Program-made: the position numbers and the translations under genes
Notes under the pieces: model-generated
The model's database searches: none
The model's input: the letters and a program-made list of their open reading frames with translations, nothing else
Told to the model about the DNA's origin: nothing
From: Novosphingobium sp.
GTDB taxonomy: Bacteria; Pseudomonadota; Alphaproteobacteria; Sphingomonadales; Sphingomonadaceae
Length of the DNA: 64,000 nucleotides
Assembly (NCBI GenBank): GCA_016719755.1
Contig: JADJYM010000015.1
Span: forward strand, 1-64,000
Direction of reading: 5' to 3'
Shown: positions 1-64,000 of the stretch, one piece after another
Position numbering within the stretch: position 1 is the stretch's first letter
Layout: each line of letters starts with the position of its first letter

Positions 1-430
1 CGCGTCACGGCAGTCGCCATTCCCGGCATGGACGCAAAGCAGGCCGCCAAGGCGATGTTCGCCCGGCAGGCCATGCCAGCGAAACCGCCTGCCGTCGGCG
101 ATGCGATGCAGGGAATGCCGCGCTTTGCCGCCCAGGCAGAGCGCGGCAAGTGCAGCTGGCGATCGCTTTCCACATGAGCGGCGGCGCGGAGGGTCATTGC
201 CTGCGTGGTTGCGCATTTGGTGGTCACCCGTGCGCAGGTCAGCGGCACCTATTCGCCGACCGATCGTTGCTGAAGATCACCGCCGAAGGGCGCAACGGGC
301 CAGCCGGACAGCGCGATGCGGGGGGACAGCGAGATCGCCAGCGAAGGTGATCGGCGACTGCCGAGGGGCAGCGATGCAGGCGGGCCCTCCTACTGTATTA
401 TGCGTGCAATACAGCAGGAGGGGCCGACCA
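1..430 (+). other. Unassigned coding remnant at window edge
   Basis: I do not recognise a family here. The first 58 codons of frame 1 are open and read as an alanine- and methionine-rich peptide. The sense then appears to jump frame near 150 and again near 230, where a stretch resembling 'TRAQVSGTYSPTDRSLLKI' can be read. The base composition and the frame jumping match the error-rich genes that follow, so this is probably the 3' part of a real gene with one-base errors. No reliable start, stop or function can be given. Confidence 0.25.
383..425. promoter_or_regulatory. Inverted repeat, possible operator or terminator
   Basis: Two arms of about 17 nt (383-399 and 408-425) are nearly complementary around an 8-nt centre. 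The core CTGTATT-N8-AATACAG is perfect. There is no T-tract, so a regulator binding site is as likely as a terminator. It lies between an unassigned coding remnant and the CPBP-like gene. Confidence 0.35.
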
Positions 431-529
431 ACCGGCGTAACCGTTGATCTGATCGGCAAGTACCTGGGGCGGGCTATCTCGCGCTGTAGTGCACGCCTAT
501 CTTGCCCTGGCAGCGGCGCTGACTGACCT

Positions 530-1405
530 TTCCGGTCGTCTCGCTTGCTGTTCGCTCGCAATCTTGGCGCCCTTGGCTGGTTCCTCACCCGCAAGCGACC
601 CGCCGCCGGTGGCGGTTACCGCGCCGCGGTTTCAGGTTGCCGTGCTGGCTGGCATATCTGGCGATTTTATGCCTTCGTGCTGGTCGGCTGTGGCCAGCTG
701 GGGCGCTGTGATCAAGAGCTGGTGCCGTCCCGCGCGACGCGGGAATGGCTGGTGCTGGCCTGCGTGCCGTTTATCCACGTCGCCTTTACCCGCCGCGCTG
801 ATTGCCTGGGCGCGGCGGCGCTGCGCCGATACGTTCGATCCGGGCCTGCGCCGCAAGGGCGTGGTTCCGGGCCTTGCTGATCCTCACGGGCCTGATGTTC
901 GGCCTGCTTCGCCGTGGTCTCGCCATCGCTGGCCGAACTGGCGGAACTGGGCGACCGGCGGTGCGATCCTGCCCTGGGTAAGCCGCCCTCGCGGCCTTGG
1001 CTGGCGATCCACGTGGGCTTTGAAATACCTGTTCCGGGCCGGCCCGCAATCGAGTCCGGCTGCCTGGCTTCGGTCACCGCTGGTCAGCGCGATCCCGATC
1101 GCCACAGTGTGATCTTCGCGATGCACTGGCCGGGACCGTACTGCGCGGCGGATCCGCCGGACCGAGGGCTGGTCGACCGATCCGCCGGAGGTTATGCGGT
1201 TTTCCCCATCGCTTCCCGCCTGTCTCACTGCGGTGCTGTTCGGCGTGCTGTGGGTACGCACGCGCAGCCTGCTGCTGCTGATCGTGGCACGGTGCGGTCG
1301 ATGCCCCGCCGAATGCCGCCGAGATGTTTCGCGCTTTCTTACCTGGATCCCGGCGCTTTCTGCTGGCGGCGGTCTTTGGTGAAGCACCGCAGTTGCAGCA
1401 TTAGG
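530..1405 (+). CDS. CPBP-type intramembrane metalloprotease, frameshifted
   Basis: This looks like a CAAX/CPBP-family membrane protease that has lost its frame several times. The best evidence is the 3' part: a hydrophobic stretch with 'SLPACLTAVLFGVLW' at about 1208-1255, then, after shifting frame, 'HGAVDAPPNAAEMFRAF' at about 1288-1338. That resembles the C-terminal conserved His-containing helix of the family, where a glutamate pair and later histidines bind the metal. Upstream, short hydrophobic and Arg-rich segments alternate among the three forward frames, as expected of a polytopic membrane protein with indels. Start and exact boundaries are not recoverable. It could be another polytopic membrane protein. 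Confidence 0.4.
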
Positions 1406-1439
1406 TGCTTGACTTTCCCGTCATGCTGCAGCGTCATGG

Positions 1440-2925
1440 CGCGAAAGGGGGTCCGCTTTCATGACGCACCCGCCCTCGTCATTTGACGATGCTTTGAGCC
1501 CTCGATGGTTCGGTCATCCGGCCTGCCCATGCCGGCTATCGCGAATGGTATGACGCGCGGCACTCCAGCCGCGCTGCGCCGCAAAGGAGCGAGGCGGGTT
1601 CTTCCGCCAGACCGGCATCACCTTCAACGTCTGCGGCGACGGTGCCGCCGGAAGAGCGGCTGATCCCGTTTGACATGGTGCCCGGATCGTCACCGCCGCG
1701 CGAATGGCGCAGGCTGTCGCGCGGGATCGAACAGCGGGTGCGGGGCGCTCAACGCCTTCTTCCTGCAGCGACACCTACCACCGTCGGGGAGAGATCGTGC
1801 GCGCCGGCCGCCTGCCGAACGCCTGTCCGCGGCGGAACGCGGTGCTTCCTGCCGGAAATGACCGCCTTGGTCCCGCCGGCGGGGTCTTTACCCACCGTCG
1901 GCATCGACCTGGTGCGCACCGGGCCGGACGATTTCATGGTGCTGGAAGACAACGCGCGCACGCCGTCGGGCGGCTCCTGCCGCTGCCGAGAACCGCGAAA
2001 CGACGATGGCGATGTTCCGAGCTGTTCACCCTGCGAACGTGCGCCCGGTGCAGGACTATCCGCGCCGCCTGGCCAAAAGCCTGGCCGCCCGCGCCGCCCG
2101 GCCACTGCCGGGGAACGCCTGGTGGTCGCGGTGCTGACGCCCGGCATCTACAATTCGGCCTATTTCGAGATGCGTTCCCTGGCCGACCAGATGGGCGCGG
2201 AACTGGTCGAGGGATCGGACCTGCGGGTAGTCGACGGGCGTGTGGCGATGCGAACCACGCGCGGCTACGAGCCGATCGACGTGCCGGCCCGCCGGGTCGA
2301 TGACGAATTCCTCGATCCGGCTGACCTTCAACCCGGCGAGCGTCCTGGGCGTGCCCGGAATCATGGACGTCTACCGCGCTGGCGGCATCACCATCGCCAA
2401 TGCACCCGGCACCGGAATTTCCGACGACAAGGCGATCTATTCGTTCATGCCCGAGATCGTCGAATTCTACACCGGCGAAAAGCCCATCCTACAGAACGTG
2501 CCGACCTGGCGCTGTTCGGAAGCGATGCCTGGGCTTCGTGCTCGACAACCTGGCGGATCTGGTGGCCGGCGAAGTCCACGGATCGGGCGGTTATGGTACG
2601 CTGATCGGCCCGACCTCGTCGAAAAAGGAAATCGCCGCCTTTGCCGCCAAGCCGCGCGCCCGGCCGGAAACCACATCGCCCAGCCGACCCTGGCGCTGTC
2701 CACCGTGCCGATCCCGACCAAGGCGGGCTTGCCCCGCGCAACGTCGATCTGCGGCCGTTTGTGCCGGCTATCGCCCAACGTGATCGACATCACGCCGGGC
2801 GGGCTGACCCGCGTCGCGCGCAAGAAAGGTTCGCTGGTGGTCAACCCGCCGCAGGGCGGGGCACCGCAGATCCGTGGGTGCTGGAGGATGGGGGCCCACC
2901 GCCGGGGGGGGGGGGCTAACGCCGC
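1440..2925 (+). CDS. Circularly permuted ATP-grasp protein, frameshifted
   Basis: Pieces in all three forward frames assemble into a circularly permuted ATP-grasp protein (DUF404/DUF407 type, about 475 residues). Recognisable blocks in order are 'FNVCGDGA' near 1627, 'VGIDLVRTGPDDFMVLEDNA' after correction near 1900-1960, 'VLTPGIYNSAYFE' near 2130-2165, 'RTTRGYEPIDV' near 2253, 'GISDDKAIYSFMPEIVEFYT' near 2415-2470, 'VHGSGGYG' near 2575 and a terminal 'WVLED' near 2875. The family is predicted to form peptide or amide bonds with ATP; its substrate is unknown. It heads a run of alpha-E, transglutaminase-like and proteasome-like genes, a known association. At least eight frame jumps are present, several in C or G runs, and the end abuts a run of 12 G (2904-2915). 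Confidence 0.8.
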
Positions 2926-2934
2926 CCCCCGGTG

Positions 2935-3890
2935 ATGCCCGGAGATCGCACACGCTTAGGCCGCAGTTTTGCTGTTGTGGGGTTCCCCCCCGCCGCCAAC
3001 GGCCCTCTTCTGGATGGCCCGCTATCTCGAACGAGCGGAAAACACCGCGCGCCTGCTGGATGCGGGGTTCCGCATGGCCATGACCCGGTCGACCATCTGA
3101 CCAGCGAGGCCGTCGAATGGTCGCTGATGGTCGAAACGGTCGGCATGACCCATGGCTATGAAGCGGTGCATTCCAGCCATACCGGGGCGCAGGTGTGGAA
3201 CTTCATGCTGCGCGACAGATGGAAACCCGGTAATGCGTCCTGGCGATGATCGAGGAGGCGCGATTAACGCCCGCAAGGTGCGCACCAGACGCTGACCCGC
3301 GAGGTGGGGGGAGGCGGCCAACGAAAGCTGGATTGCGGCTGGAGGACGCGATGGCGCGGCCCCGTGCGCGAGGCTTCGACTGGGCGAGGTGCTGTCCACC
3401 GTGCGCCGCCAGATGAGCGCTGGTGCGCGGGGCGATGGAAGGATCGATGCTGCGCAACGGAGATCCACAACTTCACCCGCCTGGGCAACCTTCATCGAAC
3501 GCGGCGACAGCACCGCGCGAATCCTCGACGTGAAGTATTACGCCGCTTGCTGCCCTCGCTCGTCCTGGGTCGGCTCCAGCCTGGACAACGCGCAGTGGGA
3601 CACGGTGCTGCGCTCGGTCGCGGGGGAACGTCCTTATCGCTGGCTTAACGCCTGGGTCCGATGGACGCGCGCGGGATCGCGGATTTCCTGCCGCTCGACC
3701 CGCAGTTTCCCGCGCAGCCCGGCCTTCTGTATCGACAAGCTTGCGATCAACCGGCGGGGCCTGGCGCACGAATACGGGCACGAGATCGGGGCCGCAGGAA
3801 AGCTGCGCGCGCTGGGGCAGCGGTCCCACGAGGCAACCACCAACTCCGTGTTCGAGGGCGGCCTGCACGAATGTATCCAGGAGTGTTGAT
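2935..3890 (+). CDS. Alpha-E domain protein, frameshifted
   Basis: The fragments match the all-helical alpha-E (DUF403) family of about 310 residues, which regularly accompanies circularly permuted ATP-grasp proteins. Blocks seen include 'WMARYLERAENTARLLDAGF' near 3013-3070 after correction, 'SEAVEWS' near 3105, 'VWNFMLRD' near 3192, 'IHNFTRLG' with 'FIERGDSTARILDVKYYA' near 3465-3545, and 'SSLDNAQWDTVLRSVAGERP' near 3575-3630, followed by 'TTNSVFEGGLHE' near 3835. The biochemical role is not established; a joint peptide-modifying role with the ATP-grasp and transglutaminase proteins is inferred. One-base indels occur every 60-150 bp. Confidence 0.78.
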
Positions 3891-3894
3891 CGTC

Positions 3895-4762
3895 TGCGAC
3901 CGCCGGGTGGCACTGGCGATCGAACAGGATTACCGGCTGGCCACGCCTGATGCGCCTGAAAATCGAACATACCACGCTTACGCGACTTTCGCAGCCGGTC
4001 GCGCCACGGGCTGCAGCGGTTGCGTCTGGACGCCCAAGTCGACCCACGGCCAGCACGTGCTCGACTGGCGGATGGACCTCTCCGGCGCGCGGCTTGAAAC
4101 CCAATACGACGATCACAACCACAACCGCACCACGCTTGGTTTCGGTCGATGCCGGGGGTCACGGGTGGAAGTGGCTGCACCGGCACGGTCGCCACGGCGG
4201 ACAACCACGGTGTGCTGGGGCGCATACCGGCTTGATGCCGATGTGGGCGTTCTTTGCCCAGTCACCGCTGACCCGCCTGCGGCGTGCGCGCGATCGCGGC
4301 GGCGCGGCCGTCTTACGAGGGCGCGACAGTCCGCTGGCTATGCCGCACCAGCTTTCGCGCTGGCGCTTGAGTTGGTCGCCCATGCGCCAGGCGAGACGCA
4401 GGTCCACACCTTGGCGAGGAAGCGGCGGCGCTGGCTGTGGGGGTCTGCCAGACCATGCCTAGTCACGCCGCCATGACCGCCGCTTGGGCCGCGGTGCCCG
4501 CGCGCCACGTCTCGGGCTACCTGATGATGGTCGATCGGATCGAGCAGGAGGTCGGTCACGCCCGGGGCCGAGCCAGGCCTGCTGATCTTGGCTGCGGGCT
4601 TCGATATTTCAACCGGACCAGCCCGGACGAACGCCATGTCCGCGTCGCCACGGGAGCGTGACTACCGCGAGGCCGCGCCGGTCACCGGGATCAGCTGGGG
4701 CGGGGGATCTGGTGCCGAAGTGCGGCTTGGCGGTTGAACAGCAGACGGCAGAACAGTAGCTG
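3895..4762 (+). CDS. Transglutaminase-like cysteine protease family, frameshifted
   Basis: This belongs to the transglutaminase-like superfamily type with an N-terminal beta-sandwich domain. Visible blocks are 'LKIEHTT' near 3955, 'KSTHGQHVLDWRMDLSGARL' near 4035-4095, 'YDDHNHNRTTL' near 4110, 'LMPMWAFFAQSPLTR' near 4232-4275, then the catalytic region: 'GVCQ' near 4440 before the nucleophile histidine segment, 'HVSGYLMMVDRIEQE' near 4506-4550 and 'TSPDERHVRVATG' near 4620-4660. The cysteine lies in the VGVCQDHAH-like block at 4438-4465. It is the third member of the ATP-grasp/alpha-E/transglutaminase trio and probably acts on a peptide or protein product. The frame is broken at many points. 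Confidence 0.75.
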
Positions 4763-4774
4763 CGCCCGCTTGCT

Positions 4775-4870
4775 TGAGGCATACCGCGCCTCGCCACGGT
4801 GAGCGGGCGAAGCAACGATGTTGGGTAAGACCGATTGCCACGGGTTGCGCCCCTCGCAATGACGAAGGAC
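4775..4870. repeat. Dispersed alphaproteobacterial repeat, degenerate
   Basis: The spacer contains 'CGAAGCAACG', 'GATTGCCACG' and 'CCTCGCAATGACGAAGG'. These are the signature pieces of the dispersed repeat that reads roughly 'cattgcgag...gcaatcc...gcaatgacg' in many alphaproteobacteria. A second relative lies at 51515-51620. No coding sequence is visible. Confidence 0.4.
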
Positions 4871-4880
4871 GGGCTGAATC

Positions 4881-5637
4881 ATGTGACCGCTTGCGTAGGG
4901 ATGATGCTGGACCGGGGGCTGAGGTTGATGAGCGACACCCGCACCAACTCGGGCGTCGACAATATTTCACCTTCCGCAAGATGCACCACTGGTCGGTGCC
5001 GGGCGAGCGGTTGATCACCTTGATGACGGCGGCAACCTGGCCACCACCCGGGGCCTTGAACAGCCAGCTGGAAGAGCGCAACAAGGCCCCTTCGAGGGGC
5101 AAACCCGCTGCCTCGAAGCGCCCTCGATGTTCCAGGTCTCCTCGCCGGTGGGCAAGCTGCTGCGTGATACGATTGCCGCGTCGGACGCATCCAACGCCGA
5201 ACGGCGGGCACCGGCACGTTTACCACGCCTGATCATCGTTGACGGACAGATCGCGGGAATGCAACCGCGGATGTTACCGATCTATCCCGAAGGCAATTTC
5301 ATCGAGGGCGAGTCCGACAATCCGCTTTCCAGATCGGCGAGACCAAGATGGCGCGCCCGATCTCGCTGCGCGGTTATTCGCGCGACATGAGCTTCGAGGA
5401 CGCGGTCAAGCTGCTGATGGTCAGCTTCGATCCGACCAACAAGGCGAACCCTTCGGTCTCGGCGCGCCGCTGACCCGCTGGCGGCCGAGCGTGACACCTT
5501 CGAACCGGTTCACGCCTGCCGGATCCAGCCGGACAATCCCTGTTTCCACGCGATTTCGGTAGGCTGGAGCGAGGCGCTGAAGCTCGCCTTCGAAAGCCCG
5601 CCGGATTACAGTTTCTACCTGCCGAAGGATTCCTAGT
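4881..5637 (+). CDS. Proteasome-type protease, frameshifted
   Basis: Corrected fragments read as the bacterial 20S-proteasome-like peptidase family (about 245-250 residues) often linked to alpha-E/transglutaminase clusters. Blocks: 'CVGMMLDRGL' near 4892, 'SDTRTNSGVDN' near 4930-4960, 'RKMHHWSVPGERLITLMTA' near 4978-5032, 'QLEERNKAPS' near 5065, 'GKLLRDTIAASDASNAERRA' near 5150-5210, 'IAGMQPRM' near 5250, 'YPEGNFIE' near 5284, 'RGYSRDMSFEDAVKLLMVSF' near 5370-5430 and 'HAISVGWSEALKLAFE' near 5545-5595. Such proteins have the N-terminal nucleophile hydrolase fold. The start is taken at the ATG at 4881, followed at once by a frame error, and the end at the TAG at 5635-5637. Confidence 0.75.
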
Positions 5638-5689
5638 GCTCGACATAGGCCTCCCCTTTGAGGGGAGAGGCGTTGAAGGCAATGCGAAG

Positions 5690-6364
5690 TGCTATCGGCA
5701 GAACGCGCGCCGCTCAGTTCCAGGTGCAGGTGATCGCGGTGCGCGGCGTTAAAGCCGGGCCCAGCACGGTGCCAAAGCGCTTGCAGGCGCTGGCGGGAAT
5801 CGGGTCAGGAACCGCCGCCCTGCCGCGCTCGCGCCGGACCAGCCATTCAAGACGCTGATCCGCCGTCCGTCGGCGAGGATGAAGGCGGATACGTCCACCG
5901 CATTGGCGGTGGCGTGGGCGCTGCGCCGCGAAGTTCCGCGACATTGCGGCAGGCATAGCCGCCCATCGCTTCGATCCGCACGAGCGGGCTGCCCAGGATC
6001 AAGCCGCGCGGCGCGGCCCACGCTAAAGCGCGCCCAGCCTGCCAGCGTCTGGTCAGCGGGCAGGCCACCGGGCCAAGGTCTGCCAGAGCGAATCGCGCCT
6101 TATCGCCTTGCAGGCTGGCGAGTTGCACCGTGCTCACCCGCCAGCAGCCGGCACCGTAGTTTTGATCGGGCAGCGGCGTAAAGGCGGCGCGCGAGTCGCC
6201 CCCAGGCTGGCAAGGCACACGACGCGCTTCGGGGCGGGGGTGAAGGTCTGGGTCAAGATCGAGTCACGGTGCCTTTCTGGGGGCATACTGCGGCACGGCG
6301 CTGAAACCGCCCAGAAGCGCCAGTGAAGCGAGGAAGACTGCCCTGTAACGGCACGGCGCAAGGC
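5690..6364 (-). CDS. Extensin-like C-terminal domain protein, frameshifted
   Basis: Reading right to left, a probable signal segment 'VFLASLALLGGFSAVPQYAP' (about 6350-6290) is followed by 'YGAGCWRVS' (about 6160), 'VACPLTRRWQAG' (about 6060), 'RIEAMGGYACRN' (about 5975), 'ATANAVDVSAFILADGRRIS' (about 5910-5855), 'KRFGTVLGP' (about 5770) and 'NAAHRDHLHLELS' (about 5750-5710). This order, with paired cysteines and the terminal H-x-x-H-x-H block, is the extensin-like C-terminal family of secreted or periplasmic proteins, whose His/Asp metal site resembles that of peptidoglycan D-Ala-D-Ala peptidases. A cell-wall role is inferred. At least four indels interrupt it. It converges with the proteasome-like gene. 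Confidence 0.72.
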
Positions 6365-6501
6365 TCGCAGAAACTGGTTAACGCGGCGCTATGACCGCAA
6401 TCCTGCATTGCATTCGCTTGACAAGCCGGCGCGGCTCTACCTGCGGCCCCGGGCCACGCGGTCCCAACGCCGCGCTGCGCCTCTCCGTAAGGAGAGACTA
6501 C

Positions 6502-7640
6502 ATGACGGCACCTCCGCCCGGCCCGCAATCCTGCGCGCCCCTTCTTCTCTTCCGGTCCCTGCGCCAAGCCGCCCGGATACTCCCCGAAAAGCTCGCCACC
6601 GAATGCCTGGGCCGCCTCGCATCGCGCCAAGATCGGCAAGACGCGCCTGCGATACTCGCATCGATCTGATGCGCGAAGTGCTGCTGCCGCCCGATACGCA
6701 CCGCATCGGTATCGTGCCGGGTTCGGATACCGGCGCGTTGAAATGGCGATGTGGACGATGCGTTGGCGCGCGCGGCGGACCGCGCTGGCCTGGGAAAGCT
6801 TTGGCGAAGGCTGGGTGACCGATGCGGCCAGGCAGCTGAAGCTGGAACCCACGGTCCACCGCGCCGACTATGGCCAGCTGCCGGACCTCTCGAAGGTCGA
6901 TTTCGAGGATGACGTGCTGTTCACCTGGAACGGCACCACCACCGGCGTGCGCGTGCCGGACGGCGAATGGATCCCCGATGACCGGCAAGGCCTGACCTTT
7001 GCCGACGCGACCAGCGCGACCTTTGCCTATGACATTCCGTGGACAAGATCGATGTCGCCACGTTCAGCTGGCAGAAGGTGTCGGGCGACGAGGGCGGCCA
7101 CGGCGTGCTGATCCTCGGCCCCCGCGCGGGTTGAGCGGCTGGAAACCTACACCCCCGACCGGCCGCCCCTGAAGGTGTCCCGCCTGGTGTCCGGCAAGGG
7201 CAAGCTGGCCGAGGGCGTGTTCGATGGCGAGACGATCAAACACCCTTCTTCGATGCTCGCGGTCGAGGACGCGATCTTCGCGCTTGAATGGGCGAAGTCT
7301 GCCCGCGGGCTGGAAGGCCTGTAGGCGCGCTGCACCGCCAATGCCGACGCGCTGGGCCGGATCGGTGCCGAGCGCGGACTGGCCCAGCCATCTGGCTGAC
7401 GACGCGGCGCATCCGCTCCAAGACTTCGGTCTGCCGTCTCGGTCGCGGGCGGACGCGGATTTCATCAAGGCGATGACCGGCGCGCTCGAAAAGAAGGCGC
7501 GGCCTGCGACATCGCTGGCTACCGCGATGCTCCTGCCGGTTTGCGCATCTGGTGCGGCGCCACGGTCGACACGGCCGATATCGAGGCGCTCGAGGCCGTG
7601 GCTCGACTGGGCCTACGCCCAGACCAAGGCGGAGCCTGAC
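6502..7640 (+). CDS. serC: Phosphoserine aminotransferase, frameshifted
   Basis: SerC converts 3-phosphohydroxypyruvate plus glutamate to phosphoserine in the cytoplasm. The start is the ATG at 6502, behind a strong GTAAGGAGAGA site. Blocks include 'LATECLGR' (about 6592), 'IDLMREVL' and '[15 protein letters not shown]' (6660-6740), '[17 protein letters not shown]' (6793-6840), '[17 protein letters not shown]' (6920-6970), the PLP-lysine region 'FSWQKV' (about 7063) with '[20 protein letters not shown]' after correction (7093-7155), and '[12 protein letters not shown]' (7600-7635). Family length is about 380 residues, matching the span. It sits directly before serA, so the two steps of serine synthesis are probably co-transcribed. 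Numerous single-base indels break it. Confidence 0.85.
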
Positions 7641-7768
7641 TTTCCTCGCCGCCTCTCCTCCAGGAGAGCGGGTTGGAGAGGGAAGCACAGCTCCATTTCT
7701 CAACCTGGGCCGGCGAGGGGGACTTCCCCTTCTGTGGCCCGCTTCCTGAAGGGGAGAGGGAGACAATC
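7641..7768. other. serC-serA spacer with purine-rich inverted repeats
   Basis: No gene is visible. The spacer contains 'CTCTCCTCCAGGAGAG' and 'CTTCCCCTTC' facing 'GAAGGGGAGAGG'. These can pair as hairpins, and the last purine block doubles as the serA ribosome-binding site. Confidence 0.35.
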
Positions 7769-9335
7769 ATGACCAAGCCCCGCGTACTCATTTCCGACAA
7801 GATGGACCCCAATGCCGAAGCGATCTTCGCGAACGCGGCTGCGATGTGGACGTCATCACCGGCGGGGAAACCCCCTGAACAGCGGATCGCCCGGATCGGC
7901 GATTATGACGGCCTGCCATCCGCAGCTCGACCTGGGGACCTGGCGAAATCCTCGCCGCCGCGAAGAACCTCAACGTCATCGCTGCGCCGGGATCGGCGTC
8001 GACAACGTCGATATTCCCGCCGCCTCGGCGCAGGGCGTGGTGGTGATGAACACCCCGTTCGGCAATTCGATCACCACTGCTGAACACGCCATCGCGATGA
8101 TGTTCGCTCTGGCCCGCCAGATTCCCGAAGCCAACGCCCCAGACTCCAGGCGGGCCTGTGGCCGGGAACGGCTTCATGGGCGTTGAAGCGACCGGCAAGA
8201 CGCTGGGCCTGATCGGTGCGGGGCAACATCGGCTCGATCGTCGCGGCGCGCGCCAGCCCCGAGATGAAGGTCGTCGCATTCGATCCGTTCCTGACCCCCG
8301 AACGCGCGGTGGAAATGGGCGTGAGAAGGTCGATCTGGACCAGTTGCTGGCCCGCGCCGACTTCATCACGCTGCACACCCCCTGACCGACCAGACCCGCA
8401 ACATCCTTTCCACGCGAAAACCTCGCCAAGACCAAGAAGGGCGTGCGTATCGTGAACTGCGCGCGCGGCGGGCTGATCGACGAGGCGGCGCTGAAGGACG
8501 CGCTGGATTCGGGCCAGGTCGCTGGCGCCGCGCTCGACGTGTTCCAGACCGAACCGGCCAAGGAATCGCCGCTGTTCGGCACCCCAACTTCATCTGCACC
8601 TGGACCTGGCAGCACCACCGAAGCGCAGGCCAACGTGGCGTTGCAGGGGCCGAGCAGATGGGCGACTATCTGGTAAGCGGCGGCGTCACCAACGCGCTCA
8701 ACGTGCCCCCTCTGTCGGCGGAAGAAGCGCCGAAGCTGCGTCCCTACATGGCGCTGGCGGAACAACGGCTCGATGGTCGGGCAGCTTACCACCGGTTCGA
8801 TCCCGCGCGTGTCGATCCACGCCGAAGGCGCGGCAGCAGAGCCCAACATCAGCCGATCGTCGCTGCCGTGCTGTGCGGGTTCCTGCGCGTCCAGTCGGCC
8901 ACGGTGAACATGGTCAACGCCCCGTTCCTGGCCAAGGAGCGCGGGATCGAGGTGCGCGAGGTCGAGACCGAGAAGGCGGGCGATTACCACACCCCTGATC
9001 CGCGCGTCTCGGTAGGCGAGGCGGGCGAGCGGTCGGTGGCCGGCCGCTGTTTTCCAACAGCGAACCGCGCCTCTGGTCGAACTGTTCGGCATCAAGGTGG
9101 AGGCGGAACTGGCCGGCCACATGATGTACATCGTCAACGAGGACGTCCCCGGCTTCATGGGCCGGATCGGAACCCTGCTGGGCGAGGCGCAGATCAACAT
9201 CGGCACCTTACTGGGCCGCCGCGAGGCGGGGAAGCGGTGCTGCTGCTGTCGATCGACAGCGCGGTGCCCGCCGGTCTGCTCGATCAGATCAAGCAGATCC
9301 CGGCGTCCAAGCGCGCCATGGCGCTGACGTTCTGA
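7769..9335 (+). CDS. serA: D-3-phosphoglycerate dehydrogenase, frameshifted
   Basis: SerA oxidises 3-phosphoglycerate with NAD to open serine biosynthesis. The ATG at 7769 follows GGGGAGAGGGAGA. The reading frame gives '[20 protein letters not shown]', then shifts repeatedly. Clear blocks are '[20 protein letters not shown]' (8000-8045), '[20 protein letters not shown]' (8049-8108), the dinucleotide loop around 8190-8245, '[10 protein letters not shown]' (8270), '[20 protein letters not shown]' (8445-8505) and the C-terminal ACT domain '[20 protein letters not shown]' (9121-9180) ending 'SKRAMALTF'. The span fits the long 525-residue form with intervening and ACT domains, which allows serine feedback inhibition. 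The catalytic His region near 8600 is in a broken stretch. Confidence 0.88.
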
Positions 9336-9351
9336 CGCTGCGCGCCCTGCT

Positions 9352-9480
9352 TTCGCAGGGCGCATCCATGTTCCCTTCCCGCCTGCGGGTGGGGGCAGGA
9401 GGGCCTGTTGCCCTGGTGGAAAGGTGGCCCAACTGGCCGTCCCCGGCCCCCTCCGCAGGCGGGAGGGGGATTCTGGAAAG
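9352..9480. repeat. Palindromic intergenic segment
   Basis: The serA-hisZ spacer contains 'CCCTTCCCGCCTGCGG' (about 9371-9386) facing 'CCGCAGGCGGGAGGGG' (about 9453-9468), arms that are complementary over about 14 bases with a roughly 65-nt loop. It has no coding sense. It resembles a mobile palindromic spacer element more than a terminator, since no T-tract follows. Confidence 0.4.
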
Positions 9481-9501
9481 CCACTCCAGGGCTCGAATGT
9501 T

Positions 9502-10602
9502 ATGAAAGATCACGACCTCCTGCCCGAAGGGTTTGAAGACCGGCTCCCCCGCCAGCGCCGCCGCCGCCGCGCGTGACCCGCGCGTTGCTGGATGCGATGG
9601 ACGGGCACGGCTATGACCGCGTCCAGCCGCCGACCATCGAGTTCGAGAAGCCGCTGGCCAGCCGCATGGCCGGGATCAGCCTCGCGCCGGATGCGCCGCT
9701 TTGGTGGGATCCGGCCAGCCGGCGCCCTGCCTGCGCAGCGACATGACCCCGCAGCTGGGCCGCATCGCCTCGACCAGCCTGGCCCCGCGGCGCGGCCGCT
9801 GCGGCTGAGCTATGCCGGGCAGGTGGTGACGATCAAGGGCGACGGGCTGGATCCCACGCGTGAGCGGTTGCAGATCGGCGCCGAACTGATCGGCGCGGAT
9901 AGCGGGGCCGCCGCTGGCGAAGCGGTCGCCGTGGCGCCCTAGCGGCTCCGCGCGGCGGGCGCCACCGGCCTTTCGGTCGATTTCACCCCTGCCGGACCTG
10001 GTCGACCTGCTGGCCGCCGGACCCCCTGCCGCTGGATGCCGGCAAGGTTGAGGCCGTGCGCCGCGAGCTTGATGCCAGGACGCGGGCGGACTGGTCGATG
10101 CGGGCGGTGCGGCCTATCTGCCGCTGCCGGAGGCCATCGGGCCGTTCGACGCCGCGATTGCGCGCCTTGCCGCGTTCGACAGCGGCGGGTGCTGCCAGAT
10201 CGGATTGCCGGGCTGCGGGCCATCGCCGCGCGCGCCGCGCCGCTCGCGCGCGTCACGCCGATCCCAGTGAGCGGCACGGCTTTGAATACCAGTCATGGTT
10301 CGGCTTCACGATCTATGCCGATGGCGTGTCGGCGCGCTGGGGCGGGGCGGGTCCTACGCGATCCGCGCGCATGAAAGCGGGACGGAGGAACCGGCGATCG
10401 GCTTTTCGCTCTATCCCGATGACCTGATCGACCTGCTGGCCCGGCAGGAAACCCCGCGTGATACCCTGTTCCTGCCGCTCGGCCACGATGCCCACCCGCG
10501 CGCAGCAATTGCGGATGATCGGCTGGCGCACCGTCGCCGCGTTGTGCGAAGCCTGCGAGCCCGCGCGCTGGCGCACCCATGCCGAAGGAAGGCGAGGCGG
10601 TA
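9502..10602 (+). CDS. hisZ: ATP phosphoribosyltransferase regulatory subunit, frameshifted
   Basis: HisZ is a histidyl-tRNA-synthetase paralogue that lacks aminoacylation activity and forms the hetero-octameric first enzyme of histidine synthesis with short HisG. The start 'MKDHDLLPEGFEDRL' at 9502 and the block 'VQPPTIEFEKPLA' (about 9620-9660), 'RSDMTPQLGRIASTSLA' (about 9735-9785) and 'RLSYAGQVV' (about 9800) are typical of the class II synthetase core. Later pieces include 'QIGAELIGAD' (9870-9900) and 'YADGVSARWG' (about 10315-10345). Indels are frequent, so the 3' end near 10602 is approximate, overlapping the convergent esterase. The serC-serA-hisZ-purA order is common in sphingomonads. 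No hisG is present in the window. Confidence 0.75.
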
Positions 10603-11561
10603 AGGCTCTCGGGCGAAGATCCGCTTCAGCCAGGCATCCACCAGCGGCGTCGCGGCATAGTCCGGATTGCCGAGCTGACGGTTGATCTCGCCGTGGCCGC
10701 GCAGGCCTGCTCCCGGAAAGCTGCCGTATTCGACCTTGCTGCCCGCCGCGCTCAGCGCCTTGCCCAGCGCCTGCGCCTGCCGCACCCCATCAGGCCGCTG
10801 GACGTGGAGGAACAGGAAGGCCGGGGCATTGGGCGTGGCAGCGTGGTGGGTGGGAGACAGCGCCCGCTGCCGCGCCGGATCGCTGCCGAACGCCTGGGCA
10901 TAGGTCTGCTGCATGATCGCCGGGCCATCCCGCATCTGCGCGGGCACGCCCAGGCTGCGCCGTCATTGGGGATCACCCCGGCGACATCCGCGAAGCTCAG
11001 CCCACCGCCTTGAGATAGCGCTCGTCAGTGCCGACCAGCGCGACCAGCCGCGCGCCGGCGCTTGCCCCATCAACACCACGCGGGCGGGATCGATCCCCAG
11101 TTCGTCCGCGCGGCCGAGCAGGAATTTGAGCGCCCGGGCGACGTCGCCCCGCCTGCTCTTCAAACCGTATTCGCGGCACCAGCCGGTAATCGATCGCAGC
11201 ATAGGCATAGCCTTGCGCGGGGAAATGGAGCGGCGCCCAGCGGCTGCCCGCGTTGTCCTTGCTCCCGCGCTCCACCCGCCGCCGTGGACGAACAGCACCA
11301 GCGGCGCCTTGCCAGATGGCTTGCCGGATGGGGTGCCGGACGCGTCGCAGGCCGCCACAGGTCGAGCTGCTGGAGCGGGTCCGCGCCATAGGCCAGGGTC
11401 ATTGGCGCGGGCGCGGCAACCGCTGGTCCGGGCGGCGCCGCGCGGGCCTGCCGCCAGGCCGCGATCCGATCGCGCAGGCGGTCCCCCGGGGCGGCCTCGG
11501 CAATGGCGCCAACGCTCAGCGCGGCACCGGCAAGGGCGAGCATGGCGGTCTTTTTTTCATG
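10584..11561 (-). CDS. Secreted alpha/beta hydrolase (esterase/lipase), frameshifted
   Basis: From the start near 11561 there is a signal peptide-like segment '[19 protein letters not shown]', then '[19 protein letters not shown]' (about 11405-11350), the oxyanion-hole motif in '[12 protein letters not shown]' (about 11300-11265), '[11 protein letters not shown]' (about 11205-11175), '[12 protein letters not shown]' (about 11105-11070), and a nucleophile elbow that reads GQAPA only because of an indel (probably G-H-S-A-G). The C-terminal half contains '[20 protein letters not shown]' (10830-10770) and 'AWLKRIFA' (about 10610). The order matches carboxylesterases of the HGGG class. It converges on hisZ. 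The substrate is unknown. Confidence 0.7.
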
Positions 11562-11888
11562 GTCTTGTCCTTTTGCGCGGTGATCCTATCCGCCGCGCGG
11601 GCAAGGCCAGTCCCATTTGTCGCCGAATGTCGCGCCGCCGGGCCGGAGGCAAGCAGCTTTCCCACATCGCTCCGGCGCGGGATAAGGGCTGCGATGCCTG
11701 ATCCGAACATCCCCGGCCCTGGGTTCAAAGGCAGCGCGAGTCCGCCCGGCCTTGTTTCAGGACAGTGTCCAGTGTGTCCACCCATTCAGCTTTGGCGGGC
11801 CTTGCATTGCGCGATTTGCCCCCATGGCCCGCTTGGCCTAGGGCGCGGCACGGTTATCCGCGCCTGCGCAGGAAGGATTCGAATCTCC
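11562..11888. other. Spacer before purA
   Basis: About 330 bp separate the leftward esterase and purA. I see no convincing gene. The purA ribosome-binding site is the AGGA at about 11869-11875 before the GTG. Promoters for both genes must lie here, but no clear -35/-10 pair stands out. Confidence 0.4.
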
Positions 11889-13175
11889 GTGGCCAATGTT
11901 ACCGTGATCGGCGCCCAGTGGGGCGATGAAGGCAAGGGCAAGATCGTCGACTGGCTCGCCAGCCGCGCCGATGCCGTGGTCCGTTTCCAGGGCGGGCATA
12001 ATGCCGGTCATACGCTGGTCGTGGGCGATCAGGTCTACAAGCTCAGCCTGCTGCCTTCGGGCATCGTCACCGGCACGCTATCGGTGATCGGCAACGGCGT
12101 GGTGCTGGATCCCTGGCATTTCCGGGATGAAGTGGCCAAGCTCAAGGGGCAGGTGGACGTCAATCCCCAGAACTTGCAGGTGGCCGAGAATGCCCCGCTG
12201 ATCCTGCCGTTCCACCGCGATCTCGATGCGCTGCGCGAAGATGCCAGCGGCGCGGGCAAGATCGGCACGACCCGGCGCGGGATCGGCCCGGCCTATGAAG
12301 ACAAGGTCGGCCGCCGCGCGATCCGCGTATGCGACCTGGCCCACCTTGACGATCTTGACCCTCAGCTTGACCGGATCTGCGCCCACCACGATGCGCTGCG
12401 CGCCGGGTTCGGCCAGCCGCCGATCGACCGGGAACGGCTGGTGGGGACCCCAGGGACATCGCCGCCTTCATCCTGCCCTTCGCCAAGCCGGTGTGGCGCA
12501 CGCTGAACGAGGCGAAGAAGCAGGGCAAGCGCATCCTGTTCGAAGGTGCGCAGGGCGTGCTGCTGGATGTCGATCACGGCACCTATCCCTTCGTCACCAG
12601 TTCCAACACGGTCAGCGGCACGGCGGCCAGCGGCTCGGGCCTTGGCCCCAGCGCGGCGGGTTTCGTGCTGGGCATCGTCAAGGCCTATACCACCCGCGTC
12701 GGCTCCGGTCCGTTCCCGACCGAGCTGGAGGACGAGACCGGCCAGCGCCTGGGCGAACGGGGCCACGAATTCGGCACTGTCACGGGGCGCAAGCGCCGCT
12801 GCGGCTGGTTCGATGCCGTGCTCACCCGCCAGTCCTGCGCGATTTCCGGCGTTACCGGCATCGCGCTGACCAAGGTCGATGTGCTCGACGGGATGGAAAC
12901 GGTGAAGATCTGCACCGGCTACCGCCTGCGTGGGCGAGGTGCTGGACTATTTCCCCAGCCACGCCGCCGATCAGGCCGCGGTCGAGCCGATCTACGAGGA
13001 AATGGAAGGCTGGAGCGGCACCACCGCCGGCGCCTGCTCATGGGCCGATCTGCCCGCCCAGGCGATCGGGCACATCCAGCGCGTGCAGGAACTGATCGAG
13101 ACCCCGGTCGCGCTGGTTTCCACCAGCCCCGAGCGCGAGGACACGATCCTCGTGCGCGATCCCTTCGCGGATTGA
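11889..13175 (+). CDS. purA: Adenylosuccinate synthase, two frameshifts
   Basis: PurA joins IMP and aspartate with GTP in the first committed step to AMP. The start is the GTG at 11889: '[20 protein letters not shown]' carries the GDEGKGK phosphate loop. The frame is continuous to about 12448, where a C/G run ('gggaccccag') shifts it, continues with '[20 protein letters not shown]' through '[20 protein letters not shown]', '[20 protein letters not shown]' and '[11 protein letters not shown]' to about 12930, then shifts again into '[15 protein letters not shown]' and ends '[11 protein letters not shown]'. Total span of 429 codons matches the family. It is an essential enzyme in most bacteria, so the two indels are almost certainly errors. 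Confidence 0.93.
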
Positions 13176-13179
13176 TCCG

Positions 13180-13698
13180 GTGCGGCGGCGGCGCTTCCTG
13201 GCACTGGGCGTGGCGGGACTGGCGCTGTCGGCCGCCCCGCGCTTGCCGCTTACGAACCGGTGGCCGTGCCGCCGTTGCCGCCGATCGACCGAATTGTCGT
13301 GAAGAAGGCCGAACGGCGGATGGAACCGTGGTCCGCCGGGCGGATGGTCCACGCGATGGAAGGGGTGGCGCTGGGCGATGCGCCCATCGGCCACAAGCAG
13401 TTCGAAGGCGATGAAAAGACGCCCGAAGGCCGCTATGTGATCGACTATCGCAATCCTGAAAGCTCCTACCACCCTCTCGCTGCGCATCTCCTATCCGGAC
13501 CAGGCCGCGATCGACTTTGCCGCGGCGCAGGGCCGCAGCCCCGGCGGCGAGATCTATATCCACGGCCAACCCAACGAGCGCCCGGGTGGCCGCCTGCCCG
13601 GCGACTGGACCGACGGCTGCATCGCAGTGTCGGACGAGGAGATACGGGCGCTGTGGGAAGTGGTCGCGGTTGGCACGCCGGTGGAAATCTATCCATGA
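13180..13698 (+). CDS. L,D-transpeptidase (YkuD family), frameshifted
   Basis: An exported L,D-transpeptidase-like protein that would form or edit 3-3 peptidoglycan links or attach proteins to the wall. An N-terminal signal '[19 protein letters not shown]' follows a GTG start. After a shift near 13240 come '[20 protein letters not shown]' and '[19 protein letters not shown]', then after a second shift near 13470 the catalytic block '[10 protein letters not shown]' (about 13548-13580) and '[18 protein letters not shown]' (13603-13657), with the H-G and the S/T-x-G-C-I nucleophile cysteine. It ends at TGA 13696-13698. The length of about 172 residues is in the YafK/ErfK range. It begins 4 bp after purA and may share its transcript. 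Confidence 0.82.
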
Positions 13699-13700
13699 TC

Positions 13701-13733
13701 TTGACATGATGCCGCTTTGTTCTACTCTTGTTC
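13701..13733 (+). promoter_or_regulatory. Promoter with possible LexA (SOS) box
   Basis: TTGACA at 13701-13706 is a consensus -35 hexamer. TACTCT at 13723-13728, 16 bp further, is a plausible -10. Overlapping the -10 is GTTC-N7-GTTC at 13719-13733, the exact form of the alphaproteobacterial LexA operator. It lies 22 bp before the MarR-type regulator start at 13756. One exact match in 64 kb could occur by chance, but its placement on a good promoter favours function. Confidence 0.5.
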
Positions 13734-13755
13734 ACAAGAACGGGAGTCGAACGCC

Positions 13756-14751
13756 ATGGCCCAGACCAATTTCGCCACCAATCTGACCTATGCCGCCCCC
13801 GCCAACGATGGCGCCCCCCTGCCGCTGGCGCTGTCGATCTTTGCCGATCGGGCGCACCTGCGCGCCCAGCTGCGCGACGATGCCGAAGCGGCGGGGTTCC
13901 GTGTGTGGCGGAGACCGGCGGGATCGAGGCGCTGATCGAGGGCGAGGTGCGCCCGCTGGGCGATGTCGTGCTGCTCGATTGTCCGCAGATCCGGCCCGAA
14001 GTGCTGGCTGCGCTCGCCCGGCTGGACATGCGCGGCCCATGCGGGCGCGCAGCTGGTGGTTTCGACCACGGTTGAGGCGCTGGAGGACGTGTTTGGCTGC
14101 CTTGACCAGTCGGGCCCGCAGATCCTGGTCGATCCGGGCCGGGCGGAGCGGGTCGTGGCGCTGGGCCGGGCGCTGGCCGCGCGCCGCACCTGCGCGTGCG
14201 GGACCTGTCCGAGGAGGACCGGCTGACCCTGCTGCGCCTGACCGAGCAGGTCGCCGAGATCGCCCAGCGGCTCGAGCGGCTTGGTGCTCCCGCGCCTAAG
14301 GCAAGCGCGCCGGACGAGGCTTTGTTCCGTTTCGAGAGCCCGGCCCAGGCCTTTGCGGCTCCTGCGGACGAGGGCGACCGGCTGGCGCGCGCGGCGCGCC
14401 CGCCGCTGCCCGATCCGCGTCTGGTGCGCCGGATCATCCGCCAGCGCCAGCTGCGCGCGCTTCTTCGATGGCGATCTGTTCGCCGATCCCGCCTGGGACA
14501 TGCTGCTTGACCTCACTGCCGCCCGGGCGGAGCACACCCGCGTTTCGGTGACCAGCCTGTGCATCGCCAGCGGCGTGCCGCCCACCACCGCGCTGCGCTG
14601 GATCGGGCAGATGACCGAATCCGGCCTGCTGATGCGGGTCGAGGACGATTCCGACCGCCGCCGCGCCTTCATTACCCTGACCGACAAGGCGGCCGACGCC
14701 ATGGCCCGCTATTTCGCGGAACTGGGCAAAGGGTGCCGCGCGGCTGGTCTG
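13756..14751 (+). CDS. MarR-type winged-helix regulator with receiver-like N-domain, frameshifted
   Basis: The C-terminal half reads 'LTAARAEHTRVSVTSLCIAS' (about 14509-14570), 'GVPPTTALRWIGQMTESGLL' (14572-14630) and 'VEDDSDRRRAFITLTDKAAD' (14638-14698), a MarR-like winged helix with helix-turn-helix and wing. The N-terminal half assembles from 'LPLALSIFADRAHLRAQLRD', 'ETGGIEALIEGEVRPLGDVV', 'HAGAQLVVSTTVEALEDVFG' and 'DPGRAERVVALGRALAARR', a receiver-like alpha/beta fold, followed by a helical linker 'EEDRLTLLRLTEQVAEIAQR'. At least four indels occur (near 13905, 14040, 14190 and 14460), and one near 14732 hides the probable TGA at 14749-14751. A regulatory role is inferred. The possible LexA box suggests a damage-response link. 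Confidence 0.65.
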
Positions 14752-14824
14752 AAGGGGCCACGCAGGCGGACTGCCGTCAGCCCCTTGCATTTCCCGCGCG
14801 CCGGGGTAAGGGCCCGCTCATCGC

Positions 14825-14900
14825 GGGCGGTTAGCTCAGTTGGTAGAGCATCTCGTTTACACCGAGAGGGTCGGCGGTTCGAGCCCGTCACCGCCCACCA
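14825..14900 (+). tRNA. tRNA-Val (anticodon TAC)
   Basis: A full cloverleaf folds: acceptor GGGCGGT with ACCGCCC, D arm GCTC/GAGC, anticodon stem TCTCG/CGAGA around loop TTTACAC (anticodon TAC at 14858-14860), T arm GGCGG/CCGTC with TTCGAGC. The discriminator is A and the CCA end is encoded (14898-14900). Its 3' end is partly repeated 284 bp downstream, marking it as an integration site. Confidence 0.97.
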
Positions 14901-15380
14901 CGCAGTCATTTATCCTTTTAAAACAGTAGGTTAGATGGATTTTGGCGTGGGGTTTTATCCCGACATTTCCGGGGCATGTGAGCAAAATCAATAACTTAGC
15001 TAAGCACCTAGAGACGCTTTTGGCGGGCGTCTATGGGGTGCTTAATACGGCTGTTTCTCAGGTCGCGGATTTCGCGGTCGGAGGATGCGTTGCACCGTTG
15101 TTGCAGATGTGATGGCGATTTGATGCGCATCAGATGGTGCATCGGGCGAGATGGTTAGCGGTTCGAGACAGTTAAGTTCCACCACGCAGTCATTTATCCG
15201 TTTAAAACAATAGTTTAGATGGATTCTGGCGTGCGGTTTTATCCCGACATTTCCGGGGCGTGTGAGTAAAATCAATAACTTAGATAAGCACCCAGAGACG
15301 CTTTTGGCGGGCGTCTATGGGGTGCTTAATGCGGCTGATTCTCAGGTCGCGGATTTTGCGGTCGGAGGATGCGTTGCGGG
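14874..15380. repeat. Tandem 284-bp-spaced direct repeat from tRNA 3' end (att-like)
   Basis: Two copies of a roughly 220-bp unit start at 14874 and 15158. Each begins with GCGGTTCGAG, part of the tRNA T arm, then diverges, then aligns again from CCACCACGCAGTCATTTATCC with about 90 percent identity through 'GGTCGGAGGATGCGTTGC' at 15093 and 15377. The second copy thus has a degraded tRNA 3' end, the usual scar of integration at a tRNA gene. Each unit also contains a hairpin AGACGC/GCGTCT. There is no open gene in 14901-15421. Confidence 0.75.
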
Positions 15381-15421
15381 AATGATGCAGATCTGATGCG
15401 CAGCTCGCGGTGCCACCAAGT

Positions 15422-15781
15422 TCAGGCGAACCCAAGCATCTCGCGCTGGCTGGACCAGTCGATCGGCAGGTTGTTGATCCGCGCCAGGTACTGGCGATTG
15501 AGGTGCGCTGGCTGGCGGCCATCGAGAATGGCTACTGTAATGTCAGGGGCGAGGTAGCCGAGTCGGAGCAGGCTGCAGAAGTACTGGTTAGACAGGCCCA
15601 TGCTCGATGCGGCGGCTTCGAGCGAGGGATTGGCTGGTTCGGCCAGCGCCTTCTTAGCCTGGTGGGCGCGTACGATCAGCTTGATGAGCGAGGGATCGCG
15701 TCGTGCATTGGGCCAGTTTGCCGATGCCGTCGCAATCCGGGTCTCGCCGCTGCAGCGAACCAGTGAAGCGTTGACCATCAC
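15422..15781 (-). CDS. Recombinase C-terminal helix-turn-helix segment
   Basis: This 119-codon frame reads 'DPSLIKLIVRAHQAKKAL' then a helix-turn-helix 'SLEAAASSMGLSNQYFCSLL' and 'LGYLAPDITVAILDGRQPA'. That is the typical C-terminal tail of large serine recombinases of alphaproteobacteria, normally in one polypeptide with the catalytic and zinc-ribbon domains. Here its ATG overlaps the recombinase stop by 4 bp (ATGA). It is either a frameshifted continuation, which I favour given the errors nearby, or a separately translated DNA-binding subunit coupled to the upstream gene. Confidence 0.65.
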   Translation of the reverse strand: MMVNASLVRCSGETRIATASANWPNARRDPSLIKLIVRAHQAKKALAEPANPSLEAAASSMGLSNQYFCSLLRLGYLAPDITVAILDGRQPAHLNRQYLARINNLPIDWSSQREMLGFA

Positions 15782-16837
15782 GGGCCATCGATACCGACAA
15801 AGTGGATGATGATGCGATCGAGATGCACCGTGATTTTCTCGATATATTGCAGGATCACCTCGCGGGTGGGGGAGGGCGTGCCCCAGTTGGCATCGGTGTG
15901 GCTGCGAAGCTGATTGATGATGAGGTTCTCGATATCACCAGCCGGCAGGCGGTGGACAGGAAGCGATAGCCGCTCCTTGTCTTTGCTGCTGATGTAATAG
16001 CGATATCTGGTGCCGTTCTTGTTGGCATGATTGGGTGTCATTCGACGACCATCTCCGTCCCAAAGGATACCTGCGAGCAGGCTGGGATGCCCGGCATGTG
16101 CTGCATGGCGATGAATGACACGATTGCCGGCTAGCAGGGCGCTGACTTGCTCGAACGTAGCCGCATCGATAATGCCCTCATGTTCACCGGGATAAGCCTT
16201 GTCGCGATGGGTGATCTCGCCAAGGTAGATTCGATTGGCGAGCATCTGGTAGAGCGCTCCCCGGCTGAAGTTCATGTTTCCATAGACACGGCCATCCTTG
16301 AAAGTCCGGGCCTTGGTCCGGATGCCTTGCGCGGCCAGCTCAGCCTGAAGTGCATAGACTGAGCCAAGTTCGAGGTAGCGGTTGAAGATGTTCCGTACCC
16401 GCTCAGCCTCCTCCGGTACGATGACGAGTTTGCGTTCCTTGACCGCGTAGCCCAGCGGCACGACCCCGCCCATCCACATGCCCCGGGCCTTCGAGGCCGC
16501 GATCTTGTCGCGTATCCGCTCACCGGTGACCTCGCGTTCGAACTGGGCAAACGAGAGTAGGACGTTGAGGGTCAGGCGTCCCATGCTGTTTGTCGTATTG
16601 AAGGCCTGAGTAACGCTGACGAACGAGGCTCCGCGCTTGTCGAGGGTATCGACGATGCGCGCGAAATCGGCGAGACTGCGGGTAAGACGATCGACCTTGT
16701 AGACGACGATTACGTCGACCTTGCCCGCTTCCACATCGGCAAGCAGTTGCTGCAATCCCGGCCGGTCCATCGAACCGCCAGAGTAGCCGCCATCGTCGTA
16801 AAGCTCGGAACTGGCTTCCCATCCCTCGTGGGTTTGG
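15778..16837 (-). pseudogene. Large serine recombinase, N-terminus removed by IS21
   Basis: The frame reads from the IS boundary at 16837 as Q-T-H-E-G-W..., then 'YDDGGYSGGSMDRPGLQQLL', 'VDVIVVYKVDRLTRSLADFA', 'FNTTNSMGRLTLNVLLSFAQ' and 'FEREVTGERIRDKIAASKAR'. These are resolvase-domain signatures of a site-specific serine recombinase, followed by the recombinase and zinc-ribbon-like regions to 15778. About the first 50 residues are missing, including the catalytic serine that normally sits near residue 10, so it should be inactive. The internal ATG at 16770 does not rescue the domain. It was probably the mobility enzyme of this island. The missing 5' end is not found beyond the second IS21 copy. 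Confidence 0.85.
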
Positions 16838-17004
16838 TGTCAATCGGCGTTCAATCGGGACCCCCTATCGGCGTGCAAAAGGGACCCCCTTGCAGTTGCG
16901 GGGATTGGTTGATGCTGGGCGCGTGTTTCGCGCTGCTGGCGGCGTAGGGAGGGCGTAGCCCGACCGGAGGCGGCAGCAGCGCGAGGGCCGTTTTTCTGAT
17001 TGGG

Positions 17005-17732
17005 TCAGCTGCGGTTTTGAAGCGCCAGCTGTCGTTGCCTGTCTCGACGATATCGCAATGGTGGGTGATGCGGTCGAGCAGCGCAGTGGTCATTTTGGGG
17101 TCGCCGAACACGGTGGGCCATTCGCCGAAGGCCAGGTTGGTGGTGATGATGACCGAGGTCTGCTCGTAGAGCTTGCTGATCAGATGGAACAGCAGCTGGC
17201 CGCCTGAGCGGGCGAACGGTAGATAGCCCAGTTCATCGAGCACCACGAGATCGAGCCTGCCGAGCTGGGCTGCGATGGCGCCAGCCTTGCCGATGCGAGC
17301 TTCTTCTTCGAGCCGAGTGACGAGATCGACCGTGTTGAAGTAGCGTCCGCGAGCGCCAGCACGCACGACGCCGGCGGTGATCGCGGTGGCCAGATGGGTC
17401 TTGCCCGTCCCGGTCCCGCCGATGAGCACGATGTTCCGGCGACCAGGTACGAACGAACCTGCGTGAAGGGGAGCGCACCAGCCCTTCGTTGATCGGGGTC
17501 CCTCGAACACGAAGGCGTCGATGTCCTTGATTACCGGCAGCTTGGCCGCGGTCATGCGATAGCGGATCGAGGCGGCATGACGATGCGCGGCTTCGGCGCG
17601 CAGCAGGTCGGCCAGGATCTCATGGGTCGTGCGCTTGCGCTGCAGCCCGGTGGTGACCGCCTCGTCGAAGGCCCCTGCCATGCCCTTGAGGCCGAGCGAG
17701 CGCATCGCCTCGATCATCTCATGCCGCTGCAT
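17005..17732 (-). CDS. istB: IstB helper ATPase, copy 1, frameshifted
   Basis: IstB is the AAA+ ATPase that helps IstA transpose. The start ATG at 17732 overlaps the istA end. The N-terminus '[20 protein letters not shown]' and the Walker A '[14 protein letters not shown]' (about 17425-17385) are clear, as is the Walker B '[17 protein letters not shown]' (about 17260-17210). Compared with copy 2 it lacks one base in the run at 17500-17502, has one extra base at 17468-17471, and lacks one in the A-run just before the natural stop at 17005-17007, so translation runs on toward the IS end. Correction gives 242 residues. Confidence 0.9.
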
Positions 17733-19233
17733 CGAAGCCTCGCACCGTATCGTAGCGCGCGCAGTCCGCGATCGGCGGGTGGTTGAGCTTGAGGTCGACG
17801 ATCACGTCCAGGGGGCGCTCGGATGGCGGGTCCCGGTATCGGGCCAGAATGTTGAGGATGACCTCGTCGCTGACGGCACCGCTATCAGCGCCTCCCGGAT
17901 CGCGGCCTCGACCGCTTCCAGGCCATCGGTCATTACAGCTGCCAGCACGCGCACGAAGCGGCGGTCGGCTTCATCACCGCTGCCCAGCTTGCGCCGCAGC
18001 CGCGTCAGTGCCGCTGGTAGGTCCCACCCCTGGAAGGGTGCGCCGTTCCGCAAGGCCCCAGGCTTGTTGGCCAGAACGGGCAGGTAATGCCAGGGATCAT
18101 AGATCGTTCGGTCGCGGCCGAAGTGCCGGGCATGTTCGGCGATGACCTCGTCGCCGAGGCGCACGACGATGCAGTCGGCATAGGCGCGGACCTGAACGGA
18201 CCGCCGTGCAGCCTTAGCCATGACCGAGTAGCGGTTGCGGTCGAAGCTGATCAAGCAGGTGCCCGTCACGGCATGCGCGGTCTCGTGGAAGCCGTCAAAC
18301 GGTGCCAGCATCGGCTGCAGGGCTGGTCGTTCGAGCTCCAGCGCTTCGGCAACGGTCAGCTCCTTTTTGCTCGGGATGGGCGTGCCTTACGGCCCAGCGC
18401 AGGCACTCAGCTTCCAGCCACCCGTTGAGCTCCTCGATGCTGGCAAAGCGCAGGCGGGGTTGGAAGAAGCGGCCTCGGATGGTCTGCACCTGGTGTTCAA
18501 CCTGCCCCTTCTCCCACCCCGCCGCTGGCGAGCAGGCCGTGGGCTCGACCATGTAATGATCAGCCATGACCAGAAAGCGGCGGTTGAACACCCGCTCCTT
18601 GCCGATGAACACGGTGGTGACCGCGGTCTTCATGTTATCGTAGATCCCGCGCAGCGGAACGCCACCAAAGAAGGCGAAGCCGCGGGCATGGGCGTCAAAC
18701 ACCATCTCCTGTGTCTCGCGTGGATAGGCTCGGACATAGACTGCCCGCGACGCGCATAGCCGCATATGCGCCACCTTCACCCGCATCGGCTTGCCGGCGA
18801 TCTCTACGTCCTCATGGCTCCAGTCGAACTGGTAGGCCTCGCCGGGCTGGAATAGCAGCGGGATAAAGGCCGGCGCCCCATCGCCAGGATCCTTGCGCCG
18901 TGCTTCCGCCCAGCGCCGGGCGTAGCGCCGGACCGCATCGTAGGAACCCTCGAACCCCTCACGGCACAGCAGGTCATGGATGCGCGTCATCCGCAGCCGA
19001 TCGCGCCGGGGCCGGGCCTCGTTCTCCGTCAGCAGCACATCGAGCCGCTCCTGAAACGGCCCAAGCCTGGGCAGCGGTTGAACCTTGCGCCGATAATCGA
19101 ACGCGCCTTCCGGCGCCCGGATCGCCTTGCGCACCACCTTGCGCGACAGCCGCAGATCCCGCGCAATCGCCTTGATCGACTTCCCATCCGCGTGTTCACG
19201 CCGAATCCGGCAAACTGTCTCCACCACCAACAT
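17719..19233 (-). CDS. istA: IstA transposase, copy 1, frameshifted
   Basis: IstA is the DDE transposase of IS21 elements. From ATG 19233: '[20 protein letters not shown]' with the helix-turn-helix '[20 protein letters not shown]', then the catalytic core with '[14 protein letters not shown]', '[14 protein letters not shown]' and '[19 protein letters not shown]', giving the D, D and E residues. An A-run of five at 18364-18368, against four in copy 2, shifts the frame, and a missing T near 17881 restores it. Net length is 1515 nt, or 504 residues, the same as corrected copy 2. It overlaps istB by 14 nt, typical of the family. Confidence 0.9.
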
Positions 19234-19345
19234 CCCGATCTCGCCACCTGGAAAACCAGACAGCTCGCTACACCATCAGAATGAGGGGTCCCTTTTAGAC
19301 GCCGATCACCCCGCTAACGGGGTCCCTTTTGCACGCCGGTCTACA

Positions 19346-19893
19346 GGCAGTGGTTCGAGCGCCATATGTGCATCACGGCCAATGGCGACAATCTGGCGAG
19401 GCTGAAGCATTTCTATTAGGGCTTCCAGCAAAGGCCAGGTTGTCTCCCGTTCCAAACGGCTGTGGCACCGGTTTGACATCGGGTCATTTGCGTCGTGCGG
19501 GTGGAATGGAAAGACGTTCCAAAGCATTACGGGCTGATTGACTCGCGTGAGCATCCGCCAGACGATCGCGGCCGTGCGCTCTGCAACTGCCGGGCCGGTG
19601 GTGGCCTTGGTGTAGGAAATATCGCCTAGTAACCTACCAGCTTCATCTAGATGGACTTCATCCGTGAGAGGAATGCCAGTGCGTCGTCCTCCACGGTATC
19701 CCAAGTCGCGGGCGATCCATATTGTCTCGGCCCGTGTCTCGATTGCGGCATTGAGCATCGAGGTAAGGTTAGCCCTGCGGCGCTGAGGCGCATCTGAGCG
19801 GTCGTGAATGGTGCAGCGATCTGCCCAAGGATTGAACACGTTGGGAAGCCGCATCTCTGCAAGAGCGGCAACGAAGCTCTTGGGTGTCATCAT
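19346..19893 (-). pseudogene. Uracil-DNA-glycosylase-like protein, 3' end lost to IS21
   Basis: From ATG 19893 the frame reads 'MMTPKSFVAALAEMRLPNVF', 'NPWADRC', 'IWIARDLGYRGGRRTGIPLT', 'SATIVWRML'-like sequence, 'VMLWNVFPFHPHDANDPMSN' and 'LQPRQIVAIGRDAHMALEPL', then enters the IS. These match the uracil-DNA glycosylase fold proteins often called UDG family in mobile islands: the GYRG..GIPLT block corresponds to the base-recognition loop and NVFPFHPH to the central strand. The C-terminal segment that normally carries the H-P-A/S loop is missing, about 40 residues. Its ATG overlaps the stop of the MazG-like gene by 4 bp, so the two formed an operon. Base composition is lower in GC than in the neighbours. 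Confidence 0.72.
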
Positions 19894-20916
19894 GGCAGTT
19901 CCTTCACGTGCAGGCGGCGCCGCTTAAAATCGATTTGGACCTGCGCTCGTCGCCTATCCTGAAGAAAACGAAATGCGTCATACCCTTGCAGGATTGCGTC
20001 TTCCCACATCCAAAGAGGGCATTGAGCCGATTCGTAGCCGGCGACGAATTGACGAACGTGCTTGAGCATGTCCAGTGGGAGGCCACCACGTTTTATACCG
20101 CCAAAAAACTCGAGTTTCTGCGCTTGGCCGAAAATCCACGAGGTCACACCCTCTTCAATGAGGATGGCTCGTGCGCCGTCTTGCGTTTCGTCAACTTCGG
20201 GCCGACTTTTGCGCTTTAATCGAAGCAGGGCGCGCATGACGGGGGACCATCCCAGAACCGCAGCATAGGCATAGTGAAAAACGTCGTGAAACCGATAATC
20301 GTCCTCGACGATCGCGTTGTCGGTGAGTCTGTCGCCAACATAAACGCCGCTGGATTTTTGAAAGACATATTCGCGCCCACGCACCGTCCGCTCATAAATA
20401 TCGATCGCCATCGCACGCGGCAAGCGTTCCTCAGGATCGTCAATCTCATCAAACGCCTGCGGATATTCGCGTTTTTCAGGCCAGCGATCGTTGATCTTTA
20501 CTAGGTTCTTGTATGCTGCACCCTCCAGCGTGACGCCGGCCTCAGTTGCAGCGACTATCAAGCCATGGGCTACGCGCACAAGTTGGGCGCGAAGCTTGTC
20601 TTTGCCGACATGCCCTTGACCTACGTGGTGATGGACTAGCAAGCCCACTTCGCCAGCCAGAGTCAGCAGGCTTTGCTCAGTCGCATTCGTTGGATCTTTG
20701 AAGAGAGGGAAATGCTCCGGCTGCAAGGCGTGGAAGGTCAACCCTGGGTCAAGGGTCTTCCCAGATGCTTCTGCGGCGACTTCATAAAGGGCGAAGCCTG
20801 CTCGCCTACAAACTGCGGCAAGATACCACAGGACGTCTCCTAACTCTTCGGCAACTGCCTCGGCGTAGCCAAGATATGACGACTTATCGCGCAGCTTCTT
20901 TTTGGCTTCACTAAGC
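19890..20916 (-). pseudogene. MazG-like NTP pyrophosphohydrolase, 5' end lost to IS21
   Basis: The frame enters from the IS end at 20916 and reads 'SSYLGYAEAVAEELGDVLWY', the second half of the MazG E-x-x-E-D metal motif. The first helix pair with the other acidic residues is gone. The remaining 340 residues comprise a helical region ('TEQSLLTLAGEVGLLVHHHV') with another 'LAGEVG' acidic patch, then a long C-terminal domain with 'RFHDVFHYAYAAVLGWSPVM', 'GARAILIEEGVTSWIFGQAQ' and 'GYESAQCPLWMWEDAILQGY'. MazG proteins hydrolyse (d)NTPs to monophosphates. The HDVFHYAYA and WEDAI blocks suggest an additional helical, possibly second hydrolase domain. It is the upstream gene of the UDG pair. It might start from an IS-borne TTG, but probably is not functional. 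Confidence 0.65.
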
Positions 20917-21028
20917 TGTAGACCGGCGTGCAAAAGGGACCCCGTTAGCGGGGTGATCGGCGTCTAAAAGGGACCCCTCATTCTGATGGTGTAGCGAGCT
21001 GTCTGGTTTTCCAGGTGGCGAGATCGGG

Positions 21029-22659
21029 ATGTTGGTGGTGGAGACAGTTTGCCGGATTCGGCGTGAACACGCGGATGGGAAGTCGATCAAGGCGATTGCG
21101 CGGGATCTGCGGCTGTCGCGCAAGGTGGTGCGCAAAGGCGATCCGGGCGCCGGAAGGCGCGTTCGATTATCGGCGCAAGGTTCAACCGCTGCCCAGGCTT
21201 GGGCCGTTTCAGGAGCGGCTCGATGTGCTGCTGACGGAGAACGAGGCCCGGCCCCGGCGCGATCGGCTGCGGATGACGCGCATCCATGACCTGCTGTGCC
21301 GTGAGGGGTTCGAGGGTTCCTACGATGCGGTCCGGCGCTACGCCCGGCGCTGGGCGGAAGCACGGCGCAAGGATCCTGGCGATGGGGCGCCGGCCTTTAT
21401 CCCGCTGCTATTCCAGCCCGGCGAGGCCTACCAGTTCGACTGGAGCCATGAGGACGTAGAGATCGCCGGCAAGCCGATGCGGGTGAAGGTGGCGCATATG
21501 CGGCTATGCGCGTCGCGGGCAGTCTATGTCCGAGCCTATCCACGCGAGACACAGGAGATGGTGTTTGACGCCCATGCCCGCGGCTTCGCCTTCTTTGGTG
21601 GCGTTCCGCTGCGCGGGATCTACGATAACATGAAGACCGCGGTCACCACCGTGTTCATCGGCAAGGAGCGGGTGTTCAACCGCCGCTTTCTGGTCATGGC
21701 TGATCATTACATGGTCGAGCCCACGGCCTGCTCGCCAGCGGCGGGGTGGGAGAAGGGGCAGGTTGAACACCAGGTGCAGACCATCCGAGGCCGCTTCTTC
21801 TTTCTGGTCATGGCTGATCATTACATGGTCGAGCCCACGGCCTGCTCGCCAGCGGCGGGGTGGGAGAAGGGGCAGGTTGAACACCAGGTGCAGACCATCC
21901 GAGGCCGCTTCTTCCAACCCCGCCTGCGCTTTGCCAGCATCGAGGAGCTCAACGGGTGGCTGGAAGCTGAGTGCCTGCGCTGGGCCGTAAGGCACGCCCA
22001 TCCCGAGCAAAAGGAGCTGACCGTTGCCGAAGCGCTGGAGCTCGAACGACCAGCCCTGCAGCCGATGCTGGCACCGTTTGACGGCTTCCACGAGACCGCG
22101 CATGCCGTGACGGGCACCTGCTTGATCAGCTTCGACCGCAACCGCTACTCGGTCATGGCTAAGGCTGCACGGCGGTCCGTTCAGGTCCGCGCCTATGCCG
22201 ACTGCATCGTCGTGCGCCTCGGCGACGAGGTCATCGCCGAACATGCCCGGCACTTCGGCCGCGACCGAACGATCTATGATCCCTGGCATTACCTGCCCGT
22301 TCTGGCCAACAAGCCTGGGGCCTTGCGGAACGGCGCACCCTTCCAGGGGTGGGACCTACCAGCGGCACTGACGCGGCTGCGGCGCAAGCTGGGCAGCGGT
22401 GATGAAGCCGACCGCCGCTTCGTGCGCGTGCTGGCAGCTGTAATGACCGATGGCCTGGAAGCGGTCGAGGCCGCGATCCGGGAGGCGCTTGATAGCGGTG
22501 CCGTCAGCGACGAGGTCATCCTCAACATTCTGGCCCGATACCGGGACCCGCCATCCGAGCGCCCCCCTGGACGTGATCGTCGACCTCAAGCTCAACCACC
22601 CGCCGATCGCGGACTGCGCGCGCTACGATACGGTGCGAGGCTTCGATGCAGCGGCATGA
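21029..22659 (+). CDS. istA: IstA transposase, copy 2, frameshifted and with internal duplication
   Basis: Same protein as the copy-1 transposase. The true start is ATG 21029 ('[20 protein letters not shown]'). An extra A at 21134-21136 (three against two) shifts the frame after 'LSRKVVRK', and an extra C near 22562-22567 (six against five) shifts it again near the end. The span of 1631 nt equals 1515 plus 114 plus 2. The duplicated 38 residues lie in the catalytic core around '[20 protein letters not shown]', so even after correcting the indels this copy encodes a 542-residue protein with a disturbed DDE domain. Confidence 0.88.
21687..21914 (+). repeat. 114-bp perfect tandem duplication inside istA
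   Basis: Units 21687-21800 and 21801-21914 are identical head to tail. Copy 1 has one unit only. The period is 38 codons, so the frame is kept. It could be a real slippage event or an assembly fold-over. Confidence 0.9.
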
Positions 22660-23373
22660 GATGATCGAGGCGATGCGCTCGCTCGGCCTCAAGGGCATGG
22701 CAGGGGCCTTCGACGAGGCGGTCACCACCGGGCTGCAGCGCAAGCGCACGACCCATGAGATCCTGGCCGACCTGCTGCGCGCCGAAGCCGCGCATCGTCA
22801 TGCCGCCTCGATCCGCTATCGCATGACCGCGGCCAAGCTGCCGGTAATCAAGGACATCGACGCCTTCGTGTTCGAGGGGACCCCGATCAACGAAGGGCTG
22901 GTGCGCTCCTTCACGCAGGTTCGTTCGTACCTGGTCGCCGGAACATCGTGCTCATCGGCGGGACCGGGACGGGCAAGACCCATCTGGCCACCGCGATCAC
23001 CGCCGGCGTCGTGCGTGCTGGCGCTCGCGGACGCTACTTCAACACGGTCGATCTCGTCACTCGGCTCGAAGAAGAAGCTCGCATCGGCAAGGCTGGCGCC
23101 ATCGCAGCCCAGCTCGGCAGGCTCGATCTCGTGGTGCTCGATGAACTGGGCTATCTACCGTTCGCCCGCTCAGGCGGCCAGCTGCTGTTCCATCTGATCA
23201 GCAAGCTCTACGAGCAGACCTCGGTCATCATCACCACCAACCTGGCCTTCGGCGAATGGCCCACCGTGTTCGGCGACCCCAAAATGACCACTGCGCTGCT
23301 CGACCGCATCACCCACCATTGCGATATCGTCGAGACAGGCAACGACAGCTGGCGCTTCAAAAACCGCAGCTGA
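22646..23373 (+). CDS. istB: IstB helper ATPase, copy 2, one frameshift
   Basis: Same ATPase as in copy 1, starting at ATG 22646 inside the end of istA. The CC at 22908-22909 is one base short of the CCC needed, giving a break after 'INEGLVRS'. The second frame resumes with '[20 protein letters not shown]' and runs through '[20 protein letters not shown]' and '[20 protein letters not shown]' to the natural end 'SWRFKNRS'. Corrected length is 729 nt, 242 residues. This copy preserves the correct 3' end, which copy 1 lacks. Confidence 0.9.
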
Positions 23374-23648
23374 CCCAATCAGAAAATGCCTTCGCGCTGC
23401 TGCCGCCTCCGGTCGGGCTACGCCCTCCCTACGCCGGCAGCAGCGCGAAACACTGCGCCCAGCATCAACCAATCCCCGCAACTGCAAGGGGGTCCCTTTT
23501 GCACGCCGATAGGGGGTCCCGATTGAACGCCGATTGACACCCACCTTGCGCGGTTGAAGCGTAGCGGGCGTCACTTCAAGGTATGTGCGCCAGACAACGA
23601 TTTGACGGACATAACAGGAACATGGGTCTGGTTGGTCGGGTCGGCGAC

Positions 23649-23933
23649 TCAGATCAGCGCGAGTTCAACCCTGCGCCCTACGACGGCTGCCGCGCGCTGC
23701 AGGGTTTCGATGGTGACATTGCCATCAGTCGGATCAAGCACCCGGTCAACCTGGGTTCTGCTGGTATGCATCAATAGCGCCAGTCTCTTCTTGCTAAGCT
23801 TACGTTCGCGCATCGCCTCGGAGAGCTGCCAGGCGATGACTTCCTTGATGGCCTTGGCCTGGAATTCCGCGAGGACGCCTTCTTCTTTGAGGAAGCTGTC
23901 CAGCGTCGGGCCGCGATGTTTGTTCTCAGCCAA
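23649..23933 (-). CDS. XRE-type antitoxin
   Basis: The 94-residue product has an N-terminal segment 'KHRGPTLDSFLKEEGVLAEF' and a helix-turn-helix 'RKLSKKRLALLMHTSRTQVD' followed by 'LDPTDGNVTIETLQRAAAVV', typical of HigA/XRE-like antitoxins paired with Gp49-type toxins. The start is a TTG at 23933, eight bases inside the toxin gene (another in-frame TTG is at 23939), so it is translationally coupled. The antitoxin would bind and neutralise the toxin and repress the operon at the palindrome at 24292-24311. Confidence 0.8.
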   Translation of the reverse strand: MAENKHRGPTLDSFLKEEGVLAEFQAKAIKEVIAWQLSEAMRERKLSKKRLALLMHTSRTQVDRVLDPTDGNVTIETLQRAAAVVGRRVELALI

Positions 23934-24249
23934 TTTCAACCTCCTTCTGGCGCCTTCGGGCCAGTTCCAAATCTTCCGGAGGCGTCTTCTGCGACTTCTT
24001 GATGAACCCATGCAGCGCGTAAAGCTCGCCTTGGTGGAAGCAGAACAACACGCGGGCGATCGTGCCGTCAGGCAGTGACGTTCGCACCTCGAACAGCCCT
24101 TTGCCCATGGGGCGGACCAACGGCATTCCGACCGGCCAACGAAACTGGACCCGCTGCAAGTCCTGACCAATCTCGCGGCGATTGGCTTCGGGGAGGCCGA
24201 GCAACCAGTCGCGAACGGGTACATTGCATGCATCGGTCTGGTAGAACAC
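23926..24249 (-). CDS. RelE/HigB-like toxin (Gp49 family)
   Basis: The 107-residue protein reads 'FYQTDACNVPVRDWLLGLPE', 'GMPLVRPMGKGLFEVRTSLP', 'GTIARVLFCFHQGELYALHG' and 'FIKKSQKTPPEDLELARRRQ'. This is the order of strands and basic residues of the phage-derived Gp49/HigB-type RelE toxins, probable ribosome-dependent mRNA nucleases. The start is GTG 24249, since the upstream ATGs are cut off by a TAA. The toxin precedes the antitoxin, as in higBA. The pair may stabilise the island. Confidence 0.83.
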   Translation of the reverse strand: MFYQTDACNVPVRDWLLGLPEANRREIGQDLQRVQFRWPVGMPLVRPMGKGLFEVRTSLPDGTIARVLFCFHQGELYALHGFIKKSQKTPPEDLELARRRQKEVEIG

Positions 24250-24291
24250 CAGTTCGATGCGTTGTGCTGCCCTTGATTACACGGCCATCAT

Positions 24292-24311
24292 ATGCACTAT
24301 ATAAGGTGCAT
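24292..24311. promoter_or_regulatory. Palindromic operator/promoter of the toxin-antitoxin operon
   Basis: ATGCAC-N8-GTGCAT is a perfect 6-bp inverted repeat whose centre TATATAAG resembles a -10 element on either strand. It lies 43 bp upstream of the toxin start. This is the layout expected for an autoregulated antitoxin operator. Confidence 0.6.
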
Positions 24312-24313
24312 AG

Positions 24314-24587
24314 TCAAGCCGCTTCTGGCCTGGTGGAAATGCCTGTGTCCTGCTGGCCGAGAGTGCGATAGACGGTCGGGCGTGAAATCGAGAACAGCTC
24401 GGCAAGGTCGCTGATGGCGGAATCGCCGGTGCCGTACATCGGCCGCAACTCCTTCTGCTGCCGGTCTGACAGCTTGGGCTTCTTGCCGCGCAGCTTCCCC
24501 TTGGCGCGCGCAACGGCCATGCCCTCGCGGGTCCGCATCCTGATCAGGCGGCCTTCGATGAGAGAGTGTGTCTGCAAGCTCTCTCAA
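24314..24587 (-). pseudogene. Resolvase/invertase C-terminal remnant
   Basis: The fragment reads 'LIEGRLIRMRTREGMAVARA', 'KGKLRGKKPKLSDRQQKELR' and 'SDLAELFSISRPTVYRTLGQ'. These are the end of the long E-helix and the C-terminal helix-turn-helix of a Tn3-type or Pin-type serine resolvase. The catalytic N-terminal 100 or so residues are absent, so it is a relic that marks the island edge. Its stop lies beside the toxin-antitoxin palindrome. Confidence 0.8.
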
Positions 24588-24668
24588 ACCGCCAAGATGC
24601 CCTCAATCTGTTGCCACTTTTCAAGTCGGGGCCAAAGCGGCCCGAAGCCCTTTCCGCACGAGGCCCGG

Positions 24669-25313
24669 TCATGGCGCGCGGAGCAAGCCCAGTCTGTCGG
24701 CTTCGCGCCACGCCTCGATGCGGTTTGCGGCCCCAAGCTGGCGCATGGCATGTTCAAGATGGCTCTTGATCGTCGATGGCGCGACGCCCAGTTCCTGCGC
24801 GATGACCTTGTTCTGCTTTCCTTCTGCCACCAGCAGCAGAACCCTGCGTTGCTGGGCTGTCAGGCGAGGGGCCTCGGGGCAAAGGGGCCGGTGATCGGGA
24901 TGCGGGGCGCCAACCAGATCCAGCAAACGAGGGGGTAGATAGCGTCCTCCCGCCATGAGCAGCCTTATGGCCGCCAGGATCACCGCACTGCCAGAATTCT
25001 TGCCCGCAAAGCCCGCCACGCCGCTTTCGAAAAGGCGAAGCATGAGCTGGTCATCCTCGGTGCCTGTCAGGACAAGGACCGGACGCTCCCGCATGATGCC
25101 CAGCAGCGTGGTGACGCCAGCCAGCGGATCGGCGCCGGGCATCACGAGATCGCAGATCGCCAAATCCGGCGCGAAGTCCTGTGCCATGCGCCAGGCCTCG
25201 GGAAAACTGGCTGCCTGGCGAATTTCGCATCCGGGAAACCCGCTCTCCAGCGTGTCGGCTATGGCTTCTCGCAAGATGGCGTGATCGTCGCAGATCAGGA
25301 AATGCATGGTCAT
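24669..25313 (-). CDS. LuxR-type response regulator, pair 1
   Basis: A 214-residue response regulator. The receiver domain (about 1-120) has the acidic pair in 'FLICDDHAILREAIADTLES', the phospho-acceptor Asp in 'DLAICDLVMPG' and the switch Thr region 'VLVLTGTEDD'. The expected Lys region is 'AGFAGKNSGS'. The C-terminal LuxR helix-turn-helix is 'PRLTAQQRRVLLLVAEGKQN', 'KVIAQELGVAPSTIKSHLEH'. Its ATG overlaps the stop of the upstream kinase by 4 bp. It is paralogous to the regulator at 33485-34171, with the same order and orientation. It probably controls the adjacent locus; target genes are not shown. Confidence 0.9.
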   Translation of the reverse strand: MTMHFLICDDHAILREAIADTLESGFPGCEIRQAASFPEAWRMAQDFAPDLAICDLVMPGADPLAGVTTLLGIMRERPVLVLTGTEDDQLMLRLFESGVAGFAGKNSGSAVILAAIRLLMAGGRYLPPRLLDLVGAPHPDHRPLCPEAPRLTAQQRRVLLLVAEGKQNKVIAQELGVAPSTIKSHLEHAMRQLGAANRIEAWREADRLGLLRAP

Positions 25314-26663
25314 GCCGCAGCGGCCGAACCGGAAAGGACGATGCGGAAGGCCGCGCCGCGGCGCCTGCGAATGTAATCTGCCCTGCCGCCAAGCAGGGCC
25401 GCCACGCGCCGTACAGAGCCCAGACCCAGGCCGAAACCGCCCCGCAGAACCGATGCCGAGTGCTGGCCCTGCCGGTAATCGGTGAACAGGTCAGCCTCGT
25501 CGCAAGGGGGCGATGCCGGCGCCCTTGTCGCTGACGATGATGGCCATGCCGTCTGCGCAGCGATAGCTGTAAACGAAAATGCGCCTGCTGCCCGAATGGA
25601 CAAGGGCGTTATGGATCAGATTGCCCAGTGCCCGGTCGATAAGCACCTTGTCGGAATGAATCGTTGCCGGCGGGCTGCGCAGCGCCAGCACGACGCCAGC
25701 GGCCTGAGCCTGCGGCTGAAATCGTTCGACCACCTGGCTCAGCACCTCTGACAGGTCCAGCGGCCGCAGGATCGGCTCCACTGCGTCAGCCTCTAACCGC
25801 ATATGGTAAAGCATCCCGCCAAGCATGTCCTGGGCAGAGCCGATTGTCGAAACCGCCTTGGCGAGCGTCTGGGTGCGGCGGTCTGGATCGTCCGTTGCCT
25901 GCGCCTGCTCGGCAAAGAGGCGCGCTGCCTGCATCGGCTGGCCCAGATCGTGCGCTGCCGCCGCAATGAAGCGGGTGCGCGCATCGCGTTCGGCCGAGAC
26001 TTCGCCCAGCGCCGCTTCCAGCATGGCTTTGGCGGCTTCTGCCGCGCGCCGATCGCGCAGGGCGTTGACAACGACGATGCGAAAGACACCCGATGCATAG
26101 TAGAGCAGCGCGCCGTAAAGCACGATCAGGGCGACAAGCACGGCAAGGGCGGTGTTTCCGGTCTGGTATGCATTGCCCGCCAGATAGGCGGCGAAGCTGC
26201 CAAGCACGGCGACCATGCTGAATCGGTTGCCACTGACGTTTTCCGGATCGGAAATCATCTGCAGCGGCACGTGTCCGATGCAAAGGCAACCGACGACCAG
26301 CCGGTGCCATTCATCGCCATAAGGCAGGAACAGCCAGATCACGCTGATGGCGACAAGATCGAAGGCGACCGTCTGTCGCTTTTCGATCAGGGACCAGAAC
26401 CGCATCAACCTCCGGCTGTCGGCGCGGCGGACGATGAAGGCCAGGTCGAAAGTGACTACGCCCGCAAGCAGGACGAACACCAGCCCAACCCACCAGCCCA
26501 TCGTGTCTGACGGAACCACTGGGCGGAAAAACAGCCAGAGCAGGAAGACGACAGCAAAGAACACGGCCTGGCTGACGACGACGATAACCGGGTTGTAGAT
26601 GAGCAGCCTGGTTTCGTCGTCCAGCGAAACCCCTGTTCGATCATGGCCCAAAGGCGCGGGCAT
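25310..26663 (-). CDS. Membrane sensor histidine kinase, pair 1 (one frameshift)
   Basis: About 450 residues. The N-terminal half has five to six membrane segments ('VIVVVSQAVFFAVVFLLWLF', 'TMGWWVGLVFVLLAGVVTFD', 'VFDLVAISVIWLFLPYG' and others). Then comes a coiled linker, the H-box 'TRFIAAAAHDLGQPMQAARL' with the phospho-histidine, the N-box 'LGNLIHNALVHSGSRRIFVY', the G1 box 'IVSDKGAGIAP' and the G2 box 'GFGLGLGSVRRVAALLGGRA'. A run of five C (25506-25510 on the plus strand as G) must be four to join the two frames after 'GAGIAP'. It lies divergent from the sigma gene, about 90 bp away. Ligand unknown. Confidence 0.9.
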
Positions 26664-26752
26664 CCCCCATTATCTCCTCCATCCGGCGGAGAGACGGCAG
26701 CCCTCCTTTACGCACATACCGCTAGACCGGAAATCCTAGCAAGGTCAATCAG

Positions 26753-27331
26753 ATGATGGCCTGCGCAGCATCGGCTGGGGGCGCGCTGATGAACATCGAA
26801 TGGGCGCTTCAGGGCATTGCCCGCAAAGACAGGGCTGCCTTTTCATGGCTCTATGCCAGCAAACAGGCGCTGCTGGTGCGCTATGCCACGGGGATGCTTG
26901 CCGGAGACCGCGCTGCCGCCGAAGACGCCGTGGACGAGGCGTTCATCGCTGTCTGGCAACAGGCAGGGCGCTATTGCGGCAGCGGCAGTGCGCGCGGCTG
27001 GCTGCGCCGGATCGTTCGCAACAAGGTGGTCGATCACTTGCGCCGCACCGCATCGGCGCCGCTGGCGAGCGAGGGGCAGGCCCGCGCCTTTGAGGCAGCG
27101 CCTGACACGGCCGACAGCCCCGAACAGATTGCCGAGAAAAATTCCGCCGCCGATGAACTTCGCCGCGCAATGGAACGACTGAGCCCCGATCACCGCGAAG
27201 TCGTTTGGCTTTGCTATTTCGAGGAGTTGCCCTTGTCGGAAATTGCGCATCAGGTCGGCTGTCCGGAAAACACGGTCAAGACGCGCCTGTTTCACGCGCG
27301 CCGGGCCATGCGAGCGGTGCTGGAGGCCTGA
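26753..27331 (+). CDS. ECF RNA polymerase sigma factor
   Basis: A 192-residue ECF sigma factor. Region 2 covers 'FSWLYASKQALLVRYATGML' and 'EDAVDEAFIAVWQQAGRYCG', with 'SARGWLRRIVRNKVVDHLRR'. Region 4 is 'RRAMERLSPDHREVVWLCYF', 'EELPLSEIAHQVGCPENTVK', 'TRLFHARRAM'. The start at 26753 follows AAGG at suitable spacing. An internal ATG at 26789 ('MNIEWALQGIARKDRA') is an equally plausible start. The next gene is an anti-sigma factor 3 bp on, then a subtilase, so this sigma probably drives its own operon in response to an envelope signal. Confidence 0.93.
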   Translation: MMACAASAGGALMNIEWALQGIARKDRAAFSWLYASKQALLVRYATGMLAGDRAAAEDAVDEAFIAVWQQAGRYCGSGSARGWLRRIVRNKVVDHLRRTASAPLASEGQARAFEAAPDTADSPEQIAEKNSAADELRRAMERLSPDHREVVWLCYFEELPLSEIAHQVGCPENTVKTRLFHARRAMRAVLEA

Positions 27332-27334
27332 CCG

Positions 27335-28021
27335 GTGCCTGACGAGCCTGGCGAACCGGTTGGCGACGATCACGTCTTGAACCTGCCCTTTTATGTCAAC
27401 GGCACGCTGGGTGCAGAGCGCCGCGCGCAGCTCGATCTGGCGCTAGCCAGTTCGGCGCGGCTTCGCGCCGAACTGGAAGAGGTGCAAGGCATTGCCGCCC
27501 TGGTGCGCGCGGGCGGCATGACGTTGACCCGCACAATCGAGCCGCGCCAGTCCCTGCTCGATCGGCTGATCGCCGCGATCGACCATGACGAACCCGCGGC
27601 AATCGCGCGGCTGTTCACCGAGCCGCGCCGGGGTTTCGCCATGAGCCATTTGCCGCGCCGGCATCCGACCACCGGTGGGCGGCGCTGGCTGATACCGATT
27701 GCGGCCAGCGCCGCGCTGGTGATTTTCGGCATGGCCATCGGCAACCGGATGAACTGGCACGATCGGCCCTACCAGACGGCCTCTGGCCCGGCTGATGCGG
27801 CGCTGCCCGCCGAGGGGGCGCGGCTTATCGTCCGTTTTGCCGATGACGCCGCCGCTGGGCAAATCGCAGCTCTGCTGGACAGCCATGGCCTTGAGGTGGT
27901 TTCCGGCCCGGTTGAAGGGCGTTACGCCCTGCGGGCCAAGGATGGACCGGTCGATGCCGAAGACCTCAAGCGCAAGCTGGCCGCAACGCCGCTGGTGGCC
28001 TTTGTCGGCCTGGCGAAATGA
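27335..28021 (+). CDS. Transmembrane anti-sigma factor with protease-prodomain-like periplasmic part
   Basis: A 228-residue protein from GTG 27335. The cytoplasmic N-terminus 'LNLPFYVNGTLGAERRAQLD' is the anti-sigma domain type (zinc-finger-like helices without the full Cys set). A membrane helix, 'WLIPIAASAALVIFGMAIGN', sits at about 118-137. The periplasmic end 'ARLIVRFADDAAAGQIAALL' to 'KLAATPLVAFVG' resembles the inhibitor I9/subtilisin-propeptide fold. The stop overlaps the subtilase ATG by 4 bp. It should hold the sigma factor inactive until a signal, possibly processing by the neighbouring protease, releases it. The protease link is inference. Confidence 0.82.
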   Translation: MPDEPGEPVGDDHVLNLPFYVNGTLGAERRAQLDLALASSARLRAELEEVQGIAALVRAGGMTLTRTIEPRQSLLDRLIAAIDHDEPAAIARLFTEPRRGFAMSHLPRRHPTTGGRRWLIPIAASAALVIFGMAIGNRMNWHDRPYQTASGPADAALPAEGARLIVRFADDAAAGQIAALLDSHGLEVVSGPVEGRYALRAKDGPVDAEDLKRKLAATPLVAFVGLAK

Positions 28022-29277
28022 GGGCCTGGGGCTTGTTGATGCTGGCCCTGGCTGGCGCGCCGGCAATCGCCCAGGTGAATGGCCCGGTCCCGGTTGATCC
28101 GCCTCCGTCCAGCCCCAGAGGCGGCGGTGGCGGCGTGGGCAGGGGCGTTTGGGGCCTTGGCATCTCGCTTGATCTCGGCGGCAAGCCCCGCCAGCCGCGG
28201 GCTGCGGCCTGGGATGCGGCCGACGCCGATATCGAGCCGCAGGTGCATGGCCAGCTGGTGGCCGTGATCGCGGGAGACGACGCTGATGCCGCGCGCATTG
28301 CCCGCGCCGCCCGCCTGACCCTGCTCGATTTCGCGCCGCTTGAATCGATCGCCAGGGGCATGGTCATCCTTGCGCCGCTGCCCGGCGAAGATCCGCAGGC
28401 GGTTATCGCCCGGCTCTCGCGCCAGCGCGGGGTGGACTGGGTGCAGCCCAATTTCCGATTCCAGTCGCTGGGCGGCAAGCTGCCGCAGCGCTTCCGGCTG
28501 CTTGGCCTGACGCGGCCCGCGCAGCTGCGCCGATCTGGCACCGTGGCGATGATCGATACCCCGATCGATACCGCCAATGCCGAACTGCGCGGCGCGCAGG
28601 TGACGCAGGTTGTTCATGGCACCAGTGCCGCCCCGGCCGCCCACGGCACCGCCATTGCCGCGCTGCTGGTGGGCACGGGAGAGGTGCAGGGCATGGCCCA
28701 GGGGGCGCGGCTGATCAGCCTTGCCGCCTTTGATCCTGACACCGCGGCGAGCGGCGTTTCCCAGACCCGCTATCTTGCCCGCGCCCTGGATGCGGCATGG
28801 AAGCTGCGGCCTGACGTTCTCAACCTTTCGTTCGGCGGGAGCGAGGACCGGCTGCTGGCCCAGCTGCTGGCGGCGCTGGACCGGCGCGGCGTGTGCATGG
28901 CCGGCGCCGTGGGCAATGGCGGGCCGCAGAGCGCCGTGCTGTTCCCCGCGCGCCATCCCGCCGTCCTGGCAGTGACAGCCGCGGATGAGAAGCTGCGTAT
29001 CTATCCCCGCGCGGCACGCGGGCCGCAAGTGGCTGTTACCGGCATCGGCGCCGGCCTGCTGGCGGCGGTGCCGGGCGGCTACCGGCAGGTATCCGGCACA
29101 AGCTTTGCCGCTGCCACCGTATCGGGTGCGATGATGCACATGGCGGAATGCACGGCCGTGCATGATCCGGCGGCCATGCGCCGGCGTGTGGCTGCACAGG
29201 CACGGGATCTTGGCACACCGGGGCGCGATCCGGTGTTCGGCGCGGGCGTGCTGCGGCTGCGGGCAGGCGTCGAATGA
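28018..29277 (+). CDS. Secreted subtilisin-like serine protease (S8)
   Basis: A 419-residue S8 peptidase with a signal peptide 'WGLLMLALAGAPAIAQ', a Gly-rich segment (about 33-45), a propeptide-like region (about 75-145, ending 'RGVDWVQPNFRF') and a catalytic domain. The triad is Asp180 in 'GTVAMIDTPID', His209 in 'AAHGTAIAALL' and Ser362 in 'SGTSFAAATVSG'. The oxyanion Asn lies in 'AGAVGNGGPQS'. All are intact, so it should be active in the periplasm or outside. Coupled to the anti-sigma gene by a 4-bp overlap. Either an effector of the stress regulon or the protease that processes the anti-sigma factor. Confidence 0.92.
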   Translation: MRAWGLLMLALAGAPAIAQVNGPVPVDPPPSSPRGGGGGVGRGVWGLGISLDLGGKPRQPRAAAWDAADADIEPQVHGQLVAVIAGDDADAARIARAARLTLLDFAPLESIARGMVILAPLPGEDPQAVIARLSRQRGVDWVQPNFRFQSLGGKLPQRFRLLGLTRPAQLRRSGTVAMIDTPIDTANAELRGAQVTQVVHGTSAAPAAHGTAIAALLVGTGEVQGMAQGARLISLAAFDPDTAASGVSQTRYLARALDAAWKLRPDVLNLSFGGSEDRLLAQLLAALDRRGVCMAGAVGNGGPQSAVLFPARHPAVLAVTAADEKLRIYPRAARGPQVAVTGIGAGLLAAVPGGYRQVSGTSFAAATVSGAMMHMAECTAVHDPAAMRRRVAAQARDLGTPGRDPVFGAGVLRLRAGVE

Positions 29278-29357
29278 AACTTTTTTAGCCAGTGCTTTGA
29301 ACCTGCCGCCGCATCAAAACGACCAAATCCAGACCGCGTAAAAAGGGAGTTGTCAGA

Positions 29358-29888
29358 ATGATGATCAACGCGATGAATTTTCCGACCTCCGCAATCCTGA
29401 CCTCGGTTGCGCTGACATTGTCGGCATCAACCGGCGCCATGGCGGGCGAAAGGCAAAGCGATCCAATGAGCCTCAATCGCCTGGCCAATCCTGAATTGAG
29501 CCGGGCGCTTGGCGTGCGGCCTATCGATCAGGACAATCCGCCGCCCATCTATTGGTGTAACTGGCGTTCGCCAAAGTCCTGCTTTGCCCATGCTTCTGAC
29601 TGTTCCGAGGCGAATGCCGGAAAGCCGTGTTTCCTTCATATTGATGACGATCCATTCGTCGCTGGTGGACCACGGAACTCCGACCCTGAAATCGAAGCGA
29701 TGCTGGCGAGCAGAGCACCAGCGCCCATCTACGCGCCGGTTCAGCGGCATTGGGTCACGCCCCACGAAAAATGCACTTCGCAGGACGGAACCAAGTCAGG
29801 TTACGTCAGCGATGGCGAGGGCGGCAGGCGGTGCGAATATTTCGTCAGCCGGCCCAGAGGCACAAAGCCTCGGATGCAACAGCAATAG
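29358..29888 (+). CDS. Exported cysteine-containing protein, unknown function
   Basis: The 176-residue product has a signal peptide ('SAILTSVALTLSASTGAMAG') and a mature region with six cysteines in spaced pairs ('IYWCNWRSPKSCFAHASDCS', 'GKPCFLHIDDDPF', 'HEKCTSQDG', 'GRRCEYFVS'). Disulfide-bonded structure is likely. It starts with two ATGs behind AAGGGAG, 80 bp after the subtilase. I do not recognise a family. A role as partner or substrate of the protease is possible but unsupported. Confidence 0.75.
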   Translation: MMINAMNFPTSAILTSVALTLSASTGAMAGERQSDPMSLNRLANPELSRALGVRPIDQDNPPPIYWCNWRSPKSCFAHASDCSEANAGKPCFLHIDDDPFVAGGPRNSDPEIEAMLASRAPAPIYAPVQRHWVTPHEKCTSQDGTKSGYVSDGEGGRRCEYFVSRPRGTKPRMQQQ

Positions 29889-29928
29889 GCTTTGCGCATC
29901 CCCCCCCAACCCCAATGACGAGGTATCC

Positions 29929-30729
29929 ATGCCGTACAAACGCTTACGCCGCGCCGCCGCCGCCAGCCTGATTGCCGCTTGCGGCCTTGTATCGCTCTCG
30001 CATCTGACCAGCGCCGCCATCAGCGTGGCGGCGCTGGGGCTGGCCACCCCGGCCTGGGCGCAGACCACCACGCCGCAGATGGGCGCAGTCATCAGGAAAA
30101 TGCCTGGCAATGCCTGTTGCGCCATTGTCGCGCCCAGCGACAGCAACGGCATTACCCGCCTGACCGGGCTGGAGCCGGGCGACTATCGCGTGCGCGTGCT
30201 GGAAGGCGCGGAGGAGACAGTCATGCGCGTCGGCCGCGACGGCAGGTTGGCCTATGCCTCTTATGAAAGCCTGAGGCGCGCCGATGCCCGCGCTGCTGAC
30301 CCCCGCGCCCGCCGCGCTCAGCCGGTCGTCCGCCGCTGGGCCGAGCCGATCGAATTCGGCGAAGAAGGCGGCTCCGGCACGATCATTGCCATCGTCGCCG
30401 CTATCAGGGTCAATCCGGACAGCAGCAATGCCGATGAACTGACGCGCGGCACGGCCAATTCGCCAGAGACGGCGCGGATCATCATTGCCGACCGCGAAAA
30501 GAACGGCGCGTTCCGCAGCATAGAGGATTTCGCCGCGCGCATCTGCCCGCAAACCGATGTCGATTTCAGCGGGACGTCGATCAGGCTGGGCGATCACGTG
30601 GCCATCCTCGTGCCCGCTGCCAAGAGCAAGGGCGCCCCCGGCTTTCAGTGCAGCCGCGCCGATACCGGGCAGTTCAGCCTTTACGGCCGCAAACACAACT
30701 ACGTCGGCCACGTGACGTTGCTTCGATAG
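29929..30729 (+). CDS. Exported protein with helix-hairpin-helix-like segment
   Basis: A 266-residue exported protein: a basic N-terminus with 'SLIAACGLVSLSHLTSAAIS' and 'VAALGLATPAWAQ' gives a long signal with AxA cleavage. The next part has 'GLEPGDYRVRVLEGAEETVM', a beta-rich carboxypeptidase-regulatory-like motif. The middle holds 'IRVNPDSSNADELTRGTANS' and 'IADREKNGAFRSIEDFAARI', which resembles a ComEA-type helix-hairpin-helix repeat. The end is Cys-poor and beta-rich. It starts at ATG 29929. Such repeats bind DNA or serve as protein modules in exported proteins. Function unknown; it is part of the same rightward gene run. Confidence 0.75.
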   Translation: MPYKRLRRAAAASLIAACGLVSLSHLTSAAISVAALGLATPAWAQTTTPQMGAVIRKMPGNACCAIVAPSDSNGITRLTGLEPGDYRVRVLEGAEETVMRVGRDGRLAYASYESLRRADARAADPRARRAQPVVRRWAEPIEFGEEGGSGTIIAIVAAIRVNPDSSNADELTRGTANSPETARIIIADREKNGAFRSIEDFAARICPQTDVDFSGTSIRLGDHVAILVPAAKSKGAPGFQCSRADTGQFSLYGRKHNYVGHVTLLR

Positions 30730-30755
30730 GCCCATAGTCATCAGGAGATAGTGCC

Positions 30756-31028
30756 ATGAACAAGACTGTAACTGCCGTCATGATCGCCGGATTTATGGCT
30801 GCATTTTCGCAACCGGCAGCCGCTGCCAAGGTCGGTGATCCGTGCACTCCGAAAGGCGGCGGGGCGGGGCATTTTGTGCGGACTTACGCCGCAGGGCTGC
30901 CCACCATCAAGTGCAAGGCAGACCCGACTGTTGCCAGGGATACGCCAGCAGTCACCGCAGAACGCCCGCGTCCTGCGGCTGATGAATTGGCGAAAACTCC
31001 GAAGCCGGAAGCATCGCCGAAGCGGTGA
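30756..31028 (+). CDS. Small exported protein, unknown function
   Basis: 90 residues with a signal peptide ('AVMIAGFMAAFSQPAAAA'), then 'KVGDPCTPKGGGAGHFVRTY' and a low-complexity Pro/Lys/Glu tail. It has two cysteines (GDPC, IKC). GGAGATAG precedes the ATG at suitable spacing. It is the third small exported product of this run, and no family is recognised. Confidence 0.65.
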   Translation: MNKTVTAVMIAGFMAAFSQPAAAAKVGDPCTPKGGGAGHFVRTYAAGLPTIKCKADPTVARDTPAVTAERPRPAADELAKTPKPEASPKR

Positions 31029-31110
31029 TCTGTCAGCAAGCCTGAAACGTGGCGCTGCATGTTGCGGCTGCCGCATTGACGAATTTCAACCTGCAAAGAG
31101 GTGTAAGACC

Positions 31111-31596
31111 ATGAAACTTGTGACAACCATCACGACTGCCACCGCAATGGCGCTGGCGCTGGGGGCTACCGCGGCCCAGGCCCAGGCCCTGCGCGATGCG
31201 GCGGCAGAATTCGACCCCGTCTCGCAGCCGGCCGACTGGGCCTATATGCAGCGCACGGGTGCCGGCTGCGTTACGCCGGGAAGCCTGCTGTCGGCCGGCT
31301 ATAATCCCGCGCCGGGCCTGTCGGGCTATGTCACCGGGCCGATCCCGGTCGTTGCCAGGAACACGTCAGCTGGCCAGGTCACCTTCAGCACGATCAAGAT
31401 CGACGCCGGCAAACTGTTGATGCACCCCGGTACGCGCGGGGAATGCGCAGTGGTTCGGTTCAAGGCACCGTCTGCCGGTTCCTATCTGGTCTCGATCACG
31501 ATGAAGGCGGTTGATTTTGTCCAGCCCAATGTGGTGCGGGCCTATGTTTTCGGCAGCGGCGCGCCGGGAACGGCCGTGGGGGAAGTGTCAGTCTGA
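31111..31596 (+). pseudogene. Exported beta-rich protein, 3' end altered by IS6
   Basis: From ATG 31111: signal peptide 'VTTITTATAMALALGATAAQ' then a mature domain with 'ADWAYMQRTGAGCVTPGSLL', 'SGYVTGPIPVVARNTSAGQV', 'RGECAVVRFKAPSAGSYLVS' and 'FVQPNVVRAYVFGSGAPGTA', consistent with a beta-sandwich C1q/TNF-like or carbohydrate-binding fold with one Cys pair. The IS6-family terminus begins at 31581, so the last four codons (E-V-S-V) and the stop are supplied by the element and the natural C-terminus is probably missing. Function unknown. Confidence 0.7.
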
Positions 31597-32421
31597 TGCG
31601 AAACGTTCTCTGCCGGTCAAAGGTCCCCTTACCTGCGCAGCCGCTCAGGCCATGAGGTTTTGCCACTCGGCCAGGGCGGCCGAGCGGCGAAGCTTGTAAG
31701 TCTGGCGGTCAACGAGATGACGTTCCTGATTGAAGTGGTTGTAGATGGAGCCGTGCACTGAAACGAATTTCTGTAGTGACTGCATCTGCCTGAAGCGCTG
31801 CATCGCCCGTTCTCGTCGGCGGAAGGGTAGGTGTGAATTCTCCGCCCGATTGTTGGCGTGCCGACCGACCTCGCGGCGGGCCTCATTCCCCAACTCGCGC
31901 ATCGCAGCAGGGTAGGATTTCAGCCCGTCGGTGACGATCGCCTCGGCTCGGCCATGGCGCTTCAGGGCTTTGCGCATGAACCGCAAAGCCGCGCCTTTGT
32001 CGCGGGTTTTGGTGACGTAGCTTTCCAGCACCTCGCCTTCGTGATCCACGGCGCGCCACAGGTAGTGCATCTCGCCGTTGATCTTCACGTAGACCTCATC
32101 AAGATGCCACCGCCAGTGCCGGAAGCCCTTCATCCGGCTAACCCGCTGGCGCCGGATATCGGCGGCGAACAGCGGGCCGAACCGATTCCACCACAGCCTG
32201 ACCGTTTCATGGCAGATGTCGATGCCGCGCTCGAACAGCAGGTCCTCGACGTTCCGCAGCGACAGCGGGAAACGGACATACATCATTACCACGAGGCGGA
32301 TCACCTCGGGCGATGAGTGGAAATACCGGAACGGATTGGCGGGTTTGCGAGGGCGGGGCATGGCCGCACACTACCCGCCGCGCCGGTCCATCGCTAGCGG
32401 TGCAATCCTTTTGACACTGCC
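31581..32421 (-). mobile_element. IS6-family insertion sequence
   Basis: An 841-bp element. The right end reads inward GGCAGTGTCAAAAGG (from 32421) and the left end GGAAGTGTCAGTCTG (from 31581), agreeing at 9 of the first 10 bases. These lie 60 and 64 bp from the two ends of the transposase gene. The flanking octamers (GCCGTGGG left, TTCGCGGG right) differ, so there is no target duplication. The insertion joins a truncated exported-protein gene to a truncated histidine kinase gene, as when an IS6 element deletes adjacent DNA. Confidence 0.85.
31645..32361 (-). CDS. IS6-family DDE transposase
   Basis: 238 residues, intact. It shows the family N-terminal helix-turn-helix 'SLRNVEDLLFERGIDICHET', the first catalytic Asp in 'RHWRWHLDEVYVKINGEMHY', the second in 'GRAEAIVTDGLKSYPAAM' and the Glu in 'NNRAENSHLPFRRRERAMQR'. 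All three acidic residues are present, so the enzyme is probably active. IS6 elements move by replicative cointegration and often delete flanking DNA. Confidence 0.95.
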   Translation of the reverse strand: MPRPRKPANPFRYFHSSPEVIRLVVMMYVRFPLSLRNVEDLLFERGIDICHETVRLWWNRFGPLFAADIRRQRVSRMKGFRHWRWHLDEVYVKINGEMHYLWRAVDHEGEVLESYVTKTRDKGAALRFMRKALKRHGRAEAIVTDGLKSYPAAMRELGNEARREVGRHANNRAENSHLPFRRRERAMQRFRQMQSLQKFVSVHGSIYNHFNQERHLVDRQTYKLRRSAALAEWQNLMA

Positions 32422-33472
32422 TTCGCGGGCGATCGACAGGCCAAGGCCCATGCCGCTGCCGCGCTGCGCCGCCTGTCGGCCCTGACTGTAGGCATCGAAG
32501 GCCGCTGCGGCGAACTCGCGCGCCGGGTTGCAGTTCATCGGCCAGTGCGGCGAACAATGGCCCCAGCGCCACCGCCTCGCGCTGCACCGATACTGCCCCG
32601 CTTTCGATCCGCAGATGCTCCATCATCCGTTCCAGCATGGCATTGGCTTCGGCAAAGCCGTTGCGGACCCCGGCAATCGCGCGGTCGCGGCGCTGGGGAT
32701 CGGCCTGGCGCGTCACCTGTTCGAAGAACAGCATGGCCGCCTGCAGCGGCTGGCGCAGATCGTGCGAGGCAGTGGCGATGAAACGGGTGCGGGCATCGCG
32801 CGCGGCCTGGGCATCGGCCAGCGCTACCGCCAGTTCCTTGGAAACCCGTTCAGCCTCCATCCGGCTTTCGATGGCCGAGCGGATCGCCTGCTTGAGAATC
32901 AGCGCGACCACCAGCAGCAGCCCGCCAAAGGCCATCAGGAACACTGCCAGCGATACCGCATAGGCGGTTTCCGACTGGAGGAAGAACAGCGCCGCCGATC
33001 CGAAGATGCTGACCACCGCGAACAGGTTGGTCCAGATCGATTCCGCTGTGGAAATCACCTGCCCGCTGATCGCCGCGGAATAGAACAGCACCATCAGCAG
33101 CCGCAGCGGCTCGCTGGCATAGGGCAGCAGCAGCCACACACTGGAAGCAACCGACAGGTCGAACAGCACCGCCACCAGCTTGCCGAACGGGCTCCAGTAC
33201 CGTTCGATAGCTTCCGCGCCGGGGCGGAAGGCGAAATAGGCCAGCGGCGTTGCCAGCATCAGCACGGTAACAAAGCCCGTGCCCGCCGCCCACAGGTTCA
33301 GCCGCCAGGGCGGGGCCAGCGCTTCGAACAGGCTGTAGACATAGTACAGCGTGCCCCCGACCAGCAGGGTGAGCAGGCCCGAGAGGATGAATTCGAGTTC
33401 GGATTCGGCCGCGCGGATCGCGGTCTTGCCAGGTTCGGCTTGCGCCGGGCCGGAGGACTGGTCCGCCGTCAC
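32422..33472 (-). pseudogene. Membrane histidine kinase, pair 2, internally deleted and cut by IS6
   Basis: Starts at 33472 with 'ESELEFILSGLLTLLVGGTL' and six membrane segments, then the H-box 'TRFIATASHDLRQPLQAAML' like that of pair 1. After 'LFAALADELQP' (about 32530) the sequence jumps, in another frame, to 'AREFAAAAFDAYSQGRQAAQ' and the G2 box 'GSGMGLGLSIAR'. The N-box and G1 box, roughly 75-80 residues, are missing. The last part of the ATPase domain is cut at 32421 by IS6. It cannot phosphorylate normally. It is preceded by its regulator gene (33485-34171). Confidence 0.85.
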
Positions 33473-33484
33473 GGCCCGCCCAAC

Positions 33485-34171
33485 TCAGATCAGGCCGGCG
33501 AGGTGGGCGTTGGCTACCGCCTCGGTCCGGTTATGGGCCTTCAGCAGCGCGCTGATCTGGGCGATGTGCGCCTTGACCGTTGCGGGCGAAATGCCCAGTT
33601 GCCGGGCGATTTCCTTGTTCGAAAGCCCGGTGGCGAGCAGTTCGAGCACGGTCGATTGCCGTTCGGTCAGTGGGCCGGGGCGAAGGGGTGGGGCCACTTC
33701 CGGCGGCGGCGCCACGGCCCTGGCGGCAGGCAGGCCGGCAAAGGCCAGTTCCTGGACCCGCTGGGGAATGTAGCGCCCGCCGGCCAGCACCAGCCGCACC
33801 GCCGCTTCGATCACCTCGGGCGGCGAGGACTTGGGCAAAAAGCCGTCAGCCCCGGAAGCGAGCGCGATGCGCAGGTCGTCATCGGATTCCGATCCGGAGA
33901 ACACCAGCAGCTTGCCCGCGCCGATTGCCTGACGCAGCCGGGCAAGCCCTGCGGCGCTGTCTTCCCCCGGGATGTGGTAATCGACAATGCACAGGTCGGT
34001 CCCGCCGCCGCGCTGCACGGTATCGAGCGCCTGCTGGAAGCTGGTGGCAAGCGTTACCCGGGCATCGAAACCGGTTTCGACGGTCATCGCCAGGGCCTGG
34101 CCGACCAGCGGGTGATCATCGCAAATCACTACGTTCAAGGTTTGCGGTCCCCCTGGTGCCCGGCCGCGCAT
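33485..34171 (-). CDS. LuxR-type response regulator, pair 2
   Basis: Receiver residues are intact: 'NVVICDDHPLVGQALAMTVE', phospho-Asp in 'DLCIVDYHIPGEDSAAGLAR', 'KLLVFSGSESDDDL' and the conserved Lys in 'ASGADGFLPKSSPPEVIEAA'. The C-terminal LuxR domain is 'GPLTERQSTVLELLATGLSN', 'KEIARQLGISPATVKAHIAQ'. The annotated ATG is at 34171. A TTG at 34138 ('LNVVICDD') would give 217 residues and aligns better with its paralogue. The kinase gene begins 12 bp after its stop. With its kinase broken it may be an orphan regulator or respond to the pair-1 kinase. Confidence 0.9.
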   Translation of the reverse strand: MRGRAPGGPQTLNVVICDDHPLVGQALAMTVETGFDARVTLATSFQQALDTVQRGGGTDLCIVDYHIPGEDSAAGLARLRQAIGAGKLLVFSGSESDDDLRIALASGADGFLPKSSPPEVIEAAVRLVLAGGRYIPQRVQELAFAGLPAARAVAPPPEVAPPLRPGPLTERQSTVLELLATGLSNKEIARQLGISPATVKAHIAQISALLKAHNRTEAVANAHLAGLI

Positions 34172-34224
34172 GATACCGCGAACCGGGCCTTTTCAAAGCG
34201 GCAATTGGCCCCTGGCAGCAGGGT

Positions 34225-35385
34225 TCATCCCATCCGGCTCTGATACTTCTGCGAGAACACATCGCGCCCGATGATCAGGCGCATGACCTCGCTTGATCCG
34301 GCAAGGATGCGGTTGATGCGCGCGTCGCTGAACATCCGGCTGATCGGGTATTCGTCCATGAAGCCCGCGCCGCCGTGAAGCTGGACGCCAAGGTCCACCA
34401 TCTTCCATTCGACTTCGCTCGCCATCATCTTGGCCTTGGCGCCCATGTTGCTGCTCAGCCGCCCGGCGTTGTGTTCTGCCACGAGATGGTCGACGTAGAC
34501 TTCGACCAGCTCGATCTCGGTATCCATCTCGGCCATGCGGAACTGGGTGTTCTGCTGGTCGGCCAGCGGCTTGCCGAACAGCTGGCGCTGCATCACGTAG
34601 TCGCGGGTGATGTCGAAGGCCTTGCGGGCGTGGGAAATCTGCCCGACCGCCGCGATCAGGCGTTCCTCGGCGAGGCCTTCCATAAGGTAGTAGAAGCCCT
34701 TGCCGGCCTCGCCCAGCTGGTTTGCCTTGGGCACTTTCACGTTGTTGAAGAACAGCTCGGCGGTGTCCTGCGCGGGCAGGCCCATCTTCTTCAAGTTGCG
34801 GCCGCGTTCAAACCCTTCCATCCCGCGTTCAAGGATCAGCAGCACCATCGAGTGCGCCTTTTCAGCGCCTGCGACCTTGGCGGCGACGATCACCACGTCG
34901 GCATTGATGCCGTTGGAGATATAGGTCTTCGAGCCGTTGAGCAGCCAGTGATCGCCCATGTCCTGCGCATTGCTGCGCATTCCCGCCAGATCCGATCCCG
35001 CGCCGGGTTCGGTCATGGCGATGGCCAGGATCGTTTCGCCCGAAACGCATTTGGGCAGAAAGCGCTGGCGCTGTTCCTCGCTCCCGAAACGGGTGAAGTA
35101 GGGGCCGACCAGGCGGCTGTGCAGCGTGTTGTACCACTGCTTGCACCCGGCGCGGGCGGTTTCCTCGATGATGATCTGCTCATAACGGAAATCGGCGTCG
35201 CCCATCCCGCCATACTTCTCGTCCGGCCAGATCATCAGGAAGCCCATGTCCCCAGCCTTCTTGAAGGCCGCGCGGTCGACGATCCCCGCCTCGCGCCAGT
35301 CCTCCATGTGCGGGGCGATCTCCGCCTCGAGGAACTTGCGATAGGCATCGCGGAACATGATCTGGTCTTCGGTGAAATTGCGCAT
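34225..35385 (-). CDS. Acyl-CoA dehydrogenase
   Basis: 386 residues, standard length for short- or medium-chain acyl-CoA dehydrogenases, FAD enzymes that oxidise acyl-CoA to the enoyl form and pass electrons to ETF. Seen are the N-terminal helical domain ('MRNFTEDQIMFRDAYRKFLE'), the flavin signature 'AIAMTEPGAGSDLAGMRSNA', the strand 'GSKTYISNGINADVVIVAAK' and the C-terminal 'LGVQLHGGAGFMDEYPISRM' with 'RINRILAGSSEVMRLIIGRD'. The Glu in SSEVMR occupies the usual catalytic base position. It stands alone downstream of regulator pair 2, and no other beta-oxidation genes are near. A substrate cannot be assigned. Confidence 0.94.
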   Translation of the reverse strand: MRNFTEDQIMFRDAYRKFLEAEIAPHMEDWREAGIVDRAAFKKAGDMGFLMIWPDEKYGGMGDADFRYEQIIIEETARAGCKQWYNTLHSRLVGPYFTRFGSEEQRQRFLPKCVSGETILAIAMTEPGAGSDLAGMRSNAQDMGDHWLLNGSKTYISNGINADVVIVAAKVAGAEKAHSMVLLILERGMEGFERGRNLKKMGLPAQDTAELFFNNVKVPKANQLGEAGKGFYYLMEGLAEERLIAAVGQISHARKAFDITRDYVMQRQLFGKPLADQQNTQFRMAEMDTEIELVEVYVDHLVAEHNAGRLSSNMGAKAKMMASEVEWKMVDLGVQLHGGAGFMDEYPISRMFSDARINRILAGSSEVMRLIIGRDVFSQKYQSRMG

Positions 35386-35473
35386 CGCGCTCGTCCGCTC
35401 CCTGAAATTGATAGCTTGTCAGCAATGGCGGTTATGCCGAACCCGCTGCCCCGCGCAACGGATTCGTGCGCGC

Positions 35474-36061
35474 TCAGCCCGCTTCGTCGAGCAGCTTGGC
35501 CGTCTCCGCGCTGGTCCACTCGCGCGCGCCGGTATAGCGCCACACTTCGCGCCCCTTCGCATCGTAATAGATCGTCGTCGGCAGGGTTTGCGCGTTGTAG
35601 TGGAAGGCCAGATTGTTTTCCCCGTCGCGCCACGGGGCAAGGCCGGGCGCGCGCTCCTTCAGGAACGCGGCAACCTTGGCATCGGTGCCGCCGCCCCCAG
35701 TATTCACGGCGCTGTCGAGATCCTGGCTGACCGCCAGCACGGTCAGGCTGTCCGCGCGGTCCTTCGCCAGCTTGTCCAGCGCGGGCAGTTCCGCCACGCA
35801 GGGCGCGCACCAGGTCGCCCACAGGTTGATCAGCAGCGGCTTGCCCTTGAACGAGGCGAGGGGGGCCTGCTTGCCGCTGGCGTCCTTCAGCATGAAGTCA
35901 GGCATTGCGCTGCCCTGCTTGCTGCGGTCGAGCAGGCCGGATTCGGCCTTGGCCGCAGGGGATGCTTGCGGTTGCGCCGGGGGCGCGGTTTCCCTATCGC
36001 ACCCCCCCAGCACCAGCGGCAGGCCAAGGACGGCAAGAGTGAGCGATCGGGACAACAGCAT
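35474..36061 (-). CDS. TlpA-like lipoprotein thioredoxin
   Basis: 195 residues, with a lipoprotein signal ('[13 protein letters not shown]', acylated Cys about 20), a linker, then a thioredoxin fold with '[20 protein letters not shown]' carrying the WCAPC redox site, and '[20 protein letters not shown]' with the cis-Pro (TLPT). It would reduce periplasmic disulfides at the membrane, as for cytochrome c or oxidase maturation. Its ATG (36059-36061) overlaps the ATG of the divergent argH (36060-36062) by two bases. GGAG lies 6 bp upstream of its start. Confidence 0.9.
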
Positions 36062-37466
36062 GAGCGGCTCCAATGCCCAGTCGGGCAACAAGATGTGGGG
36101 CGGACGTTTCGCCGAGGGACCCTCGGCGATCATGCGCGAGATAAATGCCTCGATCCCCTTCGACAAGGCGCTCTGGCGCCAGGATGTGGCCGCATCGAAG
36201 GCCCATGTTGCCATGCTTGGCGCGCAGGGGATCGTTTCGGCCGAGGACGCGGCGCTGATTTCGGACGGGCTCGACCGGGTCGCTGCCGAATACGAAGCCA
36301 ATGGCGTTCCCGAAAACTGGGACCTTGAAGACATCCACATGACCACCGAAAGCCGCCTGGCCGAACTGATCGGCCCGGCGGCGGGGCGGCTGCACACCGC
36401 GCGCAGCCGCAACGATCAGGTGGCGACCGATTTCCGGCTGTGGGTGCGCGACGCAATGGCGCAGGCCGATGCGGGGCTGAAGGCGCTGCAGGTGGCGCTC
36501 GTTACCCGCGCCGCGGAGCACGCCGACAGCATCATGCCCGGCTTCACCCACCTGCAAACCGCGCAGCCGGTGACGCTGGGCCACCACCTGATGGCCTACT
36601 ACGAAATGGCGCAGCGCGATCGTTCGCGCTTTGCCGATGCTCGCGCGCGCGCCGACCAGTGCCCGCTGGGCGCCGCCGCGCTGGCGGGAACCGGCTTTCC
36701 GATCGACCGGCACATGACCGCGCAGGCGCTCGGCTTTGCCGAGCCGACCCGCAACAGCCTGGATACCGTATCAGACCGCGATTTCGCGCTCGATTACCTG
36801 ATGAGCGCTACGCAGTGCGCGCTGCACCTTTCGCGCCTGGCGGAAGAGTTCATCATCTGGGCGAGCCAGCCGTTCGGCTTTGTCGTGCTGCCCGATGCGC
36901 TGTCGACCGGCAGCTCGATCATGCCGCAGAAGAAGAACCCCGACGCGGCAGAGCTGGTGCGCGGCCATTCGGGGCGGATCGCGGGCTGCCTGACCAGCCT
37001 GATCATCACCATGAAGGGCCTGCCGCTGGCCTATTCCAAGGACATGCAGGACGACAAGCCGCCGGTGTTCGAAGCCGCCGGTCTGCTCACCCTGTGTCTT
37101 GCGGCGATGACCGGGATGGTCGAGGGCGCGAAGTTCCGCACCGAGCGGATGCGCGCGGCGGCGGAACTGGGCTATGCCACGGCGACCGACCTTGCCGACT
37201 GGCTGGTGCGGCAGGCGAACATCCCCTTCCGCGAGGCACACCACATCACCGGCGCGGCGGTGAAGCTGGCCGAAAGCCGGGGCGTGGCGCTGGATGCCCT
37301 GCCGCTGGCCGACCTTCAGGCAATCGACGCGCGGATCGACGAGCGGGTGTTCGCCGCGCTTTCGGTCGAGGCATCGGTGGCGGCGCGCGCCAGCTATGGC
37401 GGAACCGCGCCGCAGCAGGTAAGGGCGCGGGTGGCCGAAGCGCGCGTGGCGCTGGGTCTGGAGTGA
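36060..37466 (+). CDS. argH: Argininosuccinate lyase
   Basis: 468 residues. ArgH cleaves argininosuccinate to arginine and fumarate. It has '[20 protein letters not shown]', '[20 protein letters not shown]', '[20 protein letters not shown]', 'HTQTAQPVT'-like '[20 protein letters not shown]' and the fumarase-superfamily signature '[20 protein letters not shown]' with its catalytic serine loop. The start is taken at 36060. An in-frame later ATG at 36093 (M-W-G-G-R-F) is possible. There is no clear Shine-Dalgarno before 36060, because the upstream DNA encodes tlpA. Downstream are the lptM-like gene and lysA. Confidence 0.96.
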
Positions 37467-37474
37467 TTCGTCCG

Positions 37475-37717
37475 ATGCGCCGTCTTGCCGCCACCGTGCT
37501 GATGTTTGCGCTGGGCGCCTGCGGCCAGCAGGCGGACCTCAAGCCCAAGGCCGGGCAGGCCATGCCCGGCGCGCCCTATGGCCGGGGCGACAAGCCCACT
37601 GCCGAGGAATTGCTCAAGGTCACGTCCCAGGCCGCGCCGGAGCGCAGCGTCGAACTGCGAAAACGGTCCGAGGAGCGTTTGCAAGACCCGTTCGACCTGC
37701 CCCCTTCCGACGAGTAA
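37475..37717 (+). CDS. LptM-like small lipoprotein
   Basis: 80 residues: signal with lipobox 'AATVLMFALGACGQQADLKP', then a Pro/Lys-rich tail. The short 'CGQ' after the lipobox and the position between argH and lysA fit the LptM (YifL-type) lipoproteins, which help mature the LptD outer-membrane translocon. The gene starts 8 bp after argH and ends 7 bp before lysA, so all three are one transcript. Confidence 0.65.
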   Translation: MRRLAATVLMFALGACGQQADLKPKAGQAMPGAPYGRGDKPTAEELLKVTSQAAPERSVELRKRSEERLQDPFDLPPSDE

Positions 37718-37724
37718 GTTACCC

Positions 37725-38987
37725 ATGGACCATTTCGAATACCGCGACGGCGTGCTCCACGCCGAGGACACGCCCCTGACCGCGATTGCTGATGCGGTTG
37801 GCACCCCCGTTTACGTCTATTCGCGCGCCACGCTGGCCCGCCACGCGCGCGTGCTGCGCGATGCGCTGTCGATCCTGCCGCGCGTCCACATCGCCTTTGC
37901 GATCAAGGCCAACCCCAACCTGGCCGTGCTGCGGGTGATGCAGCGCGAAGGGCTGGGGGCGGACGTCGTTTCCGGCGGGGAAATGGCCCGCGCGCTCGCG
38001 GCGGGGATGCCGGCCAGCGACATCGTGTTCTCGGGCGTGGGCAAGCAGGCCTGGGAAATGGTCAAGGGGCTTGAAGAAGGCATCGGCCAGTTCAACCTCG
38101 AAAGCGAGGAAGAAGGCGTGGAGCTTGCCGCGCTGGCGGCAGAGCGCGGGCTGACGGCGAATTGCGCGCTGCGCGTCAATCCGGACGTCGATGCCCGCAC
38201 GCACGAGAAGATTTCCACCGGCAAGGCGGAAAACAAGTTCGGCGTGCCGATCGACCTTGCTGCCGGGATCTATGCGCGCCTTGCCGCGCTGCCGGGGCTG
38301 AACATGCGCGGGGTGGCCGTGCATATCGGTAGCCAGCTGAGCAGCCTTGAACCGTTCGAGATCGCTTTTGCCAAGGTCGGCGCGCTGATCGCGGAGCTGC
38401 GGGCGAATGGCCAGACCGTGACCCATGCCGACCTCGGCGGCGGACTGGGCGTGCCCTACAAGACGGGTGAGGTGTTCCCCAGCCCCGAGGACTATGCCGC
38501 GATGGTCGCCCGCGCGACGCAGGGCTGGGACGTGACCCTGATGTTCGAACCGGGCCGGGTGATCTGCGGCAATGCCGGGGTGCTGCTGACCAAGGTCATC
38601 CGCGTCAAGCGCCCGTCCAACCGTCCTCCCTTCGTGATCGTCGACGCGGCGATGAACGATCTCGCGCGGCCGGCGATGTATGGCGCCTGGCACGATTTCG
38701 ACGCCGTGGCACCCAGTGGCGAGAAGATGGTGGCCCACATCGTCGGCCCGATCTGCGAAACCGGCGATACCTTCGCCATGGACCGTGAAATCGACGCGGT
38801 GGCGGCGGGTGATCTCGCCGTGTTCCGCACCGCCGGAGCCTATGGCGCGACCATGGCGTCGAGCTACAATTCACGTGGGTTCGTGGCTGAAGTGATGGTC
38901 GATGGCGATCGCTTCGCCGTAGTCGCCGACCGCATCTTGCCCGAGGCGATCAGCGCCGCCGAGCGCGTGCCGGAGTGGCTGGATTAG
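37725..38987 (+). CDS. lysA: Diaminopimelate decarboxylase
   Basis: 420 residues, PLP-dependent alanine-racemase fold. LysA makes lysine from meso-diaminopimelate, the last step of the pathway. The PLP lysine is Lys61 in 'VHIAFAIKANPNLAVLRVMQ'. Also present are 'NPDVDARTHEKISTGKAENK', 'GVAVHIGSQLSSLEPFEIAF', 'LGGGLGVPY', 'FEPGRVICGNAGVLL' and the C-terminal active-site Cys344 in 'GPICETGDTFAMDREI' with 'GAYGATMASSYNSRGF'. Motifs and length are complete. Confidence 0.97.
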   Translation: MDHFEYRDGVLHAEDTPLTAIADAVGTPVYVYSRATLARHARVLRDALSILPRVHIAFAIKANPNLAVLRVMQREGLGADVVSGGEMARALAAGMPASDIVFSGVGKQAWEMVKGLEEGIGQFNLESEEEGVELAALAAERGLTANCALRVNPDVDARTHEKISTGKAENKFGVPIDLAAGIYARLAALPGLNMRGVAVHIGSQLSSLEPFEIAFAKVGALIAELRANGQTVTHADLGGGLGVPYKTGEVFPSPEDYAAMVARATQGWDVTLMFEPGRVICGNAGVLLTKVIRVKRPSNRPPFVIVDAAMNDLARPAMYGAWHDFDAVAPSGEKMVAHIVGPICETGDTFAMDREIDAVAAGDLAVFRTAGAYGATMASSYNSRGFVAEVMVDGDRFAVVADRILPEAISAAERVPEWLD

Positions 38988-38995
38988 TCCTCGAT

Positions 38996-39068
38996 CCAAG
39001 GACCGTTCGCGTCGAGCTTGTCGAGACGCCGTGCGCAGGTGTCTCGACAAGTTCGACACCAACGGTTG
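38996..39068. repeat. Palindromic REP-like element 1
   Basis: GTCGAGCTTGTCGAGAC (about 39011-39027) faces GTCTCGACAAGTTCGACAC (about 39041-39059), forming a stem of about 15 bp. It is followed by CCAACGGTT facing the initial GGACCGTTCG. A relative lies at 42925-42990. It sits at the 3' end of lysA and contains no gene. Confidence 0.75.
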
Positions 39069-39133
39069 ATTGGCGCTGACTTCACGCAGCTTGGCAGTGG
39101 GCCAGCCCCCCGCAACCTGCTAAACCTTCGCCC

Positions 39134-39892
39134 ATGCACAGCCTTCCCCTGTTCCACCGCATTTCCGGCCGGCCTGTCATCGTTGCGGGCGAGGGCGACA
39201 TGGGCGAGGCCAAGGCGCGGCTGGTGGAGCGCGCGGGCGGGCTGGTGGTCGGCCCGGACAATCCCGAGGCGCGGCTGGCCTTCGTCGCCATGGCCGAGCC
39301 TGATGAACTGGCCGCGCGGCTGAAGGCGCGGGGCCTGCTGGTCAACGTGGCAGACCGCCCGGACCTGTGCGATTTCACCCTGCCCAGCGTGCTGGAGCGC
39401 GGGGACGTGCTGGTCGCGGTGTCGACCGGGGGCGCCTCTGCAGGCCTCGCCAAGGTGCTGCGGCTGCGGCTGGAAGCCTTGCTGCCCGCCTCGCTGGGCG
39501 CGCTGGCCACGGCCTTGGCCGGGGCGCGCGGCGCGATGCGCGCGCGCTGGGCCGACGCGGGCGAGCGCCGCCGCGCGCTCGATGCCGCGCTGGCCGAGGG
39601 CGGACCGCTCGATCCGTTGGCGCCGCATGACGAAGGCGCTGTCGCAAGCTGGCTGGCGGGCGGCGCGGCGGGGCATGGCGGTACGGTTGAATTCACGCTC
39701 GCCAGCGACGACCCTGATGATCTGACCTTGCGCCAGGCCCGCTGGCTGGGCAGCGCCGACCGGGTGTTCTACTCGCCCGGCGTTCCGGCGGCAGTGCTCA
39801 CCCGCGCGCGGGCCGATGCGGTGCAGCGCGAGCTGGGCAGTGAGCCGCCCGCACCGGCGGACGGACTGACGGTCATCATCCGGCGGGGCTGA
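39134..39892 (+). CDS. Siroheme synthase-type precorrin-2 dehydrogenase/ferrochelatase with SUMT remnant
   Basis: 252 residues. The N-terminal part is the bifunctional precorrin-2 dehydrogenase and sirohydrochlorin ferrochelatase of siroheme synthesis: NAD-binding 'RPVIVAGEGDMGEAKARLVE', 'DLCDFTLPSVLERGDVLVAV', 'STGGASAGLAKVLRLRLEAL' and the helical end 'GARGAMRARWADAGERRRAL'. After about residue 190, 'VEFTLASDDPDDLTLRQARW' and 'LGSADRVFYSPGVPAAVLTR' resemble the start of the uroporphyrinogen-III methyltransferase domain, but it stops after about 55 residues. So this is CysG with a truncated SUMT domain. A separate cobA is not in the window. Confidence 0.88.
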   Translation: MHSLPLFHRISGRPVIVAGEGDMGEAKARLVERAGGLVVGPDNPEARLAFVAMAEPDELAARLKARGLLVNVADRPDLCDFTLPSVLERGDVLVAVSTGGASAGLAKVLRLRLEALLPASLGALATALAGARGAMRARWADAGERRRALDAALAEGGPLDPLAPHDEGAVASWLAGGAAGHGGTVEFTLASDDPDDLTLRQARWLGSADRVFYSPGVPAAVLTRARADAVQRELGSEPPAPADGLTVIIRRG

Positions 39893-40274
39893 GCAGGATT
39901 TTCATCTGCGCCAGCGCGATCGGCTTCGCCCGGTCGTCCTGCCAGGCGGATACGTTGATCAGCGCGACGCGGCGGCCCGCGCGGGTGATCTGCCCGGCGG
40001 CAAAGGTGCGCAGTTCCGTCCCCCCGCGCATGAATTCCACCTGCACGTTGACGGGTTTGAGCACCGCGTCCTCGCCCCGCCGCGCCAGTTCGGTGCGCAG
40101 CGCGGCGAACCCGGCCATCTCCATCAGGCCTGACAGCGCCCCGCCGTGGAGAAAGCCCGGGCGGCCCATCACCCGCTCGGAAAAGTCCATGAACAGCACG
40201 GGCACCCCGTCCTCGTCATGGTCAAGCTCGATGCCGAGCCCCAGGGCATAGGGGGGAAGTTCGTAGCCGGTCAT
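39876..40274 (-). CDS. PaaI-type hotdog thioesterase A
   Basis: 132 residues. Hotdog-fold thioesterase: 'ERVMGRPGFLHGGALSGLME' carries the G-G-x-L/H-G-G region, with 'LKPVNVQVEFMRGGTELRTF' and 'AAGQITRAGRRVALINVSAW' as strands. It probably hydrolyses an acyl-CoA. It overlaps the end of the convergent siroheme gene by 17 bp and follows thioesterase B by a 4-bp ATGA overlap. Confidence 0.85.
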   Translation of the reverse strand: MTGYELPPYALGLGIELDHDEDGVPVLFMDFSERVMGRPGFLHGGALSGLMEMAGFAALRTELARRGEDAVLKPVNVQVEFMRGGTELRTFAAGQITRAGRRVALINVSAWQDDRAKPIALAQMKILLSPAG

Positions 40275-40747
40275 TTGTAGGTCCCGTGGGTCGCCATGAA
40301 GATGCCTGTGGCATGGGCCACGGGATCGCCCAGGTCGCCGTCATAGGCCATGCCCCGCACGAAGGCGACCGAGCGGGTCAGCTTGTAGCATTCGCCGCGC
40401 CCGATCACCGTGCGCCCCGGCACCGCCGCGCGCATGTAATCGACGCGCAGGTCCAGCGTGGCATGGGGCAGAAAGCGCCCGATCATGGTCCACACCGACA
40501 TCGAGGTGCAGTTGTCCATCAGGCTGATGATCGGGCCGGAGGCAAGGATTCCACTACCCGCCATGCCGGTCAGTTCCTCGCGCCAGGGCAGGGCCAGTTC
40601 GAACCAATTGGGGCCGTGCGCGTGATACGTCAGGCCGATATGGCCACCATGCCCGCGCTTGTTCATCAGCTTCGCCGCCAGCCCGGGGTTGAAGCCATCG
40701 CCGGGCTGCATTTCGTGGATCGAAGCCGGTTGTTCGCCTGTGCTCAT
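40271..40747 (-). CDS. PaaI-type hotdog thioesterase B
   Basis: 158 residues of the same superfamily as A: 'GLAAKLMNKRGHGGHIGLTY', 'AGSGILASGPIISLMDNCTS', 'PHATLDLRVDYMRAAVPGRT' and 'ARSVAFVRGMAYDGD'-like 'LTRSVAFVRGMAYDGDLGDP'. The pair A and B may act on one acyl-CoA or as a hetero-oligomer. Substrate unknown. Confidence 0.83.
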   Translation of the reverse strand: MSTGEQPASIHEMQPGDGFNPGLAAKLMNKRGHGGHIGLTYHAHGPNWFELALPWREELTGMAGSGILASGPIISLMDNCTSMSVWTMIGRFLPHATLDLRVDYMRAAVPGRTVIGRGECYKLTRSVAFVRGMAYDGDLGDPVAHATGIFMATHGTYK

Positions 40748-40867
40748 GCCCGCTTCTCTGCTGTGAGCGAGGGGCCATTACAATCTTTTAATTCGGATTC
40801 CGGGGGTGGGCGGGCCGAACAGGGTGCGGCGAGGCAAGGGTGCCCCGCGCATTGAAGAGGAACGCCG

Positions 40868-41026
40868 ATGAACCTTCCCAAGATCGACATTTCCGCGCTG
40901 CCCGATCTCGATACGCTGACGGGTGTGTTCGGAAGCCTGGCCAATCCGGGCCAGTCGCTGCAGTCGGATGATTCCATCGTGATCCTGATGGTCTTCATCT
41001 ACGACATCCTGCTTCCGCTTCCCTGA
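40868..41026 (+). CDS. 52-residue peptide with hydrophobic C-terminus
   Basis: A short ORF starting at ATG 40868 behind GAGGAA. It reads 'MNLPKIDISALPDLDTLTGV', 'FGSLANPGQSLQSDDSIVIL' and 'MVFIYDILLPLP'. The N-terminal half is acidic and leader-like, and the last 17 residues are strongly hydrophobic. Its stop precedes the next gene (41043) by 16 bp. Two enzymes or partner proteins follow. A modified or secreted peptide is a reasonable guess, but there is no family match. A small membrane protein is the alternative. Confidence 0.6.
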   Translation: MNLPKIDISALPDLDTLTGVFGSLANPGQSLQSDDSIVILMVFIYDILLPLP

Positions 41027-41042
41027 GCCGCAGGCCTTCCGG

Positions 41043-42017
41043 ATGCTTATCCGCCCGGAACTGGAGGCGCTGCGGCGTGACGACACGCCGCAGCGCCAGG
41101 CCCAGGCCCGCCTGGCGGAGGTGCTGGCGCGCTGGCGCGCCGGCCCCGCCGCCCTGCTCGACCACGAGCTTGCCCGGTTCGGCGAGGGAGCCGAGCTCGA
41201 CGATCTGACGCTGCTTGCCGCCCTGTTCGCGCCGGGTGACAAGGCGGCGGACGGTTTCATCGCCGAGCTGGTCGCACGGCTCACCGCCGCGCTGGGGCGG
41301 GACCCGCTGGGGCAGGTGCCGCTGCGCCACTACACCGACGATCTGGTCACCACGCTGATGCTGGGGCGCTCCGCCGGCGCCACGCTGACCTTGCAGGCGC
41401 TGGACGGGGCGGGGCTGGTGCGGCGCGCGGCGCCGGTTTCGGCCAGCTTCCCGCCAAGCGAGACGGTGGAGCGGGTGCTGGCCGGATCTGCCCGGGCGGA
41501 GCGGGTGCGGATCATGGCGGCGCGGCCCGGCGCGGCCGATCTCGACACTGCGGAGGTCGATCTGGCCCCCGGCTTGGTCCAACGCCGCGACGGATCGCGC
41601 GAGGCGCTGATCCTGCGCGGCGTGGCGGGCAGCCTCGTCACGCTCAAACTCCAGCGCCGCATGGCCGATGGCGCGGTGACGCATGAATACCGCCTGGCCG
41701 ATGGCGCGCTGGTCCATCAGGCGGCGGGCAGCCCGCGCGACAGCCGGCTGGAATTCACCGCCGCGCTGCTGGGCCGGATGGGCCGGACCGATGCCGCGCC
41801 GCTGCTCGGCGCCATGGCCGAGGAAAACGGCAGTCCCGCGCTGCGCTGGCAGGCGCTGCGCGAATGCCTCGCGCTCGATACGGCAACCGGCTTTGCCGCG
41901 CTGACTGCGCTGGCGCGGCGCAGCGATGATCCGCTGTGCGGCCCGGCCGGCGCGCTGCGCGCGCAGCTGATCGAAGCCTATCCCCAGCTGGCAGGAGTCG
42001 CCCCATGCCCCGCGTGA
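41043..42017 (+). CDS. Unknown protein with beta-rich middle and helical tail (A)
   Basis: 324 residues with an all-helical N-terminus ('PELEALRRDDTPQRQAQARL'), a middle with beta patterns ('GVAGSLVTLKLQRRMADGAV', 'HEYRLADGALVHQAAGSPRD') and a C-terminal helical repeat of HEAT type ('LEFTAALLGRMGRTDAAPLL', 'LRWQALRECLALDTATGFAA'). No recognised family. Its 3' end overlaps the next gene by 13 bp. The tail is similar to that of the next product. See the findings on this operon. Confidence 0.6.
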   Translation: MLIRPELEALRRDDTPQRQAQARLAEVLARWRAGPAALLDHELARFGEGAELDDLTLLAALFAPGDKAADGFIAELVARLTAALGRDPLGQVPLRHYTDDLVTTLMLGRSAGATLTLQALDGAGLVRRAAPVSASFPPSETVERVLAGSARAERVRIMAARPGAADLDTAEVDLAPGLVQRRDGSREALILRGVAGSLVTLKLQRRMADGAVTHEYRLADGALVHQAAGSPRDSRLEFTAALLGRMGRTDAAPLLGAMAEENGSPALRWQALRECLALDTATGFAALTALARRSDDPLCGPAGALRAQLIEAYPQLAGVAPCPA

Positions 42018-42910
42018 TCCAATGCCTTGACGAGCGCGCCGCCTCGCTGGCCGAAACCTGCGATGCGCTCAATGGCAGCGGCTTCGATCCGCATGACGAG
42101 GACAGCCTGACCCATGCCGCGCTGTGGTTGCGGCGGCTGGGCAACGATGCCGATTTCCTGGGCGACATCCTGATCGACCAACTGGCCCAGCGCCACCGCG
42201 AGGACATTGCCGACAACGCCTACAGCCCGCAGGTGATCATGCTGGCCCCGCCCAACGGCACCTACTTCATCCGGGCCAACATCTGGCCCTCGGCGCAGGA
42301 ACACATGGTCCGCGCTTCGGGCGGGGATTCGTTCGTGCTGGGGCTGCCGCACGATCACAATTTCGATTTCCTCACCCTGGGCTATTTCGGCCCCGGCTAC
42401 TGGAGTGATTACTACGAATACGATTATGGCGAAGTCACCGGCTGGCGTGGCGAGGCGGTGCCCTCGCTGCGCCACATCGAGCGTTCGCGGCTGGAGCAGG
42501 GCAAGCTGATGCTCTATCGCGCGCATATCGACGTCCACGCGCAGTACGCGGCGGATGCCTTGTCCGTATCGCTCAACATCATGCACACCACCGGCGCGCA
42601 GGGCTGGCTGGACCAGTATCGTTTCGACCTGGAGCGGCGCGAGATCGGGGCGATTGTCTCGCCCGGCCCCAGCGAGGCCTTCCTCAAGCTGGCGGTGGCG
42701 CTCGGCAGCGGCGAGGCGCTGGATCTTGCCAGCCGCTTTGCCCGGCGCCACCCCAGCGACCGGCTGCGGCTGGCGGCCTGGGACGCGCTGGCCGCGCGCG
42801 AGAGCGATGCGGCCGCACGGGACGCGCTGTGGTGCGAGGCTGAAGCCGCGGGCAGCCGGTTGGTTGCGATGGAAGCGAGGGCGCGGCGCGGCGCACTGAT
42901 CGAGGTCTGA
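42005..42910 (+). CDS. Unknown protein with HxH cupin-like core and helical tail (B)
   Basis: 301 residues. After a helical start ('LWLRRLGNDADFLGDILIDQ'), 'TYFIRANIWPSAQEHMVRAS', 'GLPHDHNFDFLTLGYFGPGY' and 'DYYEYDYGEVTGWRGEAVPS' give an H-D-H motif, an aromatic strand and acidic residues like a cupin metal site, followed by 'MLYRAHIDVHAQYAADALSV'. The tail 'SEAFLKLAVALGSGEALDLA' and 'SDRLRLAAWDALAARESDAA' is HEAT-like, matching the tail of protein A. A metal-dependent oxygenase or peptide-modifying enzyme is possible; this rests on motif pattern only. Confidence 0.6.
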   Translation: MPRVIQCLDERAASLAETCDALNGSGFDPHDEDSLTHAALWLRRLGNDADFLGDILIDQLAQRHREDIADNAYSPQVIMLAPPNGTYFIRANIWPSAQEHMVRASGGDSFVLGLPHDHNFDFLTLGYFGPGYWSDYYEYDYGEVTGWRGEAVPSLRHIERSRLEQGKLMLYRAHIDVHAQYAADALSVSLNIMHTTGAQGWLDQYRFDLERREIGAIVSPGPSEAFLKLAVALGSGEALDLASRFARRHPSDRLRLAAWDALAARESDAAARDALWCEAEAAGSRLVAMEARARRGALIEV

Positions 42911-42924
42911 TGACCTGCACCGGT

Positions 42925-42990
42925 TTCCGTTCGTATCGTCGAGACACGTGTACGCAAGCGTGTCTCGACTAGCTCGACACGAACGGACTT
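42925..42990. repeat. Palindromic REP-like element 2
   Basis: CCGTTCGTATCGTCGAGACACG (42927-42948) faces CGTGTCTCGACTAGCTCGACACGAACGG (about 42959-42986), a long near-perfect stem. The same core (GTCGAGAC/GTCTCGAC) occurs at 38996-39068. It separates two convergent gene groups. Confidence 0.75.
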
Positions 42991-43009
42991 CAGGGCAAGA
43001 GGGAAGGTC

Positions 43010-43483
43010 TTACCCGAACCCGCTGCCCGCCAGCGCATCGATCGCGGCTTGCAGGATCACCGCCGCCGCCGCCGAATCGATCCGCGTGGCGCGCTTGGCG
43101 CGGCTCAGGTCCTGGGCGATCAGGGCGCTTTCGGCGCTGGCGGTGGACCAGCGCTCGTCCCACAGCAGCACCGGCAGATTCAGCGCTTCGGCGACATTGC
43201 GGGCATAGGCGCGGCTCGACTGGCTGCGCGGGCCTTCGCTGCCGTCCATGTTGAGCGGCAGGCCGATCACCACGCCCTTGACGGTGCGCTCCGCCACCAG
43301 CGCGGCCAGTTCCAGCCGGTCGGCGCCGAACTTGCCGCGCTTCAGCGTCTTGCCGGGCGAGGCGAAGCGCCAGCCGGCATCGCAGAATGCCGTGCCGATG
43401 GTCTGGGTGCCAAGATCCAGCCCCAGCAGCGCGCCTCCCTGCGGCAGGGCCGCGCGCATCTCGGCAACCTGCGCGGTGATCAC
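43010..43483 (-). CDS. ruvX: Holliday junction resolvase-like protein
   Basis: 157 residues of the YqgF/RuvX family, RNase H fold: 'GALLGLDLGTQTIGTAFCDA' (first Asp), 'TVKGVVIGLPLNMDGSEGPR', 'LNLPVLLWDERWSTASAESA' (second acidic region) and a terminal 'RIDSAAAAVILQAAIDAL'. The family functions in 16S rRNA maturation (pre-16S processing) or recombination. Its ATG overlaps the stop of DUF3089 by 4 bp. Last gene of the pyrE-led leftward operon. Confidence 0.9.
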   Translation of the reverse strand: MITAQVAEMRAALPQGGALLGLDLGTQTIGTAFCDAGWRFASPGKTLKRGKFGADRLELAALVAERTVKGVVIGLPLNMDGSEGPRSQSSRAYARNVAEALNLPVLLWDERWSTASAESALIAQDLSRAKRATRIDSAAAAVILQAAIDALAGSGFG

Positions 43484-44589
43484 CGCGCCGCTTTCCAGGC
43501 CGTCACCCGGCGCGCATAGTCGGCGCGCAGGTTTTCCCAGAACAGCGGCACGTCATAGACGTGGTAATTGTTCCCCGGCAGGACATAGAGCCCCATGGTT
43601 GGCGCTCCGCCGAGCGACAGCGTTCCGTCCGGGCGGCACCCGGCAGGGGTGTAGGCGGGCTTGATCGTCCCGTCCTTGAGGCTGTCCCTGGGCACCAGCG
43701 TGCCAAGGTTGGCGCTGGCGGGGGCGCTGGCGCCCTGCGTGCCGGTCAGCGGGTTCCAGCACAGGAACTTCGCGCCCGCCAGGTTCGCTCCGTCCAGCCC
43801 CTTGTAACGGGCCATCGATTTGGTCATCGCCTCGGCGTCATAGGGCTCGCCAAAGCTCAGCCAGCTGGCGACGCAGCCCGGTTGATCCGGCGCGGTGCAG
43901 GCGGGCAGACCCATCTTCGGCAGGTCGTTTTCCAGCGCCACCGGCCAGCCCACGGCATAGACCGCCGCGATCCGCCCTGCGATAGGCTTGCCCGCGACCC
44001 GCTCGGCAATCAGGCGGCGCAGGTGGAAGGCGCCCTGGCTGTGCCCGGCCAGCACGATCGGCCGGTCCGTCGCTGCCTGCGCGACAAACTCGTCGAAGGC
44101 GGCCAGCACGTCGCCATAGGCGGCGTCGAGCGCCTGCTGCCCTTCGGGCTTGGCAGTGAAAAAGGCGCCGAACGCAGCCTGACGATAACGCGGCGACCAG
44201 ACCTCTGCCGCATTGGCAAAGGGACTGGCAAGCCCGCGCAGGAACAGGCGCGCGCGGTCCTGCGATTCGGCATCGTCCAACGGGGCGTTCCAGGCGTTGC
44301 GGGCAAGGTAGCTGGTCGGATGGACGAAGAACACGGCGGCATCGACCGGAACGGCGGGCCTGGCCCCTTCCGGTTGCCAGTGGACGGGATCACCGCTCAG
44401 CCCGGGGCGGGCGAACCACAGGGCATTGCCGGAATAGCGGCTGGCGGGCATCGCCGTCGGGGCGGTGAAGGGCTGCGAGGGCACGAAGGCCAGCTGCATC
44501 AGCCGGTCGCCCGCGAACTGGAAGGCCAGCCCCGCCGCCACGAACAGCGCGATCAGCACGGCCACGAGATAGAGGAACTTTCTCGCCAT
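43480..44589 (-). CDS. DUF3089 alpha/beta hydrolase-like protein
   Basis: 369 residues, with an N-terminal membrane anchor ('FLYLVAVLIALFVAAGLAFQ'). The core has 'VDAAVFFVHPTSYLARNAWN', 'RYRQAAFGAFF' and the nucleophile elbow 'TDRPIVLAGHSQGAFHLRRL' (G-H-S-Q-G), then 'KFLCWNPLTGTQGASAPASA' and 'NYHVYDVPLFWENLRADYAR' with a late His. DUF3089 proteins are lipase-like hydrolases of uncertain substrate, anchored in the inner membrane facing the periplasm. Confidence 0.85.
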   Translation of the reverse strand: MARKFLYLVAVLIALFVAAGLAFQFAGDRLMQLAFVPSQPFTAPTAMPASRYSGNALWFARPGLSGDPVHWQPEGARPAVPVDAAVFFVHPTSYLARNAWNAPLDDAESQDRARLFLRGLASPFANAAEVWSPRYRQAAFGAFFTAKPEGQQALDAAYGDVLAAFDEFVAQAATDRPIVLAGHSQGAFHLRRLIAERVAGKPIAGRIAAVYAVGWPVALENDLPKMGLPACTAPDQPGCVASWLSFGEPYDAEAMTKSMARYKGLDGANLAGAKFLCWNPLTGTQGASAPASANLGTLVPRDSLKDGTIKPAYTPAGCRPDGTLSLGGAPTMGLYVLPGNNYHVYDVPLFWENLRADYARRVTAWKAAR

Positions 44590-44593
44590 CAGG

Positions 44594-45748
44594 TCAGGTC
44601 CCGGCCGCTTGGTTCGAGGCCTCGTTGCGCATCGAGCGGTGTTCGAGCGCGACCTTGATCATCGCCACCAGCGGATCGGCCAGCGCCAGCCCCAGCACAC
44701 CGAACAGCGCGCCCATGATCAGCTGCGCCCCCAGCACCAGCGCCGGGGCAAGATCGGCGGTGTGCTTGGCGATCATCGGCACGATCAGGTTGCCATCGAC
44801 CGTCTGCACCACGACATAGACGATGATGCAGTAGATCCCCATGTCGGTGCCGCCGGAAAAGCCCACCAGCACCATCAGCGCGCCGGAAATCGGCGCACCG
44901 ATGTTGGGCAGGAAGGCCAGCAGGCCGGTCAGCACCGCCAGCAGTCCCGCCATCGGCACGCCATAGACGGCCAGCAGCAGCCAGGTGCCAATTCCCTCGA
45001 CCAGCATGCCCAGCAGCCGCCCGGCGAGCAGACGGCGCAGGGTCTTGCCCATTTCCAGGGCGGTCTCCTCGAATCCCTTGCGCTCGGCGGCCGGCAGCAG
45101 CCAGGCGAAGCCGCGCCGGTAAAGCTGGGGTTCGACCGCCAGGTAGATGCCCAGCACCGCGATCAGGAACATGGTGGTAAAGCCGCCCAGCACGCCCCCG
45201 ACCGCGCTGGTCAGCTGACCCAGCCCGCCAGCAACCTGATTGACGATGCCTTCCAGCGACTTGATGTCGATCGCCGCGCCGTTGGCCTTCAGCCATTCCA
45301 GCCCGCGCAAGGCCTGGGCCTGGACGATTTCGGGCAGCTGCGCGGCCTGTGCGGCGATCTGCGACCCGGCGTAAAGGCTGGTCCAGACCAGGAAGCCCAG
45401 CGCCGCGATCAGCACGATGGCTACCCGCCAGCCGCGCCCGATCGGCAGGACCCGGCCCAGCAGCCGCGCGCCCCCGTCGATCATCGCGGCAAAGACCATG
45501 CCGCCGAAAATCACCAGCAGGGGTTCGGCAAGGTAGATCGCCAGGCCGGTCAGCACCGCCATGCCGATCCACACCGCCGCGCGCTTCGCTTCCTGGCGCA
45601 GCAGCGGATCGGCGATGTCGGCGGGACTGGCGCTCTGTTCGGGAAGCTCTGCCCGGGCGATGGCGGCGGCGCGCGGCCGACGCGCGCGGCGGCGGGGGGA
45701 GGGGGCCTCTGCCACAGCCGGAACGGGCGGTTCGCTGCCTTGCGCCAT
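44594..45748 (-). CDS. AI-2E family transporter
   Basis: 384 residues. An Ala/Arg-rich cytoplasmic N-terminus (about 1-50) is followed by membrane helices ('AAVWIGMAVLTGLAIYLAEP', 'WRVAIVLIAALGFLVWTSLY') and a soluble middle, then 'LLAVLTGLLAFLPNIGAPIS' and 'VLGAQLIMGALFGVLGLALA'. This is the AI-2E/UPF0118 permease architecture, with members that export autoinducer-2 or exchange Na+/H+. It starts one base into the lepB stop (TGATG). The start at 45748 was chosen because a start farther upstream would lie in lepB. Confidence 0.88.
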   Translation of the reverse strand: MAQGSEPPVPAVAEAPSPRRRARRPRAAAIARAELPEQSASPADIADPLLRQEAKRAAVWIGMAVLTGLAIYLAEPLLVIFGGMVFAAMIDGGARLLGRVLPIGRGWRVAIVLIAALGFLVWTSLYAGSQIAAQAAQLPEIVQAQALRGLEWLKANGAAIDIKSLEGIVNQVAGGLGQLTSAVGGVLGGFTTMFLIAVLGIYLAVEPQLYRRGFAWLLPAAERKGFEETALEMGKTLRRLLAGRLLGMLVEGIGTWLLLAVYGVPMAGLLAVLTGLLAFLPNIGAPISGALMVLVGFSGGTDMGIYCIIVYVVVQTVDGNLIVPMIAKHTADLAPALVLGAQLIMGALFGVLGLALADPLVAMIKVALEHRSMRNEASNQAAGT

Positions 45749-46656
45749 CAGTTGCCTTTCTGTTGCACCATGTCGGGGCGCAGGCTGCGCCCGCTGCGGC
45801 CATCGCGCAAGGCTCCCCACCACGAAAGCGGATTGAGCTTCTGCGAACCGTTGAGCGAGAAGGTGACGAATTCGGCCCGCCCGCCCACGTCGGACAGCGG
45901 CACCGGCCCGCCCAGGCCATTTTCCCACAGCACCGCGCGGCTGTCGGCGGAATGGTCGCGGTTGTCGCCCATCACGAAGACGTGGCCCGCGGGCACCGTG
46001 ACCTCGTCCATGGTGTCAAGCTGCTGGCGCAGGTGGTCGAAGATCCGGTAGGTGGCGCCATTGGGCAGCGTTTCACGGAAGGTCGGCAGCTCGATCACCT
46101 CGCGGCCCGAGGGCAGGCGGGTGCGATAGGCGGCAAATTCGGCATAGCAGTGCTGGCCGAAATCGCAGGTCAGTTCGGGATCGGCGGGCAGCTGGACGGG
46201 CGGTTCCATCACCTGCGGCACGGGCTTGCCGTTCAGGATGATCTGACCGTCCTTCACCGCAATCCGGTCGCCCGGAAGCGCGACCACGCGCTTGATCAGG
46301 TCTTCCTTGCGGTTGCGGGGGACAACGATCACGATGTCGCCATAGGCGGGCGTGCTGCCCATGATCCGCCAGTCGCTGCGCGGCAGGAAATGGAAGCTCA
46401 CCGAAGCCCAGTTCCAGCCATAGGCATATTTCGACACGACCAGCCGGTCGCCGACCAGCAGGCTGGGCATCATCGAGATCGAGGGGATGTAGAACGGCTT
46501 GGCGATCAGGCTGTGAAACGCCAGCACGGCGGCCAGCATCAGGGCAAGGCCGCGTATCTCGGCAATCCAGTCGATCCGTTCCTTGGCGGGCGCGGGGGCT
46601 GGCCCGGTCGCGGCGCTGGCGGGGGCAGACGTGGTTTCGCTCTTCGGATCGCTCAC
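45748..46656 (-). CDS. lepB: Signal peptidase I
   Basis: 302 residues from GTG 46656. LepB removes signal peptides from exported proteins at the membrane. It has a Pro/Ala-rich start, one membrane helix '[20 protein letters not shown]', the nucleophile region '[20 protein letters not shown]', the Lys-bearing box '[20 protein letters not shown]' and '[20 protein letters not shown]'. The Ser/Lys dyad is complete. It overlaps acpS by 4 bp (GTGA). In many related genomes lepB is followed by rnc-era, but here an AI-2E permease follows. Confidence 0.94.
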
Positions 46657-47054
46657 AGCTTGCGTGCCTCGATGACTATGAAGGCCTGGGCCCATGGGTG
46701 ATCGTCGGTGAGTGTCAGGTGAACCACCGCTTCGTGGCCATCGGGAACCAGCCGGGCCAGCCGCGCCGCCGCCCCGCCGGTCAGCGCCAGGGTGGGGGCG
46801 CCGGTATGGAGGTTGACCACACCGATGTCGCGCATGAACACGCCGGCCTTGAAACCGGTGCCGACCGCCTTGGCAAAGGCCTCCTTGGCGGCGAAGCGCT
46901 TGGCCAGGGTGCCGGCCTTGGTAAAGGGGCGGCGCGCCGCCTTGGCGCGCTCCACCTCGGTAAAGACGCGCTGCTCGAAGCGTTCGCCGAAGCGTTCAAT
47001 CGAACTGGCGATCCGCTCGATGTTGCACAGGTCCGACCCGATCGCGATGATCAT
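46653..47054 (-). CDS. acpS: Holo-[acyl-carrier-protein] synthase
   Basis: 133 residues. AcpS transfers phosphopantetheine from CoA to apo-ACP. It has the family start '[20 protein letters not shown]' with metal-binding Asp, '[13 protein letters not shown]', and '[20 protein letters not shown]' with the Glu/Lys pair. It overlaps pdxJ by 4 bp (ATGA) and lepB by 4 bp. Confidence 0.95.
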
Positions 47055-47782
47055 GCGCGCGCGGCGTCCATCAGCTCGCGCATCCGCCGCACGGCGGATT
47101 CCAGTCCGGTGAACACCGCCTCGCCGATCAGGTAGTGGCCGATGTTGAGTTCCGCCACCTGGGGAATCGCGGCGACCGGCATGACATTGTCATAGGTCAG
47201 GCCGTGGCCCGCGTGCGGCTCGATCCCCTCGCGCGCGGCGAGTTCGGCCATGGCCGACAGGCGGGCCAGTTCGCGCAGTTGCGCCTCGCCCGCCGCATGG
47301 GCGTACTCGCCGGTGTGGAGTTCGATCACCGGGGCCTTCAGCCGCAGCGCGGCCTCGACCTGGGCTTCCTCGGGCGCGATGAACAGGCTGACGCGGATCC
47401 CAGCGTCGGTCAGGCGCTGGACGATGGGGTACAGCCGGTTGTGCTGCCCCGCGGCATCCAGCCCGCCCTCGGTGGTGCGCTCCTCGCGCCGTTCGGGAAC
47501 GATGCAGGCGGCGTGGGGGCGGTGGGCCAGCGCAATGGCCAGCATTTCTTCGGTCGCGGCCATTTCCAGGTTGAGCGGCAGGCCGGTGGCGGCCTGAATC
47601 CGCGCGAGGTCGGAATCGCGGATATGGCGACGATCCTCGCGCAGGTGCGCGGTGATCCCGTCGCCGCCGCAGGCCGCGACGATTTCCGCCGCGCGCACCG
47701 GATCGGGGTGATCGCCGCCGCGCGCGTTGCGGATCGTGGCGACATGGTCGATGTTCACGCCGAGACGGAGCGGGATGGGCAT
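47051..47782 (-). CDS. pdxJ: Pyridoxine 5'-phosphate synthase
   Basis: 243 residues of the TIM-barrel PdxJ, which condenses deoxyxylulose-5-phosphate and 3-amino-1-hydroxyacetone phosphate. Motifs are '[20 protein letters not shown]', '[20 protein letters not shown]', '[19 protein letters not shown]' and '[16 protein letters not shown]', with '[20 protein letters not shown]' and '[18 protein letters not shown]' at the end. The start ATG is at 47782. The 8-bp gap to pyrE suggests co-transcription. Confidence 0.97.
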
Positions 47783-47790
47783 CGTTGTCC

Positions 47791-48375
47791 TCAGGTCTGG
47801 GCGCGGCTGCCCGGCTTGATCGCGGGCGTGGCGGCAAGTTCGGGCGGCACTTCGTCGGGCGCCCAGGTGGGGAAGTTGAGGGCGATCAGCGGGTAGAAGG
47901 GCACGCCCAGGTCCACGCTGCCGGCTGACCGGTCGACCAGCGCGGCGGCAGCGATCACTTCGCCCCCGGCCTGCTCGATCGCCTGAATCGCCTCGCGGCT
48001 CGACAGGCCGGTGGTGACGACGTCCTCGACCAGCAGCACCTTGTCGCCCGGTTCGATGGCAAAACCGCGGCGCAGCTCGAACTTGCCGGTGGGTCGTTCG
48101 ACGAACATTGCCTCGAGTCCCAGGGCTCGGCCCATCTCGTGGCCGATGATCACCCCGCCCATCGCGGGCGAGACCACCCGGGTCAGTTCCTTCTTCAGTT
48201 CGCGCGGGAGCCTGGCCGCGAGCGCGAGCGCGAGGCGGCTGGCGCGCATCGGATCCATCAGCACGCGGGCGCACTGCAGGTAATGGGCGCTGTGGCGACC
48301 CGAGGAGAGAAGGAAATGACCTTCCAGCAGGGCCTTGCTCGCCCGGAACTCGGCAAGCACGTCGTCATCCTGCAT
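47791..48375 (-). CDS. pyrE: Orotate phosphoribosyltransferase
   Basis: 194 residues, PRPP-dependent. PyrE makes orotidine-5'-phosphate in pyrimidine synthesis. Motifs are '[20 protein letters not shown]', '[20 protein letters not shown]', '[20 protein letters not shown]' and the PRPP loop '[20 protein letters not shown]'. It is the first gene of the leftward operon, which lies back to back with coxB across a 196-bp spacer. Confidence 0.96.
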
Positions 48376-48571
48376 GGTCTGAATGGCCTTTCGCTAATTT
48401 AAGGAGGCCCTGTTGCAGGGCCGTCCATGATCAGTGTCAAAAATTCCCCTAGAGGCGCTTGAGGTGCCCCGCAAGCGCGCGTATAGGCCCCGTGAAAATC
48501 TGTCTCCCAAGGGGGCGGAAGGGGGCATGGTTGTTCTTCCGCCGGCATAGGAAAGCGAAAGCACAGGAACG

Positions 48572-49723
48572 ATGAGATTCGGCCAAAATGCCCGCGTCGC
48601 GGGTCGCACGATCAAGGCATTCGGCGTGGCGCTCGCGCTGCTCGCCGCGCCGCAGGCCGCGTTTGCACAGGACGCCGCCGCTGTGGCCAGCCCTGCCGCC
48701 AGCGCCGCCGCCACGAGCGAGGCGGCCCCGGCCGCCGCGCCCGCCGCGCCCGCCGCTGCCGAAGCGGTTGCCGCTCCGGCCGCTGCTCCGGCGCCGGCGA
48801 CTCCGGCCGTCGATCCCAACGATCCGCGTTTCAAGATTGCCGAGGGTGGCTACACTCCGATGGCGCCCACCGCGGGCAAGGGCATGCCGGTCGATAAGGG
48901 CATTGCCCTGCAGGACCAGTATTCCGAAACCGGCGAATATGCCCGCTGGATGCACGATGCCATCCTGATGCCGGTGATCGTCGCGATCTCGCTGCTGGTG
49001 CTGTTCCTGCTGATCTACATCATCGGCCGCTACAACAAGCGCGCCAACCCGGTCGCTTCGAAGACGAGCCACAACACCCTGCTCGAAGTGATCTGGACCG
49101 GCGTGCCGGTGCTGATCCTGGTCGCCATCGCGGTGCCCTCGATCACGCTGATCGCCAAGCAGTTCAAGCCGGCCCCGGCCAAGGCGCTGACCATCAAGGC
49201 GACCGGCAACCAGTGGTACTGGACCTACACCTATGTCGACAACGGCGGGTTCGAAGTCATCTCGAACATGCTGAAGGAAACGAACGAGGTGAAGGAGGGC
49301 GAGCGCGCCCGCACCGACGTCGATGGTCCGGCGCAGCTGGCGGTTGACTACCGCATGGTCGTTCCGGCCGGCGAGCCGATCCGCATGGAAGTGACCGCCG
49401 CCGACGTGATCCACTCGTTCGCGGTGCCTTCGCTGTGGTTCAAGATCGACGGTGTTCCGGGCCGGATCAACGAAAAGGTGATGTTCATCAAGGAACCGGG
49501 CGTCTACTTCGGCCAGTGCTCGGAACTGTGCGGCGTTCGCCATGGTTATATGCCGATCGCGATCGAGGCCCTGCCGCGCGACAAGTTCAACGCCTGGGTC
49601 ATGACCCAGGCCGGCGGGAAGATCGACGGGCTGCCCGAAGCGCCCGCCGCCGCGGCCGCCGCTCCTGCCGCAGCTGCCGCTCCGGCCGCCGCCGCTCCCG
49701 CTTCGCCGGCTCCCGCCGCCTGA
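48572..49723 (+). CDS. coxB: Cytochrome c oxidase subunit II
   Basis: 383 residues, the CuA subunit of an aa3-type oxidase. A signal segment 'TIKAFGVALALLAAPQAAFA' is followed by a long Ala/Pro tract (about 35-85), two transmembrane helices ('ILMPVIVAISLLVLFLLIYI', 'LEVIWTGVPVLILVAIAVPS') and the cupredoxin domain with 'WYWTYTYVDNGGF', 'DVIHSFAVPSLWFKIDGVPG' and the CuA site 'FGQCSELCGVRHGYMPIAIE' (Cys316, Cys320, His324, Met327, with the upstream His281). A second Ala/Pro tail ends the protein. Followed 32 bp later by ctaD. Begins the oxidase operon. Confidence 0.96.
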   Translation: MRFGQNARVAGRTIKAFGVALALLAAPQAAFAQDAAAVASPAASAAATSEAAPAAAPAAPAAAEAVAAPAAAPAPATPAVDPNDPRFKIAEGGYTPMAPTAGKGMPVDKGIALQDQYSETGEYARWMHDAILMPVIVAISLLVLFLLIYIIGRYNKRANPVASKTSHNTLLEVIWTGVPVLILVAIAVPSITLIAKQFKPAPAKALTIKATGNQWYWTYTYVDNGGFEVISNMLKETNEVKEGERARTDVDGPAQLAVDYRMVVPAGEPIRMEVTAADVIHSFAVPSLWFKIDGVPGRINEKVMFIKEPGVYFGQCSELCGVRHGYMPIAIEALPRDKFNAWVMTQAGGKIDGLPEAPAAAAAAPAAAAAPAAAAPASPAPAA

Positions 49724-49755
49724 GCCCCCGCATTTAGGACAAGGTTCCAGACGCC

Positions 49756-51447
49756 ATGGCTACCACCGCCGACACATTCCAGGCCCACGACGACGCGGGC
49801 CACGCGCATCACGATCATGATCACAAGCCGGGCTTCTTCGCCCGCTGGTTCATGTCGACCAACCACAAGGACATCGGGACGCTGTACCTGATCTTCGCGA
49901 TCTTCGCGGGGCTTATCGGCGGCGCCTTCTCGGGCTTCATGCGGCTTGAACTGGCCCAGCCGGGGATCCAGCACCTGGGCACCATTGCCAAGCTGTTCGG
50001 CGAACCCAACGCCACGTTCGACCAGTCGCTCCACCTGTGGAACGTGCTGATCACCGCGCACGGCCTGATCATGGTGTTCTTCATGGTCATGCCGGCGATC
50101 ATCGGCGGCTTTGGCAACTGGTTCGTGCCGATCATGATCGGCGCGCCGGACATGGCCTTCCCGCGCATGAACAACATCTCGTTCTGGCTGACCGTGGCGG
50201 GCTTCATCTCGCTGCTGACCTCGGCCTTCGTGCCGGGCGGCGCGGGTAACGGCGCGGGCATCGGCTGGACGGCCTATGCGCCGCTTTCGACCCAGGACAA
50301 GATCGGCAATCCGGCAACGGACTTCGCGATCTTCTCGCTCCACCTCGCGGGTGCGGCGTCGATCATGGGCGCGATCAACTTCATCACCACCATTCTCAAC
50401 ATGCGCGCGCCGGGGATGACCCTGCACAAGATGCCGCTGTTCGTGTGGTCGGTGCTGGTTACCGCCTTCCTGCTGCTGCTGGCTCTGCCGGTGCTCGCCG
50501 CGGCGATCACCATGCTGCTGACCGACCGCAACTTCGGCACCACCTTCTTCGATCCCGCCGGCGGCGGCGATCCGGTGCTCTACCAGCACCTGTTCTGGTT
50601 CTTCGGCCACCCCGAAGTTTACATCATGATCCTGCCGGCCTTCGGCATCATCAGCCAGATCGTCTCGACCTTCTCGAAGAAGCCGGTGTTCGGCTACCTT
50701 GGCATGGCCTACGCGATGGTTGCCATCGGCGTGGTGGGCTTCATCGTCTGGGCGCACCACATGTACACCGCCGGCCTGTCGGTCGACACCAAGATGTACT
50801 TCACCGCTGCAACCATGGTGATCGCCGTGCCCACCGGCATCAAGATCTTCTCGTGGATCGCGACGATGTGGGGCGGTTCGATCGAGTTCAAGTCGCCGAT
50901 GGTCTGGGCGCTGGGCTTCATCTTCCTGTTCACCGTGGGCGGCGTGACCGGCGTGGTCCTGGCCAACGGCGGCGTCGATGACGTGCTGCACGATACCTAC
51001 TACGTGGTCGGCCACTTCCACTACGTGCTCTCGCTGGGCGCGGTGACGGGCCTGTTCGCCGGCTTCTATTACTGGTTCCCGAAGATGAGCGGCCGGATGC
51101 ACTCCGAGTTCCTCAGCCACCTGCACTTCTGGGTGTTCTTCGTGGGCGTGAACACGATCTTCTTCCCGATGCACTTCCTGGGCCTCCAGGGAATGCCGCG
51201 GCGCTATCCGGATTACACCCCGGCCTATGCCTACTGGAACGAGATCGCGAGCATCGGCTACCTGATCCTGCTGGCATCGATGGTAATCTGGTTCATCAAC
51301 ATCATCTATGCCTTCACCATGGGCAAGAAGGCGGCCGACAACTATTGGGGCGAAGGCGCGAACACGCTGGAGTGGACCCTGTCGAGCCCGCCGCCGTTCC
51401 ACCAGTTCGAGACCCTGCCCGTCATCGACGACAAGGCTCACCACTGA
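49756..51447 (+). CDS. ctaD: Cytochrome c oxidase subunit I
   Basis: 563 residues, 12 membrane helices of the heme-copper oxidase superfamily. The Cu/heme ligands include His285 in '[20 protein letters not shown]' with the cross-linked Tyr289, His334-His335 in '[20 protein letters not shown]', and the later heme His region '[20 protein letters not shown]'. The His-rich N-terminus ('[16 protein letters not shown]') precedes '[20 protein letters not shown]'. It is the proton-pumping catalytic subunit. It ends before the terminator at 51473. Confidence 0.98.
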
Positions 51448-51472
51448 TCGGATCGGCAACTGCCGAAACACG

Positions 51473-51507
51473 AAACGCCCCGGCCAGCCGCCGGGGCGTT
51501 TTCGTTT
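51473..51507 (+). terminator. Rho-independent terminator after ctaD
   Basis: AAACGCCCCGGC (51473-51484), loop CAGCC, then GCCGGGGCGTTT (51490-51501), a 12-bp perfect stem, followed by TTCGTTT. It lies 25 bp after the ctaD stop, so the coxB-ctaD transcript can end here and the downstream genes need their own promoter or readthrough. Confidence 0.88.
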
Positions 51508-51514
51508 GGGAAAC

Positions 51515-51620
51515 CCATTTCGTCGTTGCGAGCGGCGCAGCCGCGCGGCAATCCATGGCGCAAGAGCTCTGCCGCTCTGGATTGCTTCGTCGCTGCGCTG
51601 CTCGCTAGGACGATGCAGGA
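51515..51620. repeat. Dispersed alphaproteobacterial repeat
   Basis: CGTCGTTGCGAGCGGCGCAGC, CGGCAATCCATGG, CTCTGGATTGC and CGTCGCTGCGCTGCTCGC, ending GACGATG, form the inverted-repeat pattern (GCAATCC/GGATTGC around a short centre) also seen degraded at 4775-4870. There is no gene. Confidence 0.6.
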
Positions 51621-51660
51621 TGACGGAGGGCGCTATCCTCCGGCGAACAGGAGACGCTGA

Positions 51661-52632
51661 ATGCCCGAATTCCGCACCATCGATACCGGTGAAGTGAGCC
51701 TGCGCTGCGCCATTGAAGGGTCAGGCCCGCTGGCGATCATGGTCCACGGCTTTCCCGAAAGCTGGTATTCGTGGCGCCACCAGATCGGCCCGGTGGCCGG
51801 GGCGGGCTTCACTGCCTGCGCGATCGACGTGCGCGGCTATGGCGGGTCGGACAAACCCGAACCGGTTGACGCCTATGCGATGGAGCGGCTGATCGGCGAT
51901 CTTGTCGGCCTGGCCGATGCGCTGTCTCCCGGTGAGCCGGTGGTGCTGATCGGGCATGACTGGGGCGCGCCGATCGTCTGGAATTCGGCCTTCACCCGGC
52001 CCGACCGGTTCCGCGCGGTGGCCGGCCTTTCGGTACCCTTCGCGGGCGCGCCGCAGCGCCCCTTCACCGAGGTGTTCCGCGAGGCGTTTACCTCCAGGGG
52101 CCGGTTCTTCTATCAGGAATACTTCCAGCAGCCCGGCGTGGCCGAGGCCGAGGCCGAGGCCGATCCGCGCGCTTTCGTGCGGCGGATGATGTATTCGATT
52201 TCGGGCGACGTGCCCGAAGGCGATTACTGGTCCAAGCCCGCCGGCGCGACCTTCCTGGAAGGCCTGCCCGACGTGGCCGACCCCGAGGGCCTGCCCGCCT
52301 GGCTCAATGACGCGGACCTTTCGTTCTACGAGGGCGAGTTCAGGGCATCGGGCTTTCGCGGCCCGCTCAACCGCTATCGCAACCACGAGGCGGACTACGA
52401 ATTCCTCAAGGCCTGGGCGGGCAGGCAACTGGAGCAGCCATGCCTGTTCATCGGCGGCAGCCGCGATCCGGCGACCACGCTGTTCGGCGGCGTTGCCGAC
52501 CCTGTCGCCATGATGCGGATGTTCGCGCCGCGCGTTGAAGGGCACGTTCTGGAAGGCTGCGGACACTGGACCCAGCAGGAGCGGCCGCAAGAAGTGAACG
52601 CATTGCTGATCGACTGGTTGAAGCGACTCTGA
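51661..52632 (+). CDS. Alpha/beta hydrolase, epoxide-hydrolase-like
   Basis: 323 residues. The oxyanion motif '[20 protein letters not shown]' (H-G-F-P-E-S), '[14 protein letters not shown]' and the nucleophile elbow '[20 protein letters not shown]' place Asp100 as nucleophile. The cap domain and late His in '[20 protein letters not shown]' complete an epoxide hydrolase or haloalkane dehalogenase-like active site. It sits between the ctaD terminator and ctaB, an unusual position with no link to the oxidase. The substrate is unknown; a dehalogenase is the main alternative. Confidence 0.88.
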
Positions 52633-52655
52633 GCAGGCCCTATAGGGCGCGCGAC

Positions 52656-53570
52656 ATGACCGCTTCCGCAGCCTCCGCCGCCCATCCGCTACCGGCCGAC
52701 TGGCGCGATTTCTTCGCGCTGACCAAGCCCCGGGTGATGAGCCTGGTGATCTTCACCGGCCTGTGCGGCCTGCTGGCCGCACCGGTTTCGATCGATCCGG
52801 TTATCGGCTTCACCGCGATCCTGTGCATCGCCCTGGGGGCGGGCGGTTCGGCCGCGCTCAACCAGTGGTGGGAAGCCGATCTCGATGCCATGATGAAGCG
52901 CACCGCCAGCCGCCCGCTGCCCGCCGGGCGGATGGAGCGGACCTCGGCACGCGATTTCGGCGTGGGCCTCTCGGCCGCCTCGGTGATGATCATGGGTGTC
53001 GCGGTGGGCTGGCTGGCGGCGGCGATCCTTGCCCTGTCGATTGTCTACTATTCGGTGGTCTACACCGTCTGGCTGAAGCCGCGCACCCCGCAGAACATCG
53101 TGATCGGCGGCGGGGCCGGGGCCTTTCCGCCGATGATCGGCTGGATCGCGGCGACCGGCGAGGTCACGCTGATGCCGGTCCTGCTGTTCGCGATCATCTT
53201 CTTCTGGACCCCGCCGCATTTCTGGGCGCTCGCGCTGTTCGTGGAAACGGACTACGCCAAGGCCGGAATCCCGATGATGCCGGTGGTTGCCGGGCACCAG
53301 TCCACCCGTCGCCAGATCCTGGTCTATGCCGTGCTGATGCTGCCGATCAGCCTGGCGCCGTTCTGGCTGGCCGTCGCGGGCTGGCTCTATGGCGCATCGG
53401 CGCTGCTGCTGTCGGGCGTGTTCCTGCTGCTGGCGCTGCGCGTTGCGGTGTTCCGGGGCGGCGCCGGCGATATGGACATGCGCCCCGAAAAGCGCCTGTT
53501 CGCCTATTCCGTGCTGTACCTTTTCGCCCTGTTCGCCGCGCTGGTGGCGGACCGTTACCTGGTGGGATGA
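52656..53570 (+). CDS. ctaB: Heme O synthase (protoheme IX farnesyltransferase)
   Basis: 304 residues with about nine membrane helices. The prenyl-binding motif '[20 protein letters not shown]' followed by '[18 protein letters not shown]' and the second loop '[20 protein letters not shown]' are typical. The enzyme farnesylates heme b to heme o, precursor of heme a for the oxidase encoded around it. The start at ATG 52656 follows AGG. Named ctaB/cyoE in different organisms. Confidence 0.95.
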
Positions 53571-53574
53571 TCCG

Positions 53575-53712
53575 ATGACACTGCCTTCGACGCCCGATCC
53601 CGAACAAGAGCGCAAGCGCATCCAGCGCGGCCGCAACATTGCGGTTGGCCTGCTGCTGCTGGGCCTGGTGGTGCTGTTCTACTTCATCACCATCGCCCGG
53701 GTGGGAGGATAG
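53575..53712 (+). CDS. Small single-pass membrane protein in oxidase cluster
   Basis: 45 residues from ATG 53575: a polar start ('PDPEQERKRIQRGRNIAVGL') and one membrane helix 'GLLLLGLVVLFYFITIARVG'. The gene lies 4 bp after the ctaB stop and 3 bp before ctaG, within one operon. Comparable small ORFs between ctaB and ctaG occur in other alphaproteobacteria (CoxF-like). A role in oxidase assembly is inferred from position. Confidence 0.75.
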   Translation: MTLPSTPDPEQERKRIQRGRNIAVGLLLLGLVVLFYFITIARVGG

Positions 53713-53715
53713 GCC

Positions 53716-54276
53716 ATGGCATTTGCCACACTGCTTCCCGCCGACCCGAAAGCGCGCACCGCGGTGCTGGCGTTCGGCGGCGCGCTGGCCATGCTGGGGC
53801 TGGGCTTCGCTTCGGTCCCGCTGTACCGGATCTTCTGCCAGGTCACCGGGTTCGGCGGTACCACCATGCGCGCCAGCGTGGCCGAAGCGGCGACCATCAA
53901 GACTGCGACCCGCACCATCTCGGTCCGCTTCGATGCCAATATCGACCGCGACCTGCCGTGGCGCTTCGCGCCCGAGCAGGTAACCCAGGAAATGCGCATC
54001 GGTGAACGCAAGCAGGCCTTCTACCGATCGGAGAACCTCAGCGGCAAAGCGGTCAAGGGGGTGGCAAGCTTCAACGTCTCGCCCGCACAGATGGGCAAGT
54101 ATTTCAAGAAGATCGACTGCTTCTGCTTTCAGGAGCAGACCCTTCAGGCGGGGCAGAAGGTCGACATGCCGGTGATCTATTATGTCGATCCGGCGATGCT
54201 GGACGATCCGGACACCAAGGACATCGAACAGATCACCCTCAGCTACACCTTCCACATGGCTGCGGATCAGAACTGA
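53716..54276 (+). CDS. ctaG: Cytochrome c oxidase copper chaperone Cox11
   Basis: 186 residues, one N-terminal membrane helix ('AVLAFGGALAMLGLGFASVP') then 'LYRIFCQVTGFGGTTMRASV' and the periplasmic Cu-binding domain with 'KKIDCFCFQEQTLQAGQKVD' (Cys135 and Cys137, the CFCF motif) and 'MPVIYYVDPAMLDDPDTKDI'. Cox11 inserts CuB into subunit I. It lies between the 45-residue membrane protein and ctaE. Confidence 0.95.
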   Translation: MAFATLLPADPKARTAVLAFGGALAMLGLGFASVPLYRIFCQVTGFGGTTMRASVAEAATIKTATRTISVRFDANIDRDLPWRFAPEQVTQEMRIGERKQAFYRSENLSGKAVKGVASFNVSPAQMGKYFKKIDCFCFQEQTLQAGQKVDMPVIYYVDPAMLDDPDTKDIEQITLSYTFHMAADQN

Positions 54277-54374
54277 AAGGCACTGGACCGGTCCGGTCCG
54301 GCGCGATAAGGGCAACACGAATTTTCGCCTCCGGCCAGCGCTGCCGGGCAGGGACAAACGGGGATTGAAGCACA

Positions 54375-55196
54375 ATGGCCGGTACCAAGAACCACGATTA
54401 TCACATCCTGCCGCCCGATCTCGTGCCGCTGACCACCACCATCGGCGCGCTGACCTTTACCAGCGGCATGGTGCTGATGATGCACAAGCTGCCGGGCGGC
54501 CACGTCGTTCCGTGGGCCGGTCTCGCGCTGCTGCTGTTCGCCATGTACCAGTGGTTCACCAAGATCGTGCACGAAGCGCGCGCCGGGGATCACACCCCCG
54601 TGGTGCAGCTGCACCAGCGCTATGGCATGATCCTGTTCATCGCTTCGGAAGTGATGTTCTTCGTCGGCTGGTTCTGGGCCTTCTTCGACTTTTCGCTGTT
54701 CCCCAGCGAACTGTCCGAAGCAGTGGCCGGGCAGTGGCCGCCCAAGGCGATCGAAGCGGTGATGGATCCGTTCGATCTGCCGCTGCTCAACACCCTGATC
54801 CTGCTGACTTCGGGCACCACCGTCACCTGGGCGCACCACGCGCTGATCCACGGTGACCGCGATGGTCTGAAGAAGGGCCTGTGGGCGACCATCGCGCTGG
54901 GCGTGCTGTTCTCGATGATCCAGGCCTATGAATACATGCACGCGCCGTTCGGCTTTGGCGGCAACACCTATGGTTCGGCGTTCTACATGGCGACCGGCTT
55001 CCATGGGTTCCACGTCATCGTCGGCACGATCATGCTGATCGTCTGCCTGGTGCGCAGCTATCAGGGCGATTTCACGCCCAGGCAGCACTTCGGCTTCGAA
55101 GCCGCCGCGTGGTACTGGCACTTCGTCGACGTGGTGTGGCTGTTCCTGTTCGTCGCGGTCTATGTCTGGGGCGGCTGGGGCTATCCGGTCCACTGA
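54375..55196 (+). CDS. ctaE: Cytochrome c oxidase subunit III
   Basis: 273 residues, seven membrane helices. Conserved stretches are 'MFFVGWFWAFFDFSLFPSEL' (after 'LFIASEV'), 'LNTLILLTSGTTVTWAHHAL', 'TGFHGFHVIVGTIMLIVCLV' and the C-terminal 'FEAAAWYWHFVDVVWLFLFV'. The Glu in the SEVMFF segment is the usual conserved residue. Subunit III stabilises subunit I and proton uptake. A 98-bp spacer precedes it, and its stop overlaps the next start (TGATG). Confidence 0.97.
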   Translation: MAGTKNHDYHILPPDLVPLTTTIGALTFTSGMVLMMHKLPGGHVVPWAGLALLLFAMYQWFTKIVHEARAGDHTPVVQLHQRYGMILFIASEVMFFVGWFWAFFDFSLFPSELSEAVAGQWPPKAIEAVMDPFDLPLLNTLILLTSGTTVTWAHHALIHGDRDGLKKGLWATIALGVLFSMIQAYEYMHAPFGFGGNTYGSAFYMATGFHGFHVIVGTIMLIVCLVRSYQGDFTPRQHFGFEAAAWYWHFVDVVWLFLFVAVYVWGGWGYPVH

Positions 55197-55591
55197 TGGC
55201 AGACACCGGTAATGGTTCGAAGGGGCAGCCCGGCCTGGCCGAGGCTGCCCTTTTCGGTCTTTGCCCCAAGTGCGGAGCAAAGACCCTGTTCGCGGGCTAT
55301 GCCAAGTTCGCCCCGCGCTGCCGCGCCTGCGGGCTGGACTTTGCGCAGTTCAACGTCGGCGATGGCCCCGCCGCGTTCCTGACCATGGTGATCGGCGGCC
55401 TGGTGGTCGGCCTGGCGCTGTGGCTGGAATTCACGCTGCACCCGCCGTTCTGGGTTCATGCCCTGCTGTGGATTCCCATGGTGTTCGGCTCCACCCTGTG
55501 GGGCCTGCGCGTGACCAAGGCTGCGCTGCTGACCGCCGAGTTTCAACGCAAGGCGCGCGAGGCGACGGGCCAGGACCTGCGCGAGGAATGA
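55196..55591 (+). CDS. DUF983 membrane protein
   Basis: 131 residues. A zinc-ribbon-like CxxC pair ('GLCPKCGAKTLFAGYAKF', then 'RCRACGLDFAQFNVGD') precedes two membrane helices ('FLTMVIGGLVVGLALWLEFT', 'WVHALLWIPMVFGSTLWGLR'). This is the DUF983 family, found beside oxidase assembly genes in alphaproteobacteria. It starts one base into the ctaE stop and overlaps SURF1 by 4 bp. Confidence 0.9.
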   Translation: MADTGNGSKGQPGLAEAALFGLCPKCGAKTLFAGYAKFAPRCRACGLDFAQFNVGDGPAAFLTMVIGGLVVGLALWLEFTLHPPFWVHALLWIPMVFGSTLWGLRVTKAALLTAEFQRKAREATGQDLREE

Positions 55592-56169
55592 AACTCAGCC
55601 GCATTCCGGTGCTGCCCACGATCGTCGTGGCGATGGCCGCGACCATCATGGCAATGCTCGGCTTCTGGCAGCTTGACCGGATGAGGCAGAAGGAAGCGCT
55701 GCTGGCGAGCTATGCCAGCAGCGAAGGGCAGGGGGCGGAAGTCGCCTGGCCTGCCGATCCCGCCGCAGCACAGGGCCTGCTGTTCCGCCGCAGCCGCTTT
55801 GATTGCCGCCCTGCCGGCCCCGCTCAGCCGATGGCGGGCCATAATGCGCAAGGGGCGACGGGCTGGGCGCATATCCAGTCCTGTGTGCTGCCGGGCGGGC
55901 AGCGGGCGCAGCTGGTGCTGGGCTGGGCCCGCGATCTTGAACCCCGGCAATGGGCGGGCGGCGAAGTGACCGGCACCATCGCCCCGGGCGCGGGTCAGGA
56001 GGTGCGGCTGGTCGCCGATCCGCCGCTCGCCGGGCTTGAGGCCAGCGCGAAGCCTGATCCACGCTCCATTCCCAACAACCACTGGTCCTACGCGGTGCAA
56101 TGGTTCCTGTTCGCGGGCGTGGCGCTGGTGATCTACGCGCTGGTGCTGAGGAAGCGGCTGAAGGCGTAA
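55588..56169 (+). CDS. surf1: SURF1 family oxidase assembly protein
   Basis: 193 residues: an N-terminal membrane helix 'VLPTIVVAMAATIMAMLGFW' with 'QLDRMRQKEALLAS', a periplasmic beta domain containing 'GARDLEPRQW'-like 'LGWARDLEPRQWAGGEVTGT', and a C-terminal helix after 'PNNHWSYAVQWFLFAGVALV'. SURF1 proteins deliver heme a to subunit I. The N/H motif 'IPNNHWSYAVQWF' is the family signature. Followed by the odd G-run at 56190. Confidence 0.92.
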   Translation: MKLSRIPVLPTIVVAMAATIMAMLGFWQLDRMRQKEALLASYASSEGQGAEVAWPADPAAAQGLLFRRSRFDCRPAGPAQPMAGHNAQGATGWAHIQSCVLPGGQRAQLVLGWARDLEPRQWAGGEVTGTIAPGAGQEVRLVADPPLAGLEASAKPDPRSIPNNHWSYAVQWFLFAGVALVIYALVLRKRLKA

Positions 56170-56177
56170 GGCTGCCA

Positions 56178-56218
56178 GCCCGGGGGCCCGGGGGGGGGGG
56201 GGGGGGGGGGGGGCCCCC
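56178..56218. other. Run of 24 G within a CGGGGGCCC/GGGCCCCCG palindrome
   Basis: From 56190 to 56213 the sequence is G only, framed by CGGGGGCCC before and GGGCCCCCG after. Natural homopolymers of this length in GC-rich bacteria are very rare. It lies in the 101-bp spacer between SURF1 and thrC where a terminator would be expected, so it probably replaces a difficult hairpin (gap or polymerase artefact). Confidence 0.8.
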
Positions 56219-56270
56219 GTCCCCAGGGCAGGCTTTCAATTCAGCGCGCATCGGTCTAACGCGCGCGGCG

Positions 56271-57671
56271 ATGGACTATATCAGCACCCGTGGCAGCGCT
56301 CCGGCGCTCGATTTCGAAGGCGCTACGCTGGCTGGGCTGGCGAGCGACGGTGGGCTTTATGTGCCGCGCGAGTGGCCGCGCTTCAGCAGGGACGAGATCG
56401 CGGCCATGGCCGGGCTGCCCTATGCCGAGCTGGCCGCGCGGATCATGCAGCCGTTCGTGGGTGACAGCCTGACGCCGCAACGCCTGCTCGAACTGACCAC
56501 CCAGGCCTATGGCCGCTTCGCGCACAAGGCGGTGACCCCGCTGAAGCAGCTGGACGAGCAGCAGTGGCTGCTGGAGCTGTTCCACGGCCCCACGCTGGCG
56601 TTCAAGGATGTAGCGCTGCAACTGCTGGGCCTGCTGTTCGAGGAGTTCCTGGGCCGGGGCGGCGATCCGCTGACGATTGTCGGCGCAACCTCGGGCGATA
56701 CCGGATCGGCGGCAATCGATGCCGTGGCGGGCCGCGCGCGGGTCGATATCTTCATGCTCCACCCCAAGGGGCGCGTATCAGACGTCCAGCGCCGCCAGAT
56801 GACCACGGTGCTGGCCCCCAACGTCCACAACATCGCGATCGAAGGCACGTTCGACGATGCCCAGGCGATGGTGAAGCGGATGTTCAACGACACCGCGATG
56901 ACCAGCCGGTTTTCCATCGGCGCGGTCAATTCGATCAACTGGGCGCGGCTGATGGCGCAGGTGGTCTATTACTTCGCCGCCGCGCTCCAACTGGGCGCGC
57001 CGCACCGCGAGGTGGCCTTCGCCGTGCCGACCGGCAATTTCGGCGACGTCTTTGCGGGCTATGTCGCGGCGCAGATGGGCCTGCCTGTCAATCGGCTGAT
57101 CGTGGCGACCAACGTCAACGACATCCTCCACCGCGCGCTGGCCAATGGCGACTATTCGGCCGGCACGGTGACGCCCACCGCAGCCCCCTCGATGGACATC
57201 CAGGTGTCCTCCAACTTCGAGCGGCTGCTGTTCGATCTGAACGGCCGCAACGGCAAGGCGCTGGCAGAGCAGATGGCCGGGTTCGAATCGACCAGGGCGA
57301 TGCAGCTGACCAACGCCCAGCGCGAAGGCGCCGCCGCCCTGTTCACCAGCGCGCGGGCCGATGCCGACCAGATGGCTCAGGCGATCCGCTGGGCCTGGGA
57401 AGAATGCGGCGAGCTGCTCGATCCGCACACCGCGATCGGACTTCACGCCGCGCGCGCCGCCGGCATCGCGCCGGAAGTGCCGGTGGTGACACTGGCCACC
57501 GCCCACCCGGCCAAGTTCCGCGACGCAGTGGAACGCGCGACCGGCCAGCGCCCGACCTTGCCGACCCGGATCGGCGACCTGTTCGAGCGCGAGGAGCGGA
57601 TGGTCGAGCTGCCGGGCGACTACGCCGGGATTGCCGATTACATCGCCGCTCACGCCGTGCCGCGTGGGTAG
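56271..57671 (+). CDS. thrC: Threonine synthase
   Basis: 466 residues, fold type II PLP enzyme that converts phosphohomoserine to threonine. The N-terminal 'MDYISTRGSAPALDFEGATL' and 'ATLAGLASDGGLYVPREWPR' are typical of the longer ThrC class. The PLP lysine is Lys112 in 'ELFHGPTLAFKDVALQLLGL'. Further blocks are 'LTIVGATSGDTGSAAIDAVA', 'MTSRFSIGAVNSINWARLMA' and 'AVPTGNFGDVFAGYVAAQMG'. The start ATG 56271 lies after the G-run spacer. Confidence 0.95.
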   Translation: MDYISTRGSAPALDFEGATLAGLASDGGLYVPREWPRFSRDEIAAMAGLPYAELAARIMQPFVGDSLTPQRLLELTTQAYGRFAHKAVTPLKQLDEQQWLLELFHGPTLAFKDVALQLLGLLFEEFLGRGGDPLTIVGATSGDTGSAAIDAVAGRARVDIFMLHPKGRVSDVQRRQMTTVLAPNVHNIAIEGTFDDAQAMVKRMFNDTAMTSRFSIGAVNSINWARLMAQVVYYFAAALQLGAPHREVAFAVPTGNFGDVFAGYVAAQMGLPVNRLIVATNVNDILHRALANGDYSAGTVTPTAAPSMDIQVSSNFERLLFDLNGRNGKALAEQMAGFESTRAMQLTNAQREGAAALFTSARADADQMAQAIRWAWEECGELLDPHTAIGLHAARAAGIAPEVPVVTLATAHPAKFRDAVERATGQRPTLPTRIGDLFEREERMVELPGDYAGIADYIAAHAVPRG

Positions 57672-57673
57672 AT

Positions 57674-58594
57674 GTGCCGGGGCCCTTGGCTTCGCTCGTC
57701 GCTGAACCTCGATTGCTGACCGGCACCGGCTGGGCCGACTATGGCCTGGTCGATTCAGGCCATGGCCGCAAGTACGAGCGCTATGGCCCCTACAGCTTCA
57801 TCCGGCCCGAGCCGCAGGCGCTGTGGACCCCGCGCCTGACGCATTGGGGCGCCAATGGCGAATTCGTGCCCGGTTCTGACGAGGACGGCGGCGGGCGCTG
57901 GGCCTATGGCGCGGCGCCGCCGCGCGATGGCTGGCCGCTGACCTGGCCCAACGGGGATGAAACGGTGCGCTTTACCGCCCAGTGCACCCCGTTCCGCCAC
58001 CTGGGCTTCTTCCCCGACATGGCCCCGGTGTGGGACTGGATGGGACAGCAGTACGGCAGGGAGGCAAACGACGCTGGCTTCGAAAGCCTCAACCTGTTCG
58101 GCTATACCGGCGTCGGCACCCTGGCGCTGAGCCGTTACGGCCGCGTCACCCATGTCGATGCCAGCAAGAAGTCGGTCGCCCAGGCGCGCGAGAATGCCGC
58201 GCTGGCCGGGATGGCGGACCGTCCGGTGCGCTGGATCGTTGACGATGCCGCCAAGTTCGCCGCGCGCGAGGTGCGGCGCGAACGGCGCTATGACGGGATC
58301 ATCCTCGATCCTCCCAAGTTCGGGCGCGGGCCGGAAGGCGAAGTCTGGCGGCTGGAGGAACACCTGCCCGGCCTTGTCGCCGATTGCCGCCAGTTGCTGG
58401 ACGAGCGCAGCCGCTTCCTGTTCCTCACTGTCTATGCCGTGCGGATGAGCTCGCTGGCGCTGGGCGGGCTGCTGGACGAGGTTTTCGCCGATCTGCCCGG
58501 AACCATCGAGCACGGCGACCTGGCCGTGCGCGAGGACGGACCGGACGGGCGGCTGCTGCCAACCGCGATCTTCGCGCGCTGGACCTCGGCGTAA
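57674..58594 (+). CDS. RlmI/RlmK-like SAM-dependent methyltransferase
   Basis: About 306 residues from GTG 57674 (TTG 57686 is also possible). SAM-binding 'ESLNLFGYTGVGTLALSRYG' and 'VTHVDASKKSVAQARENAAL', then 'YDGIILDPPKFGRGPEGEVW' with the D-P-P-K motif, and a C-terminal 'FLFLTVYAVRMSSLALGGLL' follow the COG1092 class that methylates C5 of cytosine in 23S rRNA. The N-terminal part lacks a PUA domain. Which base is methylated is not known. Begins 2 bp after thrC. Confidence 0.85.
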   Translation: MPGPLASLVAEPRLLTGTGWADYGLVDSGHGRKYERYGPYSFIRPEPQALWTPRLTHWGANGEFVPGSDEDGGGRWAYGAAPPRDGWPLTWPNGDETVRFTAQCTPFRHLGFFPDMAPVWDWMGQQYGREANDAGFESLNLFGYTGVGTLALSRYGRVTHVDASKKSVAQARENAALAGMADRPVRWIVDDAAKFAAREVRRERRYDGIILDPPKFGRGPEGEVWRLEEHLPGLVADCRQLLDERSRFLFLTVYAVRMSSLALGGLLDEVFADLPGTIEHGDLAVREDGPDGRLLPTAIFARWTSA

Positions 58595-58614
58595 ATTGTA
58601 AGTAAGGCATACAA

Positions 58615-58986
58615 ATGGCCGATAGCCTGATCCTGGAAGTCGCCGATTTCGAACACGATGTCCTGACCGGCATCTATTCGGAGGAAACCGGGCGCCCCCA
58701 GCCGCTGCGCTTCAGCATCGCGGTGCGGCTGCGCGCGGCGGAGCGCTATCTGGCGGACACCCCGCTGGAGGCCAGCAAGAACTACATGGACCTCAAGTTC
58801 GCGGCGTCAGAGGCGCTGCCGCAGGGCGTCCACTTCAAGCTGATCGAGGCTGTGGCGGACCATGTCTGCGAAACCCTGTTCGTGCAGGATGAGCGGGTCG
58901 AGGCGGTGACGGTGAAGATCGTCAAGCTGGCGATCAGCGAGAATGGCGAAAAGATCGGCATCACCCTGACGCGGGAGCGGCGCTGA
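58615..58986 (+). CDS. folB: Dihydroneopterin aldolase
   Basis: 123 residues of the FolB/tunnelling fold. FolB makes 6-hydroxymethyl-dihydropterin in folate synthesis. It has 'LEVADFEHDVLTGIYSEETG' (the Glu of the family motif is in YSEE), 'ASKNYMDLKFAASEALPQGV' with the conserved Tyr, 'FKLIEAVADHVCETLFVQDE' and 'VTVKIVKLAISENGEKIGIT'. ATG 58615 follows AAGTAAGG. Overlaps the next gene (TGATG). Confidence 0.88.
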   Translation: MADSLILEVADFEHDVLTGIYSEETGRPQPLRFSIAVRLRAAERYLADTPLEASKNYMDLKFAASEALPQGVHFKLIEAVADHVCETLFVQDERVEAVTVKIVKLAISENGEKIGITLTRERR

Positions 58987-59315
58987 TGCGGCGAATCGCG
59001 GTGGAAGGGCTGCCCGCCGATCCGCTGGCGGCGGCGGCGCGTTTCCATGGTGAGGTCGTCCCAGTGCTGGCGGAGGACGACGATCTGCTGCTGGTCTTTC
59101 CGCCCGCCGACCACACCCATCGCGGCTGGCGGCTGGCCGCTGTGCAGATGCTGGCGCGCAGCCTTGCGCCGTGCCGGGTCAACGCGGTCGCTTCGGCCAG
59201 TGACGACGCGATTCGCGCGGCGGAACGCTATCTGGGCGAGGCGCCCGGTCTGACCGGGCAATATCTGCCACTGGATGACGAAGGCGCCGGGGCTGTGCTA
59301 CAAGCACGGGCATGA
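58986..59315 (+). CDS. Conserved small protein of unknown function
   Basis: 109 residues, '[20 protein letters not shown]', '[20 protein letters not shown]' and '[20 protein letters not shown]', suggest a compact alpha/beta protein (Rossmann-like). It overlaps folB by one base and moaA by four, so it is co-translated with both. It might be an accessory of pterin or Moco synthesis. No family name is recognised with confidence. Confidence 0.75.
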
Positions 59316-60304
59316 ACCTCGTCGATCAGTTCCAGCGGCGGATCACCTATCTGCGGCTTTCGGTGACCGATCGCTGCGACCTGCGCTGCACCTATTGCAT
59401 GCCGGAGCGGCAGACCTTCCTGCCGCGCGCGGAAGTGCTGACCCTGGAAGAACTGCACCGCCTGGCGCTGGGCTTCATCGGCCGCGGCGTCACCAAGCTG
59501 CGGCTGACCGGCGGTGAGCCGCTGGTGCGGCGCGACATGATTGAACTGATTCGCGCGCTGGGGCGCAAGCTGGGTGACGGACTGGACGAACTGACCCTGA
59601 CCACCAACGGCACGCGTCTGGCCGAATTTGCCGAAGACATCGCGGCGGCCGGGGTGCGCCGTATCAACGTCTCGCTCGATACGCTGGACCGCGCGTCCTT
59701 CGCGCGGCTGGCGCGGCGCGATTGCCTGCCCCAGGTGCTGGAAGGCATCGCGGCGGCGCGTGGCGCGGGACTGAAGGTCAAGCTCAACACCGTGGCGCTG
59801 AAGGGTGTCAACGCGGACGAGATCCCGGACCTCATCGCCTGGGCGCATGGGCAGGGCATGGACCTGACCCTGATCGAGGTGATGCCGCTGGGCGAGGTCG
59901 ATCAGGACCGCTTCGATCATTACCTGCCGCTCGATACGGTGCGCGCCGCGCTGGAGCGGCGCTTCACGCTGACCGCCAGCCCGCACCGCACCGGCGGCCC
60001 GGCGCGCTATGTCGATGTGGCGGAAACCGGGGGGCGGCTGGGCCTGATTATGCCGCTGACCGGCAATTTCTGCGATGGCTGCAACCGGGTGCGGGTGACC
60101 GCCACCGGGCAGCTGCATCCCTGCCTGGGCGGGACCGAGCAGGTCGATCTGCGCGCCGCGCTGCGCTCGGCCGATCCGGATGCGGCGCTGGCCGATGCGC
60201 TCGCCACGGCGATGCGGATCAAGCCGGAGCGCCACACATTCGCAATTCGCGGCCCGGGCGAGGCCCCGGCGCTGGCGCGGCACATGTCGGCAACCGGGGG
60301 ATAG
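59312..60304 (+). CDS. moaA: GTP 3',8-cyclase MoaA
   Basis: 330 residues, radical SAM enzyme of molybdenum cofactor synthesis. The N-terminal cluster is in '[20 protein letters not shown]' (CxxxCxxC), the SAM part in '[20 protein letters not shown]' and '[20 protein letters not shown]', the second Fe-S site in '[20 protein letters not shown]' and '[20 protein letters not shown]'. The C-terminal G-G ('SATGG') is present. It overlaps the preceding gene by 4 bp (ATGA). Confidence 0.97.
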
Positions 60305-60305
60305 C

Positions 60306-60542
60306 ATGGCGAAACTGGTGTTTCTCGGGCGGCTGGAAGATCTGGCCGGAGGGCCGGAGCGCGAGGTTGCGCCGGGGCCGCTGGAGGCGGTGCTGGCCAC
60401 CCTGCCGGTCGAACTGGCCGTCGCGCTGCTGGGTGACCGGGTGCGAATCGCCCGCAATGGCGAACTGATTACCGAACGCGGCGGCATCGTCCTGGCCGAG
60501 GGGGACGAGATTGCCTTCCTGCCGCCGGTCAGCGGGGGCTAG
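60306..60542 (+). CDS. moaD: Molybdopterin synthase small subunit MoaD
   Basis: 78 residues, ubiquitin-like fold, ending in the 'LPPVSGG' needed for thiocarboxylation. The start is ATG 60306, one base after the moaA stop. 'LVFLGRLEDLAGGPEREVAP' fits the family N-terminus. Confidence 0.93.
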   Translation: MAKLVFLGRLEDLAGGPEREVAPGPLEAVLATLPVELAVALLGDRVRIARNGELITERGGIVLAEGDEIAFLPPVSGG

Positions 60543-60544
60543 GC

Positions 60545-60991
60545 GTGGCCGCGGACGTCCGCCTGCTTGCCGATCCATTTGATCCCGCTGCCAAGCTTGC
60601 CGCCTTCACCGCCGCGCACCCCGCAGCGGGCGGGGTGGTCAGCTTTCTGGGCCAGGTGCGCAGCGGCGAGGGGGTGGAGGCGCTGGAACTGCGCCACTAT
60701 CCGCCGCTCACCCTGCCGGGGATGACGGCGCTGGGGCAGGCCGTGCTGGCGCGCTGGGCGCTGGATGGGCTGCTGATCCTCCACCGCCACGGACAGATGA
60801 CGCCGGGCGATCCGATCGTGCTGGTCGCCGCCGCCGCGCGCCACCGCCGCGATGCCTTCGCCGCCGCCGATTTCGCGATGGATCACCTTAAAAGCGATTC
60901 GTGGTTCTGGAAGCGCGAGCGGCGCGGCGGGGAATGGCGCTGGATCGAACCGCGCGATCAGGACCACGCCGATCTGGCCCGCTGGGGATAG
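60545..60991 (+). CDS. moaE: Molybdopterin synthase catalytic subunit MoaE
   Basis: 148 residues from GTG 60545, two bases after moaD. It has 'AGGVVSFLGQVRSGEGVEAL', 'ELRHYPPLTLPGMTALGQAV' and 'ILHRHGQMTPGDPIVLVAAA', then 'AFAAADFAMDHLKSDSWFWK' with the catalytic Lys region 'WFWKRE'. MoaD-MoaE convert precursor Z (cPMP) to molybdopterin. The three moa genes form one tight operon. Confidence 0.95.
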   Translation: MAADVRLLADPFDPAAKLAAFTAAHPAAGGVVSFLGQVRSGEGVEALELRHYPPLTLPGMTALGQAVLARWALDGLLILHRHGQMTPGDPIVLVAAAARHRRDAFAAADFAMDHLKSDSWFWKRERRGGEWRWIEPRDQDHADLARWG

Positions 60992-60992
60992 G

Positions 60993-61490
60993 TCAGGTGG
61001 CGAGGGCGCCCCTGAGGCCCGCCAGCACGGCATCCTCCTGCGCCACCATGTCGAGCACCAGGCCGCGCGCAAATTCGATGGCCGTGGTGTCGGTCCCGGC
61101 GATTCGCTCGGCAGCGTAAATCGCGTCGAGATCGGCGAGCGCGATCATCGCCTCGCTGCGCTGCGATTCGAGGTCGGACAGGGCGATGGTTGCCTCGGCC
61201 CAGGAATCGGTGGCCACTGCCGCGCCCGATGCAGCGCGAATCCGGGCGATGGCACCCGGCGCGTTCTGCCGGAACCGCGCGTCCGCGATGCGTGCGCGGG
61301 CGACCAGCGCCTCAAGCTTGCCCAGCACTTCGGCCGATGGCTGCGGCGCTGGGGCAGGGGGCGGCGGGGGCGGCTGGGGATACTCCGCCGCGCGCCGCGC
61401 CAGAGTGGGATAGCGCGCCGCATCGCTGGCACAGGCGGCAAGGGCAAGGCTGGCTGCACCCAGCAGCAGGACATGGGATGGACGGCGCAT
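60993..61490 (-). CDS. Exported lipoprotein of unknown function
   Basis: 165 residues: lipobox 'LLLGAASLALAACASDAARY' (Cys about 20), a Pro-rich tract (about 37-48) and two helical segments ('EVLGKLEALVARARIADARF', 'WAEATIALSDLESQRSEAMI'), probably a coiled-coil. The stop lies one base after the convergent moaE stop. No function is assigned. Confidence 0.78.
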   Translation of the reverse strand: MRRPSHVLLLGAASLALAACASDAARYPTLARRAAEYPQPPPPPPAPAPQPSAEVLGKLEALVARARIADARFRQNAPGAIARIRAASGAAVATDSWAEATIALSDLESQRSEAMIALADLDAIYAAERIAGTDTTAIEFARGLVLDMVAQEDAVLAGLRGALAT

Positions 61491-61886
61491 GGGCGTGTCT
61501 TAGCAAGGTGCGGGAGTGTTTGGTAGGGTGTGGGAATCTTCCATCCGCCTGACGGCGGTGCGGGAAGCCCGTCCGGGCTTCCCTTGCAACACCAGCCCGC
61601 TCCCCCGGCCCGACCCCCCCTTTATGGTACCCTGTGGGTGGTCGGGCCGGGGGAGCGGGCTGGTGTTGCAAGCCAATCGCGGAGGCGATTGGCGCACCCG
61701 GCAAACGACTCTGCTATGGGAAGCGAAATGCCTTTCGATCCACCAACCGGTCAGGAACTGCGTTGACACCCGCGAATGCTTCATTTAGGGGCGGCGCTTC
61801 TTCCGGCACCCTGCCGTTTGGCGGGAAGGTCGGCGCGCCGCTGGCGACTGGCTGGGCGGAAAGTTGATAGAACGGAATAGGGCATC
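61491..61886. repeat. Palindrome-rich spacer upstream of rplU
   Basis: There are three nested inverted repeats: GAAGCCCG-TC-CGGGCTTC (61564-61581), a 33-bp perfect stem (61583-61615 with 61640-61672, loop 24 nt), and GCCAATCGC/GCGATTGGC (about 61672-61693). These can fold into large hairpins. After 61700 the rest is plain sequence to the rplU ATG at 61887, including a Shine-Dalgarno-like GGAA at about 61872. No gene is visible in these 396 bp. Confidence 0.85.
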
Positions 61887-62249
61887 ATGTTCGCAGTAGT
61901 GCGCACGGGCGGCAAGCAGTATCGGGTTGCCGCCGGAGACAAGATCGCGGTTGAAAAGCTGGCTGGCGAAGCCGGTGAGACCATTACCCTGGGCGACGTC
62001 CTGCTGGCCGGCGACGGCGGCGAGATCAAGGATGCCAAGGGCGTCGTGGTTTCGGCCGAAATCATCGCGCAGGCGAAGTCGGAAAAGGTGATCGTCTTCA
62101 AGAAGCGTCGCCGCCACAACTATCGCCGCAAGAACGGCCATCGCCAGCAGATGACCCTGCTGCGCATCCTCGCCGTGGGCGGTGCTGCCCCCGCGAAGAA
62201 GGCCGCGGCCAAGAAGGCCGCTCCCGAAGCCGCCGCGGCTGCTGAATAA
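61887..62249 (+). CDS. rplU: 50S ribosomal protein L21
   Basis: 120 residues: '[20 protein letters not shown]', '[20 protein letters not shown]' and '[20 protein letters not shown]' with 'MTLLRILAV' are L21. The last about 20 residues (Ala/Lys/Glu tail '[17 protein letters not shown]') extend beyond the usual 103-residue form. It forms an operon with rpmA, 19 bp downstream. Confidence 0.98.
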
Positions 62250-62268
62250 GAATCCGGAGTAGATCGAC

Positions 62269-62535
62269 ATGGCACACAAGAAAGCAGGCGGCTCCTCGCG
62301 CAACGGTCGCGATTCGGCCGGCCGTCGCCTTGGCGTGAAGAAGTTCGGCGGTCAGGAAGTGATCGGCGGCAACATCATCATCCGTCAGCGCGGCACCCGC
62401 GTGTACCCCGGCGCCAACGTCGGCATGGGCAAGGATCACACCCTGTTCGCGCTCACCGAAGGCCGCGTGCGCTTCCATGATGGCAAGCTGGGCCGCAAGT
62501 ACGTGTCGGTCGACATGGCAGTTGCCGCCGAATAA
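62269..62535 (+). CDS. rpmA: 50S ribosomal protein L27
   Basis: 88 residues: '[20 protein letters not shown]', '[20 protein letters not shown]' and '[20 protein letters not shown]' are the canonical L27 sequence. The N-terminus begins directly with '[10 protein letters not shown]', as expected for an uncleaved form. L27 reaches the peptidyl transferase centre. Followed by the terminator at 62602. Confidence 0.98.
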
Positions 62536-62601
62536 CGGATGGTCGATGACGGGCCATCCTCGATGGGATGGCCCCGCCGGACACACGAGCCGGCCGAACG
62601 A

Positions 62602-62631
62602 GGGAGAGGGGCCAACCCGTCTCCCTTTTTT
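62602..62631 (+). terminator. Rho-independent terminator after rpmA
   Basis: GGGAGA (62602-62607) pairs with TCTCCC (62620-62625), helped by inner GGG/CCC, followed by TTTTTT (62626-62631). An earlier hairpin, GGGCCATCC/GGATGGCCC (62551-62574), lies upstream without a T-tract. Confidence 0.85.
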
Positions 62632-62757
62632 GATTCTCCCTCAGCCGCCCGACACCGGATGCCCCGCAGGCGAGGCATCCCGGCGCAGGCGTAATGGCTT
62701 TGTCACTTCGCCGCCCTAGAGCGGGCCTAGCGGGGTGAACGACGGGAGATTGAGACA

Positions 62758-63324
62758 ATGTTCATTCGCAGCGAAAGGCTGTTCCTGCGGCCCGGCTGGC
62801 CCGAGGACTGGGAAGAGCTGCTTGGCCGTATCGGCGACGAGGCGGTGGTCAGGAACCTGGCCCGCGCGCCCTGGCCCTACACCGCTGACGATGCGCGCTG
62901 GTTCGCCAGCCAGCCGCAGGATTCGCGCTGTCCGCACTTTTTCGTGACCCTGCCCACCAGCAGCGCCCCGGCGGAACTGATCGGATGCGTGGGCCTGGCC
63001 GAAAGCGATGGCGAGGTCGAGCTTGGTTACTGGTTAGCGCGCGAGCACTGGGGAAAGGGCTATGCCACCGAAGCCGCCCGGGCAGTGCTGCGGCTTGCCA
63101 GGGTGCTGGGCCACCGCGAGATCGTGGCCGGCCATTTCATCGACAATCCCGCCTCGGGCGCGGTGCTGCGCAAGGTCGGGTTCCGGCCGACCGGGCACCT
63201 GCGCCAGCGTTTCAGCCTGTCGCGGGGCTATGTCGCGCAGTCGGTCGAACATCGCATCCGGCTTGGCCCGCCATGCGATTGCGATGGCGACGATGACACC
63301 GCCGGGGTGATGCGAGCGGCCTGA
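62758..63324 (+). CDS. GNAT family N-acetyltransferase
   Basis: 188 residues of the RimJ/RimL type: 'MFIRSERLFLRPGWPEDWEE', 'LIGCVGLAESDGEVELGYWL' (strand 4), 'GYWLAREHWGKGYATEAARA' with the R/Q-x-x-G-x-G/A-like CoA loop (W-G-K-G-Y-A), and 'NPASGAVLRKVGFRPTGHLR'. The acceptor is unknown; N-terminal or small-molecule acetylation are both possible. Confidence 0.88.
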   Translation: MFIRSERLFLRPGWPEDWEELLGRIGDEAVVRNLARAPWPYTADDARWFASQPQDSRCPHFFVTLPTSSAPAELIGCVGLAESDGEVELGYWLAREHWGKGYATEAARAVLRLARVLGHREIVAGHFIDNPASGAVLRKVGFRPTGHLRQRFSLSRGYVAQSVEHRIRLGPPCDCDGDDDTAGVMRAA

Positions 63325-63336
63325 TCCCAAACGGAA

Positions 63337-63360
63337 AGGTCCCGCCAATTGGCGGGGCCT
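63337..63360. terminator. Terminator-like hairpin between convergent genes
   Basis: AGGTCCCGCC-AATT-GGCGGGGCCT forms a stem with one G-T pair, followed by TCTCGCGTTTA. It can serve the GNAT gene and the convergent hydrolase-like gene. There is no long T-tract, so moderate confidence. Confidence 0.55.
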
Positions 63361-63385
63361 CTCGCGTTTACAGGCATGGAGCCGT

Positions 63386-64000
63386 TCAGATCGCCAGCAC
63401 GGCGTCGGGAAACTCGCTCTCCGCCTTGCCGATCAGCGCGCGGTCGTCGTGCTTCCAGGGGTGGAAGCCGGGCATGAAATAGGCGAACCACGCGGGGACG
63501 ATCTTGCGCAGCACGCCCGGCGTGCCGAACAGGTACCAGGCCAGCTTCGCCTTGATCTTCCACCCGGTCAGCCCGTCCTGCGCCAGCAGGTCCAGCGTGT
63601 CGTTCCAGCGATTGCGCACGAAGCTCTGGGTGATCAGCAGCATCATCAGCGACTTGAGCTTCCAGCGCCGCCAGCGGCTCCAGCCCTTGGTGGCGTGGAG
63701 ATAGGTGTCGAAGGCCACGCCCTTGTGCTCAATCTCCTCGATCGCGTGCCAGCGCCACATCGCGGCGGTTTCAGGCTCGGCGTCCTTGAAGTGCTTGGGA
63801 TTGGCAAGGAATTCGTGCGCCATGATCGCGGTGTAGTGTTCCAGCGCGATGGTCGCGGCCAGGTTCACGATCGGCGGGCGCTGCTTGATCATTCCCATGA
63901 CTTCTTCAAGCCGCTGGTCGATCTTCTGCATGTCGTAACCCGCCGCCTCGGCCGCGGTGTTGAATACGATATGTTCGCGCGTGTGGTTGATCTCCTGCTT
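63386..64000 (-). CDS. Metal-dependent hydrolase (COG3687), partial
   Basis: 205 codons visible, running off the window edge at 64000 (the start is beyond). 'EINHTREHIVFNTAAEAAGY' at the upstream end, 'LAATIALEHYTAIMAHEFLA', 'AMWRWHAIEEIEHKGVAFDT' (E-x-I-E-H-K) and 'KLAWYLFGTPGVLRKIVPAW' match a helical di-metal-type protein with repeated E/H motifs. This family is annotated as predicted metal-dependent hydrolase. Its activity is not established. Confidence 0.85.
   Translation of the reverse strand, partial: KQEINHTREHIVFNTAAEAAGYDMQKIDQRLEEVMGMIKQRPPIVNLAATIALEHYTAIMAHEFLANPKHFKDAEPETAAMWRWHAIEEIEHKGVAFDTYLHATKGWSRWRRWKLKSLMMLLITQSFVRNRWNDTLDLLAQDGLTGWKIKAKLAWYLFGTPGVLRKIVPAWFAYFMPGFHPWKHDDRALIGKAESEFPDAVLAI

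Follow-up and report, generated by a model that had tools for sequence, protein, structure and literature searches.

The 64,000-nucleotide stretch of Novosphingobium sp. DNA analysed here (the window) holds, at 19346-20916, a 1,571-base remnant of a MazG_C-UDG operon, to which as a whole we assign no strand, lying between two IS21-family elements. The left copy (16838-19345, minus strand; transposase ORF 18295-19233, IstB ORF 16851-17732) and the right copy (20917-23539, plus strand) are mutually inverted and flank the insert directly, with the TGT...ACA element ends at 19345 and 20917. The original prediction had both outer ends cut exactly by IS21, and its limits coincide with ours; it also placed the GC content below that of the flanks, in agreement with the 55.9% of the insert compared to 66.2% for the window and 65.0 and 64.7% for the IS copies. 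The IstB_IS21 match in Pfam was obtained with a fragment of the IstB of the right copy, and no target-site duplication was seen by eye at either element. The right copy contains a tandem duplication (21686-21913), a perfect 114-base repeat within its transposase gene that is either real or an assembly slip. Just to the left of the left copy (15778-16770 and 15001-15398), a serine recombinase adjoins a 114-base repeat pair (90%), and this region looks like a mobile-element junction; to the right of the right copy lies a Gp49-like (DUF891) toxin-type gene (23926-24249).

The MazG + MazG_C gene (19890-20916, minus strand; PF03819, E 1.9e-5, and PF18722) has its N-terminus cut by the right IS21, and the UDG-superfamily gene (19346-19893, minus strand) keeps its start and has its C-terminus cut by the left one. 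The UDG matches PF03167 barely above threshold (E 2.4e-5, 24.9 bits, cut-off 24.3). The MazG_C domain is complete (19899-20462, minus strand, residues 154-341; PF18722, E 1.2e-77, 260.2 bits against a cut-off of 29.7) and was found at the same place in the genome. These matches, and the ATGA shared by the MazG stop and the UDG start at 19890-19893 (minus strand), bear out the overlapping MazG-like and UDG-fold genes first noticed here; the C-terminal domain, described then as uncommon, belongs to a named Pfam family, MazG_C. A 4-base overlap is kept in 69 of the 77 relatives with both genes (ATGA 52, GTGA 12, TTGA 5), so the arrangement is not due to chance.

The copy had been called damaged, and the extent of the damage is clear from its closest intact relative, found in a Sphingobium sp. 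MAG (L039). Compared to the 385-residue MazG protein of L039, the one in the window lacks residues 1-43, among them the invariant E39; its UDG retains approximately residues 1-180 of 225 in the alignment, and with the ~45 missing C-terminal residues it has lost the HPS motif (H190-P191-S192), kept in 42/42 rows of the UDG alignment. The insert matches L039 at 79.4% over 1,565 bases (blastn, 20915-19351), and DNA identity is 77.7% for the MazG fragment and 83.1% for the UDG fragment. Values of dN/dS against L039 were 0.074/2.35 for MazG, for which dS is near saturation, and 0.071/0.77 for UDG; low dN relative to dS, together with the open frames, shows that both genes were under selection until breakage and that the break is recent. 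Since the lost ends carry conserved, presumed active-site residues, we regard the window copy as a recently broken remnant: it is dead and performs none of the functions proposed below for the cassette. An ImmA query of this genome for the rest of the cassette gave no match, an empty answer that alone shows little.

Partner genes in intact loci

A profile scan of genome contigs gave 464 loci, of which we analysed the best 80, a choice that favours loci closely related to the query profile. Among these best 80 of 464 loci, MazG_C was accompanied by UDG in 77, by TS-like and HTH genes in 69 each, by papain-like peptidase and ImmA-type genes in 68 each, and by an ACP-like gene in 67; 64 had the complete set of seven, in convergent operons. 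The second operon runs ACP-like, XRE HTH regulator, ImmA/IrrE with a chagasin domain, papain-like peptidase, TS-like. It is absent from 10 of the best 80 of 464 loci: eight of the ten have Nmad2, six of these with a ThsB-type TIR as well, and the two without either (L106, L118) are short contigs. In one locus (L112) the two partner sets occur together, accompanied by dCTP-deaminase-like, metallophosphoesterase and thymidylate synthase genes. What the insert preserves is thus a broken piece of a cassette that is mobile and modular. In this cassette MazG_C is accompanied either by the TS-like operon or by Nmad2, the latter often with a ThsB-type TIR. The MazG-UDG operon proposed originally is conserved as a pair but is not a complete unit, being only part of this larger cassette (the 64 of the best 80 of 464 loci).

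The 260-residue protein is probably TS-like, a remote assignment. Aligned to ThyA with hhalign, it gave a probability of 50.6 (E 1.6e-4) in an alignment spanning the catalytic region; the corresponding maxima were 4.1 for six other families (4.1 being the TS-like vs ACP-like alignment) and 3.4 for 20 column shuffles. A separate comparison with four TS rows is partly circular, since two of these rows had been picked as relatives of the TS-like family. Its presumed catalytic Cys column is invariant across 34 rows, Pfam PF00303 was matched weakly by 2 of 34 members (best E 0.0038), cyanobacterial relatives (H99, H100) are annotated as thymidylate synthase, and searching solved structures with HMMER, starting from the TS-like alignment, yielded nothing meaningful. 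The ACP-like protein (112 residues, DSL in 67/67) aligned with a probability of 94 to a set of four, two of them annotated ACPs. Pfam PP-binding was detected in 2 of 32 rows, a set that includes two added annotated ACPs, and several relatives have a holo-ACP synthase or phosphopantetheinyl transferase gene nearby. In locus L003, Pfam recognised Peptidase_C1, Peptidase_M78 + Inhibitor_I42, and HTH. Within a chosen set, the I42-type stretch was found in 6/6 ImmA proteins adjoining the papain-like peptidase and in 0/5 of those without it, which points to the peptidase and the I42/chagasin ImmA as a putative enzyme-inhibitor pair.

A glycosylase or a kinase beside MazG_C

We surveyed 36 places with MazG_C in class, phylum and order genomes, our own excluded, with a kinase HMM built from four kinases. 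The adjacent enzyme was a UDG in 19 and a 5-hmdU DNA kinase in 14, with both in none and neither in three. Of these last, L202 bears a UDG of a second type, adjoining a TS-like gene (L211), L208 is a fragment, and in L206 neither enzyme was recognised even in 14 kb (L215). A Fisher value of 5e-8 (35 places) ignores relatedness and was not used. The best 80 of 464 loci gave 77 with UDG, two with the kinase (L110, L114), none with both, and one with the second UDG type (L100; PF03167 E 1.9e-27). MazG_C pairs with exactly one base-acting enzyme, a glycosylase or a kinase, the second UDG type taking this place in a few loci. As for the kinase, two cyanobacterial plasmids have the order ACP, HTH, ImmA, TS, "nucleotide kinase", MazG_C (the ACP annotated in one and unnamed in the other), and a Streptomyces relative of that "nucleotide kinase" is HMUDK_hel, the 5-hmdU DNA kinase (E 2.5e-112). 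With a 5-hmdU DNA kinase able to take the UDG's place, "MazG + UDG" represents just one variant, and we interpret the alternation as a single functional slot occupied by different enzymes with the same kind of base as their target. This either-or is what is new here.

A MazG_C tree was built from 63 of 113 rows; near-copies, rows with fewer than 220 aligned residues, and L001, L148, L024-L027 and L160 (own or duplicate places) were dropped. On it the UDG label needs 5 changes, at least three of them forced by starred branches; the tree implies repeated glycosylase/kinase swaps. Clustering of the label does not exceed that in shuffles (75/500 as low), and the length filter removed many kinase rows, leaving 5, two of which sit on long branches. 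Long branches lead to L154, L157 and L015.

The second UDG type occurs with MazG_C and TS-like genes at L100:11768-12886, where it has a weak Panacea-like C-terminus, and also in L020 and L021. On a Hydrogenophaga plasmid (L035:7220-8675), a member of the UDG family seen in the window comes after a NUDIX gene instead of MazG, which is not annotated there, as though one dNTP hydrolase had taken the place of another.

Distribution and defence neighbourhood

The cassette is patchy, often plasmid-borne and found near defence genes. The MazG protein of the window gave matches in 16 of 149 family genomes (tblastn-type search), and PF18722 was found in 12/387 class, 5/397 phylum and 20/297 order genomes, counting our own each time, and in 0/14 control genomes. 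MazG relatives were found in 34 plasmid records and UDG relatives in 45, and the two genes are adjacent in 23 of the 34 MazG-bearing records (from coordinates; one pair spans the record start). Some records of the family share their coordinates with Hankyongella and Rhizorhabdus loci, which makes a sphingomonad host probable. A search for intact two-gene loci had been recommended; the two genes lie together in these plasmids, and a UDG is present in 77 of the best 80 of 464 loci. Two outcomes had been named as fatal to the original prediction: homologues that never co-occur and membership in an ordinary repair operon of all relatives. The pair does co-occur, and a mobile gene set with PF18722 in 12/387 class genomes and in none of the controls is not such an operon. 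The MazG fragment found no match in phage records by tblastn; in IMG/VR a single-sequence query gave none, the MazG alignment brought up 3 loci and the UDG alignment 8, which makes the pair rare in IMG/VR as scanned.

Relatives often lie beside conjugation and partition genes, and RepB adjoins L039. Such neighbours would suit a cassette that makes or edits modified bases in the plasmid's own DNA, for anti-restriction or transfer and not for defence of the cell, as would the names 5-hmdU kinase, TS and Nmad2, which stem from phage base-modification work. However, a glycosylase in the place of the kinase destroys bases and does not decorate them, and the cassette is strongly mixed with TIR, Septu, SIR2 and CBASS-type genes. 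We consider this explanation improbable.

This mixing was assessed on 138 neighbour proteins out of 160 called, which came from 35 of the 40 loci chosen (within a residue limit), with 127 of 138 called proteins from 15 regions ~100 kb away in contigs of other relatives as controls (one very long protein excluded). At E ≤1e-10, 236 PADLOC models were matched for the neighbours vs 20 for the controls, which is an indication only, given that the models are redundant and the control loci come from a different set; what is counted is models and not proteins, and among the neighbours are TIR partners that belong to the cassette itself. The models comprised ThsB, Septu, Gabija GajA, type I methyltransferase and others. 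In Pfam, the 138 neighbours gave TIR_2 (9), ThsB_TIR (4), Nmad2 (4) and T4SS coupling protein (4), and on plasmids the genes annotated nearby include Shedu, SIR2, CBASS-type phospholipase, ABC-three-component and caspase-family genes; many of the loci are plasmid-borne, and plasmids carry defence genes anyway. There is a likeness to Thoeris in the ThsB-type TIR that accompanies Nmad2 and MazG_C-UDG at 6 of the best 80 of 464 loci and in L006, L007, L032 and L033, but this TIR is absent from the main form of the cassette (64 of the best 80 of 464).

Enzyme identity and possible mode of action

In fold searches the UDG has a SMUG1-like fold at ~18% identity to SMUG1, from which it appears to differ in motif A (family motif ARDLGYRGGRRTG, ARDLG). 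This motif is not known from any UDG family, and the truncated window copy missed the NCBIfam cut-offs for UDG family 4 (13.8 vs 250 and 12 vs 125.3 bits). A plausible substrate for the glycosylase would be uracil or 5-substituted uracil in DNA. The MazG half resembles dimeric dUTPases by fold (9% identity; the searches reached the N-terminal half of the MazG model only), and matches in a viral fold library were chiefly MazG/dUTPase-like phage proteins. It differs from those dUTPases in its fused MazG_C domain and in one presumed metal ligand. E39, E67 and D70 are present in 45/45 rows, and the fourth presumed ligand position, normally a metal-binding Glu, is Ser, Thr or Gly (42/2/1 of 45). 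The four presumed acidic ligands of MazG pyrophosphohydrolases are incomplete in 45/45 rows, suggesting that the MazG_C protein may not be a normal pyrophosphohydrolase.

These resemblances bear on two other explanations. MazG_C with dCTP deaminase and the TS-like protein could starve phage replication of dNTPs, the glycosylase merely clearing misincorporated uracil; dCTP-deaminase-like genes do lie beside L029, L034, L112, L217 and L218, and the dUTPase-like MazG half fits, but the altered metal-site residue does not, and a 5-hmdU DNA kinase in the glycosylase's place would be senseless as uracil clean-up, which makes depletion distinctly improbable. The pair could also perform ordinary uracil-DNA hygiene (dUTPase + UDG) for an element needing it, with no role in conflict, since both halves resemble uracil enzymes and "Life without dUTPase" mentions a MazG-like protein and a UDG standing in for missing dut/ung. 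Such hygiene is very unlikely for a family that is patchy and mobile, in a genome that already has three other PF03167 genes elsewhere, and it would leave the proteases, the regulator and the kinase swap unexplained.

Pure surveillance would have the glycosylase remove phage-placed uracil or hypermodified thymine and MazG strip modified dNTPs, the TS-like protein being a sensor or decoy that makes nothing. The SMUG1-like fold is consistent with it, and so are Brig1 and Brig3, UDG-superfamily anti-phage glycosylases (PMC11078745, PMC13160076): like the window UDG they belong to mobile or defence DNA, and Brig3 has an operon partner, the helper enzyme BapA. Their substrate is (glucosyl-)hydroxymethylcytosine, a modified cytosine, and MazG does not appear in the available portions of those texts. 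Against surveillance stands the TS-like gene itself, present in 69 of the best 80 of 464 loci with a presumed catalytic Cys invariant in 34 rows, where a decoy needs less; we find this reading possible, if rather unlikely.

The original prediction knew of no named system with this pair. In line with this, PADLOC 2023 has no family matching it at E up to 1, NCBIfam has no name for it, and in open-licence literature we found no paper describing the MazG_C-UDG pair or the glycosylase/kinase either-or. For predicted nucleotide-centric systems DefensePredictor cites Burroughs et al. 2015 as its reference 59. The pair is not wholly unpredicted, however: in the sections of DefensePredictor available to us (PMC13092281), TS and 5-hmU kinase domains are newly validated as defensive in E. 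coli, MazG, MazG-C and NMAD are predicted, unvalidated defence domains, and UDG stands in the legend of the figure that has these predicted domains. The domain vocabulary of those systems (TS, 5-hmdU DNA kinase, MazG-C, NMAD) is that of our cassette, and the combination that characterises them, MazG_C with a TS-like and a base-acting enzyme, was found in 64 of the best 80 of 464 loci. The same sections contain neither the glycosylase/kinase either-or nor the peptidase-chagasin arm. A role in defence is likely for the cassette, and our main reading, with a probability of roughly 0.45, is that it belongs with the predicted nucleotide-centric anti-phage systems (TS / 5-hmdU kinase / MazG-C) as a variant that uses a glycosylase, built on 5-substituted deoxyuridine.

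In such a glycosylase variant, the HTH/ImmA pair would keep the cassette silent until the cell is infected or its DNA is damaged. 5-Hydroxymethyl-dUMP or a relative, made by the TS-like enzyme or supplied by the phage, would enter DNA; the SMUG1-like glycosylase would then excise the base from phage DNA, leaving abasic sites, and in the kinase variant the base would be phosphorylated instead. Meanwhile the dUTPase-like MazG/MazG_C protein may control the pool of dUTP or 5-substituted dUTP, and the papain-like peptidase, restrained by the chagasin domain, may serve as a second effector or a switch. A more specific version, which we hold as doubtful, is immunity through self-made lesions: once the cell is infected, the TS-like enzyme, perhaps with an ACP-delivered group, would make 5-substituted dU for replicating phage DNA, and the glycosylase or base kinase would turn it into lethal lesions. 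If so, glycosylase and kinase would be interchangeable warheads on one nucleotide-poison chassis. Gene order alone joins, as alternatives within one mobile module, two enzymes known from opposing sides of base modification in phages, a putative remover and a putative modifier of 5-substituted uracil. Should they share a substrate, the module would be a direct handle on bacterial use of thymine-like modified bases in conflict and would show which partner genes to clone together for MazG-C, NMAD and TS candidates.

Two further arrangements were seen. In viral contigs L158 and L159, an HTH-ImmA-TS-like-MazG_C operon stands next to a terminase (shown for L159) and to a DUF1643 gene, present there instead of the glycosylase or kinase, so one version travels in prophages. 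A Haloarcula plasmid (L184) carries HTH, ImmA, C1 peptidase, TS-like, nucleotide kinase, dTMP kinase and phosphopantetheinyl transferase genes in a stretch with no MazG annotated.
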